A stretch of DNA of 64,000 nt from Pedobacter agri PB92 (GTDB taxonomy: Bacteria > Bacteroidota > Bacteroidia > Sphingobacteriales > Sphingobacteriaceae): contig NZ_AJLG01000002.1 of assembly GCF_000258495.1 (NCBI RefSeq), positions 1 to 64,000 on the forward strand, in the 5' to 3' direction. This document shows positions 1 to 64,000 of the stretch, piece after piece. Numbering within the stretch: position 1 is the first letter of the stretch; every line of letters begins with the position of its first letter. The notes under the pieces are model-generated. The model did not search any database. It was not told where the DNA came from and was given only the letters and a program-made list of their open reading frames with translations. A program made the position numbers and the translations under genes.

Positions 1-1036
1 TTTCTTGGCTGATTACCAGAACATTGTATTGGTGGTTTCTCACGACAGGCACTTTTTAGATGCAGTTTGTACGCACATTGTTGATATCGATTTCGCAAAA
101 ATGAGCATCTACACTGGTAACTATACGTTCTGGTACGAATCGAGTCAGCTGGCGCTAAAACAACGTAGTGACCAGAACAAAAAGATGGAAGATAAAGTGA
201 AAGAGTTGCAGGAATTTATCCGCAGGTTTAGTGCAAATGCATCAAAATCAAAGCAGGCAACTTCACGTAAAAAAGCTTTAGATAAAATCGATATTACGGA
301 AATTAAAGCATCGAGCCGAAAATACCCAGCCATTATTTTTAACAATACAGGTCGTGAGGCGGGCGATCAGATTTTACAGGTTGATGCATTAGGAAAATCG
401 GGAAACGATGGCATTTTATTCGACAAGGTTACTTTTATGGTAAACAAGGGCGATAAAATCGCAATTTTATCTCAGAATAGTTTGGCGACCGCAGCATTTT
501 ACGATGTGTTAACAGGTAGAGTGCCTGCCGATAAAGGTGAATTTAAATGGGGCGTTACCATTAGCACAGCTGATATTCCGAATGATAACTCTGAATATTT
601 TGCTGGCAAGGATGAAAACCTGGTAGATTGGTTACGTGAATATTCTGGAACGGATGCCGATGAGCAATTTGTGCGTAGCTTTTTAGGCCGTATGTTATTC
701 TCGGGCGAAGAAGTTCTAAAAAACGTAAAAGTGCTTTCAGGTGGTGAGAAAATGCGTTGTATGTTTTCGAGAATGATGTTGCAGCAAGCAAACCTTTTGA
801 TGTTTGATGAACCAACCAACCACCTGGATTTGGAATCTATTGAAGCTTTGAACAATGGTATGAAAGATTTTAAGGGTGCCATTTTATTTACCTCACGAGA
901 TCACCAGTTGACTGAAACTGTAGCCAACAGAATTATTGAAATTACGCCGAAAGGCACTATTGATAAATTAATGACTTACGATGAGTACATCAATAGTCCT
1001 GATGTGGCAAAACTTCGCGAAGAAATGTACGCCTAA
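1..1036 (+). CDS. ABC-F family ATPase, C-terminal part (5' truncated by window edge)
   Basis: Soluble ABC-F ATPase. The family acts on ribosomes (translation factors or antibiotic protection) and has no membrane domain. The reading frame is open from base 2, so the N-terminal ATPase domain lies outside the window and the leading TTG is internal. Seen: the switch region of domain 1 (VVSHDRHFLD), a charged linker rich in Lys and Glu, then domain 2 with signature LSGGEKMRCMF and Walker B LLMFDEPTNHLDL. The layout and the ending (ANRIIEI) resemble the YbiT branch. Odd: where domain 2 should have a GxxGxGKST P-loop it reads AILSQNSLATAAF, with no Lys or GK(S/T). Family assignment is firm; the exact subfamily is inferred. 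Confidence 0.9.
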   Translation, partial: FLADYQNIVLVVSHDRHFLDAVCTHIVDIDFAKMSIYTGNYTFWYESSQLALKQRSDQNKKMEDKVKELQEFIRRFSANASKSKQATSRKKALDKIDITEIKASSRKYPAIIFNNTGREAGDQILQVDALGKSGNDGILFDKVTFMVNKGDKIAILSQNSLATAAFYDVLTGRVPADKGEFKWGVTISTADIPNDNSEYFAGKDENLVDWLREYSGTDADEQFVRSFLGRMLFSGEEVLKNVKVLSGGEKMRCMFSRMMLQQANLLMFDEPTNHLDLESIEALNNGMKDFKGAILFTSRDHQLTETVANRIIEITPKGTIDKLMTYDEYINSPDVAKLREEMYA

Positions 1037-1058
1037 GGCATTTATTAAATATATTTTG

Positions 1059-1093
1059 AAAAGGGTTTTGATTTTACATCAAAACCTTTTTTC
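1059..1093 (+). terminator. Intrinsic terminator after the ABC-F gene
   Basis: Inverted repeat GGTTTTGAT / ATCAAAACC with a 5-base loop. It is extended by a G-U pair and A-T pairs and followed by a run of six T. It starts 23 bases after the ABC-F stop codon. Confidence 0.8.
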
Positions 1094-1114
1094 TTTATAG
1101 CCTGATCAAATATG

Positions 1115-1772
1115 ATGAAAACGCTCTCTACACTCCTCTTATTTTTTTATTAGTTTCTTGGCGGTCGCTCAGGAAAGCGACTCGACAAAAGTACGCTCGA
1201 AAAGGAATGCCTTTGGTTTTAAGGAAAATTTTACTGAATTAATCTCCAAACCCGGCATTAGAAATGGGTTAACTCAAATATTTGACGACCAAGTAATATT
1301 AGCTTATGGTTTGTATAAAAATGATAAGCGGGTTGGGCGGTGGCGTTTCTTTAAACAGAAGGATAGTGTAGAACAAATTTTTAACTATGATTTAAAAAAA
1401 GCAGATTACAACCAGCCAATAAATTCAATATCTTATGTAATTGATAGCTTGAAAGAAGGCGATCGTGTGATAAAACCTGTAAAAATTGGCGGCTTTAGAA
1501 TGGCATTTAAGGCGATATTTCAGGAATCACATCATTATGGAATACCATACAATTCAGCAGGTTACGATCAGTTTTACATTTTCACGATTAATGAACGAGG
1601 CGATCTTGAAAAAGTTGAGGAAAAGCTTTCATCAAAAAGTTATAGTACCAATTTAACCGAACTCAATATCAAAAGATTCCTAAATGATGAATTCAGATTT
1701 ATACCAGCCTATGTAAATGGCAAACCTGTTAAAAGTAAAATAGTTATCAAAGCTAAACTAACTGTTAGTTAA
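1115..1772 (+). pseudogene. Secreted protein of unknown function, frameshifted in the signal peptide
   Basis: Paralogue of the next gene. An ATG at 1115 (another at 1112) opens a signal peptide (MKTLSTLLLFF) that hits TAG at 1151. The rest of the gene (from TTGGCGGTC at 1158, reading LAVAQESDS) is in the +1 frame. The break is a run of seven T at 1142-1148. With six T the peptide reads ...LLFFISFLAVAQES and the gene is 657 nt, exactly the length of its paralogue at 1836-2492. The mature part shares the block NxxRVGRWxFxxxKDS with the paralogue, which is faintly like MORN or YwqK-type repeats. Function unknown. Sequencing error is more likely than real decay, because the downstream 204 codons are intact. 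Confidence 0.75.
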
Positions 1773-1835
1773 GGCAAATCATAGACTTAGTTAATTGAAA
1801 TAATCAAAATCACCCATAAAAATTAGTTAAATTAT

Positions 1836-2492
1836 ATGAAAACACGCTGTACTTTTCTGCTACTGTTTATTGGTTTTACTGCATTCGCTCAAAAGAGTGA
1901 TTCGACACATATGCATTACAGATTTATTAGAGGTGGCTTCATTGAGCATTCTACAACTCTAAAAACAAATAAACAAATTAAAAATGGAGTGGCGAAGGTA
2001 ATGAAAGGACATAAGGTGGTTGCAACTGGAATGTATGAAAACAATAATCGTGTTGGTAGGTGGAATTTTTATCGCAGTAAAGATTCATTAGATCAAATTT
2101 ATAATTACACCACAAAAAAAGTTGAATATAATGCGCCTGATTCACTTATATTTTTTGAAATCGATTCTTTGAAAGCTGGCGACAAGGTTGTTCCACCCAT
2201 GAAAATTGGAGGTAATTATTATGGCTTATTCTTTTTAATTCAAAATTTTAAAATTCCGAAGGAATCTAATGCCTATCCCGGCATTCACAAAGTTTATTTA
2301 ATATTTCACTTAGACGTTAACGGAAAGTTGATCAAATATGACACAGAAATTCTTCTACCTGTTTTAAAAAAAACAACAACAATGGATTTGAGTAAACTTA
2401 AAGAAGAAGATTTTGATTTCTCCCCTGCCTATCTGAACGGTAAGTCAGTAGCCAGCAGATATGTTTATGAATCTACATTGACCGTTAATTAA
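1836..2492 (+). CDS. Secreted protein of unknown function (tandem paralogue)
   Basis: 218 residues with a clear Sec signal peptide (MKTRCTFLLLFIGFTAFAQ, cleavage after AFA), so periplasmic or surface. It shares its layout with the gene just upstream: GMYENNNRVGRWNFYRSKDS near residues 67-86, then QIYNYTTKKVEYNAPDS, then a C-terminal block ending in PAYLNGKSVASRYVYESTLTVN. The GxYxNxxRxGxWxFY pattern recalls MORN or YwqK-like repeats, but only one clear unit is visible. The closing region, with a conserved PAYxNGKxV, loosely resembles the periplasmic carboxy-terminal modules of TonB-type proteins; that is inference only. No function can be assigned. The 63-base gap to the upstream paralogue suggests tandem duplication. 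Confidence 0.85.
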   Translation: MKTRCTFLLLFIGFTAFAQKSDSTHMHYRFIRGGFIEHSTTLKTNKQIKNGVAKVMKGHKVVATGMYENNNRVGRWNFYRSKDSLDQIYNYTTKKVEYNAPDSLIFFEIDSLKAGDKVVPPMKIGGNYYGLFFLIQNFKIPKESNAYPGIHKVYLIFHLDVNGKLIKYDTEILLPVLKKTTTMDLSKLKEEDFDFSPAYLNGKSVASRYVYESTLTVN

Positions 2493-2593
2493 AAAATTTT
2501 AATTCATTGTAGCGTTTTCACCACGTTAATCGTTTTAGAAGAAAAAGTGTTAATGGCCATTAACCAATTTTGATTCTAAAATTGATTTAAAAC

Positions 2594-3295
2594 ATGAAAA
2601 CTCATTTGAAAAACTTTAGCTTAACAACAAAAATTGCACTCTCTCTTCTCGCTATAACAACGATTTTTTCTGCCTGTAAAAAAGACTGGAATAATGATCC
2701 TATTGAAGCTGCAGGCATTGGCTTCGTTCACGCTTCGCCGGGCACCGCTGCGCTTGATTTTGTATTAGATAATCAAAAAATCGGCAGTTTTACCTACACC
2801 AACGATCGCGGCTACTATGCAGCATACCCAGGAAATAGAGTGATCGGCGTTGCCAAAAAAGATTCGTTAAGATACTTAACCAGCGGCACAGGAACTTTGA
2901 AACAAGGTGTTTTTTACTCTGCTTTTGTAGTGGATACACTTAAATCAACTAAAATTTTATTGGTTGAAGATGATTTGAAAGCACCAGATGCAGATAAGGC
3001 TAAAGTACGTTTCATTAACTTAAGTCCGGGTTCTACCGCCTTAGATTTAGCTGTTGAAGGAAACGCCACTGCTCTATTTACCGCAAAAGCGTTTAAAGAA
3101 TTTACCCCGTTTGCGTCCATCAATCCATCAGAAAGTTATACTTTCCAGGTTAAAGAAGCGGGATCGGCAACCGTTAAAGCAACTTTACCGGCAATAAAAA
3201 TTGAAAAGGGAAAAATATACACCATTTGGGCCAAAGGACTGAGCAGCAAAACAGATAGTACAAAATTTGGATTAGCTGTGATGACAAACAAATAA
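2594..3295 (+). CDS. DUF4397 domain-containing lipoprotein
   Basis: 233 residues. The N-terminus has a hydrophobic stretch ending in a lipobox (IFSAC, Cys at about residue 27), predicting a lipid-anchored envelope protein. Two repeats follow: GIGFVHASPGTAALDFVLD near residue 42 and VRFINLSPGSTALDLAVEG near residue 138. The pattern VRxxxxSPxxxxLD is the hallmark of DUF4397, a beta-sandwich common in Bacteroidota lipoproteins. Ligand and role are unknown. It stands alone, with its own terminator downstream and a gap of about 100 bases on each side. Confidence 0.85.
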   Translation: MKTHLKNFSLTTKIALSLLAITTIFSACKKDWNNDPIEAAGIGFVHASPGTAALDFVLDNQKIGSFTYTNDRGYYAAYPGNRVIGVAKKDSLRYLTSGTGTLKQGVFYSAFVVDTLKSTKILLVEDDLKAPDADKAKVRFINLSPGSTALDLAVEGNATALFTAKAFKEFTPFASINPSESYTFQVKEAGSATVKATLPAIKIEKGKIYTIWAKGLSSKTDSTKFGLAVMTNK

Positions 3296-3312
3296 GATCT
3301 ACCTATGCATTT

Positions 3313-3344
3313 ATAACACCATTCTAAAGCGGGAATGGTGTTAT
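3313..3344 (+). terminator. Hairpin terminator after the DUF4397 gene
   Basis: Perfect 12-bp inverted repeat ATAACACCATTC / GAATGGTGTTAT with an 8-base loop. It begins 18 bases after the stop codon. The T-tract beyond is short (TTTC), so efficiency is uncertain. Confidence 0.65.
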
Positions 3345-3415
3345 TTCATTAATTTCGCATAAGGGTTAAAATATCAGATAAAAACTAATCAAACTTTAAA
3401 TAGTCCTTTACAGGA

Positions 3416-4000
3416 GTGATAAAAAAAATACTCAGTTTTGAGGAAATTTTAAAAGGCTGTGTAAAAAACGACAATAGCTGTAAAGAAATGATGTATAAAT
3501 CATTTTATGGCTATTTAATGGGCATTATTTTGAGGTACACCAGAAATGCTTCAGATAGTGAGGAGCTTGTAAATGATAGCTTCATAAAAATATTTAAACA
3601 CGTGGGCACCTTCAAATCGCCTAAAAACCCAGAAGAGTTACAACGATCATTTAAAGGTTGGATTGCGCAAATTGCATCGCGTACTGCGATTGATAAAATC
3701 AGAACCGCAAAAGCGCAGTATTATGTTGATGACCTTGGCGAAGATGAGCACCCTGTTACCGAAGTATCTATCGCATCTGAATTGCATGTAAACGATATTT
3801 TGAATTTACTTAATCATTTGCCAGATACGCAAAGACTGGTATTTAACTTATATGAAATTGAAGGTTTCGCCCATGAGGAGATCTCAAAAATGTTGAATAT
3901 CCCCGAAAGCTCAAGCCGTGTATATTTAACACGCTCTAAAAATAAATTACGTACACTTTACCTGAATACAATGGTTGGTTCCTATAAAAAAAATGGATAA
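3416..4000 (+). CDS. RNA polymerase sigma factor, ECF (sigma-70 family)
   Basis: 194 residues. It directs RNA polymerase to a dedicated promoter set. Region 2 spans roughly residues 20-95 (MMYKSFYGYLMGIILRYTRN, then SEELVNDSFIKIFKHV, typical of the -10 recognition helix). Region 4 is at the C-terminus (LPDTQRLVFNLYEIEGFAHEEISKML, then a recognition helix with SSRVYLTRSKNKLR). The only in-frame start after the stop at 3401 that keeps the whole N-terminus is GTG at 3416, so a GTG start is chosen. It overlaps the downstream membrane gene by 8 bases (ATGGATAA), so the two are translationally coupled and the partner is its likely anti-sigma factor. Confidence 0.9.
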   Translation: MIKKILSFEEILKGCVKNDNSCKEMMYKSFYGYLMGIILRYTRNASDSEELVNDSFIKIFKHVGTFKSPKNPEELQRSFKGWIAQIASRTAIDKIRTAKAQYYVDDLGEDEHPVTEVSIASELHVNDILNLLNHLPDTQRLVFNLYEIEGFAHEEISKMLNIPESSSRVYLTRSKNKLRTLYLNTMVGSYKKNG

Positions 4001-5264
4001 AGAATTAATAGACCATATTGCCGCACAGCTTCAACACCACGAGGAATCTTACTCGCCGGGTGCATGGGAGCGTTTTTCTGAAAAGGAGAACAAACCAAAA
4101 GGTTTCATTTTTTGGCCTTTATGGGTAGCTGCTGCGTTGATTTTAATTTTTGGTGGCACATTTTTGATATTAAATAATCAAAATCGTAAACAGGATTTAG
4201 TTATCACAAATAAAAAAACGACTAAAGAAAAACCAGTAGGACAAGAGAAAAAACCGGTGGTTAAGAATGATCAGGTTGAAATGGTTGGACCGTTGAATAC
4301 GCCCTTTACTAAAAATAGCCAGGTTCAAGATGCATCGGTAAGCCCAGATAGGCAGAAGATAGATCAGGCGATTACCGTACTTGCTAATACAAATGATCCG
4401 GTTGTTGCAATTGAAAACTACAACGTATTAGATAATGCTTTAACTAAAATACCACTTGCTTCTTATGGCGATAGAAAATTTGAAATTAAAGCCGAACCTA
4501 AAAAAGAAGAACCTTTCAAAAAGCCAACTTTTGAAGATTTGCTGGCGCAAGACAGCAAAATAAATGAATTGAAAAATACTGGTAAAACCCAGGCAAATGC
4601 CAAATGGGAACCGGGAGTTTATGTTGCACCTGCAATGGGAAATGACAACAAAGTGAATATGAATTATGGTTTTTCGCTTTCCTACAAATTGGCCGAAAAA
4701 CTTTCCATCAGTTCAGGTATTGCCTATTCATCGTTGAGTTCAACGAGCAATCCATCGACACAAAATGCAAAAAGTAATGATGCAATGGCGAGTGCTGTAC
4801 CTAGCTCGGCCGCACTGGCAACCTATTCAGCGACTAATGCCAGAAGCCTGGAATCAGTTAATGCCAGTGTTCGCGGAATAAACATCCCATTGGAATTAAA
4901 ATACAACATTAGCAAAAAAGTTTATACAGGCGTTGGGGTGTCGGCACTGGCCATTTTAAACAACAGACAAGACAATAATTACCTGGTGAGCAGTGGAAAA
5001 AATGTTACCGTGGCCAACACATCCGGCGTAGCTGAACAGCGGATGCTTATCGTTACCGAACGGGTTTCTGAACCTCAGGCCCAGTCTTCAAGTGTAACTG
5101 ATAAATATATTGGCTTCTACAATTTTTCACTAGGATACAAGCAAAAAATATCGAAGAAAACCGATTTCGCTATTGAACCATTTTTGCGACTGCCGATGAA
5201 GACTTTTTCTAATGACAACCTTAATCTTACCAATGGCGGTTTGAGGCTGAAAATTGACTTTTAA
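3993..5264 (+). CDS. Probable anti-sigma factor with inner-membrane helix and C-terminal beta-barrel-like domain
   Basis: 423 residues starting at the ATG overlapping the sigma-factor stop; a longer reading from a TTG 18 bases upstream is less likely. Residues 1-36 are short and charged (PGAWERF) and probably cytoplasmic. Residues 38-60 form one transmembrane helix (WPLWVAAALILIFGGTFLIL). A long Lys/Pro/Gln-rich periplasmic segment follows. From about residue 200 come alternating strands (WEPGVYVAPAMG, YGFSLSYKLAEKLSISSGIA, GGLRLKIDF) like the OMP_b-brl family. The arrangement of sigma gene plus overlapping membrane protein predicts an anti-sigma or sensor role. The combination of an inner-membrane helix and an outer-membrane-type domain is notable. 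Confidence 0.8.
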   Translation: MDKELIDHIAAQLQHHEESYSPGAWERFSEKENKPKGFIFWPLWVAAALILIFGGTFLILNNQNRKQDLVITNKKTTKEKPVGQEKKPVVKNDQVEMVGPLNTPFTKNSQVQDASVSPDRQKIDQAITVLANTNDPVVAIENYNVLDNALTKIPLASYGDRKFEIKAEPKKEEPFKKPTFEDLLAQDSKINELKNTGKTQANAKWEPGVYVAPAMGNDNKVNMNYGFSLSYKLAEKLSISSGIAYSSLSSTSNPSTQNAKSNDAMASAVPSSAALATYSATNARSLESVNASVRGINIPLELKYNISKKVYTGVGVSALAILNNRQDNNYLVSSGKNVTVANTSGVAEQRMLIVTERVSEPQAQSSSVTDKYIGFYNFSLGYKQKISKKTDFAIEPFLRLPMKTFSNDNLNLTNGGLRLKIDF

Positions 5265-5392
5265 AAGTTTATAGCGATTAAAGCTGGCCAGAAAGATGTT
5301 GATGCCGAAATTTAGGGAAACATCATAGATAACCTAATTCATACCGTATTACACTCGCAATTTTTATTGGTTTTGTTATAAATGAATTACAC

Positions 5393-5420
5393 TTGCCCAC
5401 TTACATCTTTCTTATATTTG
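5393..5420 (+). promoter_or_regulatory. Bacteroidota-type promoter for the DUF3299-like gene
   Basis: TTG at 5393 and TATATTTG at 5413-5420, 17 bases apart. They match the TTG / TAnnTTTG consensus of the primary sigma factor in Bacteroidota. The start codon lies 8 bases downstream, giving a near-leaderless transcript. Confidence 0.6.
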
Positions 5421-5427
5421 TGCTGAC

Positions 5428-5880
5428 ATGAGAAAAGGAATAATGAAAGCACTGGCATTTATATTTTTAATTTTTATTGGCCTCAACGCACAGGCACAGC
5501 ATGATCCCAGCGATCAAATGGATTCTCCAAACTGGGATGTAATTGGCGGTATCACTTTTAAAACTGTAAAGCCGACAGAAAAATATGCTGTTTACTCACC
5601 GGGCATTAAAAAATTCGAGAACAAACCTTTTGAGCTTTCAGGATATATTGTTCCGATTAAAGATGGCATGAAGCAAACGAAGTTTATGCTTTCAACCTTA
5701 CCCATTAATCAATGTTTCTATTGCGGTAAAAATGGGATCCCGATTATGGTTTTAGTGGAAATGGCCGAACCAATTAAATTTACTTATCAGCCCATTACAG
5801 TGAAAGGTGTGTTAAAACTGAGCACCACCAACACAATGGATAATCCTCCGGTGCTCTTATCTACATCAAAATTATTATAG
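5428..5880 (+). CDS. Secreted DUF3299-like protein
   Basis: 150 residues with a signal peptide (MKALAFIFLIFIGLNAQAQ; start at codon 1 or at the Met 5 codons later). The mature part has ELSGYIVPIKDGMKQTKFML followed by INQCFYCGKNGIPIMVLVEM and a closing strand with VKGVLKLS. This order (GYxxPL, F.L, CxxC near a proline, then a hydrophobic strand) fits the DUF3299 family of small periplasmic proteins found near metal or ABC export genes. The CFYC pair could bind a metal; that is inference. It stands alone, with its own promoter and a strong terminator. Confidence 0.7.
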   Translation: MRKGIMKALAFIFLIFIGLNAQAQHDPSDQMDSPNWDVIGGITFKTVKPTEKYAVYSPGIKKFENKPFELSGYIVPIKDGMKQTKFMLSTLPINQCFYCGKNGIPIMVLVEMAEPIKFTYQPITVKGVLKLSTTNTMDNPPVLLSTSKLL

Positions 5881-5918
5881 AACCAAAAATCCCGATGAAT
5901 CGGGATTTTTGGTTTTGA
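5881..5918 (+). terminator. Bidirectional terminator between convergent genes
   Basis: AACCAAAAATCCCGAT and its complement ATCGGGATTTTTGGTT surround a 3-base loop. The AT-rich flanks give a T-tract on either strand, so it can serve both the upstream plus-strand gene and the minus-strand gene ending at 5958. Confidence 0.85.
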
Positions 5919-5957
5919 CAATTCAAGAATTTCAGATTTTGACGATCACTAAAGTTG

Positions 5958-6374
5958 TTACCTGGTTTTAACTACACGTCGAGGTGGCTTTAGCAATTCA
6001 TTAAACTGCGCTTTCGGAATTTTCTTTAATTCAGGAATATCCCTTATTAGTGCTTTTAAGCTGTAAGATATTTTGTATTGTAAAGCAGCCAAACGATCGC
6101 CACCTTTCACTCCTGCTTTTCTGTAAAAATCTTTAAATTCCTGCAGGGTCTGCAATTTACCAACCTTACTTTTATCAACCTTAGCGCCAACTTCGTTTAA
6201 CGAAAACTCCTTATTCAAAGAAGCCTTTACCGTTTCATCTATAGTATTGGTATAAATAATATAATTTTTATTGTGCCGAACTTTTTCCCTAAGGGTAGCC
6301 ATATCAACCGACTGGCAATATCCAAGTTTAACAAATAACAAAAATACAAGCGGTGCAAATAATAACTTTTTCAT
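5958..6374 (-). CDS. Hypothetical secreted protein
   Basis: 138 residues. Signal peptide MKKLLFAPLVFLLFVKLGYCQ; the Cys before Gln could allow lipidation, but the lipobox is poor. The mature domain is short, helical and very basic (DKSKVGKLQTLQEFKDFYRK, ending PPRRVVKTR). No recognisable domain and no cysteines in the mature part. It lies 76 bases downstream of the slyD-like gene on the same strand and may be co-transcribed. Function unknown. Confidence 0.75.
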   Translation of the reverse strand: MKKLLFAPLVFLLFVKLGYCQSVDMATLREKVRHNKNYIIYTNTIDETVKASLNKEFSLNEVGAKVDKSKVGKLQTLQEFKDFYRKAGVKGGDRLAALQYKISYSLKALIRDIPELKKIPKAQFNELLKPPRRVVKTR

Positions 6375-6450
6375 ACTGAATCAAATTAATATTTAAAACT
6401 AGTGAGATCAAAAGCTTAATAGGGATGCAAGCCACTTTTTATGTTTAATC

Positions 6451-6957
6451 TTAGTGACCTGAGTGGCCATCAGCGCCGTGAGCATGGCCATGAGCCAACT
6501 CATCTTGCGTAGCTTCGCGAACGTTTAAAATTTTTCCCGCGAACAATAAATTTTTACCTGCCATAGGGTGGTTTAAATCAACTGCAACTGTTTCATCATG
6601 AACAGCAGTTACACCAGCTCTGAATTGGTTTCCATTATTATCTTGTAAAGGAATTACATCACCAACAGATGGAACTTCACCGCCAGCTTCTGTAAACATC
6701 GATTTTGGAAGATCAGCGAAAGCCCCTGGATCAATTTCTCCATAACCATCAGCAGCAGATAATTCAAAGCTGTAATCAGCTCCAGTTGTTAAACCTGCTA
6801 AATGCTCCTCAAATTTAGGCAACATCATGCCAACGCCATATAAAAATACTAAAGGATTTTGCTCATCAGCTTTCTCAACAAAAACTTGTTGTCCTTCTTC
6901 GTTCGTAGTGTGCAATTCATAAGTTACTGCGACTACTGAGTTTGGTGAAATATTCAT
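6451..6957 (-). CDS. slyD: FKBP-type peptidyl-prolyl cis-trans isomerase, SlyD family
   Basis: 168 residues, cytoplasmic proline isomerase and metallochaperone. The N-terminus (VVAVTYELHTTNEEGQQV) and the pair NPLVFLYGVGMMLPKFEEHL / ADGYGEIDP are the SlyD FKBP core. Between the two FKBP halves sits the insert-in-flap region (about residues 70-125) that gives chaperone activity. The tail is histidine-rich (HGHAHGADGHSGH), as in SlyD proteins that bind nickel or zinc. It follows the DUF255 gene on the same strand by 10 bases, so they probably form one operon. Confidence 0.93.
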   Translation of the reverse strand: MNISPNSVVAVTYELHTTNEEGQQVFVEKADEQNPLVFLYGVGMMLPKFEEHLAGLTTGADYSFELSAADGYGEIDPGAFADLPKSMFTEAGGEVPSVGDVIPLQDNNGNQFRAGVTAVHDETVAVDLNHPMAGKNLLFAGKILNVREATQDELAHGHAHGADGHSGH

Positions 6958-6967
6958 TTAATCTTTT

Positions 6968-8989
6968 TTAATGTAAATATGCTAATGCTTCCTCAACAGT
7001 GTTAACCGGTAACTGGCATACTTTATTTCGGCAAATATAAACTTTTGTTTCATTGCTTTGCTTACCTTTTAACAGCGGCAGGTTACTTTTTGTTCCACCT
7101 AATGTAATTTTGTTGGGAATATAATAGTTACTTAACTCCAGCTTAATGGCATCTGTTTCCACGCCAGTAAGTGCAATTTCGTTTATCCCATTAACTTCAT
7201 TGAGCAGTTGTATTGCCCAATTTGAATAGGCTGATCCGTAGGTTTTAATTTTCGGCTGCACGGCAGCAAGCATTTCTGCGGCTTTATTGTTGTAACCTTC
7301 CAAATCGAATAGCAAACCTAATTTCGTTAAATTTTGTGCCATTGTCGAATTTGAAGCTGGAATCACATTATCCATGACTTCATGTTTACGGGCAATCAGG
7401 CTTTCGCCGGTTGCTGAAGTATAAAAAAACATTGGTGACTCAGAATCACTAAAGTTTTCAAGCACATAATCGGTAAAAGATTTTGCCTCATTCAACCAGT
7501 TTTCATCAAAGTCATATTCGTAAAGTGCAATCAAAGCCTCTATTAAAAAAGCATAATCGTCCAAAAAAGCTGTGATAGAAGCTTTTCCATTTTTACAATT
7601 TCGATACAAGCCGCCACTTGCTGTTTTTAAATTGACTAAGATAAACCGGGCTGCCGCCGCTGCTTTTTGATAATATAAATCATGGCTTAAAACGGTTGCC
7701 GCATCTGCAAGTGCTTTAATCATCATCCCATTCCATGCGGTCAAGCACTTATCATCTAAACCAGGTCGAATCCGTTGGTTTCTGATATTTAGTAATTTTG
7801 CCTTTGCCGATTCAACTTTTGTGTAAAGCGTTTCAGCATCAATGTTATGTTTTGATAAAATATCATCATCGCTCAGTATTTTTCTCAAAATATTGGTCTG
7901 TTCTTCTTCCCAATTACCTTCTTCGGTGATGTTGAAATATTCTCCTAATAATTGCGCATCATCACCAAGCAGATCATAAAACTCCGTTTTATCCCAAACA
8001 TAAAATTTACCTTCAATGCCTTCACTATCTGCATCTAAAGCCGAATAGAATAAACCCTCGGGAGATGTCATTTCGTTAAAAACCCAATTTATACTTTCAA
8101 CCGCGGTTTGTTTAAAGGAGTTAAATTTTGTGCATTGATAAGCCTCAGCATATAAACTGATCAGTTGAGCATTATCATAAAGCATCTTTTCAAAATGCGG
8201 CACATGCCATTTATCATCAACGGAATAACGGGCAAAACCGCCGCCAATCTGATCGTAAATTCCACCTCTACTCATCTCCTCTAATGTGTGGCAAACCGCT
8301 GTAAAAACCGATTCATCATCTTTTAAGTAGCCATAACGCAACAGGAAAACCCAGTTGTTTGGTAGAGGGAATTTTGGGGCACGATTGTATCCTCCGAATG
8401 ATATATCGAAATGGCGTTTCCATGGTTCAATAATTTCAGTTAAATGTTCATCAGTATAATCTTCTTTTGTAACCGATGGAATTATTTTTTCGCTATCGCG
8501 GATGCCTGAAGTTAATCGCTCTGCATACTGAATGGCTTTTTCGGGTTCATTTGACCATAGCGCAGCCACATTTTCCAGGATATTAACCCAGTCATTTTTT
8601 CTGAAATAAGTTCCACCATAAATTGGGCGTTGATCGGGCAGGCAAATACAATTCAAGGGCCAGCCGCCACTACCTGTCATCAATTGGATAGCATACATGT
8701 AAATCTGGTCAATATCCGGGCGCTCCTCCCGATCTACCTTAATGCAAACGAAATGTTTGTTCATCACTTCGGCCACCTCAAAATTTTCAAAACTTTCGCG
8801 TTCCATAACATGACACCAATGGCATGCCGAATAACCAATGCTCACTAAAATCAACTTGTTTTCAGCTTTTGCCTTTTCCAAAGCTTCAACGCCCCACTCA
8901 TACCATTGAACAGGGTTATAAGCATGTTGCAGTAAATATGGTGATGAAGCGTTGATTAAACTATTAGGCTCAGAATGTACGTTCGACAT
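6968..8989 (-). CDS. Thioredoxin-domain protein, DUF255/YyaL family
   Basis: About 673 residues from the preferred start ([23 protein letters not shown]); an upstream Met 13 codons earlier is less likely because the family begins with N..SPYLLQHA. Residues 1-160 are a thioredoxin-like fold with [16 protein letters not shown] (CxxC inside CHWCH) and the conserved [20 protein letters not shown]. The rest is an (alpha/alpha)6 barrel like those of N-acylglucosamine epimerases and cellobiose epimerases ([31 protein letters not shown]). The biochemical role of the family (YyaL, human SPATA20) is unsettled. Cytoplasmic. Transcribed just upstream of slyD. Confidence 0.92.
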
Positions 8990-9143
8990 GGCAATTAAGG
9001 TATAAAAATGAATTGGTAAAGCTATCAATTATCTACAAAGCTGTTTTGTTTTAGTTTTTGTTTTTATACTTTAGTTGAAAATCTATTTTTAAAAAAGCGA
9101 TACCTAGTATTTACTTTAAACTTCCTACCAACCAATAATAGAC

Positions 9144-10241
9144 ATGAAAATTACACACACCGAAATATATCGTTTTAGCATCCCGATGGAGCCATTTGTA
9201 ATTGCAACCGGAACCATGCACTTTGCGCAAAATGTTTTGATTAGAATTTACACGGATGGTGGAATTCATGGTATTGGAGAATGCTCTGCTTTCCCGATGA
9301 TTGTTGGCGAAACACAAGAAACCTGTATTGCAATGGCTAAGGATTTTGCCGCGATATTAAAAGGTAAAAATCCATTGGAAATACCTGAACGAATGAACGA
9401 TTTGTTAGGTTATGCCGACCACAACAGCACCATCAAAAGTGCATTTGATATGGCATTATTCGATATTGCAGCCAAAAATGCAGATTTGCCTTTGTATAAG
9501 TTTTTAGGTGGAACCAAACGTACAATAGAAACGGATATGACGATTGGCATAGATACACCCGAGGGTATGGCAAAAACTGCCGTTCAATACAAGGAAAAAG
9601 GATGCACCATTTTAAAAATTAAACTTGGTAAAAAAGTTAATGACGACATAGAAAGGGTTAAAAAAATTCGGGAAGCTGTTGGCGATGAAATTACCATTCG
9701 CCTGGATGCCAATCAGGGCTGGACTTTTGATGAAGCTTTATTTGCCTTAGGTGACCTTGAACAATATAATATCGAATTTTGTGAACAACCCATGAGAACC
9801 TGGTATGATGACAAACTACCAGAACTCAACATAAACTCTCCTGTAAAGTTGATGGCCGATGAAAGTTGCTACAACTATCACGATGCAAGAAAACTTATAA
9901 ATAGCCAATCTACCACCTATTTAAACATTAAGTTTTCAAAATCCGGAGGTATTCTCGGTGCGCAGAAAATCCACGAAGAAGCTTTGCAAACGGGAGTAAA
10001 ATGTATGATTGGCAGTATGTTGGAAAGTCGCATTGCCTTAAGTGCAAATCTTCACTTTGCTTTGGCGAGTCCGAATGTTGTATTTTTTGATTTAGATACC
10101 GCTTTGCTCGGACACTTGGTTGACCCCGCTGTTGGTGGCTTAACCTACAATGGGTACTTTTTAGATGTTCCGGAAACACCTGGAATTGGCGCAGAAGCCG
10201 ATGAGTTTTTCTTAGAGAAGTGTGAAAGCTGGGTGGTATAA
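9144..10241 (+). CDS. Dipeptide epimerase, enolase superfamily
   Basis: 365 residues, full length. It belongs to the muconate lactonizing enzyme subgroup, which epimerises dipeptides such as L-Ala-D/L-Glu released from murein. Residues seen: catalytic KxK at K158/K160 (LKIKLG), metal ligands D188 (RLDANQGW), E214 (FCEQP) and D239 (MADESC), the second-base lysine in NIKFSKSGG (263-266), and the DxD motif 316-318 (FFDLDTA) diagnostic of dipeptide epimerases. Some Bacteroidota members act on other dipeptides, so the exact substrate is open. Divergent from the DUF255 gene, with 150 bases between. A nearby GH25 lysozyme would fit a murein-turnover theme. Confidence 0.9.
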   Translation: MKITHTEIYRFSIPMEPFVIATGTMHFAQNVLIRIYTDGGIHGIGECSAFPMIVGETQETCIAMAKDFAAILKGKNPLEIPERMNDLLGYADHNSTIKSAFDMALFDIAAKNADLPLYKFLGGTKRTIETDMTIGIDTPEGMAKTAVQYKEKGCTILKIKLGKKVNDDIERVKKIREAVGDEITIRLDANQGWTFDEALFALGDLEQYNIEFCEQPMRTWYDDKLPELNINSPVKLMADESCYNYHDARKLINSQSTTYLNIKFSKSGGILGAQKIHEEALQTGVKCMIGSMLESRIALSANLHFALASPNVVFFDLDTALLGHLVDPAVGGLTYNGYFLDVPETPGIGAEADEFFLEKCESWVV

Positions 10242-10380
10242 CCCCCTAGCCCCCTAAATGGGGAATTACGGTTAAGCGCCTTCGGCAACGGCGAACCGAG
10301 AAAAAAGGTTGGCGTAAGGCAAAACTAATGCTAATCAGCTTAAAAAAAAAGATTGCTTCATACCTCGCAATGACGGACTA
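10242..10380. repeat. Two dispersed palindromic repeats in the gap between converging genes
   Basis: Right after the epimerase stop there is a C-rich element (CCCCCTAGCCCCCTAAATGGGG) of a kind also seen at 46441 and, in variant form, near 14610 and 14725. At 10350-10375 is one arm of the main repeat family (AGATTGCTTC, then CCTCGCAATGACGG). A small inverted repeat (GCCTTCGGCAACGGC region) lies between. No gene is visible. Confidence 0.7.
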
Positions 10381-10393
10381 AGAATTAATTAAC

Positions 10394-11260
10394 TCACCTA
10401 ACCAACATCTCCGATAACGCTGTACTATCTCCGCTAAAAGCATTAAAATCAACCACATGGCCAATACCATTTATTTTAGCCTTATCAGAATGTTGCCAGA
10501 ATTTCCACCGACTGTTATCTAATCTAAGCTTGGGCTGATAATAGTGCGCCACCCATAGCGGATATTCATCAAATTTTTCAATCAAATAATCTTCGTAAAA
10601 CTTCAACCCAGTGTAAATAATCGGCCTGACTTTCGTTTTCATTTCCACATAGTTAAGAAAATCAGAAAGTTCTGCCCGCATTTTCAGTGGAGAAACGCCA
10701 TCTAAAGTTTCAATATCCACAACCGGAGGCAAATCTCCTTTTTCAATTTTCACAACTTGTAGAAAAAATTTAGCCTGTGTTTTACCGTCACGCTTCGGTC
10801 GGAAAAAATGATACGCACCGCAAACAATACCCACTTTTGGCGCTTCACGCCAGTTTCTTTGAAAATAAGGGTCGACTAATAGAACACCTTCTGTGGCTTT
10901 TATAAAAGCAAAACTTACCTTCACTTCATCCTCTTCCATCGCCTTTACTTTTGCCCAATCAATTTTCCCCTGATAATAAGAAACATCTATTCCATGAATG
11001 GAGTAATTTTTTGGTATTTTAATATCAAAACTTTTATAAGTTCTGTAACTCGGGTCCTCGCCTATGTCGGTTATCCAACGCCAGGTTGAAACAAAGGCAC
11101 TAACCACATATCCATAGTAAAAAGGAGATAATAATATCAAAAGCAAACCCGCTATAGCCACTTTCCACTGTGTTGGAAATGACTTGGATTTCTTTTTTCG
11201 ATTGACGGGCTTTCGGTTTGAAGGTTTTCTGGTAGTGGTTATTCTTTTCTCTGGAGGCAT
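10394..11260 (-). CDS. Glycoside hydrolase family 25 (lysozyme-like) membrane-anchored protein
   Basis: 288 residues. A very basic N-terminus (about 30 residues rich in K and R) precedes one transmembrane helix (residues 33-55), which anchors the enzyme in the inner membrane facing the periplasm. The catalytic domain starts near residue 88 with GIDVSYYQGKIDW (Asp92) and contains VVDIET (Asp182, Glu184), the GH25 acid pair, plus FIKATEG and YHFFRP. GH25 enzymes cleave the MurNAc-GlcNAc bond of peptidoglycan. It ends with the WQHS strand typical of the family. Single gene, convergent with the epimerase. Confidence 0.92.
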   Translation of the reverse strand: MPPEKRITTTRKPSNRKPVNRKKKSKSFPTQWKVAIAGLLLILLSPFYYGYVVSAFVSTWRWITDIGEDPSYRTYKSFDIKIPKNYSIHGIDVSYYQGKIDWAKVKAMEEDEVKVSFAFIKATEGVLLVDPYFQRNWREAPKVGIVCGAYHFFRPKRDGKTQAKFFLQVVKIEKGDLPPVVDIETLDGVSPLKMRAELSDFLNYVEMKTKVRPIIYTGLKFYEDYLIEKFDEYPLWVAHYYQPKLRLDNSRWKFWQHSDKAKINGIGHVVDFNAFSGDSTALSEMLVR

Positions 11261-11349
11261 ATGGCTGCTGCAAAGTTGAGAAAAAATGCGATGAAATGAA
11301 AAAGTAGTAATCTAGTTTTCTTCAATGTTTATTGAAGTTGAATTGAAAG

Positions 11350-11997
11350 TTAACTCAGGCCATATTTGTCTATCAGCGCCTGTTGTTTTTCAGGATAATA
11401 GGTTAAGCCAAATTTCTTGTCGAGTTCAGCCATGCGTTTAGCTATTATTGGATCTTCGAATGATAATTTATTTTGAATAACCTCTGGAATGATTTTGAAG
11501 TAAACTTCTTCGAGATAATCTTCAAAATTCTGATTAAAATACATATCAATAAGCCGTAGATTTTCGCTTCCCGAGTTCCAAACCACATGAACTATACCTC
11601 TCGGTCTCAAATGCCAACATCCTGCTTTAACTTCTACCACTTCATCGCCCATTAAGATAGATGCTGTTCCTTCCAAAACATACATTAGTTCATCAAGCTT
11701 ATCGTGTTTGTGGGGACTTCCTGCAATTTTTTTTGGCGCTAAAACAGCTTCTACACAAGAGAACTGGTTATTCGTTTGAGTACTCCTTATCAATGTTCTC
11801 ATATTATTTCCCATTGGTCCCGTTTCCAAAGGTTTTTGAGCAGGAATTAGAAATGGCAAAGGTGCCTTAGTTTCTTTAAGATTATCATTTGCTATTTTAT
11901 CATCAGTACAAGAGTTTAAAGAAAGCATAAACATTCCTGCTGAAAGTAAACCTAATTGCTGAATGGCATCACGCCTGGAGTTGGAGTTGTTTTTCAT
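11350..11997 (-). CDS. Cupin-domain protein with Tat-like lipoprotein signal
   Basis: 215 residues. The N-terminus combines a twin-arginine-like motif (SRRDAIQQLGLLSAG) with a lipobox-like end (SLNSC), predicting a folded, lipid-anchored periplasmic protein. Residues 80-150 form a single cupin: PHKHDKLDELMYVLEGTASI (His-x-His and Glu metal ligands) and later HLRPRGIVHVVWN (third His). The substrate is unknown; cupins of this type range from storage to dioxygenase roles. It stands alone and is divergent from the MFS transporter. Confidence 0.82.
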   Translation of the reverse strand: MKNNSNSRRDAIQQLGLLSAGMFMLSLNSCTDDKIANDNLKETKAPLPFLIPAQKPLETGPMGNNMRTLIRSTQTNNQFSCVEAVLAPKKIAGSPHKHDKLDELMYVLEGTASILMGDEVVEVKAGCWHLRPRGIVHVVWNSGSENLRLIDMYFNQNFEDYLEEVYFKIIPEVIQNKLSFEDPIIAKRMAELDKKFGLTYYPEKQQALIDKYGLS

Positions 11998-12122
11998 GAG
12001 GTTTCAATTTAGTTAGAATGAAATTAACTCATTAATTACATTACAGCAAATTTTGAGAAATGAGTAAAGGAATTTCCCGTAATATTAATCTCTCGCTCAT
12101 CACTTATCACAACCCATTTTAC

Positions 12123-12130
12123 TACTTTTG
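12123..12130 (+). promoter_or_regulatory. -7 promoter element (TAnnTTTG) before the MFS gene
   Basis: TACTTTTG lies 16 bases before the ATG at 12147 and matches the Bacteroidota -7 consensus. This places transcription start downstream of the longer in-frame start at 12060 and supports the shorter protein. No clear -33 TTG is seen. Confidence 0.55.
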
Positions 12131-12146
12131 CACACGAAAATTCACT

Positions 12147-13373
12147 ATGTTCAAGCTCATTTTAAATACATACAAATCATCCTTTAGTGGCCTAAGTAAA
12201 GAAACCTGGCTGCTAAGCATTGTGATGATGTTTAATAGATGCGGTAGTATGGCCGTTCCGTTTATGGGTTTGTATGTTACACAGAGTTTGCATCGAAGTG
12301 AAATTGACGCAGGTTTAATTATTACTTTGTTTGGCGTTGGCTCCATTTTGGGTTCGGCTACCGGCGGAAAGCTTACTGATATTATTGGTTTCAGGCCCGT
12401 TCAAATACTTTCTTCAATTATTGGCGGTTTATTATTCATATTATTTTCTACCATAACGCATTTTTCCACACTCTGTGTTTTGGCAGTTGTAATCAGCTTT
12501 TTCTCCGAAGCATTTCGCCCGGCCAATTTTACCGCAGTGGCACATTATGCAAAAGAAGGCACAATAACGCGATCTTATTCATTAAATCGCCTTGCCGTAA
12601 ATATTGGCTGGTCGGCCGGAATAAGCATGGCAGGAATAATTGCTTCGATAAATTACAAACTCTTATTTATTGTAGAAGGCGGCGTAAGCATTTTAGTAGG
12701 CGTAGCCATTTTATTTTTACTCCCTCAGGTTAAAGATTTTATAAAGAAAGCAAAAGAAAACCGCAGCAACATGGTTATTTTGAAACCCTGGCAAGATGCT
12801 TTTTATGTTCGCTTTATACTGTTAACCACACTTTTTATTACTTGTGCTTTCCTGATGTTTAGGGTTGTCCCGGTATTTTTTAAGGAGCAATGGCATATTG
12901 ATGAGTTTGCGATCGGAATCATCATTGGCATAAATGGAGCTATAATTGCCCTGTTCGAAATGATTATGATCAATAAAATTGAAAAGAAAAGGTCGCCGAT
13001 GTTTTTTATTATTATAGGTTCCGTTTTCTTTGCAGTTTCTTACTTGTTGCTTAGTGCCCCGATTATTTTTCACGTCTTCACGGCGATACTTACCATCGTC
13101 ACTTTTACCATTGGAGAAATGTTCGTGCTTCCCTTTATCAATACAGTTGTGATTAGCAGGAGTAACGAGCATAACAGAGGTTTATATGCTGCAGGATATA
13201 CGCTAAGCTGGAGTTGCGCCCAGGTGGTTGGTCCAATGGCAGGATTTTTTGTCGCAAAGCACTTAGGTTACAACTGGCTTTGGTTCGGATTGGCCTGCAT
13301 CCTTTTAATTTGTGCTTACGGCTTCAGTTTGTTAGATAGAAATCTTGAGGGAAAGGTAGCAGAAAGCAAATAA
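12147..13373 (+). CDS. Major facilitator superfamily transporter (DHA1-like)
   Basis: About 408 residues from ATG at 12147. Start chosen because the 29 codons upstream are not membrane-like and contain the promoter element. Twelve hydrophobic segments are visible. The loop 2-3 motif is GSATGGKLTDIIGFRPVQ, the MFS motif A variant (G-GG-x(2)-D-x-x-G-x-R), and the N-terminus reads WLLSIVMMFNRCGSMAVPFMGLYV. This is typical of drug or metabolite efflux proteins of the YdhP/MdtH type in Bacteroidota. Substrate unknown. Its stop codon is part of a 15-bp terminator hairpin shared with the convergent GH43 gene. Confidence 0.87.
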   Translation: MFKLILNTYKSSFSGLSKETWLLSIVMMFNRCGSMAVPFMGLYVTQSLHRSEIDAGLIITLFGVGSILGSATGGKLTDIIGFRPVQILSSIIGGLLFILFSTITHFSTLCVLAVVISFFSEAFRPANFTAVAHYAKEGTITRSYSLNRLAVNIGWSAGISMAGIIASINYKLLFIVEGGVSILVGVAILFLLPQVKDFIKKAKENRSNMVILKPWQDAFYVRFILLTTLFITCAFLMFRVVPVFFKEQWHIDEFAIGIIIGINGAIIALFEMIMINKIEKKRSPMFFIIIGSVFFAVSYLLLSAPIIFHVFTAILTIVTFTIGEMFVLPFINTVVISRSNEHNRGLYAAGYTLSWSCAQVVGPMAGFFVAKHLGYNWLWFGLACILLICAYGFSLLDRNLEGKVAESK

Positions 13374-13407
13374 AGTCAGTTTTTAAACAGGCTAAAAACT
13401 GACTTTA
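13371..13407. terminator. Bidirectional terminator hairpin, 15-bp perfect stem
   Basis: TAAAGTCAGTTTTTA and its exact complement TAAAAACTGACTTTA flank a 7-base loop. The stem includes the TAA stop of the MFS gene. It sits between convergent genes. Confidence 0.8.
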
Positions 13408-13412
13408 GAAAT

Positions 13413-14393
13413 TTATTTAACCTTTTGAGCTTTAACGCCCTCATTTGTAATTTTCACCGGAAGGATTTTTCCATCAGCATCAAATTTCATTTCATCAATG
13501 CAGGTAACACGATGATTTCCATCCGTTTCCGTTAACGGACGGCGGTGATAAACAATGTGGTAAGTACCTTTTTTCTCATTGATTAATAGAGAATGATGCC
13601 CTGCTCCTCTCGCTACTTCAGGATCTTGCTTCAAAATTTTGTCAACTCTTTTAAAAGGTCCGAAAGGTGAATCGGCAATGGCATAAGCTACAGAATAATC
13701 CGGACCAGTCCAGCCGCCTTCGCTCCACATAAAGTAGTATTTACCATCTTTAATAAACATGTAAGGTCCTTCTACATAATTTTCTGGTGTAATTTCTTTA
13801 AATGTAGTTCCATCCTCAAAAGGCACAAAACCAGTAAAATCTGCATTTAATTTCGCAATATTACAGTGTTTCCAGCCCCCGTAAATCAAATAATACTGTC
13901 CGTCTTTATCTTTAAATACAAACTGATCAATAGGTTGTGCACCATTATGAAATTTATCTACCAATGGTTTTCCCAGATGATCTTTGTAAGGTCCTTCAGG
14001 TTTATCGGCTACAGCTACACCAATTCCACCAACCTCATTATCACTTTGAATATCGTTTGCACCAAAAAACAGATAGTATTTTTTATCCTTCTGTACAATT
14101 GCTGGTGCCCACATCGCTTTATTAGCCCACTTTACTGCAGCTGTATCCAAAACACGAGGGTGTTTTTTCCATTTCACCAAATCATCAGATGAAAAAGCAT
14201 CAAGGAAAACCTGTTCCCTATATTTCGCTGAGTAGGTTGGATACACCCAATACTTATTGTTAAAAATAGCAGCTTCAGGGTCTGCGTACCAACCTTGAAA
14301 TATTGGATTTCCAGATTGCTTAATCGATTTAGTACTTTGAGCAAAAGAAATAGATCCTGCCAGAAGTAAAAGAGATGAGAATAGGTATTTCAT
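13413..14393 (-). CDS. Glycoside hydrolase family 43 protein (five-bladed propeller), secreted
   Basis: 326 residues from ATG at 14393; a GTG two codons upstream is possible. Signal peptide MKYLFSSLLLLAGSISFAQ. GH43 catalytic residues are visible: Asp38 (YADPEA, general base), Asp156 (QPIDQF, pKa modulator) and Glu208 (YVEGPY, general acid). Later HHSLL supports a family 43 arabinosidase/xylosidase-like enzyme. The substrate cannot be set from sequence, and no SusC/D genes lie next to it. The protein is short, with no extra carbohydrate-binding domain. Periplasmic. Confidence 0.9.
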   Translation of the reverse strand: MKYLFSSLLLLAGSISFAQSTKSIKQSGNPIFQGWYADPEAAIFNNKYWVYPTYSAKYREQVFLDAFSSDDLVKWKKHPRVLDTAAVKWANKAMWAPAIVQKDKKYYLFFGANDIQSDNEVGGIGVAVADKPEGPYKDHLGKPLVDKFHNGAQPIDQFVFKDKDGQYYLIYGGWKHCNIAKLNADFTGFVPFEDGTTFKEITPENYVEGPYMFIKDGKYYFMWSEGGWTGPDYSVAYAIADSPFGPFKRVDKILKQDPEVARGAGHHSLLINEKKGTYHIVYHRRPLTETDGNHRVTCIDEMKFDADGKILPVKITNEGVKAQKVK

Positions 14394-14399
14394 GTGCAC

Positions 14400-15031
14400 A
14401 ATTTAAAAAAAAATAGCCAAAAACGATTTTTCTTTTTTAGAAAAGCAATTGCTGTGCTCATGGCTCTATTCAGCCCCGCCCCCATTTCAAATCTTTACCG
14501 ATTAAAATCAGTAAAGGATTTTCCATTCAGGTCGGGTTTAGGTGGCAGGGCTTGTAATGCTTGGGAATGGTTTTGCAGAACGCCCAATATTTAAACGTTG
14601 ATAACCACCCATTGCCCCTCTAAATTAGGTGGGAAAAAGAATACGCTTTTAGCAACTCTTGGGTAAACATTTATTGCCTGCAAACATTCAATAAGCGGAG
14701 AATTAAGTTAATGAATAGCACAACTCTCCTCCTTATTTTCAAGGAGGGGTTAGGGGTGGTTCATTATCTTCTGATTTGAAAAACCATCCCTAAATCATAA
14801 ACCCGACAACAGCGAAAATACTTTTTGTTATCCTGACAAAATAGATTGCCATGTCGTTCCTCCTCGCAATGACGGTATTAATGGCAGTAAAGGATTACAA
14901 AAAGATTGCAGCGAATGGCGGGACCGTAGATGCTATAAAAAACTGCACGTTGGTTTTCAAAAAAGAATAATTCTATCAAACTTTCGAAGTTATCCATGCA
15001 CTAGCTCCATTAAACTCTAGAAGTTTAATGC
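14400..15031. repeat. Gene-free stretch rich in dispersed repeat elements
   Basis: About 630 bases without a credible gene. It contains C-rich/G-rich elements (ATAACCACCCATTGCCCCTC near 14601, then CTCCTCCTTATTTTCAAGGA and GGGGTTAGGGGTGG at 14728-14760). An arm of the main repeat is at 14842-14875 (AGATTGCC...CCTCGCAATGACGG), and a related AAAAAGATTGCAGCGAA...GCGGGACCG element near 14900 recurs at 47315. A 66-codon open frame at 14394 has no protein-like features and was left out. Confidence 0.65.
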
Positions 15032-15068
15032 AAAAAAATCCCTGTCTGGATGAACCTAACAGGGATTT
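15032..15068 (-). terminator. Intrinsic terminator of the M20 dipeptidase gene
   Basis: On the minus strand AAATCCCTGT and ACAGGGATTT form a 10-bp stem followed by a run of T (the seven A at 15032-15038). It lies 22 bases beyond the stop codon at 15090. Confidence 0.85.
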
Positions 15069-15089
15069 AAATAAATAATTGAAGTTATT

Positions 15090-16460
15090 TTATTTGCTCA
15101 ATTCAGCGAAATATTTATGAAACAAAGGCAAAGTTTCTATCCCTTTGTAATAATTGTAAATATCATATTTCTCATTTGGCGAATGCAAGGCATCACTATC
15201 TAAACCGAAACCAAAAAGAACAGATTTAATGCCCAAAACATCTTCAAATAAAGCAACAATTGGAATACTGCCGCCACCACGTGTTGGAATGGCTTTTTTG
15301 CCGAAACTATCTTCGATGGCTTTTTCAGCAGCTTTATAAGCAATGCTATCAGTAGGTGTAACTACCGGCTCTCCACCATGGTGTGGCGTTACTTTAACCT
15401 TTACATTTTTAGGTGCAATGCTTTCAAAATGTTTGGCGAAAATTTCTGAAATTTCTTCTGAACTCTGATTTGGAACCAGACGCATCGAAATTTTCGCATT
15501 GGCCTTGCTCGGCAGTACGGTTTTTGCACCCTCGCCAATATAGCCACTCCAAATTCCGTTTACTTCTAAAGTTGGGCGGGTTCCTGTACGCTCTAATGTA
15601 GAATACCCTTTTTCACCCCACACTTCATCAATAGCTAAATCCTGCTTGTATTCGGCTTCATCATAAGGCGCAGCGTTTAGAGCTTTCTTTTCCTCATCGC
15701 TGAGTTCGACAACTTTATCGTAAAACGCAGGGATGGTGATGTGATTATTTTCATCATGTAAAGAAGCGATCATTTTGCAAAGAATAGTTGCTGGATTGGC
15801 TACCGCTCCGCCGTATACGCCTGAGTGTAAATCGCGGTTTGGACCAACAACTTCAACTTCCATGTAAGCCAAACCACGTAAGCCGGTTTCGATAGATGGA
15901 TGCTCCATGCTAATCATCGATGTATCTGAAATCAACACCACATCGGCTTTTAAACGCTCAGCATTTTCTTTCACAAAAATACCCAGGTTTGCAGAACCTA
16001 CCTCCTCTTCACCTTCAATCATAAACTTCACATTGCAAGCCAAAGTGTTGGTTTGCATCATCAATTCAAATGCTTTAACATGCATGTAAAACTGACCTTT
16101 ATCATCGCAGGCACCACGGGCATAAATCTTACCATCACGAACGGTTGGTTCGAATGGTGGGGTGTGCCAGAGTTCTAATGGATCTGCCGGTTGCACATCA
16201 TAATGGCCATAAATTAAAACGGTAGGCAAAGCGCTATCTATAATTTTCTCTCCGTAAACAATAGGATATCCTGCTGTAGGGCAAATCTCTACCTGGTCTG
16301 CTCCGGCATCTTTCAGTTTTTGTGCAACATAATCTGCCGTTTTTAAAACATCGCCTTTATATTTTGGATCAGCACTCACTGAAGGAAAACGCAATAATTC
16401 AAACAACTCTGCTAAAAAGCGTTCTTTGTGCGTTTCTACATAATTTTTAATCTCTTGCAT
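15090..16460 (-). CDS. M20 family dipeptidase (zinc peptidase)
   Basis: 456 residues, cytoplasmic. A two-zinc M20 enzyme of the carnosinase-like dipeptidase subgroup. Metal and catalytic motifs: YGHYDVQP (His and catalytic Asp), GACDDKGQ (bridging Asp), MIEGEEEVGSANL (catalytic Glu then metal Glu), and a distal His in LHSPNEKYD. The lid/dimerisation domain sits in the middle (about 190-340, with DLHSGVYGG). Length and motif order are normal for the family. Likely recycles peptides; exact dipeptide preference unknown. Single gene with its own terminator. Confidence 0.93.
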   Translation of the reverse strand: MQEIKNYVETHKERFLAELFELLRFPSVSADPKYKGDVLKTADYVAQKLKDAGADQVEICPTAGYPIVYGEKIIDSALPTVLIYGHYDVQPADPLELWHTPPFEPTVRDGKIYARGACDDKGQFYMHVKAFELMMQTNTLACNVKFMIEGEEEVGSANLGIFVKENAERLKADVVLISDTSMISMEHPSIETGLRGLAYMEVEVVGPNRDLHSGVYGGAVANPATILCKMIASLHDENNHITIPAFYDKVVELSDEEKKALNAAPYDEAEYKQDLAIDEVWGEKGYSTLERTGTRPTLEVNGIWSGYIGEGAKTVLPSKANAKISMRLVPNQSSEEISEIFAKHFESIAPKNVKVKVTPHHGGEPVVTPTDSIAYKAAEKAIEDSFGKKAIPTRGGGSIPIVALFEDVLGIKSVLFGFGLDSDALHSPNEKYDIYNYYKGIETLPLFHKYFAELSK

Positions 16461-16716
16461 AACAAAATGAATTTGGGCAAATATATGATTTTAGCACAAA
16501 AGGCATGAGGGAATAAATCAATTGAAAATATTTTCAGTTGTATATCTTATCATTTTATTATGATAAAAGCTTACGAATTTTACGCAAACCACATTTGTTA
16601 AATAATTGTTGTTTTTAAATAAAATTCAACTTAATGAAATATAATTTAAACCATTTTTTATTAAATTGCACCATTCAAGAAATATCCTTAACTAACATCC
16701 GAATGAATCAATTGTA

Positions 16717-17691
16717 ATGAAAATCAACACGCGACTTTATCTCCTTTTGGTGTTGCTTTTTTCTTTTGGTATTTCTGTTTTTTCTCAAACCACTACTCCA
16801 CCCAGAGTAAGTTGCCCGGAAGCTGCCCAATTTTACGCTAAAGACAGTATAAATATTGTCACCTTTGGTGCCAGTACTGTAGAGGGCGTAGGTGGTGTAG
16901 GTTTCCAAACCATGCTTAAAAATAATTTTTCAAATTGTTATGTAAATAAGGTTGTAGATATCACCAACCATGGAATTGGCGGGCAAACTACCTTTCAGGG
17001 TTTGCTTAGAATTGATAATGCCATTAAAGACAGAACTGGCTTTATTGTCATATCAATGGGGATTAATGACGCACTGGCAATTGCAAATAACCGGGGCAGT
17101 ATTGCCGAAACAGAAGCCAATATGCGTTCACTGATTTCTACCAGCTTAAAGCAAAACCTGGTTCCGATTGTTTGTACGCTTCAAAATGTTGATGACCGCA
17201 ACAATCCGCCATTAGTTGCGGTAAATAATGTGATCAGATCATTAAACGTCATCTACCGCAGGTTAGTTACAGAATATAAAATTTACCTCGCGGATGTTAA
17301 CGCAGCCATGAGGAGGGATTTTAGTTTATACCAGGATGCATTTCACCCGAATGCCAGAGGATACCGATTGATTAGTTATGTAATCTTCGACTCCATTAAC
17401 AAGGCTATTTTTGATAGATTCCTGATGTTTGTGGTGTCGCAAAATTACCCAAATCCTGCCGGAACCCAAACCTATTTGGATGTTGTATTGCCACAAACCG
17501 ATAAGCTAACCATACAGGTTTACGATATGATGGGAAGGCTGGTTAAAACGGTGATCAATGAATACCTGAATGTTGGCAAACATACTTTAGAGATCAATAC
17601 CTCAACCTTTGTTCCTGGAATATACTTTTTAAAACTAACGTCTGATTCAGGCCAATATAATGCGGCGAAAAAGTTTATTGTAGCGAGGTAA
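16717..17691 (+). CDS. SGNH/GDSL hydrolase with T9SS C-terminal sorting domain
   Basis: 324 residues. Signal peptide MKINTRLYLLLVLLFSFGISVFSQ. SGNH blocks: nucleophile Ser53 in TFGAST (the usual GDS is GAS), Gly90-type block II (NHGIGGQTT), block III MGIND (114-118), and block V DAFHPN with Asp207 and His210. So an esterase or deacetylase, likely on polysaccharide. Residues about 242-324 (QNYPNP, then IQVYDMMGRLVKTV and GIYFLKL, ending KKFIVAR) are a type A T9SS sorting domain, which predicts export across the outer membrane and surface attachment. Single gene; substrate unknown. Confidence 0.9.
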   Translation: MKINTRLYLLLVLLFSFGISVFSQTTTPPRVSCPEAAQFYAKDSINIVTFGASTVEGVGGVGFQTMLKNNFSNCYVNKVVDITNHGIGGQTTFQGLLRIDNAIKDRTGFIVISMGINDALAIANNRGSIAETEANMRSLISTSLKQNLVPIVCTLQNVDDRNNPPLVAVNNVIRSLNVIYRRLVTEYKIYLADVNAAMRRDFSLYQDAFHPNARGYRLISYVIFDSINKAIFDRFLMFVVSQNYPNPAGTQTYLDVVLPQTDKLTIQVYDMMGRLVKTVINEYLNVGKHTLEINTSTFVPGIYFLKLTSDSGQYNAAKKFIVAR

Positions 17692-17746
17692 CAAAAGGCA
17701 TAACCATCCGTCTGAATAAGGATTTATTAGTTTTAATATTTAAGCC

Positions 17747-18298
17747 ATGCTTACCGAAAACTTTACCAATGATGCAATTGACATTGATTCACTTCCGAAG
17801 TATCAGGAAATCGTTTTGAAAAAACCTCACGTCAGTTACTGGAAAGTCATTTGCATTAATCTGATCATTTGTTTTTTACTCCTCGGAATTATTGCTGCCT
17901 TTTTGTTAGTTTTTAATGATGAGATTAAGCCCTATCTTATCGCCGTTGTTTCGGCTTATATCATGCTGCTGATTTGTTTCTTCGTGGTTTTTTGGGCGAG
18001 TTTCAGGAAACGTGGCTACGCAATCAGAACCCAGGATGTAATTTATAAAGATGGGATTATTGCCGAATCGACGACCATTGTACCGCTAAACAGGATTCAG
18101 CATATTGAGTTAAATGAAGGTGTTTTATCCCGTATGTTTAAATTAGGCTCACTACAAATATTTACTGCAGGTGGAGTGAGCGGCCATTTGCGGATTGGTG
18201 GAATACCGATTGATGAGGCGAAAAGCATCAGAGACTTGATTCTTAATAAACTTGATTCAACTGAATCTGTGGAAACTGAAACAAATGCCGGTGAATAA
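17747..18298 (+). CDS. Bacterial PH-domain (bPH2) membrane protein, YdbS-like
   Basis: 183 residues. Two transmembrane helices near residues 38-90 (VICINLIICFLLLGIIAAFL; LIAVVSAYIMLLICFFVVFW) followed by a cytoplasmic bPH2 domain (about 95-170: RTQDVIYKDGIIAESTTIVP, LNRIQHIEL, LGSLQIFTAGG). YdbS-type proteins are of unknown biochemical function; some are linked to envelope or bacteriocin traits. It overlaps the next gene by 14 bases, and the pair matches the ydbS-ydbT arrangement of Bacillus. Confidence 0.85.
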   Translation: MLTENFTNDAIDIDSLPKYQEIVLKKPHVSYWKVICINLIICFLLLGIIAAFLLVFNDEIKPYLIAVVSAYIMLLICFFVVFWASFRKRGYAIRTQDVIYKDGIIAESTTIVPLNRIQHIELNEGVLSRMFKLGSLQIFTAGGVSGHLRIGGIPIDEAKSIRDLILNKLDSTESVETETNAGE

Positions 18299-19790
18299 CG
18301 ATTTTAGTAAACCACAGCGTCAATCTGCTACGGGCATTATCGTAATTGTGGCACATGGGTCATTCCGGGTAATTAAGGCGCTTATCATCCCCATCATCAT
18401 TGCTTTTTTCAGAACGACAGAAAACAAACACTACCTTTTTCTAGGTCTTTTAGCCCTGTTAATAATCGCTGTGATCATCTCCTACTTATGGTACCGTAAT
18501 TTCACTTTTTTTCTTAACAAGCAAAATCAGGAGTTTGTGGTGAATAAAGGTATTCTAAACCGTGATCAGGTAATTATACATCTTGAAAAGATTCAGCAGG
18601 TTAACATCAACCAAAATGTTTTGCAAAAAATTTTCGGTGTTTATGGTTTAAAGATCGATACTGCTGGCGCCAGTGGAGAAGAAGTAGTTATTTATGCAAT
18701 AGATGAAGCCTCAGCATATAACCTAAAAGAACATCTGTTAGATAGAAAAACAAATGTGATAAATGAAACATCTGAACCTGTTCATAGGCCTGAAACGGCA
18801 ACACCTGTTTTAAAAATTAGTGCACTTACCCTGTTAAAAGTTGGCCTAACGTCTAACCACGGACAAAGCTTAACACTGATGTTCCTGTTTTTCATATATC
18901 TTATTCAGGAGGCAAGTCATATAATGGATCTTTTAGAAGTTGACGATGGGTATGTAGAAAATACTGTGATGGGCTTAGCCACGTTGTTTTCTGTGGCCAT
19001 TATAGTTGTAGTGCTTCTGGTAGCCTTGCTGATTATCAACCTGGTGAGAACTTTTTATAAATATTTCGATCTTGAAATCGGGCAACACAAACATTCTCTC
19101 ATCCTGTCATCAGGTTTAGTTGCAAAAAAGAATACGATGATCAGTCCGGATAAGGTGCAGATTACCAAACACAGCCAGAATTATTTTCAAAAGAAATTGA
19201 ATATGCTTAACATCAGTTTAAAGCAGGCTAATTTCGGGATGAGTAAAAATGGAAAGGAAATGCAGGGAAACACCCTTGAAATTGTTGGCTGCAATAAAAT
19301 AGAGCGTGATGAATTGCTGCATATGATATTAGGCCAGGTTCCGGTTAAAGGCAAAACCTTTATCCCAGACTGGCGCTTCCTGAACCTGCCGATCTTTTTT
19401 AAACTGATCTTGCCCCTGGCAATATTTTCAGTGGTAGCATTTAACGTACCTGAAATAAAGCCCTTAATTGGATTTGGATTCGCCTACTTCATTATAGGAG
19501 CATTCATGATTTACGTGAGTTACCGCAGACATCGAATTGCTGTAAACCAGGAATCCATCATTAAAACAAGTGGCATTTGGGATATTTCAAATGAAATTAT
19601 AATGCCTCATAAAATACAGGCCATTACGGCTTCGCAGTATCCATGGCACAAGGGTGTAGATGTTGGCCATTTATGTTTGCACACCGCAGCAGGTAAAATT
19701 CGTTTTAAATATGGAAATTATACCGAAATCAAACGTCTTGTAAATTATTGGCTTTACCAGGTAGAGAGTGGTAATGAAAATTGGATGTAG
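18285..19790 (+). CDS. PH-domain membrane protein, YdbT-like
   Basis: About 501 residues from ATG at 18285; an earlier frame start at 18252 lies inside the preceding gene and adds nothing conserved. It has three consecutive bPH2 modules, each recognisable by LEKIQQVNINQ (first), SPDKVQITKHSQ (second) and MPHKIQAITASQ (third), alternating with pairs of transmembrane helices (for example FLGLLALLIIAVIISYL and TLFSVAIIVVVLLVALLIIN). It is translationally coupled to the YdbS-like gene and probably forms a membrane complex with it. Biological role undetermined. Confidence 0.85.
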   Translation: MPVNNDFSKPQRQSATGIIVIVAHGSFRVIKALIIPIIIAFFRTTENKHYLFLGLLALLIIAVIISYLWYRNFTFFLNKQNQEFVVNKGILNRDQVIIHLEKIQQVNINQNVLQKIFGVYGLKIDTAGASGEEVVIYAIDEASAYNLKEHLLDRKTNVINETSEPVHRPETATPVLKISALTLLKVGLTSNHGQSLTLMFLFFIYLIQEASHIMDLLEVDDGYVENTVMGLATLFSVAIIVVVLLVALLIINLVRTFYKYFDLEIGQHKHSLILSSGLVAKKNTMISPDKVQITKHSQNYFQKKLNMLNISLKQANFGMSKNGKEMQGNTLEIVGCNKIERDELLHMILGQVPVKGKTFIPDWRFLNLPIFFKLILPLAIFSVVAFNVPEIKPLIGFGFAYFIIGAFMIYVSYRRHRIAVNQESIIKTSGIWDISNEIIMPHKIQAITASQYPWHKGVDVGHLCLHTAAGKIRFKYGNYTEIKRLVNYWLYQVESGNENWM

Positions 19791-19807
19791 CCGACCTTTA
19801 TGTTGTT

Positions 19808-19858
19808 TCCCGCAGACCTTGAAAAGGTTCTGTAACGATCTGCGAGATCTGCGGAAAA
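19808..19858. repeat. Hairpin-forming repeat between convergent genes
   Basis: CCGCAGA and TCTGCGG form the outer arms, with a second partial copy (CGATCTGCGAGATCTGCGG) inside. There is no T-tract on either strand, so it looks like a dispersed palindromic repeat more than a terminator. Confidence 0.5.
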
Positions 19859-19861
19859 AAC

Positions 19862-20185
19862 TTAGAGTGTCATAATGCCTTTGATATTTGCCGTTTGTTT
19901 GTAAATGGCAATTACCTCGTCAGCATTTTGCATTTGCTTTTTAACTGTAATAGAAACATACTTGCCGGTTTTAGAGGGCTGCTCGATAAATTCATCATCA
20001 GGCAAAACTTTGCGCAATTCTTCAATCTTATCTAGGCCGCCTGTTATTATGAACTTAAAGTTGTAAATACCAGGAAACTTTTCTACGCTTTCTAATTTCT
20101 CTTTCAGATTAGCATAAATATCAGTACTTGATCCTTCTGGGATATCAGTAAACTCTATATTATTGTTAATATTATTATCATCCAT
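19862..20185 (-). CDS. DUF493 (YbeD-like) family protein
   Basis: 107 residues, small cytoplasmic ACT-like alpha/beta fold. After a polar N-terminus rich in Asn and Asp, the core reads LKEKLESVEKFPGIYNFKFI, then GGLDKIEELRKVLP, then KTGKYVSITVKKQMQNADEV, the order seen in DUF493/YbeD. Regulatory roles have been proposed for relatives but not for this branch. Convergent with the PH-domain pair. Confidence 0.82.
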   Translation of the reverse strand: MDDNNINNNIEFTDIPEGSSTDIYANLKEKLESVEKFPGIYNFKFIITGGLDKIEELRKVLPDDEFIEQPSKTGKYVSITVKKQMQNADEVIAIYKQTANIKGIMTL

Positions 20186-20493
20186 AGCAGCGGTATATCA
20201 AAATCCATTCCTAAAAAAGCAATATGTAATTTTGGCATAACGATAAGTTTTGGCCACCAAAAATGTTTAAATGGCCGTCACCCTAGATTTATTTCGGGTG
20301 TAATAGCATTATTGTTTTATATGAAAGTTGCGATCCTGAATTTCAGGCTAGCTTGACGACATTTATAGCAGACGATCAAGCACACTGAAATATTTTAACC
20401 AGGATCGCAATCCGTATTAAAGTAATTACTAACACTTTTCGCAAAAGACTTGAGAATTGTTATTTTTGAACCTCAAAAAAAACAGGAACCGAT
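20186..20493. ncRNA. Possible structured RNA or composite palindromic repeat upstream of the helicase gene
   Basis: 308-base gap. At 20328-20410 three nested complementary stems can form: TTGCGATCCTG (20328-20338) with CAGGATCGCAA (20400-20410), ATTTCAG (20340-20346) with CTGAAAT (20385-20391), and GCTTGA (20351-20356) with TCAAGC (20376-20381). CCTGAATTTCAGG (20335-20347) is also a palindrome by itself, as in dispersed repeats, and CACCC...GGGTG at 20279-20300 is another hairpin. So it may be a repeat composite and not a transcript. No coding potential seen. Confidence 0.35.
20461..20468 (+). promoter_or_regulatory. -7 promoter element before the helicase gene
   Basis: TATTTTTG fits TAnnTTTG and lies 25 bases before the TTG start at 20494. 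An AGGA (20484-20487) about 6 bases before the start could be a ribosome binding site, which supports the TTG start. Confidence 0.45.
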
Positions 20494-22791
20494 TTGGATT
20501 ACTTAGAAGGATTAAACCCACAACAGAGAGCAGCAGTAGAGAATACAAAAGGACCGGTAATGATTGTTGCGGGTGCTGGTTCGGGCAAAACACGTGTAAT
20601 TACTTTTCGAGTAGCACATCTGATCCAAACCGGAACCGACCCTTTTAACATCCTGGTTTTAACCTTTACAAATAAGGCCAGTAAAGATATGCGGGAGCGT
20701 ATTTCGAAGGTGGTTGGTGCTGAGGCTAAAAATATCTGGATGGGTACTTTCCACTCTGTTTTTGCGAAAATTTTGCGTGTTGAAGCTGAAAAAATTGGTT
20801 ATCCGAACAACTTTACCATATACGATACCGATGATAGTAAAAGTGTAATTCGTGCTATTTTGAAAGAAATGCAGCTTGATGATAAATTATACGCACCAAA
20901 TTTTGTTTACGGCCGTATTTCTTCTGCAAAAAATAACCTGATATCGTGGGGCGAATATCAATCGAACGACCAGATACAGGCTGAAGATATTCAAAATAAA
21001 CGTCCGTTAATGGGGCAGATATATGAGCAATATGCTAAACGATGTTTTAGGGCTGGTGCCATGGATTTTGATGATTTACTTTTCAAAACCAACATTCTGC
21101 TTAAAGAACATCCTGATGTTTTAAATAAATACCAGCAAAAATTCAGGTATTTAATGGTGGATGAGTACCAGGATACCAACTTTTCGCAGTACACCATTGT
21201 GAAAAAACTAGCTGCAGCTTACCAAAATATTTGCGTAGTGGGTGATGATGCACAGAGTATTTATGCTTTCCGTGGTGCAAATATTCAAAACATCCTGAAT
21301 TTTGAACGCGATTATCCTGATTTAAAAGTATATAAACTAGAACAAAATTACCGTTCTACCCAAAATATTGTTGATGCCGCCAGCAGCATCATTGCCAATA
21401 ATAAAAACCAACTGGAGAAAAATGTTTTTTCAGAAAATGTGGAAGGCGATCGGATTAAGGTTTCCCGGGCGTTTACGGATAACGAAGAAGGTAAATTAGT
21501 TGCCGAATCCATTATCCAGGAACGGGGTTTAAAGGGTTACCAATACCATGATTTCGCGATTTTATATCGTACCAATGCCCAAAGCAGGGCCATGGAGGAA
21601 GGTTTGCGCAAATTAAATGTTCCTTACAAAATTTATGGTGGCACCTCTTTTTATCAGCGTAAAGAGATTAAAGATTTAATTGCTTATTTCCGTTTAACTT
21701 TTAACCCGAAGGATGAAGAAGCTATTAAAAGAGTAATCAACTATCCAAAACGTGGAATTGGAGATACATCAATTGACAAAATTATTGTAGCCGCTGATCA
21801 GCATAACATCACCATGTGGGATGTGATTTCGAATGCACACCAATATGTAGATGGCCGTTTGGCCAACCAGCTCAACGATTTCTCAATGATGGTTCAGAGC
21901 TTTCAGGCGGAAGCGAAAAAGCTTGATGCCTATGATTCTGCCTTGTTTATTGCTCAGCATGCTGGTATTTTAAAAGAATTGTATACCGATGATAGCGTTG
22001 AAGGACGAGCGAGATATGAAAATATACAGGAGTTATTAAATGGTATTAAGGAGTTTGCTGAGCGTGAGGATATTGAAGAAAAAGGACTGGATATTTTTAT
22101 GCAGGATGTGGCACTCTTAACCAATGATGATAAAGATGGTGATAAAAACAAGGATACCGTTTCTTTAATGACAATTCACTCCGCGAAGGGATTGGAGTTT
22201 AAGAACGTTTTTATTGTGGGTTTGGAAGAGAACCTTTTCCCCTCTCAAATGTCGGTTAATTCACGATCTGATTTAGAAGAGGAACGTCGTCTATTTTATG
22301 TTGCGATTACCCGGGCTGAAATAAAATTAACGATCACCTACGCTACATCCCGCTATCGCTGGGGAACACTTACCAACTGCGAACCAAGCCGTTTCATTAA
22401 TGAAATTAATCCAAGGTTTTTAGAGTTGGATGTTAAGCCTGCAAAGAGCAATGTTTTTGAAGGTAGTTTTGATGATGAACGTAAAACGTGGACTTCGCAG
22501 CCCCGTGATTTCTTTAGCAAACCAAAACCAGCAAGTACAACTTCTGCCCCACCACCTCGCCCGAAAACGACTTCATTATTGGCAAAAGCCCATGTGCCAA
22601 CGCCTGGTTTTGCGCCATCACAACCACACGAGTTTCAGGGCGGAATGGAAGTTGAGCATGAAAAATTCGGTTTCGGAAAGATTATTAGCCTCGAAGGTAA
22701 TTTACCTGATGTTAAGGCAACCGTATTTTTTCAGGGCTTGGGCAACAAGCAATTATTATTAAAGTTTGCCAAGCTGATGATTGTAAAATAA
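20494..22791 (+). CDS. ATP-dependent DNA helicase, UvrD/PcrA family
   Basis: 765 residues, superfamily 1A 3'-5' helicase acting in repair and fork maintenance. The frame is closed by TGA at 20467 and the only start before the conserved N-terminus (DYLEGLNPQQRAAV) is TTG at 20494, preceded by AGGA. Motifs: Walker A AGAGSGKTRVI (26-36), motif Ia LTFTNKASKDM, motif II VDEYQDTN, motif III GDDAQSIYAFRGA, motif IV YRT, motif V TIHSAKGLEF, motif VI VAITRAE. A Pro/Thr-rich linker and a C-terminal Tudor-like segment (VEHEKFGFGKIISLEG) match PcrA, where it contacts RNA polymerase. Its own terminator follows. Confidence 0.95.
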   Translation: MDYLEGLNPQQRAAVENTKGPVMIVAGAGSGKTRVITFRVAHLIQTGTDPFNILVLTFTNKASKDMRERISKVVGAEAKNIWMGTFHSVFAKILRVEAEKIGYPNNFTIYDTDDSKSVIRAILKEMQLDDKLYAPNFVYGRISSAKNNLISWGEYQSNDQIQAEDIQNKRPLMGQIYEQYAKRCFRAGAMDFDDLLFKTNILLKEHPDVLNKYQQKFRYLMVDEYQDTNFSQYTIVKKLAAAYQNICVVGDDAQSIYAFRGANIQNILNFERDYPDLKVYKLEQNYRSTQNIVDAASSIIANNKNQLEKNVFSENVEGDRIKVSRAFTDNEEGKLVAESIIQERGLKGYQYHDFAILYRTNAQSRAMEEGLRKLNVPYKIYGGTSFYQRKEIKDLIAYFRLTFNPKDEEAIKRVINYPKRGIGDTSIDKIIVAADQHNITMWDVISNAHQYVDGRLANQLNDFSMMVQSFQAEAKKLDAYDSALFIAQHAGILKELYTDDSVEGRARYENIQELLNGIKEFAEREDIEEKGLDIFMQDVALLTNDDKDGDKNKDTVSLMTIHSAKGLEFKNVFIVGLEENLFPSQMSVNSRSDLEEERRLFYVAITRAEIKLTITYATSRYRWGTLTNCEPSRFINEINPRFLELDVKPAKSNVFEGSFDDERKTWTSQPRDFFSKPKPASTTSAPPPRPKTTSLLAKAHVPTPGFAPSQPHEFQGGMEVEHEKFGFGKIISLEGNLPDVKATVFFQGLGNKQLLLKFAKLMIVK

Positions 22792-22841
22792 GCTTAATGT
22801 GCTGAGAAGCTACGAAAGGCGATTTTTACCGTAGAAACACG

Positions 22842-22869
22842 AAAGCACAAAGAAATTTGTGCTTTTTTT
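22842..22869 (+). terminator. Intrinsic terminator after the helicase gene
   Basis: AAAGCACAAA / TTTGTGCTTT, 10-bp stem with a GAAA loop, followed by a T-tract. It lies 51 bases after the stop. Confidence 0.85.
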
Positions 22870-23144
22870 ATCTTTAAAAATTCCGAAAATAAATTCAGGT
22901 GATCACCACCACTATCAATTTTCAAAATTTAAATTTAATCTGGTAAGTTCTTTTTATTTAAAGGAGGTTCCGTGTATTTCGTGCTTCCGTGGTAATTCTT
23001 ATTAAATTTACCAGGACACTCCATCCCAAATCGCTTTTAAAGCCGTGTTAAATTAAGTCCCCATAACGGTTAAATTCGGTATATCGCCTTGAAAAAAAGC
23101 AAATTTATACCTATTATTGAGCTCGGTTCGCCCTATCACAAACC
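22870..23144. other. Spacer between helicase and smc genes
   Basis: About 275 bases. A segment near 22970-22995 (CGTGTATTTCGTGCTTCCGT) is an inverted relative of the sequence just before the helicase terminator (CCGTAGAAACACGAAAGCAC), so the two form a diverged inverted pair across the gap. The rest is AT-rich with no gene. Confidence 0.4.
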
Positions 23145-26100
23145 ATGCAACTCACTAAGTTAGAAATTAAAGGATTTAAAAGCTTTGGCGACAAAGTGAC
23201 CATCAATTTTAATGAAGGAGTTACGGCTATTGTGGGCCCAAACGGTTGCGGTAAATCGAATGTTATTGATGCGATGCGCTGGGTTTTAGGTGAGCAAAGC
23301 ACCAAAGCACTACGTTCTGAAAAGATGGAAAACATCATTTTCAATGGCACAAAAAACCGCAAACAGGCTCAACTTGCCGAGGTTTCCTTAAGTTTTGATA
23401 ACACGAAGAATATTCTTCCTACGGCCTATTCTCAGGTTACAGTAACCCGAAAGTTGTACCGGAATGGTGATAGCGAATATCGTTTGAATGATGTGCAGTG
23501 TCGCTTAAAGGATATAACAGATCTATTTCTTGATACTGGAATTGGCTCTGATAGTTATTCCATCATTGAGCTGAAAATGGTTGATGAAATTATAACCAAC
23601 AAGGAACACAGCCGCCGTTCATTGTTTGAAGAAGCCTCCGGAATTTCGAAATATAAGTTGCGTAAAAAGCAAACGTTCAGCAAATTAAAAGATACAGAAA
23701 CCGATTTAGAACGTGTAGAAGACTTACTATTCGAGATTGAAAAAAACTTAAAAACACTTGAAAACCAAGCCCGAAAAGCAGAGCGATACTACAAGCTGAA
23801 AGAGCAATACCGGGAACTGAGTGTTCAATTGGCCACGCATCGTATTGCCTTTTTTCGCACCGATTTAAATGCACTTGAATCTCAAGAGCAAAATCAGCAG
23901 GTTTTGAGGACTGAATTAAGCACTCAAGTTGATAGCCAGGAGGCAGAATTACAAAAGTTTAAACTGGAAAGCATAAACCAGGAAAAAAACCTTTCTGTTC
24001 AGCAAAAGGCAACTAATGAATTGGTTTCAAAAATTCGTGCTTATGAGAGTGAGAAAAAGGTAAAGAATGAGCAGATGCGTTTTTTACAAGAAAAGGAAAC
24101 CCGTTTATCGGGCGAATTGGAAAAGGATAAAAACCAGCTTAACCATATTAAGTATAACATTAAGCGTTTAAACGAAGAGATTTTAACCGAAACAGAAGTT
24201 TTTAATAAAGTAGAATCCGATTTAAAACTGTTAAAGTCTTCGCTTGATACGCTTCGGGAACAACAGCAGACGGAGAAAAATCGAATTGATAACCTCGTAA
24301 AGTCAGTTAACGAATTGCAAAATCAGGTTTATCAATCACAAAAGGAAATTGATATTTTAAACATTCAAAAAGATGCATTGGTGCAGGAAACCAGCAGAAA
24401 TGTTGGTGATACGGAAACCAAAACATCAGAATTGAAGGCTTTTGATCATGCTTTGGCAGAACTTGACATCCAAGTTTCGGAAAAGCAAACGAACATTAAA
24501 CAACTTAAGGAAGCCGAAGAATCTTTAATAGAAAACCTCGCTAAATCGGAAACTAACCTCGCTGCTAATAAGGAAAAGCTTACGGCAGAGAACCGTAAAA
24601 AGGATGCTAAACAAAACGAATACAACCTTACAAAATCACTTGTAGATAGCTTGGAAGGCTTTCCCGAATCTATACGCTTCCTTAAAAAGAATAGTGCATT
24701 CTCAAAAAGCGCCTTACTCCTATCGGATATATTGTTTTGTGATGAGGATTACCGAATCGCCATCGAAAATTATCTCGAACCGGTAATGAATCACTACGTG
24801 GTGGATCATTATGCTGATGCCGTTCAGGCGATTAACCTGCTAACGGATTCCAGTCGCGGGCGGGCGAACTTCTTCATTTTAGAAAACATACCCGACAAAA
24901 ATGCAACTCTGGCAACTTACGAAGGCCTAATTTCTGCATTATCGGTTATTGAAGTAGATAAAAAGTATCAGCAACTTTGTAACCTGTTATTGCAAAATGT
25001 TTATATCGCCGTTGCTGAGCAGGAAAATATCTTCAAAGAAACGCCAACAGAAAGCATAACTATTTTGGCAAAAAACGGAAAATATGCACAGACAAAATTT
25101 ACGCTGGCGGGCGGTTCTGTTGGATTATTCGAAGGAAAAAGAATTGGTCGGGCTAAAAATTTAGAAAATTTAGCTAAAGAAATCAAAATGTCCGAATCAT
25201 TGATTAATCAATATAATCAGCAGATTACAGCTGAAACGGATCAAATTTTTAATTTAAAAGAAGCATCAAAAGTAAGCCAGATCAATACGCTACAGCAGGA
25301 GCTGAACCGTCTGATCAATGAACAAATTTCAGTTCAAACACGTCGCGATCAATACCAGGAATTTATTACAACGAGCGAAAATCGTAAAACAGATATTGCA
25401 CATAAAATTGTTTCGATAGAACAATCTCTGGCAGAAAAATTACCGGCTTTAGTTGAATTGCAGAGAAAGCAACAGCAGGAACATGTCGACTTGCAGGAAC
25501 AGCAATTGCTTTATCAGGATCTTGCTGATCAGGTAAACGAATCTGCAGGGCAATATAATCAGGATAATATTCGCTTTCATCAGCAGCAAAACAAATTATC
25601 TGGTTTGGAAAAGGACCTTGATTATCGGTTTGTACAAGAGGAAGCGCTGACTAAGCGGGTTGCCCAGAATGATAAGGAACTGCAGGAAACACTAACGCAA
25701 ATTACGGCTACCTTGCAACACACCGATTTGAGTGATGATACGCTTTTGGAAATGTACCAGCAACGTGAAGATATGGAAAAAGGCCTTGCTGAAGTAGAAA
25801 AAGAGTACTTTGAGCAAAAGGGAACTATCAATGAGCTGGAAAATAGTCTCACAAATATCCGCAAAAACCGGGAGGAAACAGATTTCCTTCTGACCGAAAT
25901 CAAGGATAAAAAGAATACGCTGAAAATAGATTTGAACTCATTGAAAGAGCGGCTGGCTGTTGAATTCAATATTGATATTAACGATCTTCTGGAAACAGAA
26001 ACGGAAGTTGAGGCACTGGAAAGCGAGTTTGAAATTCGGCAGAAAGTTGAAAAAATGAAACTCCAACTTGATGAATTTGGAGCGATCAATTCTATGGCGA

Positions 26101-26684
26101 TGGAAGCTTTTAAAGAAATGGAGGAGCGTTACATATTCATCCAAAACCAGAAAAAAGACCTGAATGCCGCCAAAACCGATCTTTTACAAACCATAAAAGA
26201 GATTGATGATACTGCAAAAGATAAATTTATGCAAGCCTTCACACAGGCACGTGAACATTTTATAATCGTTTTCCGTTCGCTTTTCAACGAGGAAGATAGC
26301 TGCGATTTAATTCTCTCTGATGTTAATAATCCTCTAGAAGCTGATATCGATATTGTTGCCCGTCCGAAAGGCAAAAGGCCATTATCCATCAATCAGTTAT
26401 CCGGAGGTGAAAAAACCCTAACCGCCACCGCACTCCTATTTTCGCTTTATTTACTAAAACCTGCACCATTCTGTATTTTTGATGAGGTTGATGCACCATT
26501 AGACGATACTAACATCGATAAATTCAATAATATTATCCGGAAATTCTCCGATCAATCTCAATTTATCATCGTCTCCCACAACAAACGCACCATCGCCAGT
26601 ACTGATATCATCTATGGTGTGACTATGGTAGAACAAGGCGTTTCAAGAGTTGTGGCCGTAGATTTAAGGGAAGTGGCGGCTTAG
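23145..26684 (+). CDS. smc: Chromosome segregation protein SMC
   Basis: 1179 residues, normal length. ATPase of the SMC-ScpAB condensin that organises and segregates the chromosome. N-terminal head: MQLTKLEIKGFKSFGDKV and Walker A GPNGCGKSNVIDAMRW. Two long coiled-coil arms (about 170-510 and 670-1010) flank a hinge (about 515-665; DSLEGFPESIRFLKK, then RGRANFFILENIP). C-terminal head: signature LSGGEKTLTATALLF, Walker B CIFDEVDAPLDDTN, D-loop and switch VSHNKRT. The start codon is well placed at the conserved N-terminus. Single gene with no scpA or scpB next to it. Confidence 0.97.
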   Translation: MQLTKLEIKGFKSFGDKVTINFNEGVTAIVGPNGCGKSNVIDAMRWVLGEQSTKALRSEKMENIIFNGTKNRKQAQLAEVSLSFDNTKNILPTAYSQVTVTRKLYRNGDSEYRLNDVQCRLKDITDLFLDTGIGSDSYSIIELKMVDEIITNKEHSRRSLFEEASGISKYKLRKKQTFSKLKDTETDLERVEDLLFEIEKNLKTLENQARKAERYYKLKEQYRELSVQLATHRIAFFRTDLNALESQEQNQQVLRTELSTQVDSQEAELQKFKLESINQEKNLSVQQKATNELVSKIRAYESEKKVKNEQMRFLQEKETRLSGELEKDKNQLNHIKYNIKRLNEEILTETEVFNKVESDLKLLKSSLDTLREQQQTEKNRIDNLVKSVNELQNQVYQSQKEIDILNIQKDALVQETSRNVGDTETKTSELKAFDHALAELDIQVSEKQTNIKQLKEAEESLIENLAKSETNLAANKEKLTAENRKKDAKQNEYNLTKSLVDSLEGFPESIRFLKKNSAFSKSALLLSDILFCDEDYRIAIENYLEPVMNHYVVDHYADAVQAINLLTDSSRGRANFFILENIPDKNATLATYEGLISALSVIEVDKKYQQLCNLLLQNVYIAVAEQENIFKETPTESITILAKNGKYAQTKFTLAGGSVGLFEGKRIGRAKNLENLAKEIKMSESLINQYNQQITAETDQIFNLKEASKVSQINTLQQELNRLINEQISVQTRRDQYQEFITTSENRKTDIAHKIVSIEQSLAEKLPALVELQRKQQQEHVDLQEQQLLYQDLADQVNESAGQYNQDNIRFHQQQNKLSGLEKDLDYRFVQEEALTKRVAQNDKELQETLTQITATLQHTDLSDDTLLEMYQQREDMEKGLAEVEKEYFEQKGTINELENSLTNIRKNREETDFLLTEIKDKKNTLKIDLNSLKERLAVEFNIDINDLLETETEVEALESEFEIRQKVEKMKLQLDEFGAINSMAMEAFKEMEERYIFIQNQKKDLNAAKTDLLQTIKEIDDTAKDKFMQAFTQAREHFIIVFRSLFNEEDSCDLILSDVNNPLEADIDIVARPKGKRPLSINQLSGGEKTLTATALLFSLYLLKPAPFCIFDEVDAPLDDTNIDKFNNIIRKFSDQSQFIIVSHNKRTIASTDIIYGVTMVEQGVSRVVAVDLREVAA

Positions 26685-27009
26685 GTAGAGAAGCGAAAGA
26701 TCAAGGCTCAAAGGTTAAAGATGTAGCTATAGTATTCTAATGTCAGCTTGGTGATGAGGCATTTCAGTCGATGAAGCAGTCTCATTTGCAATTTTATTAT
26801 GCAAAAGAGATTGCTTCGTACCTCAAAATGACTTAGCTCCCGATGCTTCAGCTACGCAATATCGCAAAACAAGCAACGTTCTCCTTCCAATATCCTAATA
26901 ATTAATATCTTTAAACAAATTTAAATATATCTTCGATACGAGGCACGAAGCAATCTTATTCAAGCTAACCCTAAGATTGCTTCGTGGCTCGCAATGACGT
27001 AAAGAAAAT
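26685..27009. repeat. Gap holding several arms of the dispersed hairpin repeat
   Basis: 325 bases without a gene. It contains one arm at 26807-26832 (AGAGATTGCTTCGTACCTC) and a complete close inverted pair at 26938-27000: ACGAGGCACGAAGCAATCTT, then AAGATTGCTTCGTGGCTCGC followed by AATGACG. The latter would fold into a long hairpin that ends 10 bases before the peptidase gene. A degenerate copy (CGATGAAGCAGTCTC) lies near 26770. Confidence 0.75.
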
Positions 27010-27985
27010 ATGAAAATCCTATATATTATCCCCTTAGCCATGATGCTAAGCTGCTGTTCATCAGTTAAAAACCAATCTCCATCCGGATCTGGTAAACTAG
27101 ATAATCAACTTTTGAAAGATGTTGAAGTCTTATCGTCTGATGCCTATGAAGGCAGAAAAACCGGAACAAAAGGTGCTGAAATGGCGAGAGCCTATATTAT
27201 TAATCGTTTCCAGAAACTTGGTTTAAAATCTTACCCACAGTACGTAAATTACGCACAGGAGTTTACTTTTAATTCAAGAGGCGGAGCAAAAGTTAACGGA
27301 ACAAATGTAATTGGATATATTCCTGGCAAAAGCACAAACGTTATCGTGGTTTCAGCGCACTACGACCATTTGGGCGTGGTAAAAGAACAGGTGTTTAATG
27401 GTGCTGATGATAATGCATCGGGCACAGCAGGATTGCTGAAAATCGCAGCTTACTTTGACAAAAAACAAACCTAATAACACCATCATTTTTGCTTCCTTTG
27501 ATGCTGAAGAAATGGGTTTACAAGGTGCAAAAGCTTTTGTGGCTAATCCGCCAGTCAACATCAACACCATTGCTGTTAACCTGAACATGGATATGATTAG
27601 CCACAGTGATAAAGGAGAACTTTATGTGGCTGGTACTTTTAAATATCCAGAGTTAAAAAAATATGTTGATACCAACAGGAAAGACATCAAAGTAATTTTA
27701 GGTCATGATGATCCTAAATTGGGTCACGATGACTGGACTAATCAAAGTGATCAGGGTGCATTTAATGCTAAAAATATTCCTTTTTTATATTTTGGCGTGG
27801 AAGATCATAAAGATTACCATAAAGCAACAGATGAATATTCTACTATTACTAAACAATTTTTCAGCGATGCTGCAAAAACCGTTTTGGATGTGGTGATCAG
27901 CATTGATAAACAGACAGGTTTACAGCAAACATTAAAAGATAAAATGCTGATGCGGGATAATCCTCAGAAAATGAATAAATTTTAA
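27010..27985 (+). pseudogene. M28 family zinc peptidase, split by a frameshift
   Basis: Two overlapping frames together encode one M28 aminopeptidase-like lipoprotein. Part 1 (27010-27474) has a signal with lipobox (MLSCCSS) and first metal motifs SAHYDHLG and [13 protein letters not shown], then stops at TAA. Part 2 (in frame from 27455) continues NTIIFASFDAEEMGLQGAKAF (catalytic Glu pair), MDMIS and a distal His in YHKATDE. The switch point is a run of six A at 27460-27465. With five A the text reads [15 protein letters not shown] and the protein is 324 residues, a normal size. All five zinc ligands and the catalytic Glu are intact, so a sequencing over-call is more likely than decay. Confidence 0.85.
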
Positions 27986-28007
27986 ACACATGATAAAGAA
28001 TTTTACT

Positions 28008-28036
28008 AAACCTGCCCAATCGGCAGGTTTTTTTTA
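28008..28036 (+). terminator. Intrinsic terminator after the M28 peptidase
   Basis: AAACCTGCC / GGCAGGTTT, 9-bp stem with a 5-base loop, followed by eight T. Stop codon 22 bases upstream. Confidence 0.88.
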
Positions 28037-28090
28037 TGCTCTTTTATTCAATTAGAAATTATAGCGCTTAAAATCAAATAAATAAAAATA

Positions 28091-28159
28091 AACTATAAAA
28101 ATAGTTTGTAAACTATAAATATAGTAGTAACTTCATATAACCAAACTATAAAAATAGTT
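28091..28159. promoter_or_regulatory. Three BlaI-type operator palindromes before the blaI-like gene
   Basis: Site 1 at 28091-28106 and site 3 at 28144-28159 are the identical perfect palindrome AACTATAAAAATAGTT. Site 2 at 28111-28126 (AACTATAAATATAGTA) differs at two bases. Start-to-start spacing is 20 and 33 bases, and site 3 ends 3 bases before the ATG at 28163. BlaI/MecI dimers bind such 5-6 bp inverted half-sites, so autorepression is the natural reading. Confidence 0.85.
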
Positions 28160-28162
28160 ACC

Positions 28163-28534
28163 ATGATAAAAGAGCTCACGAAAGCAGAAGAACAAATTAT
28201 GCTCATCCTTTGGGAAATGGGAGAAGCATTGGTAAAAGATGTAATTGAAAAGATGAATGAACCTAAACCTGCTTATAATACAGTATCGACAGTTATAAGG
28301 GTTTTAGAGGGAAAAGGTTTTTTAAACCATAAAGCTATTGGAAATACTTATATCTACTTCCCTATCATAAAGGAGGCTGATTATAAACACTTTGCCTTGG
28401 ATAAAGTTATGAATAATTACTTCGAAAATTCTTATGAGAGTTTGGTTTCTTTTTTAGTAAAAGAAAAAAGTATGAGTAACAAAGAACTAAACGAGCTTAT
28501 TCAATTGGCTGAAAAACTTAAAAAAGACAAATGA
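28163..28534 (+). CDS. BlaI/MecI/CopY family transcriptional repressor
   Basis: 123 residues. Winged-helix DNA-binding domain at residues 1-72 (LTKAEEQIMLILWEMGEALV, then PAYNTVSTVIRVLEGKGFLNHK, the recognition helix and wing), followed by a dimerisation region with the site where such repressors are cleaved. In the family the membrane M56 sensor inactivates the repressor. Three palindromic operators lie immediately upstream, and the next gene is the matching M56 sensor, overlapping by ATGA. This repressor-sensor pair is frequent in Bacteroidota without any beta-lactamase nearby, as here. Confidence 0.93.
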   Translation: MIKELTKAEEQIMLILWEMGEALVKDVIEKMNEPKPAYNTVSTVIRVLEGKGFLNHKAIGNTYIYFPIIKEADYKHFALDKVMNNYFENSYESLVSFLVKEKSMSNKELNELIQLAEKLKKDK

Positions 28535-30105
28535 TAAATTGGTTGTATTATTTACTCGAAGCAAACTTATACCTGATTTTATTTTATGGGTTTTATAGGC
28601 TGTTTTTGCAAAAAGAAACTTTTTATGCTTTGAACAGATATTTTTTGATCACAACTTCTGTCAGTGCCTTCATATTACCACTTTTTCAACTAGGTTTTTT
28701 AAAGCCTTCAGAAAATTTGGTGGCTGATCATATTCTCAATGATGAAATTCAACAAATTTATACTCCAGCTGAATCCTTTCGAACACCAATTAAAGCGTCT
28801 ATTTTTAATTTTGAAAATATTTTGATTGCGATATATTTAATTGTATCAATATTACTTCTGGCAAAATTTTTATATAGTTTGGGCAAAATAATGAAGATGA
28901 AAAAATCTTCTTTTAAAACCCTAGAAAATGGCGTTAGATTATTTGAATTGAATGATTCCAAAGTAGCATTTTCCTTCTTCAATCTCCTCTTTCTAGATCC
29001 TCTGCTTTCTGAAAAAAGCACAATACTAAAACATGAGCTCGTGCACATCAGGCAAAAGCATAGCATTGATGTAATGTTTTACGAAATTCTTCACATCATA
29101 AATTGGTTCAATCCCTTCTCTTATCTAATTAAAAGAGAAATAAAAGTAATACATGAATATTTAGCAGATGAGGAAACTACTAGTTACGAAGTTGAAAAAT
29201 ACGCTTATGCGCTATTTCTAATTAAAAACTCTTCAGATGCTCAAAATTTAACACTCACCAATCAAATATTTAGTTCATCCATTTTAAAAAGAAGAATTAG
29301 CATGTTAAATCAAAAAAAATCAGGAAGTTGGGCAAGGCTCAAACTGCTATTAGTAATTCCAATCATCGGCGGAGCAATTTCTGTTTCAACTATGGCTTTT
29401 AGTAAAGATTACGCAATTGTTGTGTTCTCGTCAACTGAGAAAGTGCAATCTAGAAACATACTTCAAGAAACGCCACCATTTAAAGAAAAACCCAAATTAC
29501 TTATAGCTGATACAAAGAAAAATAGCACTTCATTAAAGGCAAAAAAACTGTCTGCCATTAAAAAAAATGAACAAACGGAGAAACTTCCTCAAACATACTT
29601 TTACGCAAGAAACACCTATTACGAAGGGAAAGCCATCAAAACGGACCCACGTTTCATTGTTGTAAATGGAAAAGGAATTGAAGATAATAAACTGTTTGTA
29701 GGTGTGCAAAACACTGAATCTGTAAAAATAATAAATCAATCTGTTGCTATCAAAAAATATGGTAATAAAGGCAAAAACGGTGCTGTAGAAATTACAGGCG
29801 ATAATATTAAAACGATTGATAAGTTTCCAACCCCGCCACCTTTTCCAAAACTTAGCTTAGATAGATCCAAAAATGAACTACTAGTTATTCCCGATTCGGA
29901 TTATGAAATCAAAACTTTAACAATTTATAATAACAATGGTGAAGTAGTTTACAACACAACGGATTATAAAAATGACTGGAATGGAAAACAAGGCAATTAT
30001 GGTAATTTCGCTTCTCCTTTATCAAAAGGATCTTATCAATATTTCATGAAAATTGCCGGAGAACCACTAAAAAATAAAAGAGGTGCTATTGAAATAAAAG
30101 ATTAA
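28531..30105 (+). CDS. M56 (BlaR1-type) metallopeptidase sensor with periplasmic plug-like and T9SS-like C-terminal segments
   Basis: 524 residues, start codon overlapping the repressor stop. Transmembrane helices near 4-24, 38-58, 95-117 and 270-290. The zinc protease core is KHELVHIRQKHSIDV (HELVH 168-172) with HEYLADEE (Glu209) as third ligand, facing the cytoplasm as in BlaR1. After the last helix the periplasmic part holds a TonB-plug-like stretch (about 371-423: DPRFIVVNGKGI...IKKYGNKGKNGAVEITG). Then comes a segment resembling gliding-motility/T9SS type B tails (about 462-524: LTIYNNNGEVVY, DWNGK, GSYQYFMKI). It probably senses envelope stress, cleaves the repressor and derepresses its own operon. 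Confidence 0.9.
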   Translation: MINWLYYLLEANLYLILFYGFYRLFLQKETFYALNRYFLITTSVSAFILPLFQLGFLKPSENLVADHILNDEIQQIYTPAESFRTPIKASIFNFENILIAIYLIVSILLLAKFLYSLGKIMKMKKSSFKTLENGVRLFELNDSKVAFSFFNLLFLDPLLSEKSTILKHELVHIRQKHSIDVMFYEILHIINWFNPFSYLIKREIKVIHEYLADEETTSYEVEKYAYALFLIKNSSDAQNLTLTNQIFSSSILKRRISMLNQKKSGSWARLKLLLVIPIIGGAISVSTMAFSKDYAIVVFSSTEKVQSRNILQETPPFKEKPKLLIADTKKNSTSLKAKKLSAIKKNEQTEKLPQTYFYARNTYYEGKAIKTDPRFIVVNGKGIEDNKLFVGVQNTESVKIINQSVAIKKYGNKGKNGAVEITGDNIKTIDKFPTPPPFPKLSLDRSKNELLVIPDSDYEIKTLTIYNNNGEVVYNTTDYKNDWNGKQGNYGNFASPLSKGSYQYFMKIAGEPLKNKRGAIEIKD

Positions 30106-30106
30106 G

Positions 30107-30742
30107 CTATTGTGGCACATAAACCACATATTTCGTATCAAAAAAATCTTCTTCAAAAAATTCTGAAAGCGGATATAATTCTGCTTTCAGTTTTGATTCC
30201 TTAATCTCCTCAGTTAAATCACCACCTTTCAAGTATAGAATTCCATTCGGAATGGCATTTATTGATTCTTTTTTGAACTTGCCTTGTATCCAGGGATAAA
30301 ATTCCCCAAGACGGGTTACTGCCCTGGAAACTACAAAATTGAATTTTTCTTTGATTTGTTCAGCTCTCAGATGGTCAGCTTTTAAGTTTTCAAGTCCGAG
30401 CGCAGAAGCCACCTCTTTAACCACTTTGATTTTTTTGCCAATGGAATCAACTAAATAAAATTGTGTTTCAGGAAATAAAATGGCCAACGGAATGCCCGGA
30501 AAGCCACCACCAGTTCCTACATCTAAAACGGATTCTCCTGCTTTAAAGGTGCAAATTTTGGCTATACCTAAGGAGTGTAAAACATGACGTTCGTATAATT
30601 CTTCAATATCTTTTCTAGAAATTACATTGATTTGCGCATTCCAAAAAACATATAAATCAAATAGTTGCGAAAACTGATCGATTTGTTTTTCAGTTAAATC
30701 AGGAAAATATTTTAAAATGATATCTGGTTTTACGTCTGCCAT
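30107..30742 (-). CDS. rsmG: 16S rRNA (guanine(527)-N7)-methyltransferase RsmG
   Basis: 211 residues, cytoplasmic. It methylates G527 of 16S rRNA using SAM. Seen: the Rossmann motif VLDVGTGGGFPGIPLAI, then FYLVDSIGKKIKVV (Asp that binds the SAM ribose), and FNFVVSRAVTRL with LYLKGG near the C-terminus, all standard for RsmG/GidB. Length is normal. It is convergent with the M56 gene, with one base between stops. Confidence 0.95.
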   Translation of the reverse strand: MADVKPDIILKYFPDLTEKQIDQFSQLFDLYVFWNAQINVISRKDIEELYERHVLHSLGIAKICTFKAGESVLDVGTGGGFPGIPLAILFPETQFYLVDSIGKKIKVVKEVASALGLENLKADHLRAEQIKEKFNFVVSRAVTRLGEFYPWIQGKFKKESINAIPNGILYLKGGDLTEEIKESKLKAELYPLSEFFEEDFFDTKYVVYVPQ

Positions 30743-30852
30743 ATTTGTAAATTAAAAGTAGAAGGTTGAAAGTTTAAAGTGCAATCCTCCAAATTGCATC
30801 GTGTTACTATGATTCTAATTCTAGGTGGTCGTCAATTGTAAATCTTAATTCC

Positions 30853-31980
30853 TTATTTCCAGCTTACCTTTTTCTTGCCAAACATGGCCAGGAATCCGTT
30901 CAAGCTTAGAAATAAAAACAAAAGTATATCTAATATCGGGAACCACCAACGCAAATCGCTATAGTTTAACCGTTTCAGTAATTTCGGATATACAAAACAC
31001 CTGATCATGATGCTAAGTAAAAGGATTCCCCCTGCAGCATATTGCGCTTCTCTACTCAGAAACATGCATCCTACAAAAAATCCGTAAAATAAAAACTGAA
31101 ATATGATTTGAAGGCTTAGAATAAATTTATGTTTTGATTTATACAATTTTCCAGCTCCGAAATGACGCTTTTTCTGCTTTAAATAACCACCCCAGGTACG
31201 ATTGGGTTCGCTCCATACATGACTATCCTGATTTAACCTGATTTCGGTATTGTATCTATTTGCATGTGCATTGACGAATAAATCATCATCACCTGATGGA
31301 ATATGCATGTGCGCAGCAAAGCCTTTACTTTTAAAAAAAAGCGATTTTTTATAAGCCATGTTTCTACCCACACCCATATATGGCATGCCTTTCAGTGCAA
31401 AACCGAGATAGTTTACCGCCGTGAAAAAGGTTTCAAAACGGATCAAAGCATTCAATAAACCTCTACGCTTCAAATATGGAGAGTAGCCCAATACAATATC
31501 GGTATTTTCATCTTCTGGTTGCTGCATATCCATTAACCAGTTTGCTGAAGCAGGCATACAATCAGCATCTGTAAAAACTAACCAATCATGTTTAGCAGCT
31601 TTAATTCCCATGGTAACTGCAAATTTTTTACCTGCGATAAACTTCTCATTGTCTAAAATTTTAACAACTTTAAGGTTACTATGTTCCTTCTCCCAGGCTT
31701 CCAAAAACTCTTCCGTCCCATCCCAGGAACGATCGTTTACTACCACAACCTCAAATTCAGGATATTGCTGATCCAATACCAAAGATAAATATTGCTGTAA
31801 GTTTTTAATTTCGTTTCTGGCACAGATAATTATACTAATAGGCTTTCTGGCAGATAAGGGAACTTCTTCGATTGTAGCATTTGCTAATTTCAGGTGAACG
31901 AAAAGAACGAAGTATAACTGAATGATTAAGCAAAAAGCTAAAGCAGAAAGCAATATAATTTCAAGTAGGGTTAATATCAC
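30853..31980 (-). CDS. Glycosyltransferase family 2, membrane-associated
   Basis: 375 residues. One N-terminal transmembrane helix (residues 4-28) and three C-terminal ones (about 285-365) place the enzyme in the inner membrane with a cytoplasmic GT-A domain. Domain features: ISIIICARNEIKNLQQYL (nucleotide-sugar binding), VVVVNDRSWDGT, the DxD-like FTDADCMPASANWL, and GDDDLFVNA as the acceptor/ED motif, with QDSHVWSEPNRTWGGYLKQK near the (Q/R)xxRW-like region. This is like processive or lipid-linked GT2 enzymes. Product unknown; no polysaccharide cluster nearby. Confidence 0.88.
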   Translation of the reverse strand: MILTLLEIILLSALAFCLIIQLYFVLFVHLKLANATIEEVPLSARKPISIIICARNEIKNLQQYLSLVLDQQYPEFEVVVVNDRSWDGTEEFLEAWEKEHSNLKVVKILDNEKFIAGKKFAVTMGIKAAKHDWLVFTDADCMPASANWLMDMQQPEDENTDIVLGYSPYLKRRGLLNALIRFETFFTAVNYLGFALKGMPYMGVGRNMAYKKSLFFKSKGFAAHMHIPSGDDDLFVNAHANRYNTEIRLNQDSHVWSEPNRTWGGYLKQKKRHFGAGKLYKSKHKFILSLQIIFQFLFYGFFVGCMFLSREAQYAAGGILLLSIMIRCFVYPKLLKRLNYSDLRWWFPILDILLFLFLSLNGFLAMFGKKKVSWK

Positions 31981-32059
31981 GATGGTAAAATAAATAGGCG
32001 CAAATTTCTCATTTTAAATCTGCAATACACCCTATGTTGAAAAAAACATCCTAATATTA

Positions 32060-32743
32060 CTATAAAGAAACAGTTGCAATATCCGGCACACCAGCATTTT
32101 TCGCCATTTCTTCCAATTGCCGTTTATGCGTAGCGGAAAGTTTACCTGATTGTTTTATGGTTTGAGCCAACATGCTATGATTATACATAAAACTTAGTAT
32201 CCATTCACGTCGCTGATCTTCCGATAATTTAGCAATCTGACTTTTTACTGTACTTTTTGCCATGTTACTTTTTATGGTGTTACGAAGATTGACTACCTTT
32301 TTATTGTCAGCCTTGGTTTGATGATACATTTCCCAGTTCCATGCAATACCCGTAGCCAGCAGATCAGATAGGTAAGTGTCTTTTAACCCATAGGCTCTAC
32401 TTTTCGTATTGAAATGAAACATTGTTCTGGTGCTGGAAAGAAAACTTCTTATTTTATTTTTATCGTTTTTTGGATTATTTTCCATTAAACTTTTCGTAAT
32501 TTTCTCTTCGAACCTGCTGTAATTACTCGCACCTAAATAAATATAATCTGCATTATTTGATTTGCTAACCGCGTTATTACCATTATTTTTAAAAGCATTG
32601 CTCATTACACTCTGACTTAAAGCATTATAGCCATGCCCCATTCCTAAGCTTAAAGTTGCTCCGGCATCATATTGTGCAATCGCCGGTAAACCAATTATAA
32701 CTCCAGAAAATAAAAGCAACAAATGATGAAAAAATGATCTCAT
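32060..32743 (-). CDS. Hypothetical secreted protein
   Basis: 227 residues with a signal peptide (MRSFFHHLLLLFSGVIIGLPAIAQ). The mature part starts with a Gly/Ser/Asn-rich stretch (LSLGMGHGYNALSQSVMSN), then a helical domain (ENNPKNDKNKIRSFLSSTR; TYLSDLLATGIAWNWEMYHQ; QRREWILSFMYNHSML). No cysteines or metal motif. It may belong to a small domain-of-unknown-function family of Proteobacteria and Bacteroidota, but I cannot name it with confidence. It is divergent from tgt and shares a 112-base intergenic region with it. Confidence 0.75.
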   Translation of the reverse strand: MRSFFHHLLLLFSGVIIGLPAIAQYDAGATLSLGMGHGYNALSQSVMSNAFKNNGNNAVSKSNNADYIYLGASNYSRFEEKITKSLMENNPKNDKNKIRSFLSSTRTMFHFNTKSRAYGLKDTYLSDLLATGIAWNWEMYHQTKADNKKVVNLRNTIKSNMAKSTVKSQIAKLSEDQRREWILSFMYNHSMLAQTIKQSGKLSATHKRQLEEMAKNAGVPDIATVSL

Positions 32744-32839
32744 AATAAAGGGGTTTGTTAAATAAACGCCGGGTTTATTTTATTGTTTGCTTTGCGCCAT
32801 TAAACGAGTGAACAGTATATATAGGTGTTTTAAATTTGT

Positions 32840-32847
32840 TACTTTTG
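32840..32847 (+). promoter_or_regulatory. -7 promoter element (TAnnTTTG) before tgt
   Basis: TACTTTTG lies 8 bases before the ATG at 32856, so the transcript would have almost no leader. This argues against the longer frame beginning at 32787. Confidence 0.55.
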
Positions 32848-32855
32848 CATCCTAT

Positions 32856-33986
32856 ATGAAATTTACTTTACAGGCTAACGACCCTTTATCAAAAGCCAGG
32901 GCTGGAACAGTAACCACCGCTCACGGCGAAATACAAACACCTATTTTTATGCCTGTTGGCACCGCCGGAACGGTGAAAGCTGTTCATCAACGGGAGTTAA
33001 AAGAAGACATCGAAGCGCAAATTATTCTTGGAAATACCTATCATCTTTATTTGAGACCGGGTTTAGATATATTGGAATCAGCAGGCGGCTTACATAAATT
33101 TATTGGTTGGGATCGCCCGATTTTAACAGATAGCGGAGGTTACCAGGTTTATTCATTGAGTAAAGTTCGAAAAATTAAAGAAGAAGGCGTTACTTTTCAT
33201 TCTCATATCGATGGCTCGAAACACCTGTTTACGCCAGAATATGCCATGGATATTCAGCGAACAATTGGAGCCGATATCATCATGGCTTTTGATGAGTGTA
33301 CGCCTTACCCATGTGATTATACTTATGCGGCGGAATCGATCAAAATGACGCATCGCTGGTTAAAACGTTGCTGCACTCATTTTGATAATACGGAACCAAA
33401 ATATGGTTTTGATCAAACACTTTTCCCTATTGTTCAAGGCTCTGTATATAAAGATTTAAGGGTAAAATCTGCAGAATTTATTGCCAGTATGAATCGTGAG
33501 GGCAATGCCATTGGGGGTTTATCGGTTGGTGAACCTGCCGAAGAAATGTACGCCATGACTGAAATTGTTTGCGACATATTACCTTACGAAAAACCGCGTT
33601 ATTTAATGGGTGTTGGAACACCAATTAATATATTAGAAAATATTGCATTAGGCGTTGATATGTTTGACTGCGTAATGCCAACACGGAATGCCCGTAATGG
33701 AATGTTATTCACCCGAAACGGCATTATTAACATTAGAAATAAAAAATGGGAAAATGATTTCTCTCCATTAGATGCTGAAAGTGATTTACATGCAGATCAA
33801 GTGACTAGTAAAGCTTATTTAAGGCATCTGGTTCACAGTAAAGAAATGCTTGGCGCACAGATTGCTACATTACATAACCTGCACTTTTATTTGTGGCTGG
33901 TAAAACAAGCTCGTGAGAAAATCATCTCCGGAGAATTCTATGAATGGAAGAATAAAATGGTAAAAGTTTTAGGTCAAAAACTGTAA
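32856..33986 (+). CDS. tgt: tRNA-guanine transglycosylase (queuosine synthesis)
   Basis: 376 residues from ATG at 32856; the 23 codons upstream overlap the promoter and are not conserved. It exchanges G34 of GUN anticodon tRNAs for preQ1. Catalytic residues are visible: Asp92 in LTDSGGYQVYSL and nucleophile Asp271 in FDCVMPTRNARNG, plus SHIDGSKHLFTPE and GGLSVGEP. Odd: the C-terminal zinc site of most bacterial enzymes (CxCxxC) is missing; the equivalent stretch reads LDAESDLHADQVTSKAYLRHL, with no Cys. This seems usual for Bacteroidota. First gene of a tgt-lptF/G-eamA operon. Confidence 0.95.
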   Translation: MKFTLQANDPLSKARAGTVTTAHGEIQTPIFMPVGTAGTVKAVHQRELKEDIEAQIILGNTYHLYLRPGLDILESAGGLHKFIGWDRPILTDSGGYQVYSLSKVRKIKEEGVTFHSHIDGSKHLFTPEYAMDIQRTIGADIIMAFDECTPYPCDYTYAAESIKMTHRWLKRCCTHFDNTEPKYGFDQTLFPIVQGSVYKDLRVKSAEFIASMNREGNAIGGLSVGEPAEEMYAMTEIVCDILPYEKPRYLMGVGTPINILENIALGVDMFDCVMPTRNARNGMLFTRNGIINIRNKKWENDFSPLDAESDLHADQVTSKAYLRHLVHSKEMLGAQIATLHNLHFYLWLVKQAREKIISGEFYEWKNKMVKVLGQKL

Positions 33987-33987
33987 A

Positions 33988-35091
33988 ATGGGTTTCTTAA
34001 AGGGAAAAGTCAAAATCATCGATCAATATATTATTGGTAAATACCTGGGCACCTTTGTGTACACCCTGGCGATTTTCGTAATCATCATTGTGGTATTTGA
34101 TCTGTCAGAAAAGATGGATGATTTTATGAAAAGCGGACTTAGTTTCTGGGGCGTTTTAACCAAATATTACGCCGGCTCCATTCCCTTTTATGTGAATATG
34201 CTTTCGCCTTTAATCAACTTTATTGCGGTAATTTTCTTTACTGCAAAAATGGCCGATCAAACTGAAATCGTACCAATATTAAGTGGCGGCGTTAGTTTCA
34301 ACCGCTTTCTTTTCCCATATTTTGTTTCAGCAACGGTAATTTTTTCTGCCAATTTAGTTTCTAACCTCTATATCCTACCATATACCAATACGCTTAAAAA
34401 CAGCTTTGAAAACACATACGTGAAGCGTAATGACCCATCAACGAAGTCAAATATCCACATGAAACTGGATAACAAAACTTACATCTATATCGAAAGTTTT
34501 GATAACAAAACCAATTACGGTTACCGTTTCACACTGGATAATTTTAATGGCGATGTAATGGTAAAAAAGATTGTTGCAGACAACATTAAATGGGATTCGT
34601 TGAAGCGCAAATGGCAGCTAAGCAACTATTCCATCAGAAAAATTGACGGACTAAAAGAATCTATGATTTATGGAAGCGGTAAGGTTAAAGATACCATTTT
34701 AGACATGCGTCCGGATGATTTTTCAGCTTACGATAATGTGGTACAAAACCTTTCTACAAAAGAACTTTCAGAGAAAATTCAGAAAGAAAAGATACGTGGA
34801 ACTGGGATAATGAATGATCTGGAGTTTGAAAAATTTAAGCGTTATTTACATCCGCTTTCTGCGTACATCTTAACACTTATCGGTGTGGCATTATCATCTA
34901 GAAAGGTTCGTGGTGGTGTAGGCGTTTCATTAGGTATCGGAATCTTTATCAGCTTTGCTTATATCGTATTTAATCAGTTTACACAGATGTTCTCCACGAA
35001 AGGTGGATTCCCACCATTTATTGCAGTACTTCTACCAACAATTGTATTTGGTACTTTGGGCATTTACCTGTTGAGAAAAGCGCCAAAGTAA
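33988..35091 (+). CDS. LptF/LptG family permease (lipopolysaccharide export)
   Basis: 367 residues. Inner-membrane subunit of the LptB2FG transporter that extracts LPS. Layout: three N-terminal transmembrane helices (IIGKYLGTFVYTLAIFVIII; SPLINFIAVIFFTAK; VSATVIFSANLVSNLYIL), a periplasmic jellyroll (about 145-290), and three C-terminal helices (LHPLSAYILTLIGVALS; GVGVSLGIGIFISFAYI; AVLLPTIVFGTLGIYLL). Starts 2 bases after the tgt stop. Which of LptF or LptG it is cannot be told from sequence alone; the partner is elsewhere. Confidence 0.9.
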   Translation: MGFLKGKVKIIDQYIIGKYLGTFVYTLAIFVIIIVVFDLSEKMDDFMKSGLSFWGVLTKYYAGSIPFYVNMLSPLINFIAVIFFTAKMADQTEIVPILSGGVSFNRFLFPYFVSATVIFSANLVSNLYILPYTNTLKNSFENTYVKRNDPSTKSNIHMKLDNKTYIYIESFDNKTNYGYRFTLDNFNGDVMVKKIVADNIKWDSLKRKWQLSNYSIRKIDGLKESMIYGSGKVKDTILDMRPDDFSAYDNVVQNLSTKELSEKIQKEKIRGTGIMNDLEFEKFKRYLHPLSAYILTLIGVALSSRKVRGGVGVSLGIGIFISFAYIVFNQFTQMFSTKGGFPPFIAVLLPTIVFGTLGIYLLRKAPK

Positions 35092-35093
35092 TA

Positions 35094-35972
35094 ATGGATA
35101 TCAATAAAAAAAATCTCCTTATCCTTCATTTAACCGTGCTCATCTGGGGCTTTACAGGAGTACTTGGAAAGGTGATTACAATCGATGCTGTACCTTTAGT
35201 TTGGTATCGGGTTTTAATTGCCACATCAACACTTTTTCTTTGGTTTTTAGTTACAGAAAAGAATATTAAAATAACTAAAAAGCAGTTTTTTCAATTCTTT
35301 TTAACAGGTGGAATTGTAGCCATTCACTGGATATTTTTCTTCCATGCCATCAAAGTTTCTACCGTTTCGGTGACGCTGGTTTGCCTGTCTTCTTTCACAT
35401 TATTTACAGCAATTTTAGAACCGCTAATTAAAAAGCAGCCCATTCAAATGGGTGATATTTTAATAGGATTATTAATTATTTTGGGGATTTACATGATCTT
35501 CAAATTCGAAGGTCAGTATACATTGGGAATAATTTTCGGTCTCCTGGCCGCCGTAGCATCCAGTCTTTTTTCTACCATAAACTCAACACTGGTTCAAAAA
35601 AGCGAACCATCCATTATTGGATTTTACGAATTAATTGGCGGACTATTCTGGATCACATTGTATCGATTTTACGATGGGTCGCTAATCAATTTGCCGTTTA
35701 ATCTGGATCTGAAAAACTGGTTCTACATAGGTATTTTAGGAACGCTTTGCACTTCTGTAGCCTACGTTGCAGGGGTATCTGTAATGCGAACTTTATCAGC
35801 TTTTCGCGTTGCTTTAGTCACCAATCTGGAACCCGTTTACGGCATCATATTAGCCTTCTTTTTCTTTAAAGATAAAGAGCAAATGACAGGGGGATTTTAC
35901 ATTGGTGCGCTCATCATTTTAGGCTCTATTTTTCTGTATCCGATCTATAAAAAAAGAAAGAATAAGCAGTAA
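35094..35972 (+). CDS. EamA/DMT-superfamily transporter
   Basis: 292 residues with ten hydrophobic segments in two repeated EamA halves (WGFTGVLGKVITIDAVPLVW in the first; FGLLAAVASSLFSTINSTLV opening the second). Inner-membrane drug/metabolite transporter; substrate unknown. Third gene in the tgt operon, 2 bases after the permease, probably by co-transcription and not by related function. The basic C-terminus (KKRKNKQ) ends in the cytoplasm. Confidence 0.88.
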   Translation: MDINKKNLLILHLTVLIWGFTGVLGKVITIDAVPLVWYRVLIATSTLFLWFLVTEKNIKITKKQFFQFFLTGGIVAIHWIFFFHAIKVSTVSVTLVCLSSFTLFTAILEPLIKKQPIQMGDILIGLLIILGIYMIFKFEGQYTLGIIFGLLAAVASSLFSTINSTLVQKSEPSIIGFYELIGGLFWITLYRFYDGSLINLPFNLDLKNWFYIGILGTLCTSVAYVAGVSVMRTLSAFRVALVTNLEPVYGIILAFFFFKDKEQMTGGFYIGALIILGSIFLYPIYKKRKNKQ

Positions 35973-37289
35973 CGCTGCACGGTCTTTTAGGCAAAAAGCA
36001 GACCTAACAATACAACTAAAAAAGGGTGGATATCATGCCTATCATCTTGCCTTACATCTGACCTAATTTGACTTCTTTTCCCATTAGTTTCGTAGGATAT
36101 TTAGCCATTTTAATACTCAATAATACACTGCAAAAAACATGTAAAATAGCTAAAGATATTCGAGTGATCACCATGAAATATTCACTCAAAAATTTATTGA
36201 AACTTCACACAAATCAGGGAAAAATTGAGCAGACTTAAAAGCTCAAATCTTAATTTTTCAGCACCTGCATCTGCATATTTTTTCTAGAATTTCTCTATGA
36301 GATGCAACAATACCTACCCAAAACTTACAATTTATAAGCATAATGAAAGCTTAAAGCTTCATAAATACAAATACGATAATATTCATGAATATATCACGTA
36401 TCATACTGACCATAAAGCAGTTAAGAAAATATAAATATTTTTAACGTAAAAATTAGAAATCTGCCTTTCATGATCGAATATGCGAAGGAAATGCCATTAT
36501 GAGTAGCGAAATCGAATGAATTTGGGCATAAAAACGATACAAAAACGTACGTTTAAGATTTATTTACTCGCATAAATGCGAAGAATTTTTGGTGATTTTG
36601 GTGATCTCGAACGTAGATTGTTGCGGCAAAACTCAGCTAATTTACGCAAAACTCGGAGCCCAAAATCCAGAAAACTTCCTTACAAACAGCAATCATTTAT
36701 TGAAGAACTGTCATTATTAACTTAAAAATAATCTCTAAAAAAAACTGACATTAAGTCACCAAAATATCGTTTTCGATTTAAACCTCCCAAACTAAATATG
36801 TAGTCAAATTCTATATTTTTCCGCAATTACAAGGTTCTGCATGCGGACATTTATTATGAAGATTTAATCTAAAAACCCACAAAATTTTCGTCTTAAAACT
36901 CGCAGATTACTTTGGGAAATTTACCGGAAAAACATAATAATACTTTTCAAAATTTAGCGTAAAGAACAACAAAGTTGCTGCTAAATACAAATTTTAAAGG
37001 AACACCTGCGCATACAAAAACACAATTCGGCTCTAGAAAATTTCATAGGAAATCGAATATTAAGTGTAAATTAAGCGCATAAAATAAGATGAAATCAAAT
37101 CACCTTATCTATCGATTTATTGAGTAAAATAAGTGATAAAAACCATATCAAAATTTAAATAATATCAATTTATATAAAATTCACATTACGAAAAATATCA
37201 GCACTTTATGTATTTTACATAAATTAAAAAACAACTTACTAAGTAGATAAAAAATTTAATAAAACTAAATATTTTAGCATTCAATACTG
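35973..37289. other. 1.3-kb gene-free, AT-rich region
   Basis: 1317 bases with no open frame above about 60 codons on either strand and no tRNA-like fold noticed. It is visibly A-rich on the plus strand. It contains palindromes (AAACGTACGTTT at 36543-36554, TCGCATAAATGCGA at 36568-36581, ATATTCATGAATAT at 36379-36392). A hairpin is at 36820-36847 (TCCGCA / TGCGGA). A direct repeat GCAAAACTC occurs at 36626 and 36646, 20 bases apart. None of the dispersed repeat arms of this genome occur here. It could be a long untranslated leader, a non-coding RNA locus or a decayed gene. Confidence 0.6.
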
Positions 37290-40094
37290 ATGAGTCCAGA
37301 AAAATCAAATAAATTATTAATTATCAAATACTTATGCTCAATAACATTAAGTTTTATTTCACTATCGGTTTTTGGTCAGATTTTCAGCAATGCACAGAAC
37401 CCACTTAGTGTAAAATGGAACTATATTCACTCAGGTGGCTTCAAAATCATTTACCCGCAGGAATTGGAAAAAGAGGCACAACGCATGGCCAATACTTTAC
37501 CATTTATCTATCCAAAAATCGGAATAGGTTTAAGACAACAAAACACCTCTATTCCACTCCTACTTCAGAACCGCGGAACCATTGCAAATGGCTTCGTTCA
37601 GCTTGGTCCGAGGAAGTCGGAATTCTATACTACACCACCCCAATATTTTGATAGCCAAGACTGGTTAAATAACCTTGCTATTCATGAACTTCGACATATT
37701 GCACAGTTTGACAAATTGACAGGAGGAAGAAAACATCCATTTCCCGAGTTGGTTTACTTCGCATATTTTGGTGCAGGTTTACCAACCTGGTTTTTCGAGG
37801 GAGATGCAGTCGTGAATGAAACCGCTTTGACCGAGTCAGGTCGTGGCCGCCAGCCAAATTGGATCATGCCTTTTCGAGCGTCTCTTTTGGAAGAGAAAAA
37901 ATTCTCATACAGCAAGGCTTATTTCGGTTCAAATAAAGACGTCACTCCAGGCTACTATCAAACCGGATATTTAATGGTTGCCGACATGAAAGAAAAATAT
38001 GGGCAGTTCATTTCCGACAGTTTGCTTGGCGACATCAGAAGAAGACCTTTGAGGCTTTATCCATTCTCACAAAGCCTGAAAAAAATCACGGGAAAAAACA
38101 CGAAAAAATATTTCCTTTCTACACAAGAAAAACTAGCACAAAAGTGGAAAGATCAAAGTGAAAAAATCCAAGTAGAAAACTATGAACGTTTGAATCAAAA
38201 AACATCATTAGCAACCAATTATTTTCTTCCTGTTCGTTTAAACAAAAATCAAATTTTAGCACTCAAAGAAAGTAAGCAGAACGCTCGATTTTTCACCATC
38301 ATCAATGAAGACAAAACGGAGCAAAAATTATTTGGAATTGGCTATCAGGAAAACCCTTGGTTTAGTTATAAAAATGGCACCATTGTTTGGGATGAAATCC
38401 GCTATGACCCAAGATACAAACAGCAAAGTTATAGTGTGATTTGTTCTTATAATTTGAAGACCATAAAATTTAAAAAATTAAGTAGCAGAAGCCGGCTCTT
38501 CTCTCCTGCCCTTTCAGAAGATGGCAAAAAAATTATTGCAGTAAAAGTTGAACTTAGCAACCAATTTAATTTGGTAGAAATCGACGCTTCATCGGGCAAA
38601 ATCTTAAAAATCTATTCTAACCCTGAGAATGAGATTTTGCAGACACCAGGCTTTGATAGAAGTGGAAATAAGATTGCATACATCAGCGTTAGCGAAAAAG
38701 GAAAAAGTTTATGGTTAATGAACGGTGAGAGAAAAACCCTGCTTATTTCAAACAGCAGGCAACAGCTCAGCCGACCAGTTTTCATCCAGGATAAAATTGT
38801 TTTCAATGCACACTTTAACGGCATTGATAATATCCACAGCATTGACACCCTTTCCAAAAAAATCAGTGCATTAACTCATTCGAAATATGGCGCCTTCAAT
38901 CCAGCAGAAACTGAAGATGACAAAATCATTTTCAACGATTATAAAATCAACGGTTATGAAATTGCTGAGAAAACATTTACCGAAAAACCAGTAGGCGAAA
39001 ATACCTTCGTTGATTTTTCTTCAGCAGCAGAAAAGCAAGAGAATGTAGGCAATGTATTTGAAAATATTCCTGATAGCACCTACCAATCAAAACGCTTTCG
39101 CCAGGGCTTAAATTTGTTCAGTTTTCACAGCATCATTCCAGTGATCGATAACGAATATGTTTTTGGATTGGAGCTACAGTCTAACAATTTACTAAATACC
39201 ATGGATTTTTATACCGGTACGAAATATCACCGGGATTTAAAGCGTTTTGAATATACAGCAGAAGTGAGTTATAAAGCACTTTACCCTATATTTAGTGTGC
39301 TGTATCGCAACCGACCGAAACGAACATTCTACCGAGCTAAAAACGCGATTCAGCAGGGCGATTGGAGAGAGAATTATTTCAAGCTCAATGCGTCGGTTCC
39401 CTTGTCGTTTAATGCCAGGAATCAAAATTATTCTTTTACACTTAACGCCGCTACCAGTTTTACCCAAAGGTACATGCCCGAGAATATGCCTATCAATTTT
39501 ATCCGCGAGCTGAAATTCCCATTAGAATATAATTTTACTTTTAATCATAGTGTAAGGACAACCGAAAGAGACATTGCGCCAAAATGGGCTCAGGTTTTTA
39601 GAGCAACTTATAACCATCAACCTTTTGATAAAAACCTGGGCGGCGAAATTATGGCTCTGGAAAGTTTCTTTTATTTTCCAGGCTTTGCGAAAAACCATTC
39701 CTTTTTGGCAAGTTTCAATTATCAGAAAGCAAGTGGCGTAAATCAATATGCTACAGAAATTGCGACGGTTTATGGCTACAATAACATCCTCGCGAAAAGC
39801 AAACTTCAAAACAGCATGCTATTTAACTATCGTTTCCCTTTTGCCTTTCCAGATTGGGAATTGAGTTCATTGGCTTATGTGCGTAATTTCAGGGCGGGCT
39901 TATTTTGCCACTATGAAAACATTGGCGTAGGTACCAATTTTGGCGAACCTAAAACTTATGGTGTAGAATTGAATAGTAGTTTAAACATTTTGAGGTATCA
40001 GCCTGTTGTTGATGTAGGAGCGAGATTGGTTTTTGTTAATAAGATTTACAATCAAAATCCGATATTAGAGTTTTCATTTAATTATAGCTTTTAA
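37290..40094 (+). CDS. Secreted gluzincin-like metallopeptidase fused to beta-propeller and outer-membrane barrel-like domain
   Basis: 934 residues. Signal peptide at residues 11-30 (KYLCSITLSFISLSVFGQ). A peptidase-like domain (about 40-290) carries HELRH (132-136) and WFFEGDAVVNET (Glu170 or Glu177 as third zinc ligand), a peptidase MA-type arrangement. About 300-600 is a TolB/WD40-like propeller (repeats such as FSPALSEDGKKIIAVK; TPGFDRSGNKIAYISVSEKG). The C-terminus (about 620-934) has alternating strands and ends LEFSFNYSF with a terminal Phe, as in outer-membrane barrels. Related proteins occur widely in Bacteroidota, without a known role. The LapA-like gene follows after 3 bases. Confidence 0.85.
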   Translation: MSPEKSNKLLIIKYLCSITLSFISLSVFGQIFSNAQNPLSVKWNYIHSGGFKIIYPQELEKEAQRMANTLPFIYPKIGIGLRQQNTSIPLLLQNRGTIANGFVQLGPRKSEFYTTPPQYFDSQDWLNNLAIHELRHIAQFDKLTGGRKHPFPELVYFAYFGAGLPTWFFEGDAVVNETALTESGRGRQPNWIMPFRASLLEEKKFSYSKAYFGSNKDVTPGYYQTGYLMVADMKEKYGQFISDSLLGDIRRRPLRLYPFSQSLKKITGKNTKKYFLSTQEKLAQKWKDQSEKIQVENYERLNQKTSLATNYFLPVRLNKNQILALKESKQNARFFTIINEDKTEQKLFGIGYQENPWFSYKNGTIVWDEIRYDPRYKQQSYSVICSYNLKTIKFKKLSSRSRLFSPALSEDGKKIIAVKVELSNQFNLVEIDASSGKILKIYSNPENEILQTPGFDRSGNKIAYISVSEKGKSLWLMNGERKTLLISNSRQQLSRPVFIQDKIVFNAHFNGIDNIHSIDTLSKKISALTHSKYGAFNPAETEDDKIIFNDYKINGYEIAEKTFTEKPVGENTFVDFSSAAEKQENVGNVFENIPDSTYQSKRFRQGLNLFSFHSIIPVIDNEYVFGLELQSNNLLNTMDFYTGTKYHRDLKRFEYTAEVSYKALYPIFSVLYRNRPKRTFYRAKNAIQQGDWRENYFKLNASVPLSFNARNQNYSFTLNAATSFTQRYMPENMPINFIRELKFPLEYNFTFNHSVRTTERDIAPKWAQVFRATYNHQPFDKNLGGEIMALESFFYFPGFAKNHSFLASFNYQKASGVNQYATEIATVYGYNNILAKSKLQNSMLFNYRFPFAFPDWELSSLAYVRNFRAGLFCHYENIGVGTNFGEPKTYGVELNSSLNILRYQPVVDVGARLVFVNKIYNQNPILEFSFNYSF

Positions 40095-40097
40095 CCC

Positions 40098-40376
40098 ATG
40101 AGCGGAAAAACCATCTTCATCATCATCCTAACTGCATTGTTAACCATTTTTTTGATGGTGAACACCGAGCCTGTCGATTTCGATTTCCTCGTATCAACCG
40201 TAGCGGTATCTAAACTTCTGGTTATTGGCATTTGCATTATCATCGGTTTTGTTATCGGTTTCATTGTTGGCCGACCAAGAAAAACAGTAACTAGCTACGA
40301 TGCCGAAATTGAAAGAAACCAACCGGTTTCGACAAAAAAAGAACTGAGTGATGAGGATAGGGATTATATCAGCTAA
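40098..40376 (+). CDS. LapA-like (DUF1049) small membrane protein
   Basis: 92 residues with two transmembrane helices (IFIIILTALLTIFLMVNTEP; LLVIGICIIIGFVIGFIVG) and a polar cytoplasmic tail (GRPRKTVTSYDAEI, then DEDRDYIS). The pattern NTEPVDFDFL between the helices is the DUF1049/LapA signature. In Proteobacteria LapA helps coordinate LPS assembly; here the role is inferred. Co-directional with the large protease gene, 3 bases apart, so probably one transcript. Confidence 0.82.
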   Translation: MSGKTIFIIILTALLTIFLMVNTEPVDFDFLVSTVAVSKLLVIGICIIIGFVIGFIVGRPRKTVTSYDAEIERNQPVSTKKELSDEDRDYIS

Positions 40377-40557
40377 AATTTATTGCTGTTTTTGGAAAGC
40401 GAAACCACAGCTTCGATGATTGTCAGTCGGGCTTTCCGCTAAATCTTTTTTTTGTGATTGTTACACTGAGCCTGTCGAAGTGCAACAAAAAAAGGATATC
40501 GCTGCAATCCCGTTTAGGAGGCTAGAATATTGCTACTATTAAAAGCATGAATAGCAT
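40377..40557. repeat. Spacer with a dispersed repeat
   Basis: 181 bases between convergent genes. At 40458-40481 it contains TTACACTGAGCCTGTCGAAG followed by TGCAAC, a palindromic repeat type common in Bacteroidota genomes (ACTGAGC...GTCGAAGT). No terminator with a T-tract is obvious. Confidence 0.55.
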
Positions 40558-40854
40558 TTAGCTTAATGCAGTCATAATCTCCCCATAAAGCAGACCACTT
40601 CCACCACCATAATGCTGAATAATTTTAACTCCTGGTTTTAGCGCATTTATATTCGATCTGAGCGCTTTTTCGCATTCTACATCAATACCATTACCCAGAA
40701 GCACTAAATCAACGTTCTGCGCTTCTAAAATCGATACGGCTTCTTCATCGGTACACACGCAAATACCTTTCCATTCCGGGCGGGCATTCAATAAGCGGTT
40801 CATCACAATCGTGATTTCAGCATCTCTGCCAATGTAAAGTATGGTGGTTTGCAT
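40558..40854 (-). CDS. Small receiver-like protein lacking the phosphorylation Asp
   Basis: 98 residues. The fold resembles a response-regulator receiver (TILYIGRDAEITIVMNRLL, then EAVSILEAQNVDLVLLGNG, then KPGVKIIQHYGGGSGLLYGE). The position that normally holds the phospho-accepting Asp (DLVLLDxxMP) reads DLVLLGNGID, so Gly replaces it. No output domain. It may be a pseudo-receiver acting by protein contact, or only an alpha/beta protein of other origin. Lies 77 bases beyond the pirin gene on the same strand. Function unknown. Confidence 0.7.
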   Translation of the reverse strand: MQTTILYIGRDAEITIVMNRLLNARPEWKGICVCTDEEAVSILEAQNVDLVLLGNGIDVECEKALRSNINALKPGVKIIQHYGGGSGLLYGEIMTALS

Positions 40855-40931
40855 ATTTTTCGGGTTAAATATTAAAAGTTGCGAGCTTAAGCTGTGTGAC
40901 TTATAACCCGCAACCTTTAAAGTAACTAAAT

Positions 40932-41651
40932 TTAAAATTCCATTGGAACATCCATCAACAACACTTCTGCGTTTGCAGCATTTGCCTTAAAGCTGATGCT
41001 ATTGGTATCCCAAATACCTAAACCATCTCTTTTGCTTAAAGTTTGTCCGTTTATGGTAACTTCTCCGCTGATGACAAAAGCATAAACACCGTTGCCTCCT
41101 TTTTTAATTTTGTATTCTGTTTCAAAACCTTCATCAAATTTACCAAGTGAAAACCATGCATCCTGATGAATCCATACACCAGCATCATCCTGGTCTGGCG
41201 ATAAAATTTGCTGGAAATTATTACGACGAGCATCAAGATCTAAAGCCAACTGGTCGTACCGTGGCGTTACATTTTTCTTGTTTGGAAATAACCAAATTTG
41301 CAATAAACTTAATTTTTCATCAGGCAAGGCATTAAACTCACTATGGCTAACGCCTGTTCCTGCGCTCATCACCTGAATTTCTCCACTTTTAATTACAGCC
41401 GAATTACCCATGCTATCTTTGTGCGCAATGGCTCCAGCCAATGGAATCGTAATGATTTCCATATTATCGTGCGGATGTGTTCCAAAACCCATTCCACCAT
41501 CAATCAAGTCATCATTTAAAACCCGCAAAACTCCAAAGTGCATTCTTTCAGGATTGTAATAATTAGCAAAGCTGAAGGAGTGGTGAGCATTTAACCATCC
41601 ATGATTTGCATGGCCCCTGGTGTTTTCTTTGTGCAAAATAAACTGTGACAT
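40932..41651 (-). CDS. Pirin family protein (bicupin)
   Basis: 239 residues from the preferred start at 41651 (MSQFILHKENTRGHANHGWL). A longer frame adds 30 poorly conserved residues. Metal ligands are His59 and His61 (GTHPHDNMEI), His103 (GTGVSHSEFN) and Glu105, the pirin set. N-terminal cupin with HHSFSFANYYNP, and a second degenerate cupin after residue 140 (WIHQDAWFSLGKFDEGF). Pirins of the YhaK type can oxidise quercetin in vitro or act as redox-sensing regulators; the physiological role here is unknown. Cytoplasmic. Confidence 0.92.
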   Translation of the reverse strand: MSQFILHKENTRGHANHGWLNAHHSFSFANYYNPERMHFGVLRVLNDDLIDGGMGFGTHPHDNMEIITIPLAGAIAHKDSMGNSAVIKSGEIQVMSAGTGVSHSEFNALPDEKLSLLQIWLFPNKKNVTPRYDQLALDLDARRNNFQQILSPDQDDAGVWIHQDAWFSLGKFDEGFETEYKIKKGGNGVYAFVISGEVTINGQTLSKRDGLGIWDTNSISFKANAANAEVLLMDVPMEF

Positions 41652-41753
41652 AAATTTCCTTTCTTGTTTATGATACAAATTTACTTCAGGTTTTAAACCT
41701 GCGCATTGATGTAGGGTAAGAAAGTTTTCAGTCTGAAGCAAAAAGCGGAGTAC

Positions 41754-42434
41754 TTAACGACTGAGCTTCGATAAAACTGCATTCCCGTTGAGTTCTCTTA
41801 ATGCATCTAAGGCCACCCAATTTGCTTTTTTGTTCTGCTGGGCGAGAATATTTTCTGCAGTTTTGACTGCATGTGGATGAAGTACAGCATTTCTTTTCCC
41901 AATTTGCCTTAAGGCCCAGTTAATTGCCTTTTTAACAAAATTTCTATGATCATAAGCTTCCCGCTCAATGATTGGTAAAAATTGGTGAAAGGTTTCATCA
42001 GGCTCTTTTTTAAGATGGACTGCAGCACAAGCCATCAGTACAAAAGCGGTTCTTTTTACAAATTCTGCTTCAGCGTTTGCAAACTCTACAATCTTCGATT
42101 TAAAATAAGGCGTTTTAACAAAAAGATTGGCACAAGCCTGGTCACAGATGTCCCAGGAGTTAAAATCTTTTGTCCACAAATCTATTTGCGACTCTGTGAC
42201 AAGTTTATAATCGCCAATGAAGCATGCTAAAAGTCGGGCTTCATGGAAACCAGTTTCCCAAAGTTTCAGGGATAAGTCTTGATTCTTGCCGATAGTTTTA
42301 GCCAGATTTCGAATATTTGGCACCCGAATGCCGAAAGCTTTTGTAATATCAATCCCGAAATGCGCCATCTTCTCCAAATATTCAGGTTCACTAATGGCTC
42401 TTAGTTCGGAAAGGATGAAGTCGATGTCGTTCAT
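41754..42434 (-). CDS. DNA alkylation repair protein, AlkD-like HEAT-repeat family
   Basis: 226 residues made of HEAT-like helical pairs. Recognisable parts are FGIRVPNIRNLAKTIGKNQD, LWETGFHEARLLACFIGD, FNSWDICDQACANLF and HRNFVKKAINWALRQIGKRN, the order of the DNA alkylation repair family (glycosylases for alkylated bases in AlkC/AlkD). The W-D pair (SWDICD) corresponds to the catalytic-region Asp of AlkD. Cytoplasmic. Single gene 103 bases upstream of the pirin gene on the same strand. Confidence 0.87.
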   Translation of the reverse strand: MNDIDFILSELRAISEPEYLEKMAHFGIDITKAFGIRVPNIRNLAKTIGKNQDLSLKLWETGFHEARLLACFIGDYKLVTESQIDLWTKDFNSWDICDQACANLFVKTPYFKSKIVEFANAEAEFVKRTAFVLMACAAVHLKKEPDETFHQFLPIIEREAYDHRNFVKKAINWALRQIGKRNAVLHPHAVKTAENILAQQNKKANWVALDALRELNGNAVLSKLSR

Positions 42435-42604
42435 TTTCGAATGTAAGTTTTCAGCAGCAAAATAAGTTAAATAAACCCGATTGTAGTGGAAAGCTTTTTA
42501 TTAATGACTTAAAATATGCTGGCATATTGAGGAAAGAATATCTGTAACCGATGAAACAGATGCTTCGTTTCTCCGCATGACAGGAATTAATAAAAAGCTT
42601 GAAA

Positions 42605-42638
42605 CAAAAAGCGGGGCTATCGTAACCGACGCCCCGCT
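42605..42638 (-). terminator. Intrinsic terminator after the O-succinylhomoserine sulfhydrylase gene
   Basis: On the minus strand AGCGGGGC / GCCCCGCT make an 8-bp GC stem followed by a T-run (the A-run at 42605-42610). It lies 47 bases beyond the stop codon at 42685. A short relative of the dispersed repeat (AGATGCTTCGTTTCTCCGC) is just beyond at 42558-42577. Confidence 0.75.
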
Positions 42639-42684
42639 GAAATTGATTTTCTAAAAATTGTAATTCGTAAAGTTAAAAACTTAA

Positions 42685-43851
42685 TTACGAAAGCGCCTGG
42701 TCGATATCAGCTAATATATCATTAATATGCTCTAAACCGATAGACAAACGAATAGAACCCTGCTCAATGCCAACGATATTGCGTTCGGCTTCGGATAATT
42801 TGCTGTGCGTACTTGTTGCCGGATGTGTAGCTATTGAACGTGTATCGGCAAGGTTTGCCGAGATAGAGAACATTTTTAGCCCATCCATAAACTTGCGGGC
42901 TCCCTCAACGCCACCTTCAATAACGATGGTAACAATGCCGCCACCTTGTTTCATTTGCTTTTTGGCAATTTCATATTGTGGGTGAGAGGGCAAGAATGGA
43001 TATTTTACAAGTTTAATTTTTGGGTGTTTTTCTAAATATTCGGCAACCTTTAAAGCATTTTCGCAATGGCGGTCCATGCGAACGGCTAAAGTTTCTAAAC
43101 TTTTAGATAAAATCCAGGCGTTAAACGGTGATAAAGATGGTCCACTGTGGCGGGCAAAGTTCATGACTTCTGTAATCAAATCTTTTGAACCCAAAATTAC
43201 CCCACCCAAAACACGACCTTGCCCATCGATGTATTTTGTTGCAGAGTGAATGGAAATATGAGCACCCAAAGCAATCGGCTGCTGTAGATATGGTGTAGCG
43301 AAACAGTTATCAACTACCAAAAGCTGATGATGTTTTTGGGCTAAATCACCCAGAAATGCTAAGTCAATAATGTCAATACCAGGATTTGATGGCGTCTCCA
43401 CAAAAATCATTTTGGTATTTGGCTTAATCAAACCTTCCCAATCTTCAGGTTTATCCAAATCAGCATAATCGAAAGTTACGCCCCATTTAGAAAAAACATT
43501 TGTTAATAATTGGTGTGTAGAACCAAAAACCGAACGACTTGAAATGATATGGTCGCCGTTTTTTAAAAATGCACCAAAAGTTGTGAAAATAGCAGCCATT
43601 CCAGTCGCAGTAGCAAAACCATCTTCTGCACCTTCCAGTAAACACATTTTTTCAATAAACTCAGAGGTGTTTGGATTTGCGTATCGGCTGTATACATTCC
43701 CTTCTTTCTCATTGGCAAAAAGTGCCCGCATCTCTTCCGCATCATCAAATTTGTAGCTTGATGTTAAATAAATAGGTGCTGAGTGTTCTTTATGCAGACT
43801 ACGTTCTACCTGGGTGCGTATCGCTATGGTTTCAAAATTTTCGGATTTCAT
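42685..43851 (-). CDS. metZ: O-succinylhomoserine sulfhydrylase (PLP enzyme of methionine synthesis)
   Basis: 388 residues. Cys/Met metabolism PLP enzyme. Visible: SRYANPNTSEFIEKM, TATGMAAI (cofactor phosphate loop), VETPSNPGIDIIDL, VVDNCFATPYLQQP (Asp181 binds the pyridine N), and the PLP lysine K206 in HSATKYIDGQGRVLGG. The GQGRVLGG form of this motif is typical of O-succinylhomoserine sulfhydrylases rather than cystathionine beta-lyase. It makes homocysteine from O-succinylhomoserine and sulfide. Follows the OsmC gene by 80 bases on the same strand. No SAM riboswitch was found in front of it. Confidence 0.9.
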   Translation of the reverse strand: MKSENFETIAIRTQVERSLHKEHSAPIYLTSSYKFDDAEEMRALFANEKEGNVYSRYANPNTSEFIEKMCLLEGAEDGFATATGMAAIFTTFGAFLKNGDHIISSRSVFGSTHQLLTNVFSKWGVTFDYADLDKPEDWEGLIKPNTKMIFVETPSNPGIDIIDLAFLGDLAQKHHQLLVVDNCFATPYLQQPIALGAHISIHSATKYIDGQGRVLGGVILGSKDLITEVMNFARHSGPSLSPFNAWILSKSLETLAVRMDRHCENALKVAEYLEKHPKIKLVKYPFLPSHPQYEIAKKQMKQGGGIVTIVIEGGVEGARKFMDGLKMFSISANLADTRSIATHPATSTHSKLSEAERNIVGIEQGSIRLSIGLEHINDILADIDQALS

Positions 43852-43931
43852 TTTTTAGTATCAAGATTTTAGTATGAAATATCAAGATTTGGTGCCGAGT
43901 GCTAAGAACTAGTCTTGCTACTCGATACTTG

Positions 43932-44354
43932 CTAATTACTACTATTTATTTTATATGTAAAGTTAATTTTTGCTGAGCGGCCTAAAATATTCGATACCGA
44001 GCAGTATTTATCAAAGGTCATGGCTAAAGCACGTTCTACTTTTGATGGATTCAAATCGCCAGATAAATCAAAGTGAATATCAATTACGTCGAAAATTGGA
44101 GGCATTTCTTCGTCTTTTCTGGTCGCATTAATCGAAATTTTAATATCGTCAAGCGGTTCTTTTTGTTTCGTTAACACGTTTACCATATCAATTCCACTGC
44201 AACCACCAAGGCCAACCAAAAGCATTTCCATGGGTCTGAAACCCTTACCTTCGCCACCGATAGCAGCTTTTGCATCTAACTCAACCGTAAAACCGCTCTC
44301 GTTTTCTGCCTCGAAATTAAATTTTCCGCCTTTGCGGATGAGATTTATATTCAT
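43932..44354 (-). CDS. OsmC/Ohr family peroxidase-like protein
   Basis: 140 residues. Small cytoplasmic OsmC-fold protein. The two redox cysteines are present: GLGGCSGIDMVNVLTKQKE and DKYCSVSNIL. The family reduces organic hydroperoxides; this branch is closest to YhfA-like OsmC proteins, whose substrate is uncertain. It lies between metZ and ispE on the minus strand, with 80-base gaps holding degenerate AGTATCAAG/GTATCGAGTA repeats. Confidence 0.88.
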   Translation of the reverse strand: MNINLIRKGGKFNFEAENESGFTVELDAKAAIGGEGKGFRPMEMLLVGLGGCSGIDMVNVLTKQKEPLDDIKISINATRKDEEMPPIFDVIDIHFDLSGDLNPSKVERALAMTFDKYCSVSNILGRSAKINFTYKINSSN

Positions 44355-44433
44355 GTTGTTAGTATCGAGTATTTAGTATCAAACATTAAGACATATTTAC
44401 GTTAGTCTTTCAGCTTTAACCTTTCAGCTCTTT

Positions 44434-45237
44434 TTAAATATTATAATAAACTAAATTGTCTTTTTCCAGTTTGGGCAGTTTAACAGGTTCGTTAAAAATT
44501 GCAAAAACCGATGAACCGCTACCACTCATTAAAGCGAATGTTGCGCCTGCATCGTATAAACTGGTTTTTATTTGATGAATTTGGGGATACTTTGCGAAAA
44601 CCGATTGCTCGAAATCGTTGATAACCTTATTTTTCCATGTTGTTGGCGACAAATGTATGATTTCTTTTAAGGATTGCAAAGGCTTTTGAGGTTTTACCAA
44701 TGCGTAAGCATCAGCCGTGCTCACATGTACAGGCGGTTTTACTAAAACTTTAAACCAGCCTGACAAATCAACCTCACATTTTTCGAATTCATCACCTTTA
44801 TTAAAAGCATAAACAGGTTTGTTTTCAATGAAGAAAGCACAGTCTGCTCCAAGCTTACGGGCATAATTTTCCATTTGTGTGGTTGATAAACCTAAATTGA
44901 ATTTATCGTTCAGAAGTTTAATCAGAAAAGCGCAATCTGCCGAGCCTCCACCTAAACCTGCCCCTACCGGAATATTTTTTAACAGATTAATTTGTTGTGC
45001 TGGGATATCGTAATCTTGTTTTACTAGGTTGTAAGCTTTTATACATAAATTATCGTTTGCATCTCCCGGAATATCAATACCGTGGATTTTGCAGGATGTT
45101 TCATCAGTATCAATAATTTCAACCGAATCTTTAATATTAATTGGATAGAAAACAGTTTCAAGGTTATGATACCCATCGCTGCGTTTCTCTGTAATATTTA
45201 AGCCCAGGTTTATTTTTGCGTTTGGAAAGGATAACAT
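44434..45237 (-). CDS. ispE: 4-diphosphocytidyl-2-C-methyl-D-erythritol kinase
   Basis: 267 residues, cytoplasmic. GHMP kinase that phosphorylates CDP-ME in the MEP isoprenoid pathway. N-terminus NAKINLGLNITEKRSDGYHN (substrate Lys and His) and the ATP loop PVGAGLGGGSADCAFLIKLL are exact family motifs, with the third motif LMSGSGSSVFAIF near the C-terminus. Somewhat shorter than the E. coli protein, as usual for Bacteroidota. Most upstream gene of the ispE-osmC-metZ series. Confidence 0.95.
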   Translation of the reverse strand: MLSFPNAKINLGLNITEKRSDGYHNLETVFYPINIKDSVEIIDTDETSCKIHGIDIPGDANDNLCIKAYNLVKQDYDIPAQQINLLKNIPVGAGLGGGSADCAFLIKLLNDKFNLGLSTTQMENYARKLGADCAFFIENKPVYAFNKGDEFEKCEVDLSGWFKVLVKPPVHVSTADAYALVKPQKPLQSLKEIIHLSPTTWKNKVINDFEQSVFAKYPQIHQIKTSLYDAGATFALMSGSGSSVFAIFNEPVKLPKLEKDNLVYYNI

Positions 45238-45645
45238 GCTGATATACGATTTTTGATTTACGATTTACGATTTCCGTCAAAGCTAAAATCGATACGCACA
45301 CAAACATACAAAAGTGTTTTAAGTGTTTGATGTTTCTGCATCATTTCTCAACCCAAATTTGAAGCGCAAAACCTTCAAACTTATTTAAGTTTCATCCTGT
45401 GTTTCGCTTTTACGCTTCGCTTCGTCATTCTTCCTCGCTGCAGGGTAATCGCTGCACCCAGGGCTATGATGCAAATTGGTACAACTATTTAGGTTTCAAA
45501 AAACCGTTAAGCCTAAAATCATTTCAATGTTAGTAAATGGCAAGTGTGCATAAAAAGCCGCATCAACAAATCATAAATTTTAGATATTTGTATTTAATTA
45601 TTTACTTAGATTTTGGAAGTCACGATTATTCGGGATTAGGATTAT
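45238..45645. repeat. Divergent intergenic region with simple and palindromic repeats
   Basis: 408 bases between ispE (minus) and thyA (plus). Near 45243-45273 GATTTACGATTTACGATTT is a short tandem repeat. 45405-45480 holds palindromic repeat remnants (TTCGCTTTTACGCTTCGCTT; GCAGGGTAATCGCTGCACCC). No gene is visible. A clear TAnnTTTG promoter for thyA was not found; the closest is TATTTG at 45595. Confidence 0.5.
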
Positions 45646-46440
45646 ATGAAACAATATTTAGATTTAATGCAACATGTGCTGGATAACGGCGCTCAAAAAC
45701 ACGACCGTACAGGAACCGGAACCATTAGCGTTTTCGGCTATCAAATGCGTTTTAATTTGCAAGAGGGCTTTCCAATGGTTACCACTAAAAAACTGCATTT
45801 AAAATCTATCATACATGAATTAATCTGGTTTCTAACTGGCGACACTAATATTAAATATTTAAAAGATAATGGTGTAAGAATTTGGGATGAGTGGGCAGAT
45901 GAGGATGGAAACCTTGGACCAGTTTATGGCTCACAGTGGAGAAGCTGGCCTACACCAGATGGTCAACATATCGACCAGATTACCAATATTATCAATACCA
46001 TTAAAAACAATCCAGATTCGCGTAGAATAATCGTTTCTGCCTGGAATGTTGCTGAAATAGAAAATATGGCTTTACCGCCATGCCATGCGTTCTTTCAGTT
46101 TTACGTTGCTGATGGGAAATTGAGCTGCCAATTATACCAACGCAGTGCCGATATTTTCTTAGGTGTTCCGTTTAACATTGCATCTTATGCGTTATTAACG
46201 ATGATGGTTGCACAGGTTTGTGGTTTAGAAGCTGGTGATTTTATTCATACTTTAGGCGATGCCCATTTATATAACAATCATATTGAGCAAGCCCACTTAC
46301 AATTAAGCCGCGAGCCAAAACCACTGCCAACTATGAAAATCAATCCGGAAGTAAAAAGCATTTTTGATTTTAAATTTGAGGATTTCACTCTGGAGAATTA
46401 CGAGGCCCATCCACATATTAAAGGAGTGGTAGCGGTTTAA
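45646..46440 (+). CDS. thyA: Thymidylate synthase
   Basis: 264 residues, the exact length of the E. coli-type enzyme. Converts dUMP to dTMP with methylene-THF. Catalytic Cys in [19 protein letters not shown], dUMP-binding [19 protein letters not shown] and [11 protein letters not shown], folate-binding [17 protein letters not shown]. The N-terminus [20 protein letters not shown] fits well. Followed by the folA gene on the same strand, so a folate/thymidylate pair, though a 211-base repeat-rich spacer separates them. Confidence 0.97.
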
Positions 46441-46595
46441 CCCCCCAACTCCCTAAAGGGGAGCTAAAAGCAAAATGGAAATTACGGGGTTAGAAATCAA
46501 ATTGCCTTGCTCCGAATCGCATGCCACCCTGCTTCAGTTCGCAATGACGCTCTATTATCGTCATTGCGAGGAGGAACGACGACGCAATCTCATTC
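46441..46595. repeat. Dispersed repeats between thyA and folA
   Basis: Starts with a C-rich element (ACCCCCCAACTCCCTAAAGG), then two back-to-back arms of the main repeat: GCTTCAGTTCGCAATGACGC at 46531-46550 and CGTCATTGCGAGGAGGAACG, then ACGACGCAATCTC, at 46559-46591. The region happens to be open in the folA frame, which produces a false N-terminal extension. Confidence 0.75.
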
Positions 46596-46651
46596 CGCTA
46601 GTATATTTGCAATCTAAAGAAAGCTTCATCCCTACTTATACTAATGAAACA

Positions 46652-47161
46652 ATGACTAATAAACCCAAAACCCCTTCGCTATCTATTGCCGTAGCCGTTG
46701 GTGAAAACTTTGCCATTGGCAAAAACAATCAACTTTTATGGCACATGCCTGCTGATTTAAAGTTTTTTAAACAAACTACTTCAGGTCATACCATTATTAT
46801 GGGTCGAAAAACATTTGATTCTGTTGGCAGACCTTTGCCAAACCGCAGAAACATTGTGATTACCAGAAATTCATCTTTAAAAATTGAAGGTGTTGAGGTA
46901 GTAAATAGCTTGGATGAGGCTTTAGAAATTACCAAGACTGAAGAAAAACCAGTTTTCATCGTGGGTGGAGCGGAGATTTATCGCCAGGCTTTACCAAAAA
47001 CAGAAACACTTTATTTAACTACTATTCATCAAACTTTCGATGCGGATACTTTCTTCCCTGAGATTGATCGCAGCGAATGGGAGGTTGTGAGTGCTGAACC
47101 TCACAAAGCCGATGAAAAGAATAAGTACGATTACACTTTTGAGGTGCTAAAACGAAAGTAA
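46652..47161 (+). CDS. folA: Dihydrofolate reductase
   Basis: 169 residues from ATG at 46652. The same frame runs back to 46475, but those 59 codons are repeat DNA and not conserved, so they are excluded. NADPH-dependent reduction of dihydrofolate. Core motifs are LSIAVAVGENFAIGKNNQLLWHMPADL (split here as IAVAVGENFAIGKN and LLWHMPADLKFF), TIIMGRKTFDSVGRPLPNR, and FIVGGAEIYRQALP. It regenerates the THF oxidised by the upstream ThyA. Confidence 0.95.
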   Translation: MTNKPKTPSLSIAVAVGENFAIGKNNQLLWHMPADLKFFKQTTSGHTIIMGRKTFDSVGRPLPNRRNIVITRNSSLKIEGVEVVNSLDEALEITKTEEKPVFIVGGAEIYRQALPKTETLYLTTIHQTFDADTFFPEIDRSEWEVVSAEPHKADEKNKYDYTFEVLKRK

Positions 47162-47499
47162 TCAGAAAAAGGCAGTCATTTCGAGGCACGAGTAATGACG
47201 AGCGCATTGGGCTAGTAGCCAACAATATTAATTCTATAGCTGCCAACTAAACCCGATAAAGTGGAAATACTTTTTTGTTAAGGTATTTGACAGGCTTGTA
47301 CTGACAATAACAAAAAAGATTGGAACGATAGCGGGACCGAACCAAAGCCAAAAGCTTCTGCAATTGCCTTCCAAATAAATCGACGCATAATTTATCTGTA
47401 AAACATGTTCAATGTAACGAATCTGTAGTGATAATTCTCTGCCGAAAATTAATCTTAATAAATTATCAATTAAGGGGTTCTATAATTTAAAAATTTAAT
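47162..47499. repeat. Gap with degenerate repeat copies upstream of secDF
   Basis: At 47174-47201 GTCATTTCGAGGCACGAGTA, then ATGACGAG, is a variant arm of the main repeat. At 47312-47340 AAAAAGATTGGAACGATAGC, then GGGACCG, matches the element near 14900. No gene seen. Confidence 0.55.
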
Positions 47500-47507
47500 T
47501 AGATTTG
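47500..47507 (+). promoter_or_regulatory. -7 promoter element before secDF
   Basis: TAGATTTG fits TAnnTTTG, 46 bases before the ATG at 47554. No convincing -33 element. Confidence 0.4.
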
Positions 47508-47553
47508 CCGACTTGTTAAAAAACAGCGAAAGACAAATTATTTTAAACAAACA

Positions 47554-50529
47554 ATGCAAGGAAAAGGTTTTATTAAGTTTATAGCGATAGTATTGGCTAT
47601 CGTTTGTGCGTATGCACTTTCTTTTACTTTGGTAGCATCCAAGGTGGAAAAAGACGCAAAAAACTATGCGAAAGGTGATGCAGCCAAAGAAAAGGCTTAT
47701 TTAGATTCGATGAGTACCGAAAAAGTATATCCAATTGTTGGATTTACTTATGGTGAGGTTAAATCGAAAGAGATCAATTTAGGTTTAGACTTAAAAGGCG
47801 GTATGAACGTAACGATGGAGATATCGTTAGCTGAATTGGTTAAATCATTAGCGGGCAATCCTACTGATGCAAACTTTAACAAAGCAGTTCAAAATGCACA
47901 AATCCAGTTAAACGCTGGTGGTAAAGATTACATCAAAATTTTTGTTGATGAATTTGAAAAATTAAGTCCAGGTGTAAAACTTGCTGATTATTTTTCAAAC
48001 CAAGATAATGCATCGCAATTAAAACCGAGCGCAAGCAATGGCGAAGTTGAATCTTTCTTAGAGAAAGAAGCAACAAGCGCTATCGATCGTTCATTTACTG
48101 TTTTACGTTCTCGTATCGATGGTTTCGGCGTTGTGAGTCCGAACATGCAAAAGCAAGAAGGCAGTAACCGCATCTTAATCGAGATGCCGGGTGTACAAGA
48201 CAAAGAGCGTATTGCGAAACTTTTACAAGGTTCTGCCGAATTACAATTCTGGCAAGTTTACCAGGTTCAGGAAGTTGCACCTCTGTTAGAAAACATCAAT
48301 AAAACTTTAGCATCAACCTTAAAAACTGAGGCACCTGCTACAACTACTGATACTGCTGCAAAAGCTGGAAGTAAATTAGCTGGCTTAGAAAATGCAGCTA
48401 AAGATTCTACTGATAAAGGCAAACTTGCTGGCTTAGCTAAAAAAGATTCTACAGCGGTAAGAGCTGAATTGGCAAAATCTAATCCATTATATGCGGTTTT
48501 AAGTCTTCCAATCTACCAGGGGGAAAACGGACAACAACAATTAATGCCAGGTGCGGTTGTTGGTATGTCGTTACAAAAAGATACTGCTAAAGTTAATTCA
48601 TACTTAAAACTTCCTGAAGTTGCGGCTGCGATTCCATCTACGATGAAATTTATGTGGAGCGTTAAACCTAGAGAAGGTTCTAAAGTTTTCGAATTGTATG
48701 CAATTAAAGTAACAAGCGCTGATGGCAAACCAGATTTAGGTGGTGATGCAATTAGCGATTCACGTGCTGATTTCGATCAAAAAGGCAAACCAGAAGTAAC
48801 CATGTACATGACCAGCGAAGGTGCTGCGAAATGGAAAAAAATTACTGCTGAAGCTGCTGCTGATCCGAACAATAAAAAATCTATTGCGATTGTGTTAGAT
48901 AACATGGTTTATTCTGCTCCTACGGTTCAGAATGAAATTGGTGGTGGTGTTTCATCAATCACTGGTAACTTTACACAAGCCGATACTAAAGATTTATCAA
49001 ACATTTTAAAAGCGGGTAAATTGCCTGCTCCAGCTCGTATTGCTGGTAGCTACGTAGTTGGACCAACTTTAGGTGCAAAAGCTATTCATGATGGTTTAAT
49101 TTCATTTGTGATTGCATTTATCGTGATCTTAATCTTCATGGCGTTGTATTATCACCGTGCAGGTTGGGTGGCTAACTTCGCATTGTTGGTTAACTTATTC
49201 TTCATCATTGGTATTTTGGTATCATTAGGTGCGGTTTTAACTTTACCTGGTATTGCTGGTATCGTACTAACCATTGGTTTATCAGTTGATGCGAACATCC
49301 TGATTTTTGAACGTGTGCGTGAGGAACTTGCTTTAGGTAAAAACATTCCTACTGCAATTAAAGAAGGTTTCAAACATGCAATGCCATCTATTTTGGATGC
49401 TAACATTACAGTATTCATTTTAGGTGCTATCCTCTATGCTTTCGGTAGCGGACCAGTTCAAGGTTTCGCCACTACTTTGTGTATTGGTATCCTTTCTTCA
49501 TTATTTGCAGCTGTATTAATTTCGAGAGTGGTTTTCGAAGCGATGTTAGATCGTAAAATGGAAATCAGTTTCGATAACAACTTTACACGTAACGCCTTCA
49601 AAAATTTAGCGTTTAACTTTGTTGGTCGTCGTAAAATTTATTACATCATTTCTACTGTGATTATCCTTGCAGGTATTGGAATGTACTTTAAAAATGGCGG
49701 TTTAAATCTTGGTGTTGACTTTAAAGGAGGTAGAACTTACCTGGTTCATTTCGACAAAGCGGTTAACACTGAGGATGTAAAAACAAAATTAACTCCGGTT
49801 TTTGGCGGTGAAACACCTGAGGTTAAAACTGCAGGAGAAGCAAGCAATGTTAAAATCACTACAACTTTCCATATCGAAGATCAGGACATCAAAACAGATA
49901 AACTGGTAGAAGATGCTTTGAAAAAAGGTTTAACTGGCGATAACTATAAAATTGAGAGCTCGCAAAAAGTGACCCCAATTATTGCCAGCGATATTGTTAA
50001 TGGTGCATTCTACGCGGTATTGATTTCATGTATATTCATGTTTATCTACATCGTTGTACGATTTAAAAAATGGCAATATGGTTTAGGTGCTGTATTGGCA
50101 CTTGCGCATGACGTTTTAATGGTATTATCATTCTATACTATTTTAGATGGTCTTATGCCATTCTCATTAGAAATTGGTCAGGATTTCATCGCAGCGATTT
50201 TAACGGTAATGGGTTACACCATGACAGAAACCGTTGTTGTATTTGACCGTATCCGTGAGCGTTTGAAAGAAGCTGGTAAAGAAGATTTACATGGCGAAGA
50301 ACGCAACCAATTAATCAACTTCGCATTAAACAGTACGTTAAGTCGTACCATTTTAACTTCATTAACGGTATTCTTCGTGTTATTGGTAATCTTCATCTTC
50401 GGAGGAGACAGTATCCGCGGATTTATCTTCGCACTATTGATTGGTCGTATTATTGGTACGTACTCATCATTATGCATCTCTACTCCTATCGTAATCGATT
50501 TGGGTAGTTCAGAAGAAAAGAAAAAGTAA
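47554..50529 (+). CDS. secDF: Protein translocase subunit SecDF (fused)
   Basis: 991 residues. SecD and SecF joined in one polypeptide, as usual in Bacteroidota. It uses the proton gradient to pull exported proteins through SecYEG. SecD half: one N-terminal helix, GLDLKGGMNVTMEISLAELV, a long periplasmic region with RSRIDGFGVVSPNMQKQ and RILIEMPGV, then six helices from about residue 515. SecF half from about 690 (NFVGRRKIYYIISTVIILAG; LGVDFKGGRTYLVHFD; then VMGYTMTETVVVFDRIRE). A low-complexity Ala/Thr/Lys stretch (about 255-310) inserts in the periplasmic domain. A strong terminator follows. Confidence 0.96.
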   Translation: MQGKGFIKFIAIVLAIVCAYALSFTLVASKVEKDAKNYAKGDAAKEKAYLDSMSTEKVYPIVGFTYGEVKSKEINLGLDLKGGMNVTMEISLAELVKSLAGNPTDANFNKAVQNAQIQLNAGGKDYIKIFVDEFEKLSPGVKLADYFSNQDNASQLKPSASNGEVESFLEKEATSAIDRSFTVLRSRIDGFGVVSPNMQKQEGSNRILIEMPGVQDKERIAKLLQGSAELQFWQVYQVQEVAPLLENINKTLASTLKTEAPATTTDTAAKAGSKLAGLENAAKDSTDKGKLAGLAKKDSTAVRAELAKSNPLYAVLSLPIYQGENGQQQLMPGAVVGMSLQKDTAKVNSYLKLPEVAAAIPSTMKFMWSVKPREGSKVFELYAIKVTSADGKPDLGGDAISDSRADFDQKGKPEVTMYMTSEGAAKWKKITAEAAADPNNKKSIAIVLDNMVYSAPTVQNEIGGGVSSITGNFTQADTKDLSNILKAGKLPAPARIAGSYVVGPTLGAKAIHDGLISFVIAFIVILIFMALYYHRAGWVANFALLVNLFFIIGILVSLGAVLTLPGIAGIVLTIGLSVDANILIFERVREELALGKNIPTAIKEGFKHAMPSILDANITVFILGAILYAFGSGPVQGFATTLCIGILSSLFAAVLISRVVFEAMLDRKMEISFDNNFTRNAFKNLAFNFVGRRKIYYIISTVIILAGIGMYFKNGGLNLGVDFKGGRTYLVHFDKAVNTEDVKTKLTPVFGGETPEVKTAGEASNVKITTTFHIEDQDIKTDKLVEDALKKGLTGDNYKIESSQKVTPIIASDIVNGAFYAVLISCIFMFIYIVVRFKKWQYGLGAVLALAHDVLMVLSFYTILDGLMPFSLEIGQDFIAAILTVMGYTMTETVVVFDRIRERLKEAGKEDLHGEERNQLINFALNSTLSRTILTSLTVFFVLLVIFIFGGDSIRGFIFALLIGRIIGTYSSLCISTPIVIDLGSSEEKKK

Positions 50530-50551
50530 GCGTCAAAGTCTTAATACATGG

Positions 50552-50581
50552 AACGCCCCGATAAAATCGGGGCGTTTTTTG
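50552..50581 (+). terminator. Intrinsic terminator after secDF
   Basis: AACGCCCCGAT / ATCGGGGCGTT, 11-bp stem with an AAA loop and a six-T tail, 23 bases after the stop. Confidence 0.93.
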
Positions 50582-50847
50582 TTTAAAAGACAGGGGTAAC
50601 TTATTCTTCATTTTTTGTTGAAATCAGGTTCGGTATTTCATAGGATACAGCAGCCCTGCTGTACACTTTATTCCGCTACGCTTCATGCTCGTTTCCATCA
50701 GGTTTATCTCACTCAATGTATTGCTCACACCGAAGAAAACCTTCCGCGTCATGATAAAGCTATCTTATTTCAATAACCATTGAAAATTGGATTCTTAAAC
50801 CTTTTGGCTATCTTTTTGTTAGGTTTGCAAACAAAAAAGCAGATAAA
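50582..50847. other. Spacer upstream of the NDH-2 gene
   Basis: 266 bases. A palindromic remnant lies near 50645-50690 (ACAGCAGCCCTGCTGTAC folds on itself; CCGCTACGCTTCATGCTCG). No gene or clear promoter element. Confidence 0.4.
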
Positions 50848-52164
50848 ATGGATTTACAACTTCCAAAAAGTGAATACCCAAGAGTAGTAATTGTTGGTGG
50901 TGGATTTGGTGGAATTGAGTTAGCAAAAAGATTAAAGAACAAACCCTTTCAGGTAGTGATGTTGGATAAACATAATTACCACACTTTTCAACCATTACTT
51001 TATCAGGTAGCCACTGGAGGTTTGGAAGCAGAATCAATAGCTTTCCCACTTCGAAAAATATTCAAAGGACAAAAAAACTTCATTTTTAGGGTTACGAAGG
51101 TTACAGGAATAAATGCCGCTGAAAACTGCTTACAAACCGATATCGGAAACGTTAAATATAATTACCTGGTTATGGCCACAGGTTCTACGAGCAACTTTTT
51201 CGGGAACAAAGAAATCGAAGATAATTCTATGCCAATGAAATCAATTCCGGAGGCTTTAGATTTAAGAAGTTTGATATTGCAGAATTTCGAAAAATCACTC
51301 ATTGAGGTTAACCCTGAAAGAAAGAGTGCGTTATTAAATTTTGTTGTGGTTGGTGGTGGTCCTACTGGTGTAGAAACTGCAGGAGCAATTTCAGAATTGA
51401 AAAAACATGTTATTCCAAATGACTATCCAGAGATGGATTTAAGTAAGGTAAATATCTACTTGGTAGAAAACTCTCCGGAACTCTTAGGACAAATGTCGCA
51501 GCAGGCACAGGAAAAGGCAAAAGAATTTTTGCTTATGATGGGGGTAAAAGTAATGAACGAAACCCGCGTATTAGGTTACGATGGGCACACGCTCATACTT
51601 CAGGATAAGCCTCCAATTTTAAGCTCAACGGTAATCTGGAGTGCAGGTGTAAAAGGTCAGGTGATTCCAGGTTTAGACAAGGCAGAGGTTGTTAGAGGAG
51701 GAAGATTAAAAACGGACACCCAGAATTTAATAGTGGGTTATCAGAACATTTACGCCATTGGCGATGTCGCAGCCATTATTGATGAAGAAACGCCAAATGG
51801 CCATCCCGGGGTAGCTCCAGCGGCAATTCAACAGGGACATCACCTGGCAAAAAACTTAGTAAATATTGTAGAAAGTAAGCCACTTGAAAAATTCAAATAT
51901 TTCGATAAAGGCTCGATGGCTACAGTAGGTAGAAACAAGGCCGTTGTAGATCTCGGCAAAATCCGCTTCCAGGGAGTTTTTGCCTGGTTTACCTGGATGT
52001 TTGTGCATTTAATGACCTTAGTAGGCTTCAGAAATAAAATCATTGTGTTCGTGAACTGGTTATGGAGTTATTTTAGTTACGATAGAGGAACAAGATTAAT
52101 TATCAGAACCTTTGCTAAAGATAGAAGTGTTGATTACAGGGAGGAAGTAAAAGAACTTCATTAG
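50848..52164 (+). CDS. NAD(P)/FAD-dependent oxidoreductase, type II NADH dehydrogenase (NDH-2)
   Basis: 438 residues. Peripheral inner-membrane enzyme that passes electrons from NADH to quinone without pumping protons. FAD site RVVIVGGGFGGIELAKRL, NADH site NFVVVGGGPTGVETAGAISEL, FAD-closing motif NIYAIGDVA, and PGVAPAAIQQGHHLAKNL near quinone. The C-terminus has a hydrophobic/amphipathic anchor (FAWFTWMFVHLMTLVGFRNK). Normal length. Stands alone. Confidence 0.92.
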   Translation: MDLQLPKSEYPRVVIVGGGFGGIELAKRLKNKPFQVVMLDKHNYHTFQPLLYQVATGGLEAESIAFPLRKIFKGQKNFIFRVTKVTGINAAENCLQTDIGNVKYNYLVMATGSTSNFFGNKEIEDNSMPMKSIPEALDLRSLILQNFEKSLIEVNPERKSALLNFVVVGGGPTGVETAGAISELKKHVIPNDYPEMDLSKVNIYLVENSPELLGQMSQQAQEKAKEFLLMMGVKVMNETRVLGYDGHTLILQDKPPILSSTVIWSAGVKGQVIPGLDKAEVVRGGRLKTDTQNLIVGYQNIYAIGDVAAIIDEETPNGHPGVAPAAIQQGHHLAKNLVNIVESKPLEKFKYFDKGSMATVGRNKAVVDLGKIRFQGVFAWFTWMFVHLMTLVGFRNKIIVFVNWLWSYFSYDRGTRLIIRTFAKDRSVDYREEVKELH

Positions 52165-52277
52165 CTTATGAATTATGGTCAATCGACTACAGACTAAATT
52201 GTAATCTACATAAATGTTCCTCCTAACGTCTTTTCTTTGCAAAAAACATTGCGCACTTTGCGGTTAAACCAGATCAT

Positions 52278-53138
52278 ATGAGCCAAGATAAATTCAAATT
52301 AGTAGAGTGCCCTCGCGATGCCATGCAGGGGTTACATGATTTTGTCCCTACCGAACTTAAATCAGAATATTTGAATTTATTGCTTCAGGTTGGTTTCGAT
52401 ACGCTGGATTTCGGGAGTTTTGTATCCCCGAAAGCCATTCCACAAATGGCAGATACTGAAAAAGTTTTGGCCAGTTTAGATCTAAGCAAGACTTCGACAA
52501 AGTTACTGGCTATTGTAGCCAATTTAAGAGGTGTAGAACAAGCTGTTTACCATAAAGAGATTAGTTACCTGGGATTTCCCTTTTCGATCTCAGAAACGTT
52601 TCAACAGCGAAATACCAATTCAAGTATTGAGCAATCACTTATTACTGTTGAAAAAATGCTCGACCTTTGTGCCAAAAATAACAAAAAGGCTGTAGTGTAT
52701 TTATCAATGGGTTTTGGTAACCCGTACGGAGATGAATGGAATTATGAAATTGTAGAAAAATGGGCAGCTATATTGGTAAGCAAAGGCGTTGAGATTCTTT
52801 CTTTGGCAGATACTGTTGGCATATCTACGCCAGCGAAAATAAAAGCAATTTTGCCTCCATTGATATCAAAATTTAATCACACGGAAATTGGCGTTCATTT
52901 ACACTCCACTCCTACCGAAAGATTTGAAAAAATTGAAGCCGCATACGATTCTGGTGTAAAGCGAATTGATTCAGCTTTGAAAGGATTTGGGGGTTGCCCA
53001 ATGGCTGCTGATGATTTAACAGGAAACATCGCAACAGAAGAAGTCATCAGTTATTTAAATTCAAAAGATGAAGAACTGAATCTCAATATGGATAACTGGA
53101 ATGAGGCGATGCGTTTATCAGGAAAGATTTTTGGGTAA
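52278..53138 (+). CDS. Hydroxymethylglutaryl-CoA lyase-like enzyme
   Basis: 286 residues, TIM-barrel of the HMGL-like family. It cleaves HMG-CoA to acetoacetate and acetyl-CoA in leucine degradation. Seen: VECPRDAMQGL (Arg and metal-binding Asp), FDTLDFGSFVSPKAIPQMAD, SLADTVGISTP, the metal His pair in IGVHLHSTP, and the active-site Cys loop GGCPMAADDLTGNIATEE. The second residue set PRDAMQG, where most enzymes have PRDGLQ, is a small divergence. The family also includes related aldol-type lyases, so the substrate is likely but not certain. Single gene. Confidence 0.87.
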   Translation: MSQDKFKLVECPRDAMQGLHDFVPTELKSEYLNLLLQVGFDTLDFGSFVSPKAIPQMADTEKVLASLDLSKTSTKLLAIVANLRGVEQAVYHKEISYLGFPFSISETFQQRNTNSSIEQSLITVEKMLDLCAKNNKKAVVYLSMGFGNPYGDEWNYEIVEKWAAILVSKGVEILSLADTVGISTPAKIKAILPPLISKFNHTEIGVHLHSTPTERFEKIEAAYDSGVKRIDSALKGFGGCPMAADDLTGNIATEEVISYLNSKDEELNLNMDNWNEAMRLSGKIFG

Positions 53139-53159
53139 ATTATAATTTTTTACTTAAGT

Positions 53160-53440
53160 CGTCATTGCGAAGCACGAAGCAGTCCTACTACTCTGGGTGC
53201 GAAGGTTTACATAACTATTTACTTTAAAATGTCTTAGTTTATAGCGAATGCATTAAGATTACTTCGTACCTCGCAATGACGAGATTGAGACTAAAAGCAC
53301 TATTTAAATAACAATTGCACTTTCCGATTATCGTCATTGCGAGGCACGAAGCAATCCTACAACAATGGGTGGGTATTTATAATTTTTAACATTCTCAGTG
53401 TAGCGAACGCCTTAAGATTGCTTCGTTCCTCGCAATGACG
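53160..53440. repeat. Two tandem hairpin repeat units (MITE-like)
   Basis: Unit 1 at 53160-53282 begins CGTCATTGCGAAGCACGAAG and ends ACTTCGTACCTCGCAATGAC. Unit 2 at 53332-53440 begins CGTCATTGCGAGGCACGAAG and ends GCTTCGTTCCTCGCAATGAC, then G. In each, left and right arms are inverted repeats of about 25 bases. The interiors are also related (TCCTAC, then TGGGTG, then AGCGAANGC before TTAAGATT), so these are two copies of one 110-123-base element and not chance hairpins. Confidence 0.8.
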
Positions 53441-53446
53441 TGGCGT

Positions 53447-53740
53447 TTAATCCAGATCGCTATATAAATCCTTCCAACTCGGATTTAACTCAATAATCAA
53501 ATCAATTTTTTGCTGACGACTTCCACCTTTTATTCGTTTTTCTTCAACAATAGCATCTTCAATTCTAGGAAAAAACATAAAATAGGCTAACTTAAAACAT
53601 TTATACTTTGAGATAAAACTTTTTTCAAACACCTTATTTTTGTGTTGCGAAACTCTAATCTGCAAATCCGAAGTTACTCCAACATATAAAATGTTATTAA
53701 AGGAATTTGTCATGATATAAACGCACCCTCCTCTTTCCAT
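53447..53740 (-). CDS. GIY-YIG nuclease family protein
   Basis: 97 residues, a single GIY-YIG domain. The motif is CVYIMTN (for GIY) followed by ILYVGVTSDLQIRVSQHK (for YIG, with the catalytic Arg in LQIRVSQH), then FKLAYFMFFPRIEDAIVEEKRIKGG (catalytic Glu in EDAIVEEKRIK). Stand-alone proteins of this COG2827 type are common in Bacteroidota and have no fixed function. Here the gene ends 6 bases from a tandem hairpin repeat pair and is followed on its other side (53770-53796) by another right arm of the same repeat, so it sits inside a repeat cluster. Confidence 0.9.
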   Translation of the reverse strand: MERGGCVYIMTNSFNNILYVGVTSDLQIRVSQHKNKVFEKSFISKYKCFKLAYFMFFPRIEDAIVEEKRIKGGSRQQKIDLIIELNPSWKDLYSDLD

Positions 53741-53754
53741 TAAATCTTATCTCT

Positions 53755-53796
53755 TATAGTTGAAAGCTTTAAGATTTCTTTGTTGCTCGCAATGTT
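53755..53796. repeat. Diverged right arm of the dispersed repeat
   Basis: TTTAAGATTTCTTTGTTGCT then CGCAATG lies just beyond the start codon of the GIY-YIG gene. It matches the right end of the two units on the other side of that gene at most positions (TTAAGATTGCTTCGTTCCTC then GCAATG). Confidence 0.65.
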
Positions 53797-53804
53797 GAAA
53801 AATT

Positions 53805-54227
53805 TTAAACTTTCTTTACCATCTTAAAATGTTGAATTCCTGCTTCTTCGAATTGATCTCCTTCTGAAACAAAACCAAACTTAGCATATAAACTCACTGC
53901 ATCAAGCTGAGCATTCAGGTAAATATAATGAGCATCTTCAGGTAAATCAGAAAGTGCTTCGGCAATTAATGCTCTGCCAACACCCTGCCCTCTAAAGTCT
54001 TTCAATACCGCAAAACGTTCCAGCTTGTAACCTTTATCCGTTTTACGCCAGCGGCAAGCACCACAAGGTTGTCCGTTTTGAGTAGCCAGGAAATGAGTAG
54101 AAACATCTTCGTTTTCCCACTCCAGTTCAGGTGGGCAGTTCTGCTCATCTACAAATACAATTTTACGTATAGCAAATACTTTGTCTAAATCTTCGGGATG
54201 GATAACTTTTTGAACCTGTAAACTCAT
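53805..54227 (-). CDS. GNAT family N-acetyltransferase
   Basis: 140 residues. Cytoplasmic acetyl-CoA-dependent acyltransferase. The CoA-binding motif A is ERFAVLKDFRGQGVGRALIAEAL (RGQGVGRAL), with motif B YIYLNAQLDAVSLYAKFGFV. The N-terminal IRKIVFVDEQNCPPELEWENED resembles ElaA-type GNATs. Acceptor unknown. 5 bases after the low-affinity iron permease-like gene on the same strand. Confidence 0.88.
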   Translation of the reverse strand: MSLQVQKVIHPEDLDKVFAIRKIVFVDEQNCPPELEWENEDVSTHFLATQNGQPCGACRWRKTDKGYKLERFAVLKDFRGQGVGRALIAEALSDLPEDAHYIYLNAQLDAVSLYAKFGFVSEGDQFEEAGIQHFKMVKKV

Positions 54228-54232
54228 TACTT

Positions 54233-54710
54233 TTACTTTTTAAAATGTTTATTCGTTTTTAATTTTGATTCGTTTAATTCTTTCGCCACGTCTATGGAGT
54301 GTGAGCAATGAATATCGGCCTCTTTTTTGGCAAGTGTAGCAATCGTAACATAAAATTTATGCAATTGATCCAATTCACTTTCGCTCAGATCCTCTATGTC
54401 AACCATTCGATTACTCGCTCCTTGTTGAGCCGCTATAAGTTCATTTAATTTTAACTGAATTGCCTTTCCGTCTTTATTTTGTGCTTTCTGGATTAAAAAC
54501 ACTATCAAAAAGGTAATAATCGTTGTACCTGTATTAATGACCAGTTGCCAGGTTTCTGAATAATGAAAAACCGGACCCGTTACCGCCCAGATCACTACAA
54601 TAGCTGTAGCCGCAATAAACGCAACTGAACTGCCTGTAAACTTTGTTGCAGCATTGGCGAATTTCTCAAAAAAAATTATTTTTCTTGATATGGTTTTTCG
54701 ATTTTGTCAT
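54233..54710 (-). pseudogene. Low-affinity iron permease family-like protein, split by a frameshift
   Basis: Family PF04120-like membrane protein. The intact frame from 54595 gives IWAVTGPVFHYSETWQLVIN, then IITFLIVFLIQKAQNKDGKA, but lacks the N-terminal helix. Reading further upstream the family start reappears in another frame: MTKSKNHIKKNNFF, broken, then EKFANAATKFTGSSVAFIAA leading into AIVVIWAVTG. The break is a run of eight A at 54668-54675 (T on the coding strand); seven restores an uninterrupted 158-residue protein starting at 54710. Two helices, normal family length. Substrate role is unproven. Over-called homopolymer is the likeliest cause. Confidence 0.78.
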
Positions 54711-54743
54711 CACAATATTTGATTAAATATAATGATAAACAAA

Positions 54744-54784
54744 CAAAAGCGCCATCGGTTTTTTACCAATGGCGCTTTTGTTTT
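54744..54784 (-). terminator. Hairpin terminator downstream of the aldolase gene
   Basis: CAAAAGCGCCAT / ATGGCGCTTTTG with extra GGT/ACC pairing around a T-rich loop. T-rich sequence follows on both strands. It lies 61 bases beyond the aldolase stop (minus strand). Confidence 0.8.
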
Positions 54785-54844
54785 TCAATTAAAAAGTTTA
54801 AAATTTAGCGAGTTGCAACATTACAAACTCCTAACAATTTAACC

Positions 54845-55924
54845 TTATAATTTATCGTTTGCGTTGATGCAGTTTAAATCTTCAAATGCAAGTGTTAAAC
54901 GCTTAACAAATGCTTCTTCAGCTTTACGCAACCAAACACGTGGATCATAATATTTTTTATTTGGTTTATCATCACCATCAGGGTTACCAATTTGACCTTG
55001 AAGATAAGCCTCATTCTTTTTATAATATTCTAAAATTCCTTCCCAAAATGCCCACTGCATATCGGTATCGATGTTCATTTTGATCGCACCGTAAGAAATT
55101 GCTTCTCTGATTTCTTCCTGAGAAGAACCTGAACCACCGTGGAAAACGAAATTGATAGGCTTCTCAGCAGTTAAGCTGAATTTTTCTTTGATAAAATCCT
55201 GAGAATTTTTCAAAATAACTGGCTGTAATTTCACATTACCTGGTTTGTAAACACCGTGTACATTACCAAATGCCGCAGCAACTGTAAAACGTGGAGAAAC
55301 TTTGCTCAATTCTTCGTAAGCATAAGCAACTTCACTTGGTTGCGTATATAATTTTGAACTGTCTACATCGCTGTTATCAACACCATCTTCCTCACCACCA
55401 GTAACACCAAGTTCAATTTCGATAGTCATGTTCATCTTCGCCATGCGCTCGAAATACTTTGCAGAAATTTCCATGTTTTCTTCGATTGGCTCTTCCGATA
55501 AATCAAGCATGTGTGAAGAAAATAACGGTTTTCCTGTTTCAGCGAAGAATTTTTCACCATGATCTAAAAGGCCATCAATCCAAGGCAACAATTTTTTAGC
55601 GGCGTGGTCAGTATGTAAAACCACGGCAACACCATAATGTTCTGCCAATAAATGTACATGTTTAGCTGCCGATACAGCACCTAAAATACATGCCTGTAAT
55701 TTCTCATTATCTAAAGATTTACCTGCGTAAAATTGCGCACCACCATTTGATAATTGAATCATAACAGGCGAATTTACTGCCTTAGCAGTTTCCAATACCG
55801 CGTTAACCGTATTTGTACCGGTTACGTTTACTGCTGGTAAAGCAAACTGATGTTTTTTAGCCTGCTCAAACAATTCTTGAACGGCATCTCCGTAAATTAC
55901 GCCTTTGTAGCCTTTTAAACTCAT
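54845..55924 (-). CDS. fbaA: Class II fructose-bisphosphate aldolase
   Basis: 359 residues, matching the long class II (FbaA) type. Reversible aldol cleavage of fructose 1,6-bisphosphate in glycolysis and gluconeogenesis. Metal/substrate motifs: VVLHTDHAAKKLLPWIDGL (zinc His and catalytic Asp), GVTGGEEDGVDNSDV, NVHGVYKPGNVKLQP and FVFHGGSGSSQEEI (His and phosphate loop), NIDTDMQWAFWEG. The starting ATG is followed by SLKGYKGVIYGDAVQELF. Divergent from accD. Confidence 0.96.
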   Translation of the reverse strand: MSLKGYKGVIYGDAVQELFEQAKKHQFALPAVNVTGTNTVNAVLETAKAVNSPVMIQLSNGGAQFYAGKSLDNEKLQACILGAVSAAKHVHLLAEHYGVAVVLHTDHAAKKLLPWIDGLLDHGEKFFAETGKPLFSSHMLDLSEEPIEENMEISAKYFERMAKMNMTIEIELGVTGGEEDGVDNSDVDSSKLYTQPSEVAYAYEELSKVSPRFTVAAAFGNVHGVYKPGNVKLQPVILKNSQDFIKEKFSLTAEKPINFVFHGGSGSSQEEIREAISYGAIKMNIDTDMQWAFWEGILEYYKKNEAYLQGQIGNPDGDDKPNKKYYDPRVWLRKAEEAFVKRLTLAFEDLNCINANDKL

Positions 55925-56269
55925 CTCTTGTTAATTTTATTAAGTCCGAAGTTAAAAAAAAAATTAACATTACAAGCTTTTGTAACAACAGAATTATTTG
56001 CCTTACAACCAAATAAGGGCTATTTAGTGTAAATAGCACATTATCCTTAGTGTAAAAAACACACACTTCTGGAAATAAACAAATCTCAACAATCAATTTC
56101 AAACCGTACAAAGCACCAAGCCCATCTGCTAACTGAAATTTGAGTATTACTTATAATAGTTTGATCATTGAGATTTGATAACTGGTCATTCTTTGTATTT
56201 GATCATTGGTAATTCTTTATCTTAATTATATTTTTCGTTTCTTTGCAATCCAATTCTTTAAAAAATTAT
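55925..56269. promoter_or_regulatory. Divergent regulatory region between fbaA and accD
   Basis: 345 bases. It contains two pairs of short direct repeats: TTAGTGTAAA at 56024 and 56047 (23-base spacing), and TTTGATCATTG at 56161 and 56199 (38-base spacing), with a third degenerate copy between the latter. TTTCTTTG at 56238-56245 is a weak -7 element for accD. No gene. The repeats may bind a regulator, but that is inference. Confidence 0.45.
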
Positions 56270-57115
56270 ATGGCTTGGTTTAAGAGAGAAAATAAAGGTA
56301 TCATTACCACCACCGAAGAGAAGAAAGAAGCACCCGATGGTGTGTGGAATAAGTGTCCAAATTGTAAAAAACCGCTTCATCAGGCAGAACTTCAGGAGAA
56401 CAAATATGTTTGCCATTACTGCAACTATCACCTGAGAGTAGGTTCTAAAGAATATTTTGAAGTTTTATTTGACAACAACGAGTTTAAGGAACTTTTCGCT
56501 AACCTTACGTCAGGCGATCCATTAAATTTCAACGATAATAAACCTTACACTGATAGAATTATTGAAAGCCAGGCCAAAACTGGCTTAAAGGATGCAATCA
56601 GATCGGGTGTAGGTAAAATTGAGGGGCAGGATATTGTAATCGCCTGTATGGATTTTGCATTTATCGGGGGCTCAATGGGTTCGGTAGTAGGAGAAAAAAT
56701 TGCCCGCTCAATCGATTATAGCATTAAACATAAAATTCCATTCCTGATGATTTCAAAATCAGGTGGTGCCCGAATGATGGAAGCTGCATTCTCATTAATG
56801 CAAATGGCTAAAACATCGGCGAAACTTGCATTATTGAGTCAGGCTAAAATTCCTTATATTTCTTTATTAACAGATCCTACAACTGGTGGTGTTACTGCTT
56901 CTTATGCTATGCTTGGTGATATCAACATTGCAGAACCAGGCGCATTAATTGGTTTTGCAGGACCAAGGGTTATTAAAGAAACCATTAAAAAAGATTTACC
57001 GAAAGGTTTCCAAACTTCTGAATTCGTATTAGAACACGGCTTCCTTGATTTTATTGTAGATAGAAGAGCCATGAAAGCTAAATTAGGTGCTTTTATTAAA
57101 ATGATGAACAATTAA
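56270..57115 (+). CDS. accD: Acetyl-CoA carboxylase carboxyltransferase subunit beta
   Basis: 281 residues from ATG at 56270; a TTG 9 codons upstream lies in the promoter. The N-terminal zinc ribbon has the four cysteines [10 protein letters not shown] and [10 protein letters not shown]. The carboxyltransferase domain has the crotonase-type core: [66 protein letters not shown]. With AccA it transfers CO2 from biotin to acetyl-CoA, the first step of fatty-acid synthesis. Single gene with a terminator; accA is not in this window. Confidence 0.96.
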
Positions 57116-57184
57116 GCTGCTTGGTTAGTTCATTAGTCACGTTCATTTGAACAGTAGATTAATAGCACTTGAGGTATAATATAG

Positions 57185-57232
57185 AAAGCTGGGCTTAAAT
57201 AATTTTGGTTATTTTAAGTCCAGCTTTTTTGT
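57185..57232 (+). terminator. Intrinsic terminator after accD
   Basis: AAAGCTGGGCTTAAA pairs with TTTAAGTCCAGCTTT (one G-U pair) around an AT-rich loop, followed by a T-run. Confidence 0.85.
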
Positions 57233-57290
57233 TTAGGGATTAGAAGTAAACTTCATTTCAACAGGAAAGCCACTCCCATTCACTAATAGA

Positions 57291-57323
57291 TTGGAACTTT
57301 AAGTTACATTTTACTTACTTTTG
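57291..57323 (+). promoter_or_regulatory. Promoter for the acyl-CoA thioesterase gene
   Basis: TTG at 57291 and TACTTTTG at 57316-57323, 22 bases apart, match the Bacteroidota TTG / TAnnTTTG pattern. The ATG at 57333 lies 9 bases beyond, so the leader is minimal. The frame start at 57321 would lie inside the promoter. Confidence 0.6.
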
Positions 57324-57332
57324 CGCTCGAAT

Positions 57333-57854
57333 ATGAGTCTGAAAAAGAAATTTGCCAAAGAGAGTTTTACCATTATGAATGAATTGGTATTGCCTAACGA
57401 TACCAATACGCTGAATAATCTGATGGGTGGCCGGTTACTCCACTGGATGGATATCGCCGCAGCCATTTCAGCTCAAAAACATTGTAACCGCATTGTAGTT
57501 ACCGCTTCAGTAGATAATGTTTCTTTTAAACATCCCATAAAACTTGGCGATGTCATTACCATTGAGGCTAAAGTAACCAGGGCTTTCAATACATCAGTCG
57601 AAGTTCGTTTAGATGTTTGGGCTGAAAATATTCCGAGTGGTGCCCGCCAGAAAAGTAATGAGGCTTACTACACTTTTGTTGCATTTGATCAAAGCGCCAG
57701 AACGATACCTGTTCCTGAATTAATACCTGAAACACCTGAAGAAATCGATCTGTTTGACGGTGCTTTAAGACGCAGGCAATTGCGACTGGTTTTGGGCGGC
57801 AAGATGCACCCAGATGATGCCAGTGAATTGAAAGCGCTCTTCTTTAAAGCATAA
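57333..57854 (+). CDS. Acyl-CoA thioesterase, hotdog fold
   Basis: 173 residues from ATG at 57333. One hotdog domain of the YciA/ACOT type: LPNDTNTLNNLMGGRLLHWMD (catalytic Asn/Asp region), SVDNVSFKHPIKLGDVITIE, TSVEVRLDVWAENI. The C-terminal helical extension (PELIPETPEEIDLFDGALRR) is common in Bacteroidota homologues. It hydrolyses acyl-CoA to free acid and CoA; chain preference unknown. Its own promoter, upstream of an antiporter gene. Confidence 0.88.
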   Translation: MSLKKKFAKESFTIMNELVLPNDTNTLNNLMGGRLLHWMDIAAAISAQKHCNRIVVTASVDNVSFKHPIKLGDVITIEAKVTRAFNTSVEVRLDVWAENIPSGARQKSNEAYYTFVAFDQSARTIPVPELIPETPEEIDLFDGALRRRQLRLVLGGKMHPDDASELKALFFKA

Positions 57855-57924
57855 TTTTTACAAAAAACTTCTTGGTGCTTAAAAGGTTTATTTTATTTTA
57901 GCAATTCATCATTCGCTCGAAATT

Positions 57925-59112
57925 ATGACTACATACACCATTCTGATTATTTTAAGCGGATTAGTAATTTTCTCTTATCTGTTTGATTTAGTGGCGAGTA
58001 AAACTAAAATACCATCTGTTTTACTATTGCTATTGCTAGGTATTGGCCTTAGGTTTTTGGTAGAATACCTGAATATCCACACTTTCAATTTTTTGTCTAT
58101 TTTACCTACACTTGGCACCGTAGGATTGATTCTGATTGTATTTGAAGGATCGCTGGAACTAAAATATGACCAGAATAAAAATAAAATTATTAAGAGTGCA
58201 TTTTTCTCAGCACTTACGATTCTGTTGGGCACAGCAACATTAATAACGGTTATTATCTATCAGATTTCTCACAAAGATTTATATACCTGCATTGCCAATG
58301 CGATCCCTTTTAGCGTAATTAGTTCGGCCATCGCTATTCCATCTGCAGCGGCATTGAGTGGAAAAGACAAGGAGTTTGTCGTTTATGAATCTTCCTTTTC
58401 CGACATCCTGGGGATCATTATTTTTAACTTTGCCATAACCAATCATTCCATTACAACTTCGGCCTTTATTGGTCTTGGATTAAGCACCTTTTTAATTATT
58501 TTATTGTCAGCAATAGCCTGTGTAGTGTTACTCTATATTATGGGTAGATTGGTGCATCATATTAAATTCTTCCTGATCATCTCGATCTTAATATTAGTTT
58601 ATGCGATCGGACAATCCTATCACTTATCGTCGCTTGTTTTAATATTGAGCACAGGTTTGTTTTTAAATAATGCTGATGCCATACAGAATTTATGGTTTAG
58701 AAGTATATTTTTATACAAAAATTTATCTGCTGATTTATCTCAACTCTACCAGTTATCTGCCGAGAGTGCGTTTATTTTACGCACATTCTTCTTTGTTATT
58801 TTCGGTTTTACCATGAATGTTCAGGAGTTAAATGATCTACCTATCATAGGAAATGGTTTATTCATTTTAGCTTCAATTTATGTGATCAGAATATTTTTTC
58901 TCAAAATTTTCAAGAAAGATTCAATTGCACCCATCCTGTATATTGCTCCGAGGGGATTGATTAGCATACTGTTGTACTTTAACTTGCCAGCTTCCTTAAA
59001 AATACCTCAGGTAGGCACCTCTTTTTTGTTTCTGGTAGTACTGGGATCAAGCCTGGTAATGACCTTAGGCATTGCCTTTAGTAAGCGGAAAGTGGAAGAA
59101 ACTACGGCATAA
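57925..59112 (+). CDS. Cation:proton antiporter (CPA family)
   Basis: 395 residues with about 11-12 transmembrane segments. Beginning ILIILSGLVIFSYLFDLVAS, with KTKIPSVLLLLLLGIGL and GTVGLILIVFEGSLELKY, which is the NhaP/CPA1-type core (normally glutamate/Asp in the unwound helix; here FEGSLEL). Later SSFSDILGIIIFNFA, ending APRGLISILLYF. Na+/H+ or K+/H+ exchange is likely; exact ion unknown. No TrkA-type C-terminal domain. 70 bases downstream of the thioesterase gene. Confidence 0.85.
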   Translation: MTTYTILIILSGLVIFSYLFDLVASKTKIPSVLLLLLLGIGLRFLVEYLNIHTFNFLSILPTLGTVGLILIVFEGSLELKYDQNKNKIIKSAFFSALTILLGTATLITVIIYQISHKDLYTCIANAIPFSVISSAIAIPSAAALSGKDKEFVVYESSFSDILGIIIFNFAITNHSITTSAFIGLGLSTFLIILLSAIACVVLLYIMGRLVHHIKFFLIISILILVYAIGQSYHLSSLVLILSTGLFLNNADAIQNLWFRSIFLYKNLSADLSQLYQLSAESAFILRTFFFVIFGFTMNVQELNDLPIIGNGLFILASIYVIRIFFLKIFKKDSIAPILYIAPRGLISILLYFNLPASLKIPQVGTSFLFLVVLGSSLVMTLGIAFSKRKVEETTA

Positions 59113-59113
59113 A

Positions 59114-59155
59114 AAACCACAAGCAATTTCACACTTATGAAATTGCTTGTGGTTT
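59114..59155. terminator. Bidirectional terminator between antiporter and EVE genes
   Basis: Perfect 18-bp inverted repeat AAACCACAAGCAATTTCA with TGAAATTGCTTGTGGTTT and a 6-base loop. AT-rich flanks on both sides. Confidence 0.88.
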
Positions 59156-59181
59156 GCATTTTTTATGAAAATTTAAGGGAA

Positions 59182-59586
59182 CTAGCTTCCCATTTCGAGT
59201 ATTTTATCAAATTCTGTCGCTTTTAACGGCATTACCGATAAACGCCCCTGACGTATGAGCGAAATGTCGGCCAAGCTAGGTTCCGCTTTGATCTGCTCTA
59301 AAGTTACAGGCTTTTTTAAAGTTTCAACAGGGGATAAATCAACCACAACCCAGTTTTGATCATCAGTTGTCGGATCCTGATAAAATTCCTTTACCACCTT
59401 CGCAATTCCTACTACGTTTTTGCCTTCGTTACTATGATAAAAAAGCACTAAATCGCCCTCTTTCATCTCTTTCAGATTGTTTCGGGCCTGATAGTTGCGA
59501 ACGCCATCCCAAAATGTACGTCCATCTTCATTAAATTTTTCCCAACTGTATTTAAAAGGCTCTGACTTTACTAACCAATGATTCAT
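59182..59586 (-). CDS. EVE domain-containing protein
   Basis: 134 residues from ATG at 59586; an upstream in-frame start adds 8 poorly conserved residues. N-terminus MNHWLVKSEPFKYSWEKFNE and TFWDGVRNYQARNNLKEMKE, then DLVLFYHSNEGKNVVGIAKV are the EVE core, a PUA-like fold. EVE proteins are thought to bind modified bases in RNA or DNA (5-methylcytosine derivatives in some cases). No methylase next to it. Function here unproven. Confidence 0.9.
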   Translation of the reverse strand: MNHWLVKSEPFKYSWEKFNEDGRTFWDGVRNYQARNNLKEMKEGDLVLFYHSNEGKNVVGIAKVVKEFYQDPTTDDQNWVVVDLSPVETLKKPVTLEQIKAEPSLADISLIRQGRLSVMPLKATEFDKILEMGS

Positions 59587-59775
59587 TTGCTTTATTAATT
59601 TAAGTCTCAAATTTACAATTTCCGAGATAAATTAATATTTTAATTACCAACTTATCACAGCGAAAAGAGGTTTTTTTTATATAAAACATTTTACATAAAA
59701 AATGAGTTTAACTACATGCAATTAGTACTTATACTACAAATTTTTTTTTTAGATTTGATACAGTAATCCCTTTCC

Positions 59776-60141
59776 ATGAAAATAAAATATACGCTTTTAA
59801 TACTCTTGCTTTCTATTATCGGAAGCCATGTTTTTGCACAATCTCATAAAAAACTTTTGCGACAAGAAGAAGTTGCCCGGAAGGACGCTAAAAATTTTAA
59901 ATTAAGTAAATCGGACCTAAAAATATATAGAAAAGGAACAAGTGGCAGAACCTCTGATTATTTCAAGCCGAGAGTTGAAAACGTTTCAGATACTTCTTTA
60001 TTAAAAGATTCTACCTACGTTAAAACGTATCGCAACTTTGCTTATAGTAAAACCTCACACAGAAAAGGTGCGGGCGAATACGTGATCATTGCAGGAGCTA
60101 TTGTTGTACTTGCAGGAATTTCTGCACTAATTACACTTTAG
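59776..60141 (+). CDS. Hypothetical small secreted/membrane protein
   Basis: 121 residues. Signal peptide MKIKYTLLILLLSIIGSHVFAQ, then a basic, polar middle (RQEEVARKDAKNFKLSKSDL, RKGTSGRTSDYFKPRVENV) and a C-terminal helix (YVIIAGAIVVLAGISALITL) that could anchor it in the membrane. No domain recognised. Stands alone between the EVE gene and holA, divergent from the former. Function unknown. Confidence 0.72.
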   Translation: MKIKYTLLILLLSIIGSHVFAQSHKKLLRQEEVARKDAKNFKLSKSDLKIYRKGTSGRTSDYFKPRVENVSDTSLLKDSTYVKTYRNFAYSKTSHRKGAGEYVIIAGAIVVLAGISALITL

Positions 60142-60183
60142 CTTCAGGTTATGCATCATTTTTAATGAAATATTTAAAGCGCA

Positions 60184-61206
60184 TCAATGTACAATTTTAA
60201 ATACCAACTCCTTCAGCAGTTCGCCGTCGGTTACATTTCCTGAGCTATCCAACCCTTTGCTTTTCAAATCGTACTCTCTTAATAAACTCACTACCTGAAA
60301 AACTTTTCCTGTATTGTAGTTTCTTGCTGCCACTTCGTAATCTTTAATAAAAAATGGTGGTACGCCAAGTGCAGAGGCAGCATCTGCTTTATTGGGAATA
60401 TAATGGTATTTTAAAAGTTTGGTAAAATAGCCACCCAAATTAGCCAATACCATCACCGTTGGATTGGCTTTTGGATTACTCGAAAAATAATTGATGATTT
60501 TATTGCATTTCAAAACATCGCGAATGGCTAAGGCCTTTTGCAGCTCAAAAACATTATATTCCTTACTAATTCCAATATTTTTTTGAACCAGATCTGCGTT
60601 AATCGTCACGTCTTTTGGCACATTTAACATCAGCTTTTCAATTTCATTGGCGATTTTAGAAAGATCCGTTCCCAAATATTCTGCCATCAAAGCTGAAGCC
60701 TGCTGATCGATTTTATAACCTTTTTCCTTGATAAATTCTTCTATCCAGGGCACCAGCTTATAATCACGTACCGGGTCTGACTGAAAAATTAAACCGCTTT
60801 TGCTAATGGCCTTATATATCTTTTTACGTTTATCGAAGTTGGCATACTTGAAAGCCAATACCAGAATGGTACTTGGCAAAGGCTTTTCGAAATAGCTCAA
60901 TACAAATTCGGCCTCCTTACTCCCGCCGTCATCTTTTCCCCATTTTAAATCCTGCGCTTCTTTCACAATAACCACCTGATAGTCTGACATCATTGGATAA
61001 CGCTTTGCAGCACCCAAAACGGTTGCCATGTCGGTATCTTTCCCATACAAAACGGTCTGATTGAAGCCTTTTTCTGCGTCATTTAACAATTTATCTTCAA
61101 TGAAATCGGTTACCTGATCGATATAATAGGATTCTTCGCCATGCAACAAGTACACCGGTTTAAATTTCCGGGCTTTGATGTCTTTGATAATTTCGGAAGC
61201 TGTCAT
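60184..61206 (-). CDS. holA: DNA polymerase III subunit delta (clamp loader)
   Basis: 340 residues. Part of the clamp loader that places the sliding clamp on primed DNA. Characteristic stretches: KPVYLLHGEESYYIDQVTDF at the N-terminus, VVIVKEAQDLKWGK, FDKRKKIYKAI, ALMAEYLGTDLSKIANEIEKLML (domain II/III) and the C-terminal AAFAL-type helices (VMVLANLGGYFTKLLKYHYI). Normal length. Divergent from the small HsdR_N-type protein gene, a pairing that recurs in Bacteroidota. Confidence 0.92.
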   Translation of the reverse strand: MTASEIIKDIKARKFKPVYLLHGEESYYIDQVTDFIEDKLLNDAEKGFNQTVLYGKDTDMATVLGAAKRYPMMSDYQVVIVKEAQDLKWGKDDGGSKEAEFVLSYFEKPLPSTILVLAFKYANFDKRKKIYKAISKSGLIFQSDPVRDYKLVPWIEEFIKEKGYKIDQQASALMAEYLGTDLSKIANEIEKLMLNVPKDVTINADLVQKNIGISKEYNVFELQKALAIRDVLKCNKIINYFSSNPKANPTVMVLANLGGYFTKLLKYHYIPNKADAASALGVPPFFIKDYEVAARNYNTGKVFQVVSLLREYDLKSKGLDSSGNVTDGELLKELVFKIVH

Positions 61207-61343
61207 TGCTGTAAAATTACAATTTAGCTTTTATGAATGGAGTAAATGTTTATAAACAATATTAACTTTGGCGCTTGTTGCTTAATTGTTCAATCGATTA
61301 ATTATTTGATTGGTAATTGGTAATTGCTTAATTACAACCAAAG

Positions 61344-61802
61344 ATGTTTAATCCTACCCCACTCAACCTTCCACCCTATCCATTTAAAATCAGCCGGAAA
61401 GATGACGTGGTTTTCATTTTTGATGAGTTAAGAAAAAAACACCTTGTACTTACCCCCGAAGAATGGGTTCGTCAGCATTTTATACAGGATTTAATAACCA
61501 ATAAAAAATTTCCCAAAACTTTAATTCAAATCGAAGGTGGACTTGTTTTAAATCAGTTACAGAAGCGCAGCGATATCCTGGTTTACAACACTGCGGGAGA
61601 AAAACTGATGTTGATTGAATGTAAGGCACCGAAAGTTAAAATCACAGCATCGGTTTTTGAACAGGCATCAAGATATAATTCCATTCATCAGGCAAAATGG
61701 ATCGTTTTAACCAATGGTTTACAACATGTGTACGCCAAAATGGATTTCGATAAGGGAAGTTTTGTTTTTACGCCTGACATGCCTGATTATCTGAATTTGT
61801 AG
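61344..61802 (+). CDS. HsdR_N-type (type I restriction N-terminal domain) nuclease-like protein
   Basis: 152 residues. A stand-alone PD-(D/E)xK-type domain like the nuclease part of HsdR: EEWVRQHFIQDLITNKKFPK, then QKRSDILVYNTAGEKLMLIE with CKAP, where the Asp of RSDI and the Glu/Lys of IECK form the catalytic triad. Helicase and specificity subunits are absent, so it is not a restriction system. It lies head to head with holA. Homologues sit beside holA in other Bacteroidota, so a repair role is conceivable but unproven. Confidence 0.85.
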   Translation: MFNPTPLNLPPYPFKISRKDDVVFIFDELRKKHLVLTPEEWVRQHFIQDLITNKKFPKTLIQIEGGLVLNQLQKRSDILVYNTAGEKLMLIECKAPKVKITASVFEQASRYNSIHQAKWIVLTNGLQHVYAKMDFDKGSFVFTPDMPDYLNL

Positions 61803-61901
61803 TTAGGTTCCGGCCCACCTTGAAGCCTATCCTTTCATCCTGAGGTAGAAAAGATCTGCCTCCGATGAAACAGATCGCTGGTGCCTCAGTATGATCATAA
61901 C
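61803..61901. repeat. Dispersed palindromic repeat between convergent genes
   Basis: TCATCCTGAGGTAGAAAAGATCTG and later CAGATCGCTGGTGCCTCAGT then ATGATC form inverted arms (CTGAGG / CCTCAG; GATCTG / CAGATC; ATCC / ATGAT) around CCTCCGATGAAA at 61836-61892. Same repeat class as at 42541 (ACCGATGAAACAGATGC). Serves as the only structure between the stops. Confidence 0.6.
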
Positions 61902-63095
61902 TTAAATATTATACTCTTTTTTCCAAAGCTGCTTATTTCCTGTATAAATAGCTTCATTACACATGGCCACACAAATAGAAGCCTGGGTACCGGTGTTGAT
62001 ATTCGAAGCAGGCAGAATCTGATTCATTATCGATTTATAAAATTCATCTAGTGCATAAGTTGTTCCATCCTGCGTTGCCTTATCCAAAATCGGAATTCCA
62101 CCATCCTGATTGACAACAATTTTAGTAGCGCCGGTTACTCCATCTACAATACCTAATTCTTTCCTTGTACTTTCTTCAGGATAAAATAAGCCAGTACTGG
62201 TTAGCAACGATACCGAACCTTTGGTACCTTTTATTTTGAAAAGATAGCCGTCGCGGGCATTGCCACAGGTTGCCCCAAAGTTCCCGATCATTCCCTTTTC
62301 ATTATAACGCAAAGTAGCCTGAATATTATCATAGGTTTCTCTACCATCTTTAAAAACATCGATCCCTCCTGTCCCCGTAATCTCGTCGGGTTGGGTTTCA
62401 AAAGCCCAGTTGATAAAATCAATCTGGTGAGATAGCAATTCGGCAGCCAGACCGCCGGAATATTCCTTGTACATGCGCCAGTTTATTTGTCTCTCTAAAG
62501 CAGGATCTGCGACTGCACGACGCCAATTCCAATTCCTATCCCAACGGCAATCGATTTGCGAAACCTTACCTAAATAGCCACTTTGAATCATGTCTTTCAC
62601 TTTGAAATACAATGGAGAATAACGATACTGATAACCGACCTGAAAAACTTGCTTTGGATATTTTTTAACGAGTTTTTTTAGTTCCAAGGCTTGAGCAATA
62701 TTATAGGTCATGGTTTTCTCTACATAAACATGTTTACCGGCAAGAACAGCATCTTTGGCAATTTTAAAATGTTCACTCAAGGGCGTCGCGATGAAAACAG
62801 CATCAATTTTTTGATCATCCAACACTTTATGGTAATCTTTAACAGGTTTTGCGCCAGTTGGAACATACTTTTCAGTTTCTTTTAATCGAAAATCGAGCAC
62901 ATCGCAATATGTAATAATATTAAATTTAGAAGGCATGGATTTGATCACTGATAACACACCTTTTCCACGATCGCCACAACCTATCATCGCAATATTAATT
63001 ACCCGATCAGTCTGAAATGCAGCAAAAACGTCATCTCCTACCAGCAAACTTGAACCTAAAACAGCAGAGTGTTTAACAAATGACCTACGATGCAT
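61902..63095 (-). CDS. Gfo/Idh/MocA family oxidoreductase with Tat-type signal
   Basis: 397 residues. N-terminus MHRRSFVKHSAVLGSSLLVG is a twin-arginine-like export signal, so periplasmic. NAD-binding fold: INIAMIGCGDRGKGVLSVIK (GxGxxG variant), FIATPLSEHFKIAKDAVLAG, and YVEKTMTYNIAQALELKKLV (the family EKP reads EKT). The C-terminal domain has AELLSHQIDFINWAFETQPD with the catalytic-type His. Acts on sugars or inositols; substrate unknown. Stop-to-start touching the DUF1080 gene upstream, so one operon. Confidence 0.92.
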   Translation of the reverse strand: MHRRSFVKHSAVLGSSLLVGDDVFAAFQTDRVINIAMIGCGDRGKGVLSVIKSMPSKFNIITYCDVLDFRLKETEKYVPTGAKPVKDYHKVLDDQKIDAVFIATPLSEHFKIAKDAVLAGKHVYVEKTMTYNIAQALELKKLVKKYPKQVFQVGYQYRYSPLYFKVKDMIQSGYLGKVSQIDCRWDRNWNWRRAVADPALERQINWRMYKEYSGGLAAELLSHQIDFINWAFETQPDEITGTGGIDVFKDGRETYDNIQATLRYNEKGMIGNFGATCGNARDGYLFKIKGTKGSVSLLTSTGLFYPEESTRKELGIVDGVTGATKIVVNQDGGIPILDKATQDGTTYALDEFYKSIMNQILPASNINTGTQASICVAMCNEAIYTGNKQLWKKEYNI

Positions 63096-64000
63096 TTATA
63101 GTGCTTTAATTTTAATTGTCCTGAAATCTACTTTATTTCCATGATCCTGTAGCAGGATATGCCCTTTCGCCGCCTCGCCAAAGTTTTTCCAGTCTTTGTA
63201 TTTACTAATGGCTACAAGCTTTTTAAATTCTTCTGAACCACGAACATATTCTAATACTTTAACGCCATTTAAATAATGTTCTACCTTATTATTTGGATAA
63301 ACGATTAAACGGCCATTGTTCCAGCTCCCAATCGGACGAAGATAACGGGCTTCTTTTTTTGAGGTCATTAAATCATATAATGAGGCTAATGTACGGTTAC
63401 CATCTCTACCCAATTTAGCATCAGGATGCAATTGATCATCTAAAACCTGGTATTCTAAACCAATGGCCGAACCTGAACTCTTTTCGTTTAAGGTTACAAA
63501 ATATTTCACTCCGCTATTGGCACCTGGTGTGAGTTTAAATTCGAAAGACAAATCAAAAGCAGAAAACTCTTCTTTGGTTACAATATCACCGCCATTGGTT
63601 GATTCCGCACCACCGGATGGTTCTACGCTAATAATGCCATCCTGAATTTTCCATCCTTTTTCGGGGAAGCTATCCTTGTGTGCACCTACCCATCCAGCGT
63701 TACCTTTTCCATCAAAAAGTAATTTATACCCTTCAGATTGCTCATATGATGACAAGGTATTTGGCGTAAAATTGACCGCATAAATCCCTTTAGGAAATGC
63801 TTTGGATTTTAAGCCATCTGTTTGAATGTTAATGTTTTTGAAGTACACTTTTTTTCCGTTGTTCTCCAAATTATTTCCTATTCCGTGAACCTGCAAACCT
63901 ATAAATCCAGCCTGATCCAAGGTATCGATGACGTAAGAAACAGGTTTTCCATTCACCCAGGTTTTAAGCTCATTGCCAATATTTTCGATGCGGTAATGAT
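63096..64000 (-). CDS. DUF1080 (3-keto-disaccharide hydrolase-like) protein, N-terminus cut by window end
   Basis: 301 residues visible; the frame is open to the window end, so the start lies beyond it (the first Val codon within a TWVNGKP context is not the start). The C-terminal half is a complete DUF1080 module: YKLLFDGKGNAGWVGAHKDS, FSAFDLSFEFKLTPGANSGV, IGLEYQVLDDQLHPDAKLG, ending FRTIKIKAL. The visible N-terminal part (ELKTWVNGKPVSYVIDTLDQ, GFIGLQVHGIG, KKVYFKNI) is the end of a second such domain. DUF1080 proteins handle keto-glycosides. Operon with the Gfo/Idh/MocA gene. Confidence 0.88.
   Translation of the reverse strand, partial: HYRIENIGNELKTWVNGKPVSYVIDTLDQAGFIGLQVHGIGNNLENNGKKVYFKNINIQTDGLKSKAFPKGIYAVNFTPNTLSSYEQSEGYKLLFDGKGNAGWVGAHKDSFPEKGWKIQDGIISVEPSGGAESTNGGDIVTKEEFSAFDLSFEFKLTPGANSGVKYFVTLNEKSSGSAIGLEYQVLDDQLHPDAKLGRDGNRTLASLYDLMTSKKEARYLRPIGSWNNGRLIVYPNNKVEHYLNGVKVLEYVRGSEEFKKLVAISKYKDWKNFGEAAKGHILLQDHGNKVDFRTIKIKAL

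Follow-up and report, generated by a model that had tools for sequence, protein, structure and literature searches.

What is a small GIY-YIG nuclease gene doing among the hairpin repeats of its genome? The question is raised by a 64,000-nucleotide stretch of the Pedobacter agri PB92 genome (hereafter the window), in which such a gene lies beside inverted-repeat units that carry a CGTC tag. CGTC-tagged REPs were defined by Di Nocera et al. in 2013 and reported from five phyla; according to the closing statement of that survey they apparently lack a dedicated transposase, and in the excerpts at hand no enzyme gene stands beside them, unlike the GTAG REPs with their RAYTs (PMC3733652). The same excerpts describe a superfamily with a shared CGTC/TGTC outer tag, a stem usually starting with AT and a mostly head-to-head dimeric arrangement, and include in it Neisseria dRS3 and Rickettsia RPE-4/6 (PMC3733652). 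From the sequence comparisons presented here, we put forward the small GIY-YIG family as the likely candidate, and a strong one, for the enzyme that CGTC REPs have so far lacked. A literature search, with preprints and most subscription journals outside its scope, found no link between the two.

The nuclease and its flanking repeats

The nuclease matches the GIY-YIG domain PF01541 with 54.2 bits (cut-off 22.6) over residues 5–79. This is its sole Pfam match, and a scan of NCBIfam returned nothing above cut-off. The family presumably corresponds to COG2827. Aligning 35 sequences shows no variation at residues Y8, Y19, G21, R29, H33, E67 and N86, and the catalytic motif residues and fold of GIY-YIG enzymes are present by Pfam, alignment and structural model. 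The AlphaFold2 model (pLDDT 92.1) finds BH0048 (1zg2) as its best PDB fold match with an E-value of 0.002, followed by Slx1 and UvrC-N among the leading matches, none of them below 0.001; I-TevI is at rank 33. The nearest solved structures by sequence are 1zg2 and 1ywl. No match to the nuclease was found in the phage collection searched.

Purifying selection acts on one ortholog group of the nuclease. Values of dN/dS lie between 0.035 and 0.14 in 17 of the 18 pairs with finite dS, the remaining pair (G167–G215) giving 0.24. The sample comprised eight genes and 28 pairs, of which the seven involving G145 were excluded (frame off by one codon) and three had saturated dS. The window's genome also contains a second paralog (L002, G000:C216) with 46% identity and one internal stop, which is surrounded by a different hairpin family of type GTCATTCTGAG/TGTCATGCTGAG.

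Beyond the stop codon of the gene lie two tandem units, each composed of two 28-nt arms in head-to-head orientation (Table 1); the arms of the unit nearer the gene are 93% complementary. The preliminary description had placed the end of these units six bases from the stop codon, and the coordinates (53440 and 53447) confirm this. It had also noted a diverged right arm beyond the start codon; we recover it 18–57 bases past that codon, where 40 nt match the reference copy at 70% identity. Compared with shuffled sequences, the single-stranded fold of the unit nearer the gene gives z = −7.3 and that of the outer unit z = −3.6. In aligned copies, gene-less ones included, similarity starts at CGTC, and two-armed units end at GACG. 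Each window arm folds into a 5-bp stem with a 10-nt loop, whereas the published CGTC REP families 1–4 have an 8–9 bp stem and a 4–5 nt loop (PMC3733652); because the window stems are shorter, we call these repeats CGTC-tagged and do not assign them to families 1–4.

Table 1. Features of the nuclease locus (window coordinates)
Feature	Position	Strand	Basis
Conserved neighbour, anchor for empty sites	52278..53138	+	ORF, conservation
Left arm of outer, slightly decayed unit	53160..53187	+	Inverted pair, unit fold
Right arm of outer unit (partner of 53160..53187)	53254..53281	-	Inverted pair
Left arm of CGTC-tagged inverted-repeat unit adjoining the stop codon of the gene	53332..53359	+	Inverted pair, unit fold
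Right arm of unit adjoining the stop codon (partner of 53332..53359)	53413..53440	-	Inverted pair
97-aa GIY-YIG nuclease gene, candidate repeat-handling enzyme	53447..53740	-	ORF, PF01541, AlphaFold2, invariant residues
Degenerate right arm on the start-codon side of the gene, left over from the second flanking unit	53758..53797	-	70% identity; orthologs L203, L210, L214
Conserved neighbour on the other side, second anchor	53805..54227	-	ORF, conservation

A search of the 5.14-Mb genome for a 13-mer from the arm, with at most one mismatch allowed, gives 195 occurrences, versus one for the reversed control. Four arms lie within 300 bases of the window nuclease, versus about 0.03 expected at genome density. 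Single arms are also present in this genome, and further arms of the repeat, with 0 to 2 mismatches, lie elsewhere in the window at 10363, 14862, 26987, 46537–46571 and 47174. No target-site duplication is visible by eye at gene-less copies of the repeat, and neither the open reading frames nor the Pfam scan revealed a transposase within the window unit.

Association of the nuclease with tagged hairpins

A nuclease match at E ≤ 1e-10 is present in 126 of 251 genomes of the window's family, the Sphingobacteriaceae. Among the best loci of this family (L039–L067; 28 usable of 29, with L050 excluded), 24 of 28 have a hairpin tagged CGTC or TGTC no more than 300 bases from the gene, and 19 have one on both sides. 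A further set of 40 family genes gives 31 with a hairpin and 18 with hairpins on both sides, versus 25 and 0 of 130 control ORFs taken from the same stretches. This set (L160–L199) spans 40 genomes and 11 genera, with L169 and L175 dropped for short flanks and two genes each contributed by L160 and L161. At the strict setting, 87 family entries have a tagged hairpin within 350 bases and 26 do not.

The association extends well beyond this family. A contig scan yielded at least 580 relatives, of which we used the best-scoring 80, a set weighted to Alphaproteobacteria; three loci were dropped for short flanks. Among the 77 usable loci from these best 80 of at least 580, a CGTC/TGTC hairpin lies within 300 bases in 53, versus 38 of 684 control ORFs (Fisher, 5e-38), and hairpins lie on both sides in 32, versus 3 of 684 (Fisher, 8e-32). 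If the short-flank loci are retained, the counts are 55/80 and 34/80. Small-ORF controls score 10/193 on any side and 1/193 on both. Per intergenic base, hairpin density near the nuclease is 4.69 per kb versus 0.22, a 21-fold excess. The preliminary description had proposed testing for an enrichment of repeats near such genes in relatives, and both the family set and the cross-phylum set show it. The hairpins have a preferred geometry: the median distance is 32 bases to the nearest plus-oriented hairpin before the gene (40 loci) and 18.5 bases to the nearest minus-oriented hairpin after it (40 loci), and 28 of 34 two-sided loci have a plus hairpin on the left and a minus hairpin on the right.

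Positive loci carry titles from Alpha-, Beta- and Gammaproteobacteria, Bacteroidota genera, Ignavibacteriales, Nitrospirae, Armatimonadetes, Chloroflexi, Propionibacteriaceae and Omnitrophus, and from the candidate groups Buchananbacteria, Parcubacteria and Kerfeldbacteria. Many of the proteobacterial hairpins appear by eye to fit an 8–9 bp stem with a 4–5 nt loop. In a plasmid collection, tblastn matched 33 records, with genera including Sinorhizobium, Novosphingobium, Azospirillum and Neisseria, all four of which are also named in the available text of the 2013 survey (PMC3733652). Twelve of the 33 records were inspected by eye; CGTC/TGTC hairpins adjoin the gene in ten and a CCTC variant in two. 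A cyanobacterial plasmid is among the positive records. On a Planktothrix plasmid (L074, 9986–10270), the nuclease with its TGTC hairpins is found inside a gene cluster annotated as DISARM defence.

The tag emerges from a scan in which none was specified. Among tetramers preceding 5-bp stems near the gene, GTCA (163 versus 7.9 expected) and TCAT (152 versus 8.8) rank highest, and CGTC (102 versus 12.5) is seventh by ratio. GTAG is not enriched near the gene (5 versus 3.4), and we reject the idea that these repeats are GTAG REPs. Nor would any GIY-YIG gene do: among weaker or other GIY-YIG matches, a tagged hairpin lies within 300 bases in 1 of the 12 loci examined (33 fetched). The nuclease–repeat association is real, broad across many phyla, and specific both to hairpins tagged CGTC or TGTC and to this subfamily of GIY-YIG nucleases.

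The strict hairpin is absent from 24 of the 77 cross-phylum loci, including those of Caulobacter and some of Bradyrhizobium. In the full best 80 it is missing from 25 loci, 12 of which carry a diverged one as judged by eye, and no tagged hairpin was found at Caulobacter loci L101, L104, L110 and L138. A looser hairpin pattern raises the counts to 68/80 on any side and 42/80 on both, over a higher background (153/684 and 11/684 controls). Three Bradyrhizobium loci have a short CACTTCGTG-type hairpin without the CGTC tag after the nuclease stop codon (20 bases past it in L111 and L142, 15 bases in L128), which may be a terminator or another repeat class.

Matching of nuclease lineages and repeat types

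Nuclease lineages go with particular repeat types. Across the 87 family genes with a hairpin, protein similarity and repeat similarity are correlated (Spearman 0.28), a value reached in none of 500 permutations; the coefficient is 0.25 when shared loci are removed. Paralogs within a genome provide a second comparison, in which only hairpin-bearing paralogs enter. In 15 genomes, the closest nuclease from another genome has a repeat matching the tested paralog rather than its sister by 70 to 4, with 2 ties, and by 63 to 8, with 5 ties, once pairs with homologous flanks are removed; both ratios count ordered pairs and not independent events. Genome G150 has four paralogs with four repeat types (four of six matches examined). 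Flank homology is shared by 57 cross-genome nuclease pairs, and since orthologous nucleases can share a locus, vertical inheritance accounts for part of the matching.

Copy number points in the same direction, in comparisons that ignore kinship. For the repeat subtype GTCATTGCGAGGAGGNACGACGAAGCAATC, the median copy number is 22 among the 9 genomes of the genus whose nuclease is at least 82% identical, one of these orthologs (G061) having an internal stop, versus 1 among 43 others. Arms of the window subtype have a median of 16 in genomes with a nuclease match at E ≤ 1e-10 versus 3 in those with none in the first large genus (p = 0.007), and 21 versus 4 in the second (p = 0.002).

Some genomes are rich in repeats and have no close nuclease. 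G016, a complete single-contig genome of the same family, contains 207 exact window-type arms and 152 exact arms of a second subtype, with no nuclease match at E ≤ 1 and with PF01541 genes only in long frames. Arms are likewise found without a close nuclease in G094 (65), G242 (92), G082 (51) and G141 (35). G016 (L315–L344) may have lost the gene recently, or its repeats may have been spread by another agent.

Sites with and without the gene

We compared the orthologous site in relatives using the neighbour at 52278–53138, presumably an HMG-CoA-lyase-like gene, as an anchor; the neighbour on the other side is presumably a GNAT-like acetyltransferase. The anchor is present in 58 of 60 genomes of the genus, and 30 loci were inspected, 19 of them as sequence. 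Unit-only and unit-gene-unit alleles coexist at this site. A unit of the same repeat family stands there without the gene in L202, L211 and L220, and a unit from another CGTC-tagged family in L201, L204, L205, L209 and L217. The gene is flanked by units in L203, L210 and L214, as well as in the window, where one side has decayed, and in L212, whose gene is broken. Single, mixed or decayed remnants occupy the site in L213, L218, L219 and L222, and no arm motif was found between the two neighbours in L221, L223, L226, L227 and L229. At the remaining inspected loci the second neighbour is displaced or was not found. Across L201–L223, this convergent intergenic space carries at least two CGTC-tagged repeat families in different species and resembles a hot spot.

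As judged by eye, the second flanking unit is intact in L203, L210 and L214, and we therefore regard the diverged arm of the window as what is left of that unit. This corrects one part of the preliminary description, which had the gene lying as cargo between a left arm at 53332 and a right arm at 53796. The intact orthologs carry a complete unit on each side of the gene.

Similar differences are found elsewhere. In Azospirillum lipoferum a unit-gene-unit arrangement lies between sufB and sufC, where neither the gene nor a tagged hairpin was found in A. oryzae, A. ramasamyi, strain B510 or A. argentinense; strain B510 has an unrelated hairpin there. Empty sites, which the preliminary description had suggested seeking in relatives, are thus present both in Azospirillum and at the site orthologous to the window. 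Within 50 kb of A. lipoferum sequence, strictly tagged hairpins are confined to the gene, and they are absent from the two homologous 50-kb stretches. This comparison contains no polymorphic gene-less unit, so no target duplication can be read there. For L276 and L241, which differ in their surroundings, BLAST homology covers the gene and its arms only. Tandem full or partial copies are found in L160, L161 and L071. The surroundings of the gene differ among Planktothrix relatives, which offered no clean empty site, and some Shinella relatives are without the gene in a rearranged region.

Proposed role of the nuclease and alternative explanations

The link between nuclease family and repeats that the preliminary description had suggested is upheld by the enrichment, by the matching of lineages and repeats, and by the empty sites. 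We think it probable that the product of the gene is a nuclease cognate to the CGTC-tagged hairpins around it, with a part like that of RAYT/TnpA-REP for the GTAG REPs. More tentatively, and with doubt slightly outweighing belief, the small GIY-YIG nuclease may serve across bacteria as a dedicated mobiliser of CGTC-tagged REPs that acts without a transposase partner. It would then form a system parallel to and independent of the HUH REPtrons, with many co-evolved pairs and several per genome. We infer cutting and mobilisation of the repeats by the nuclease from these sequence patterns. The enzyme would recognise the folded repeat, as a single-stranded hairpin or a cruciform, and cut at or near the CGTC tag, which forms both outer ends of the unit. 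Host repair or replication would then place copies of the unit, whether gene-bearing or not, at further intergenic sites, and gene-less units would represent a non-autonomous, MITE-like form. To our knowledge, GIY-YIG enzymes are hydrolytic cutters and are not known as transposases, which counts against this proposal. So do the repeat-rich genomes that have no close nuclease, the loci where no strictly tagged hairpin adjoins the gene, the share of the matching due to common descent of loci, and the failure to see a target-site duplication.

The nuclease might instead be a homing-type parasite whose cutting of REP units serves solely to bring in its own gene by recombination between arms, the repeats being landing sites spread by something else. 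The position of the gene inside or between units, the unit-only and unit-gene-unit states of orthologous sites, the homing-nuclease fold (with I-TevI in the list of structural matches) and the repeats of G016 without the gene would all fit. We nevertheless consider this explanation unlikely: the copy number of one repeat subtype tracks the matching nuclease, kinship being ignored in that comparison, and the confinement of tagged hairpins to the gene in A. lipoferum, with none in the homologous stretches of two relatives, offers no indication that a unit was already present there as a homing target. Less likely again is a domesticated, structure-selective repair nuclease (Slx1/Cho-like) that trims or regulates hairpins, or has them as its terminators or regulators, and plays no part in their spread. 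In favour of it, the nearest folds include Slx1 and UvrC-N, one ortholog group is under purifying selection, the four Caulobacter loci are without tagged hairpins, and one of three Caulobacter genes with the domain has an SOS box in the portion of that study consulted (PMC1839093). Against such a role, the lineage-specific repeat matching, the presence or absence of whole units and the tandem copies resemble an element and not a regulated housekeeping gene.

That another enzyme acting in trans moves both the repeats and the gene is highly improbable. Repeat-rich G016 without a close nuclease would be explained, and the 2013 survey, in the text available, names movement by other transposases among the possibilities; the same text, however, records only fortuitous transposase neighbours for CGTC repeats (PMC3733652), whereas the nuclease family adjoins them in many phyla. 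Chance or bias, with REPs accumulating in any intergenic space, is barely conceivable. It would account for the one-sided score of control ORFs in repeat-rich family genomes (25/130), but we reject it on the 21-fold excess per intergenic base, the low small-ORF score, the absence of two-sided controls (0/130 versus 18/40) and the near-absence of tagged hairpins at weaker or other GIY-YIG loci. Cognate recognition of the repeats by the nuclease stays our preferred explanation. Because this gene family is coupled to CGTC REPs both in position and in evolution, it gives a direct, testable answer to the question of their missing enzyme, and it suggests what a widespread class of small GIY-YIG proteins may do. 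The natural enzyme–repeat pairs, four of them in one genome, could be used for work on specificity. If the enzyme does mobilise the repeats, bacteria would have a nuclease-driven route of transposition without a classical transposase.

Comparison with known systems

The window nuclease shares its domain and size with small bacterial GIY-YIG proteins of the UPF0213 class (BH0048, Escherichia coli YhbQ). It also shares the domain with Slx1, a branched-DNA nuclease that is among its closest solved folds; YhbQ is grouped with Slx1 in the part of the literature consulted (PMC7017083). For Caulobacter, the available text describes three small COG2827-domain genes, one with an SOS box, and gives their role as unknown (PMC1839093). 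GIY-YIG homing endonucleases of the I-TevI type have the catalytic fold in common with the window nuclease, and possibly self-insertion. Unlike them, the window nuclease has 97 residues, of which PF01541 spans 5–79, and is nested in dispersed repeats.

An insertion sequence is recognised by a known transposase and a target-site duplication, and neither was found for the window unit. Pairs of MITEs and insertion sequences likewise combine short gene-less units with gene-bearing ones that share their ends, but the window unit contains no DDE or HUH transposase and has no visible target duplication. The IS982-derived MITE described in the available part of PMC9769881 is unrelated to the window repeats.

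The closest parallel is the REPtron (TnpA-REP/RAYT), in which a single enzyme gene is likewise flanked by dispersed REP hairpins and matched to them; the excerpted account has enzyme and repeat co-evolving (PMC8266576). REPtrons have an HUH/Y1 tyrosine transposase and a GTAG tag, in contrast to the GIY-YIG nuclease and CGTC/TGTC tag of the window system, near which GTAG stays close to expectation. On account of both differences the window system is not a REPtron, but by analogy we propose that it works like one.
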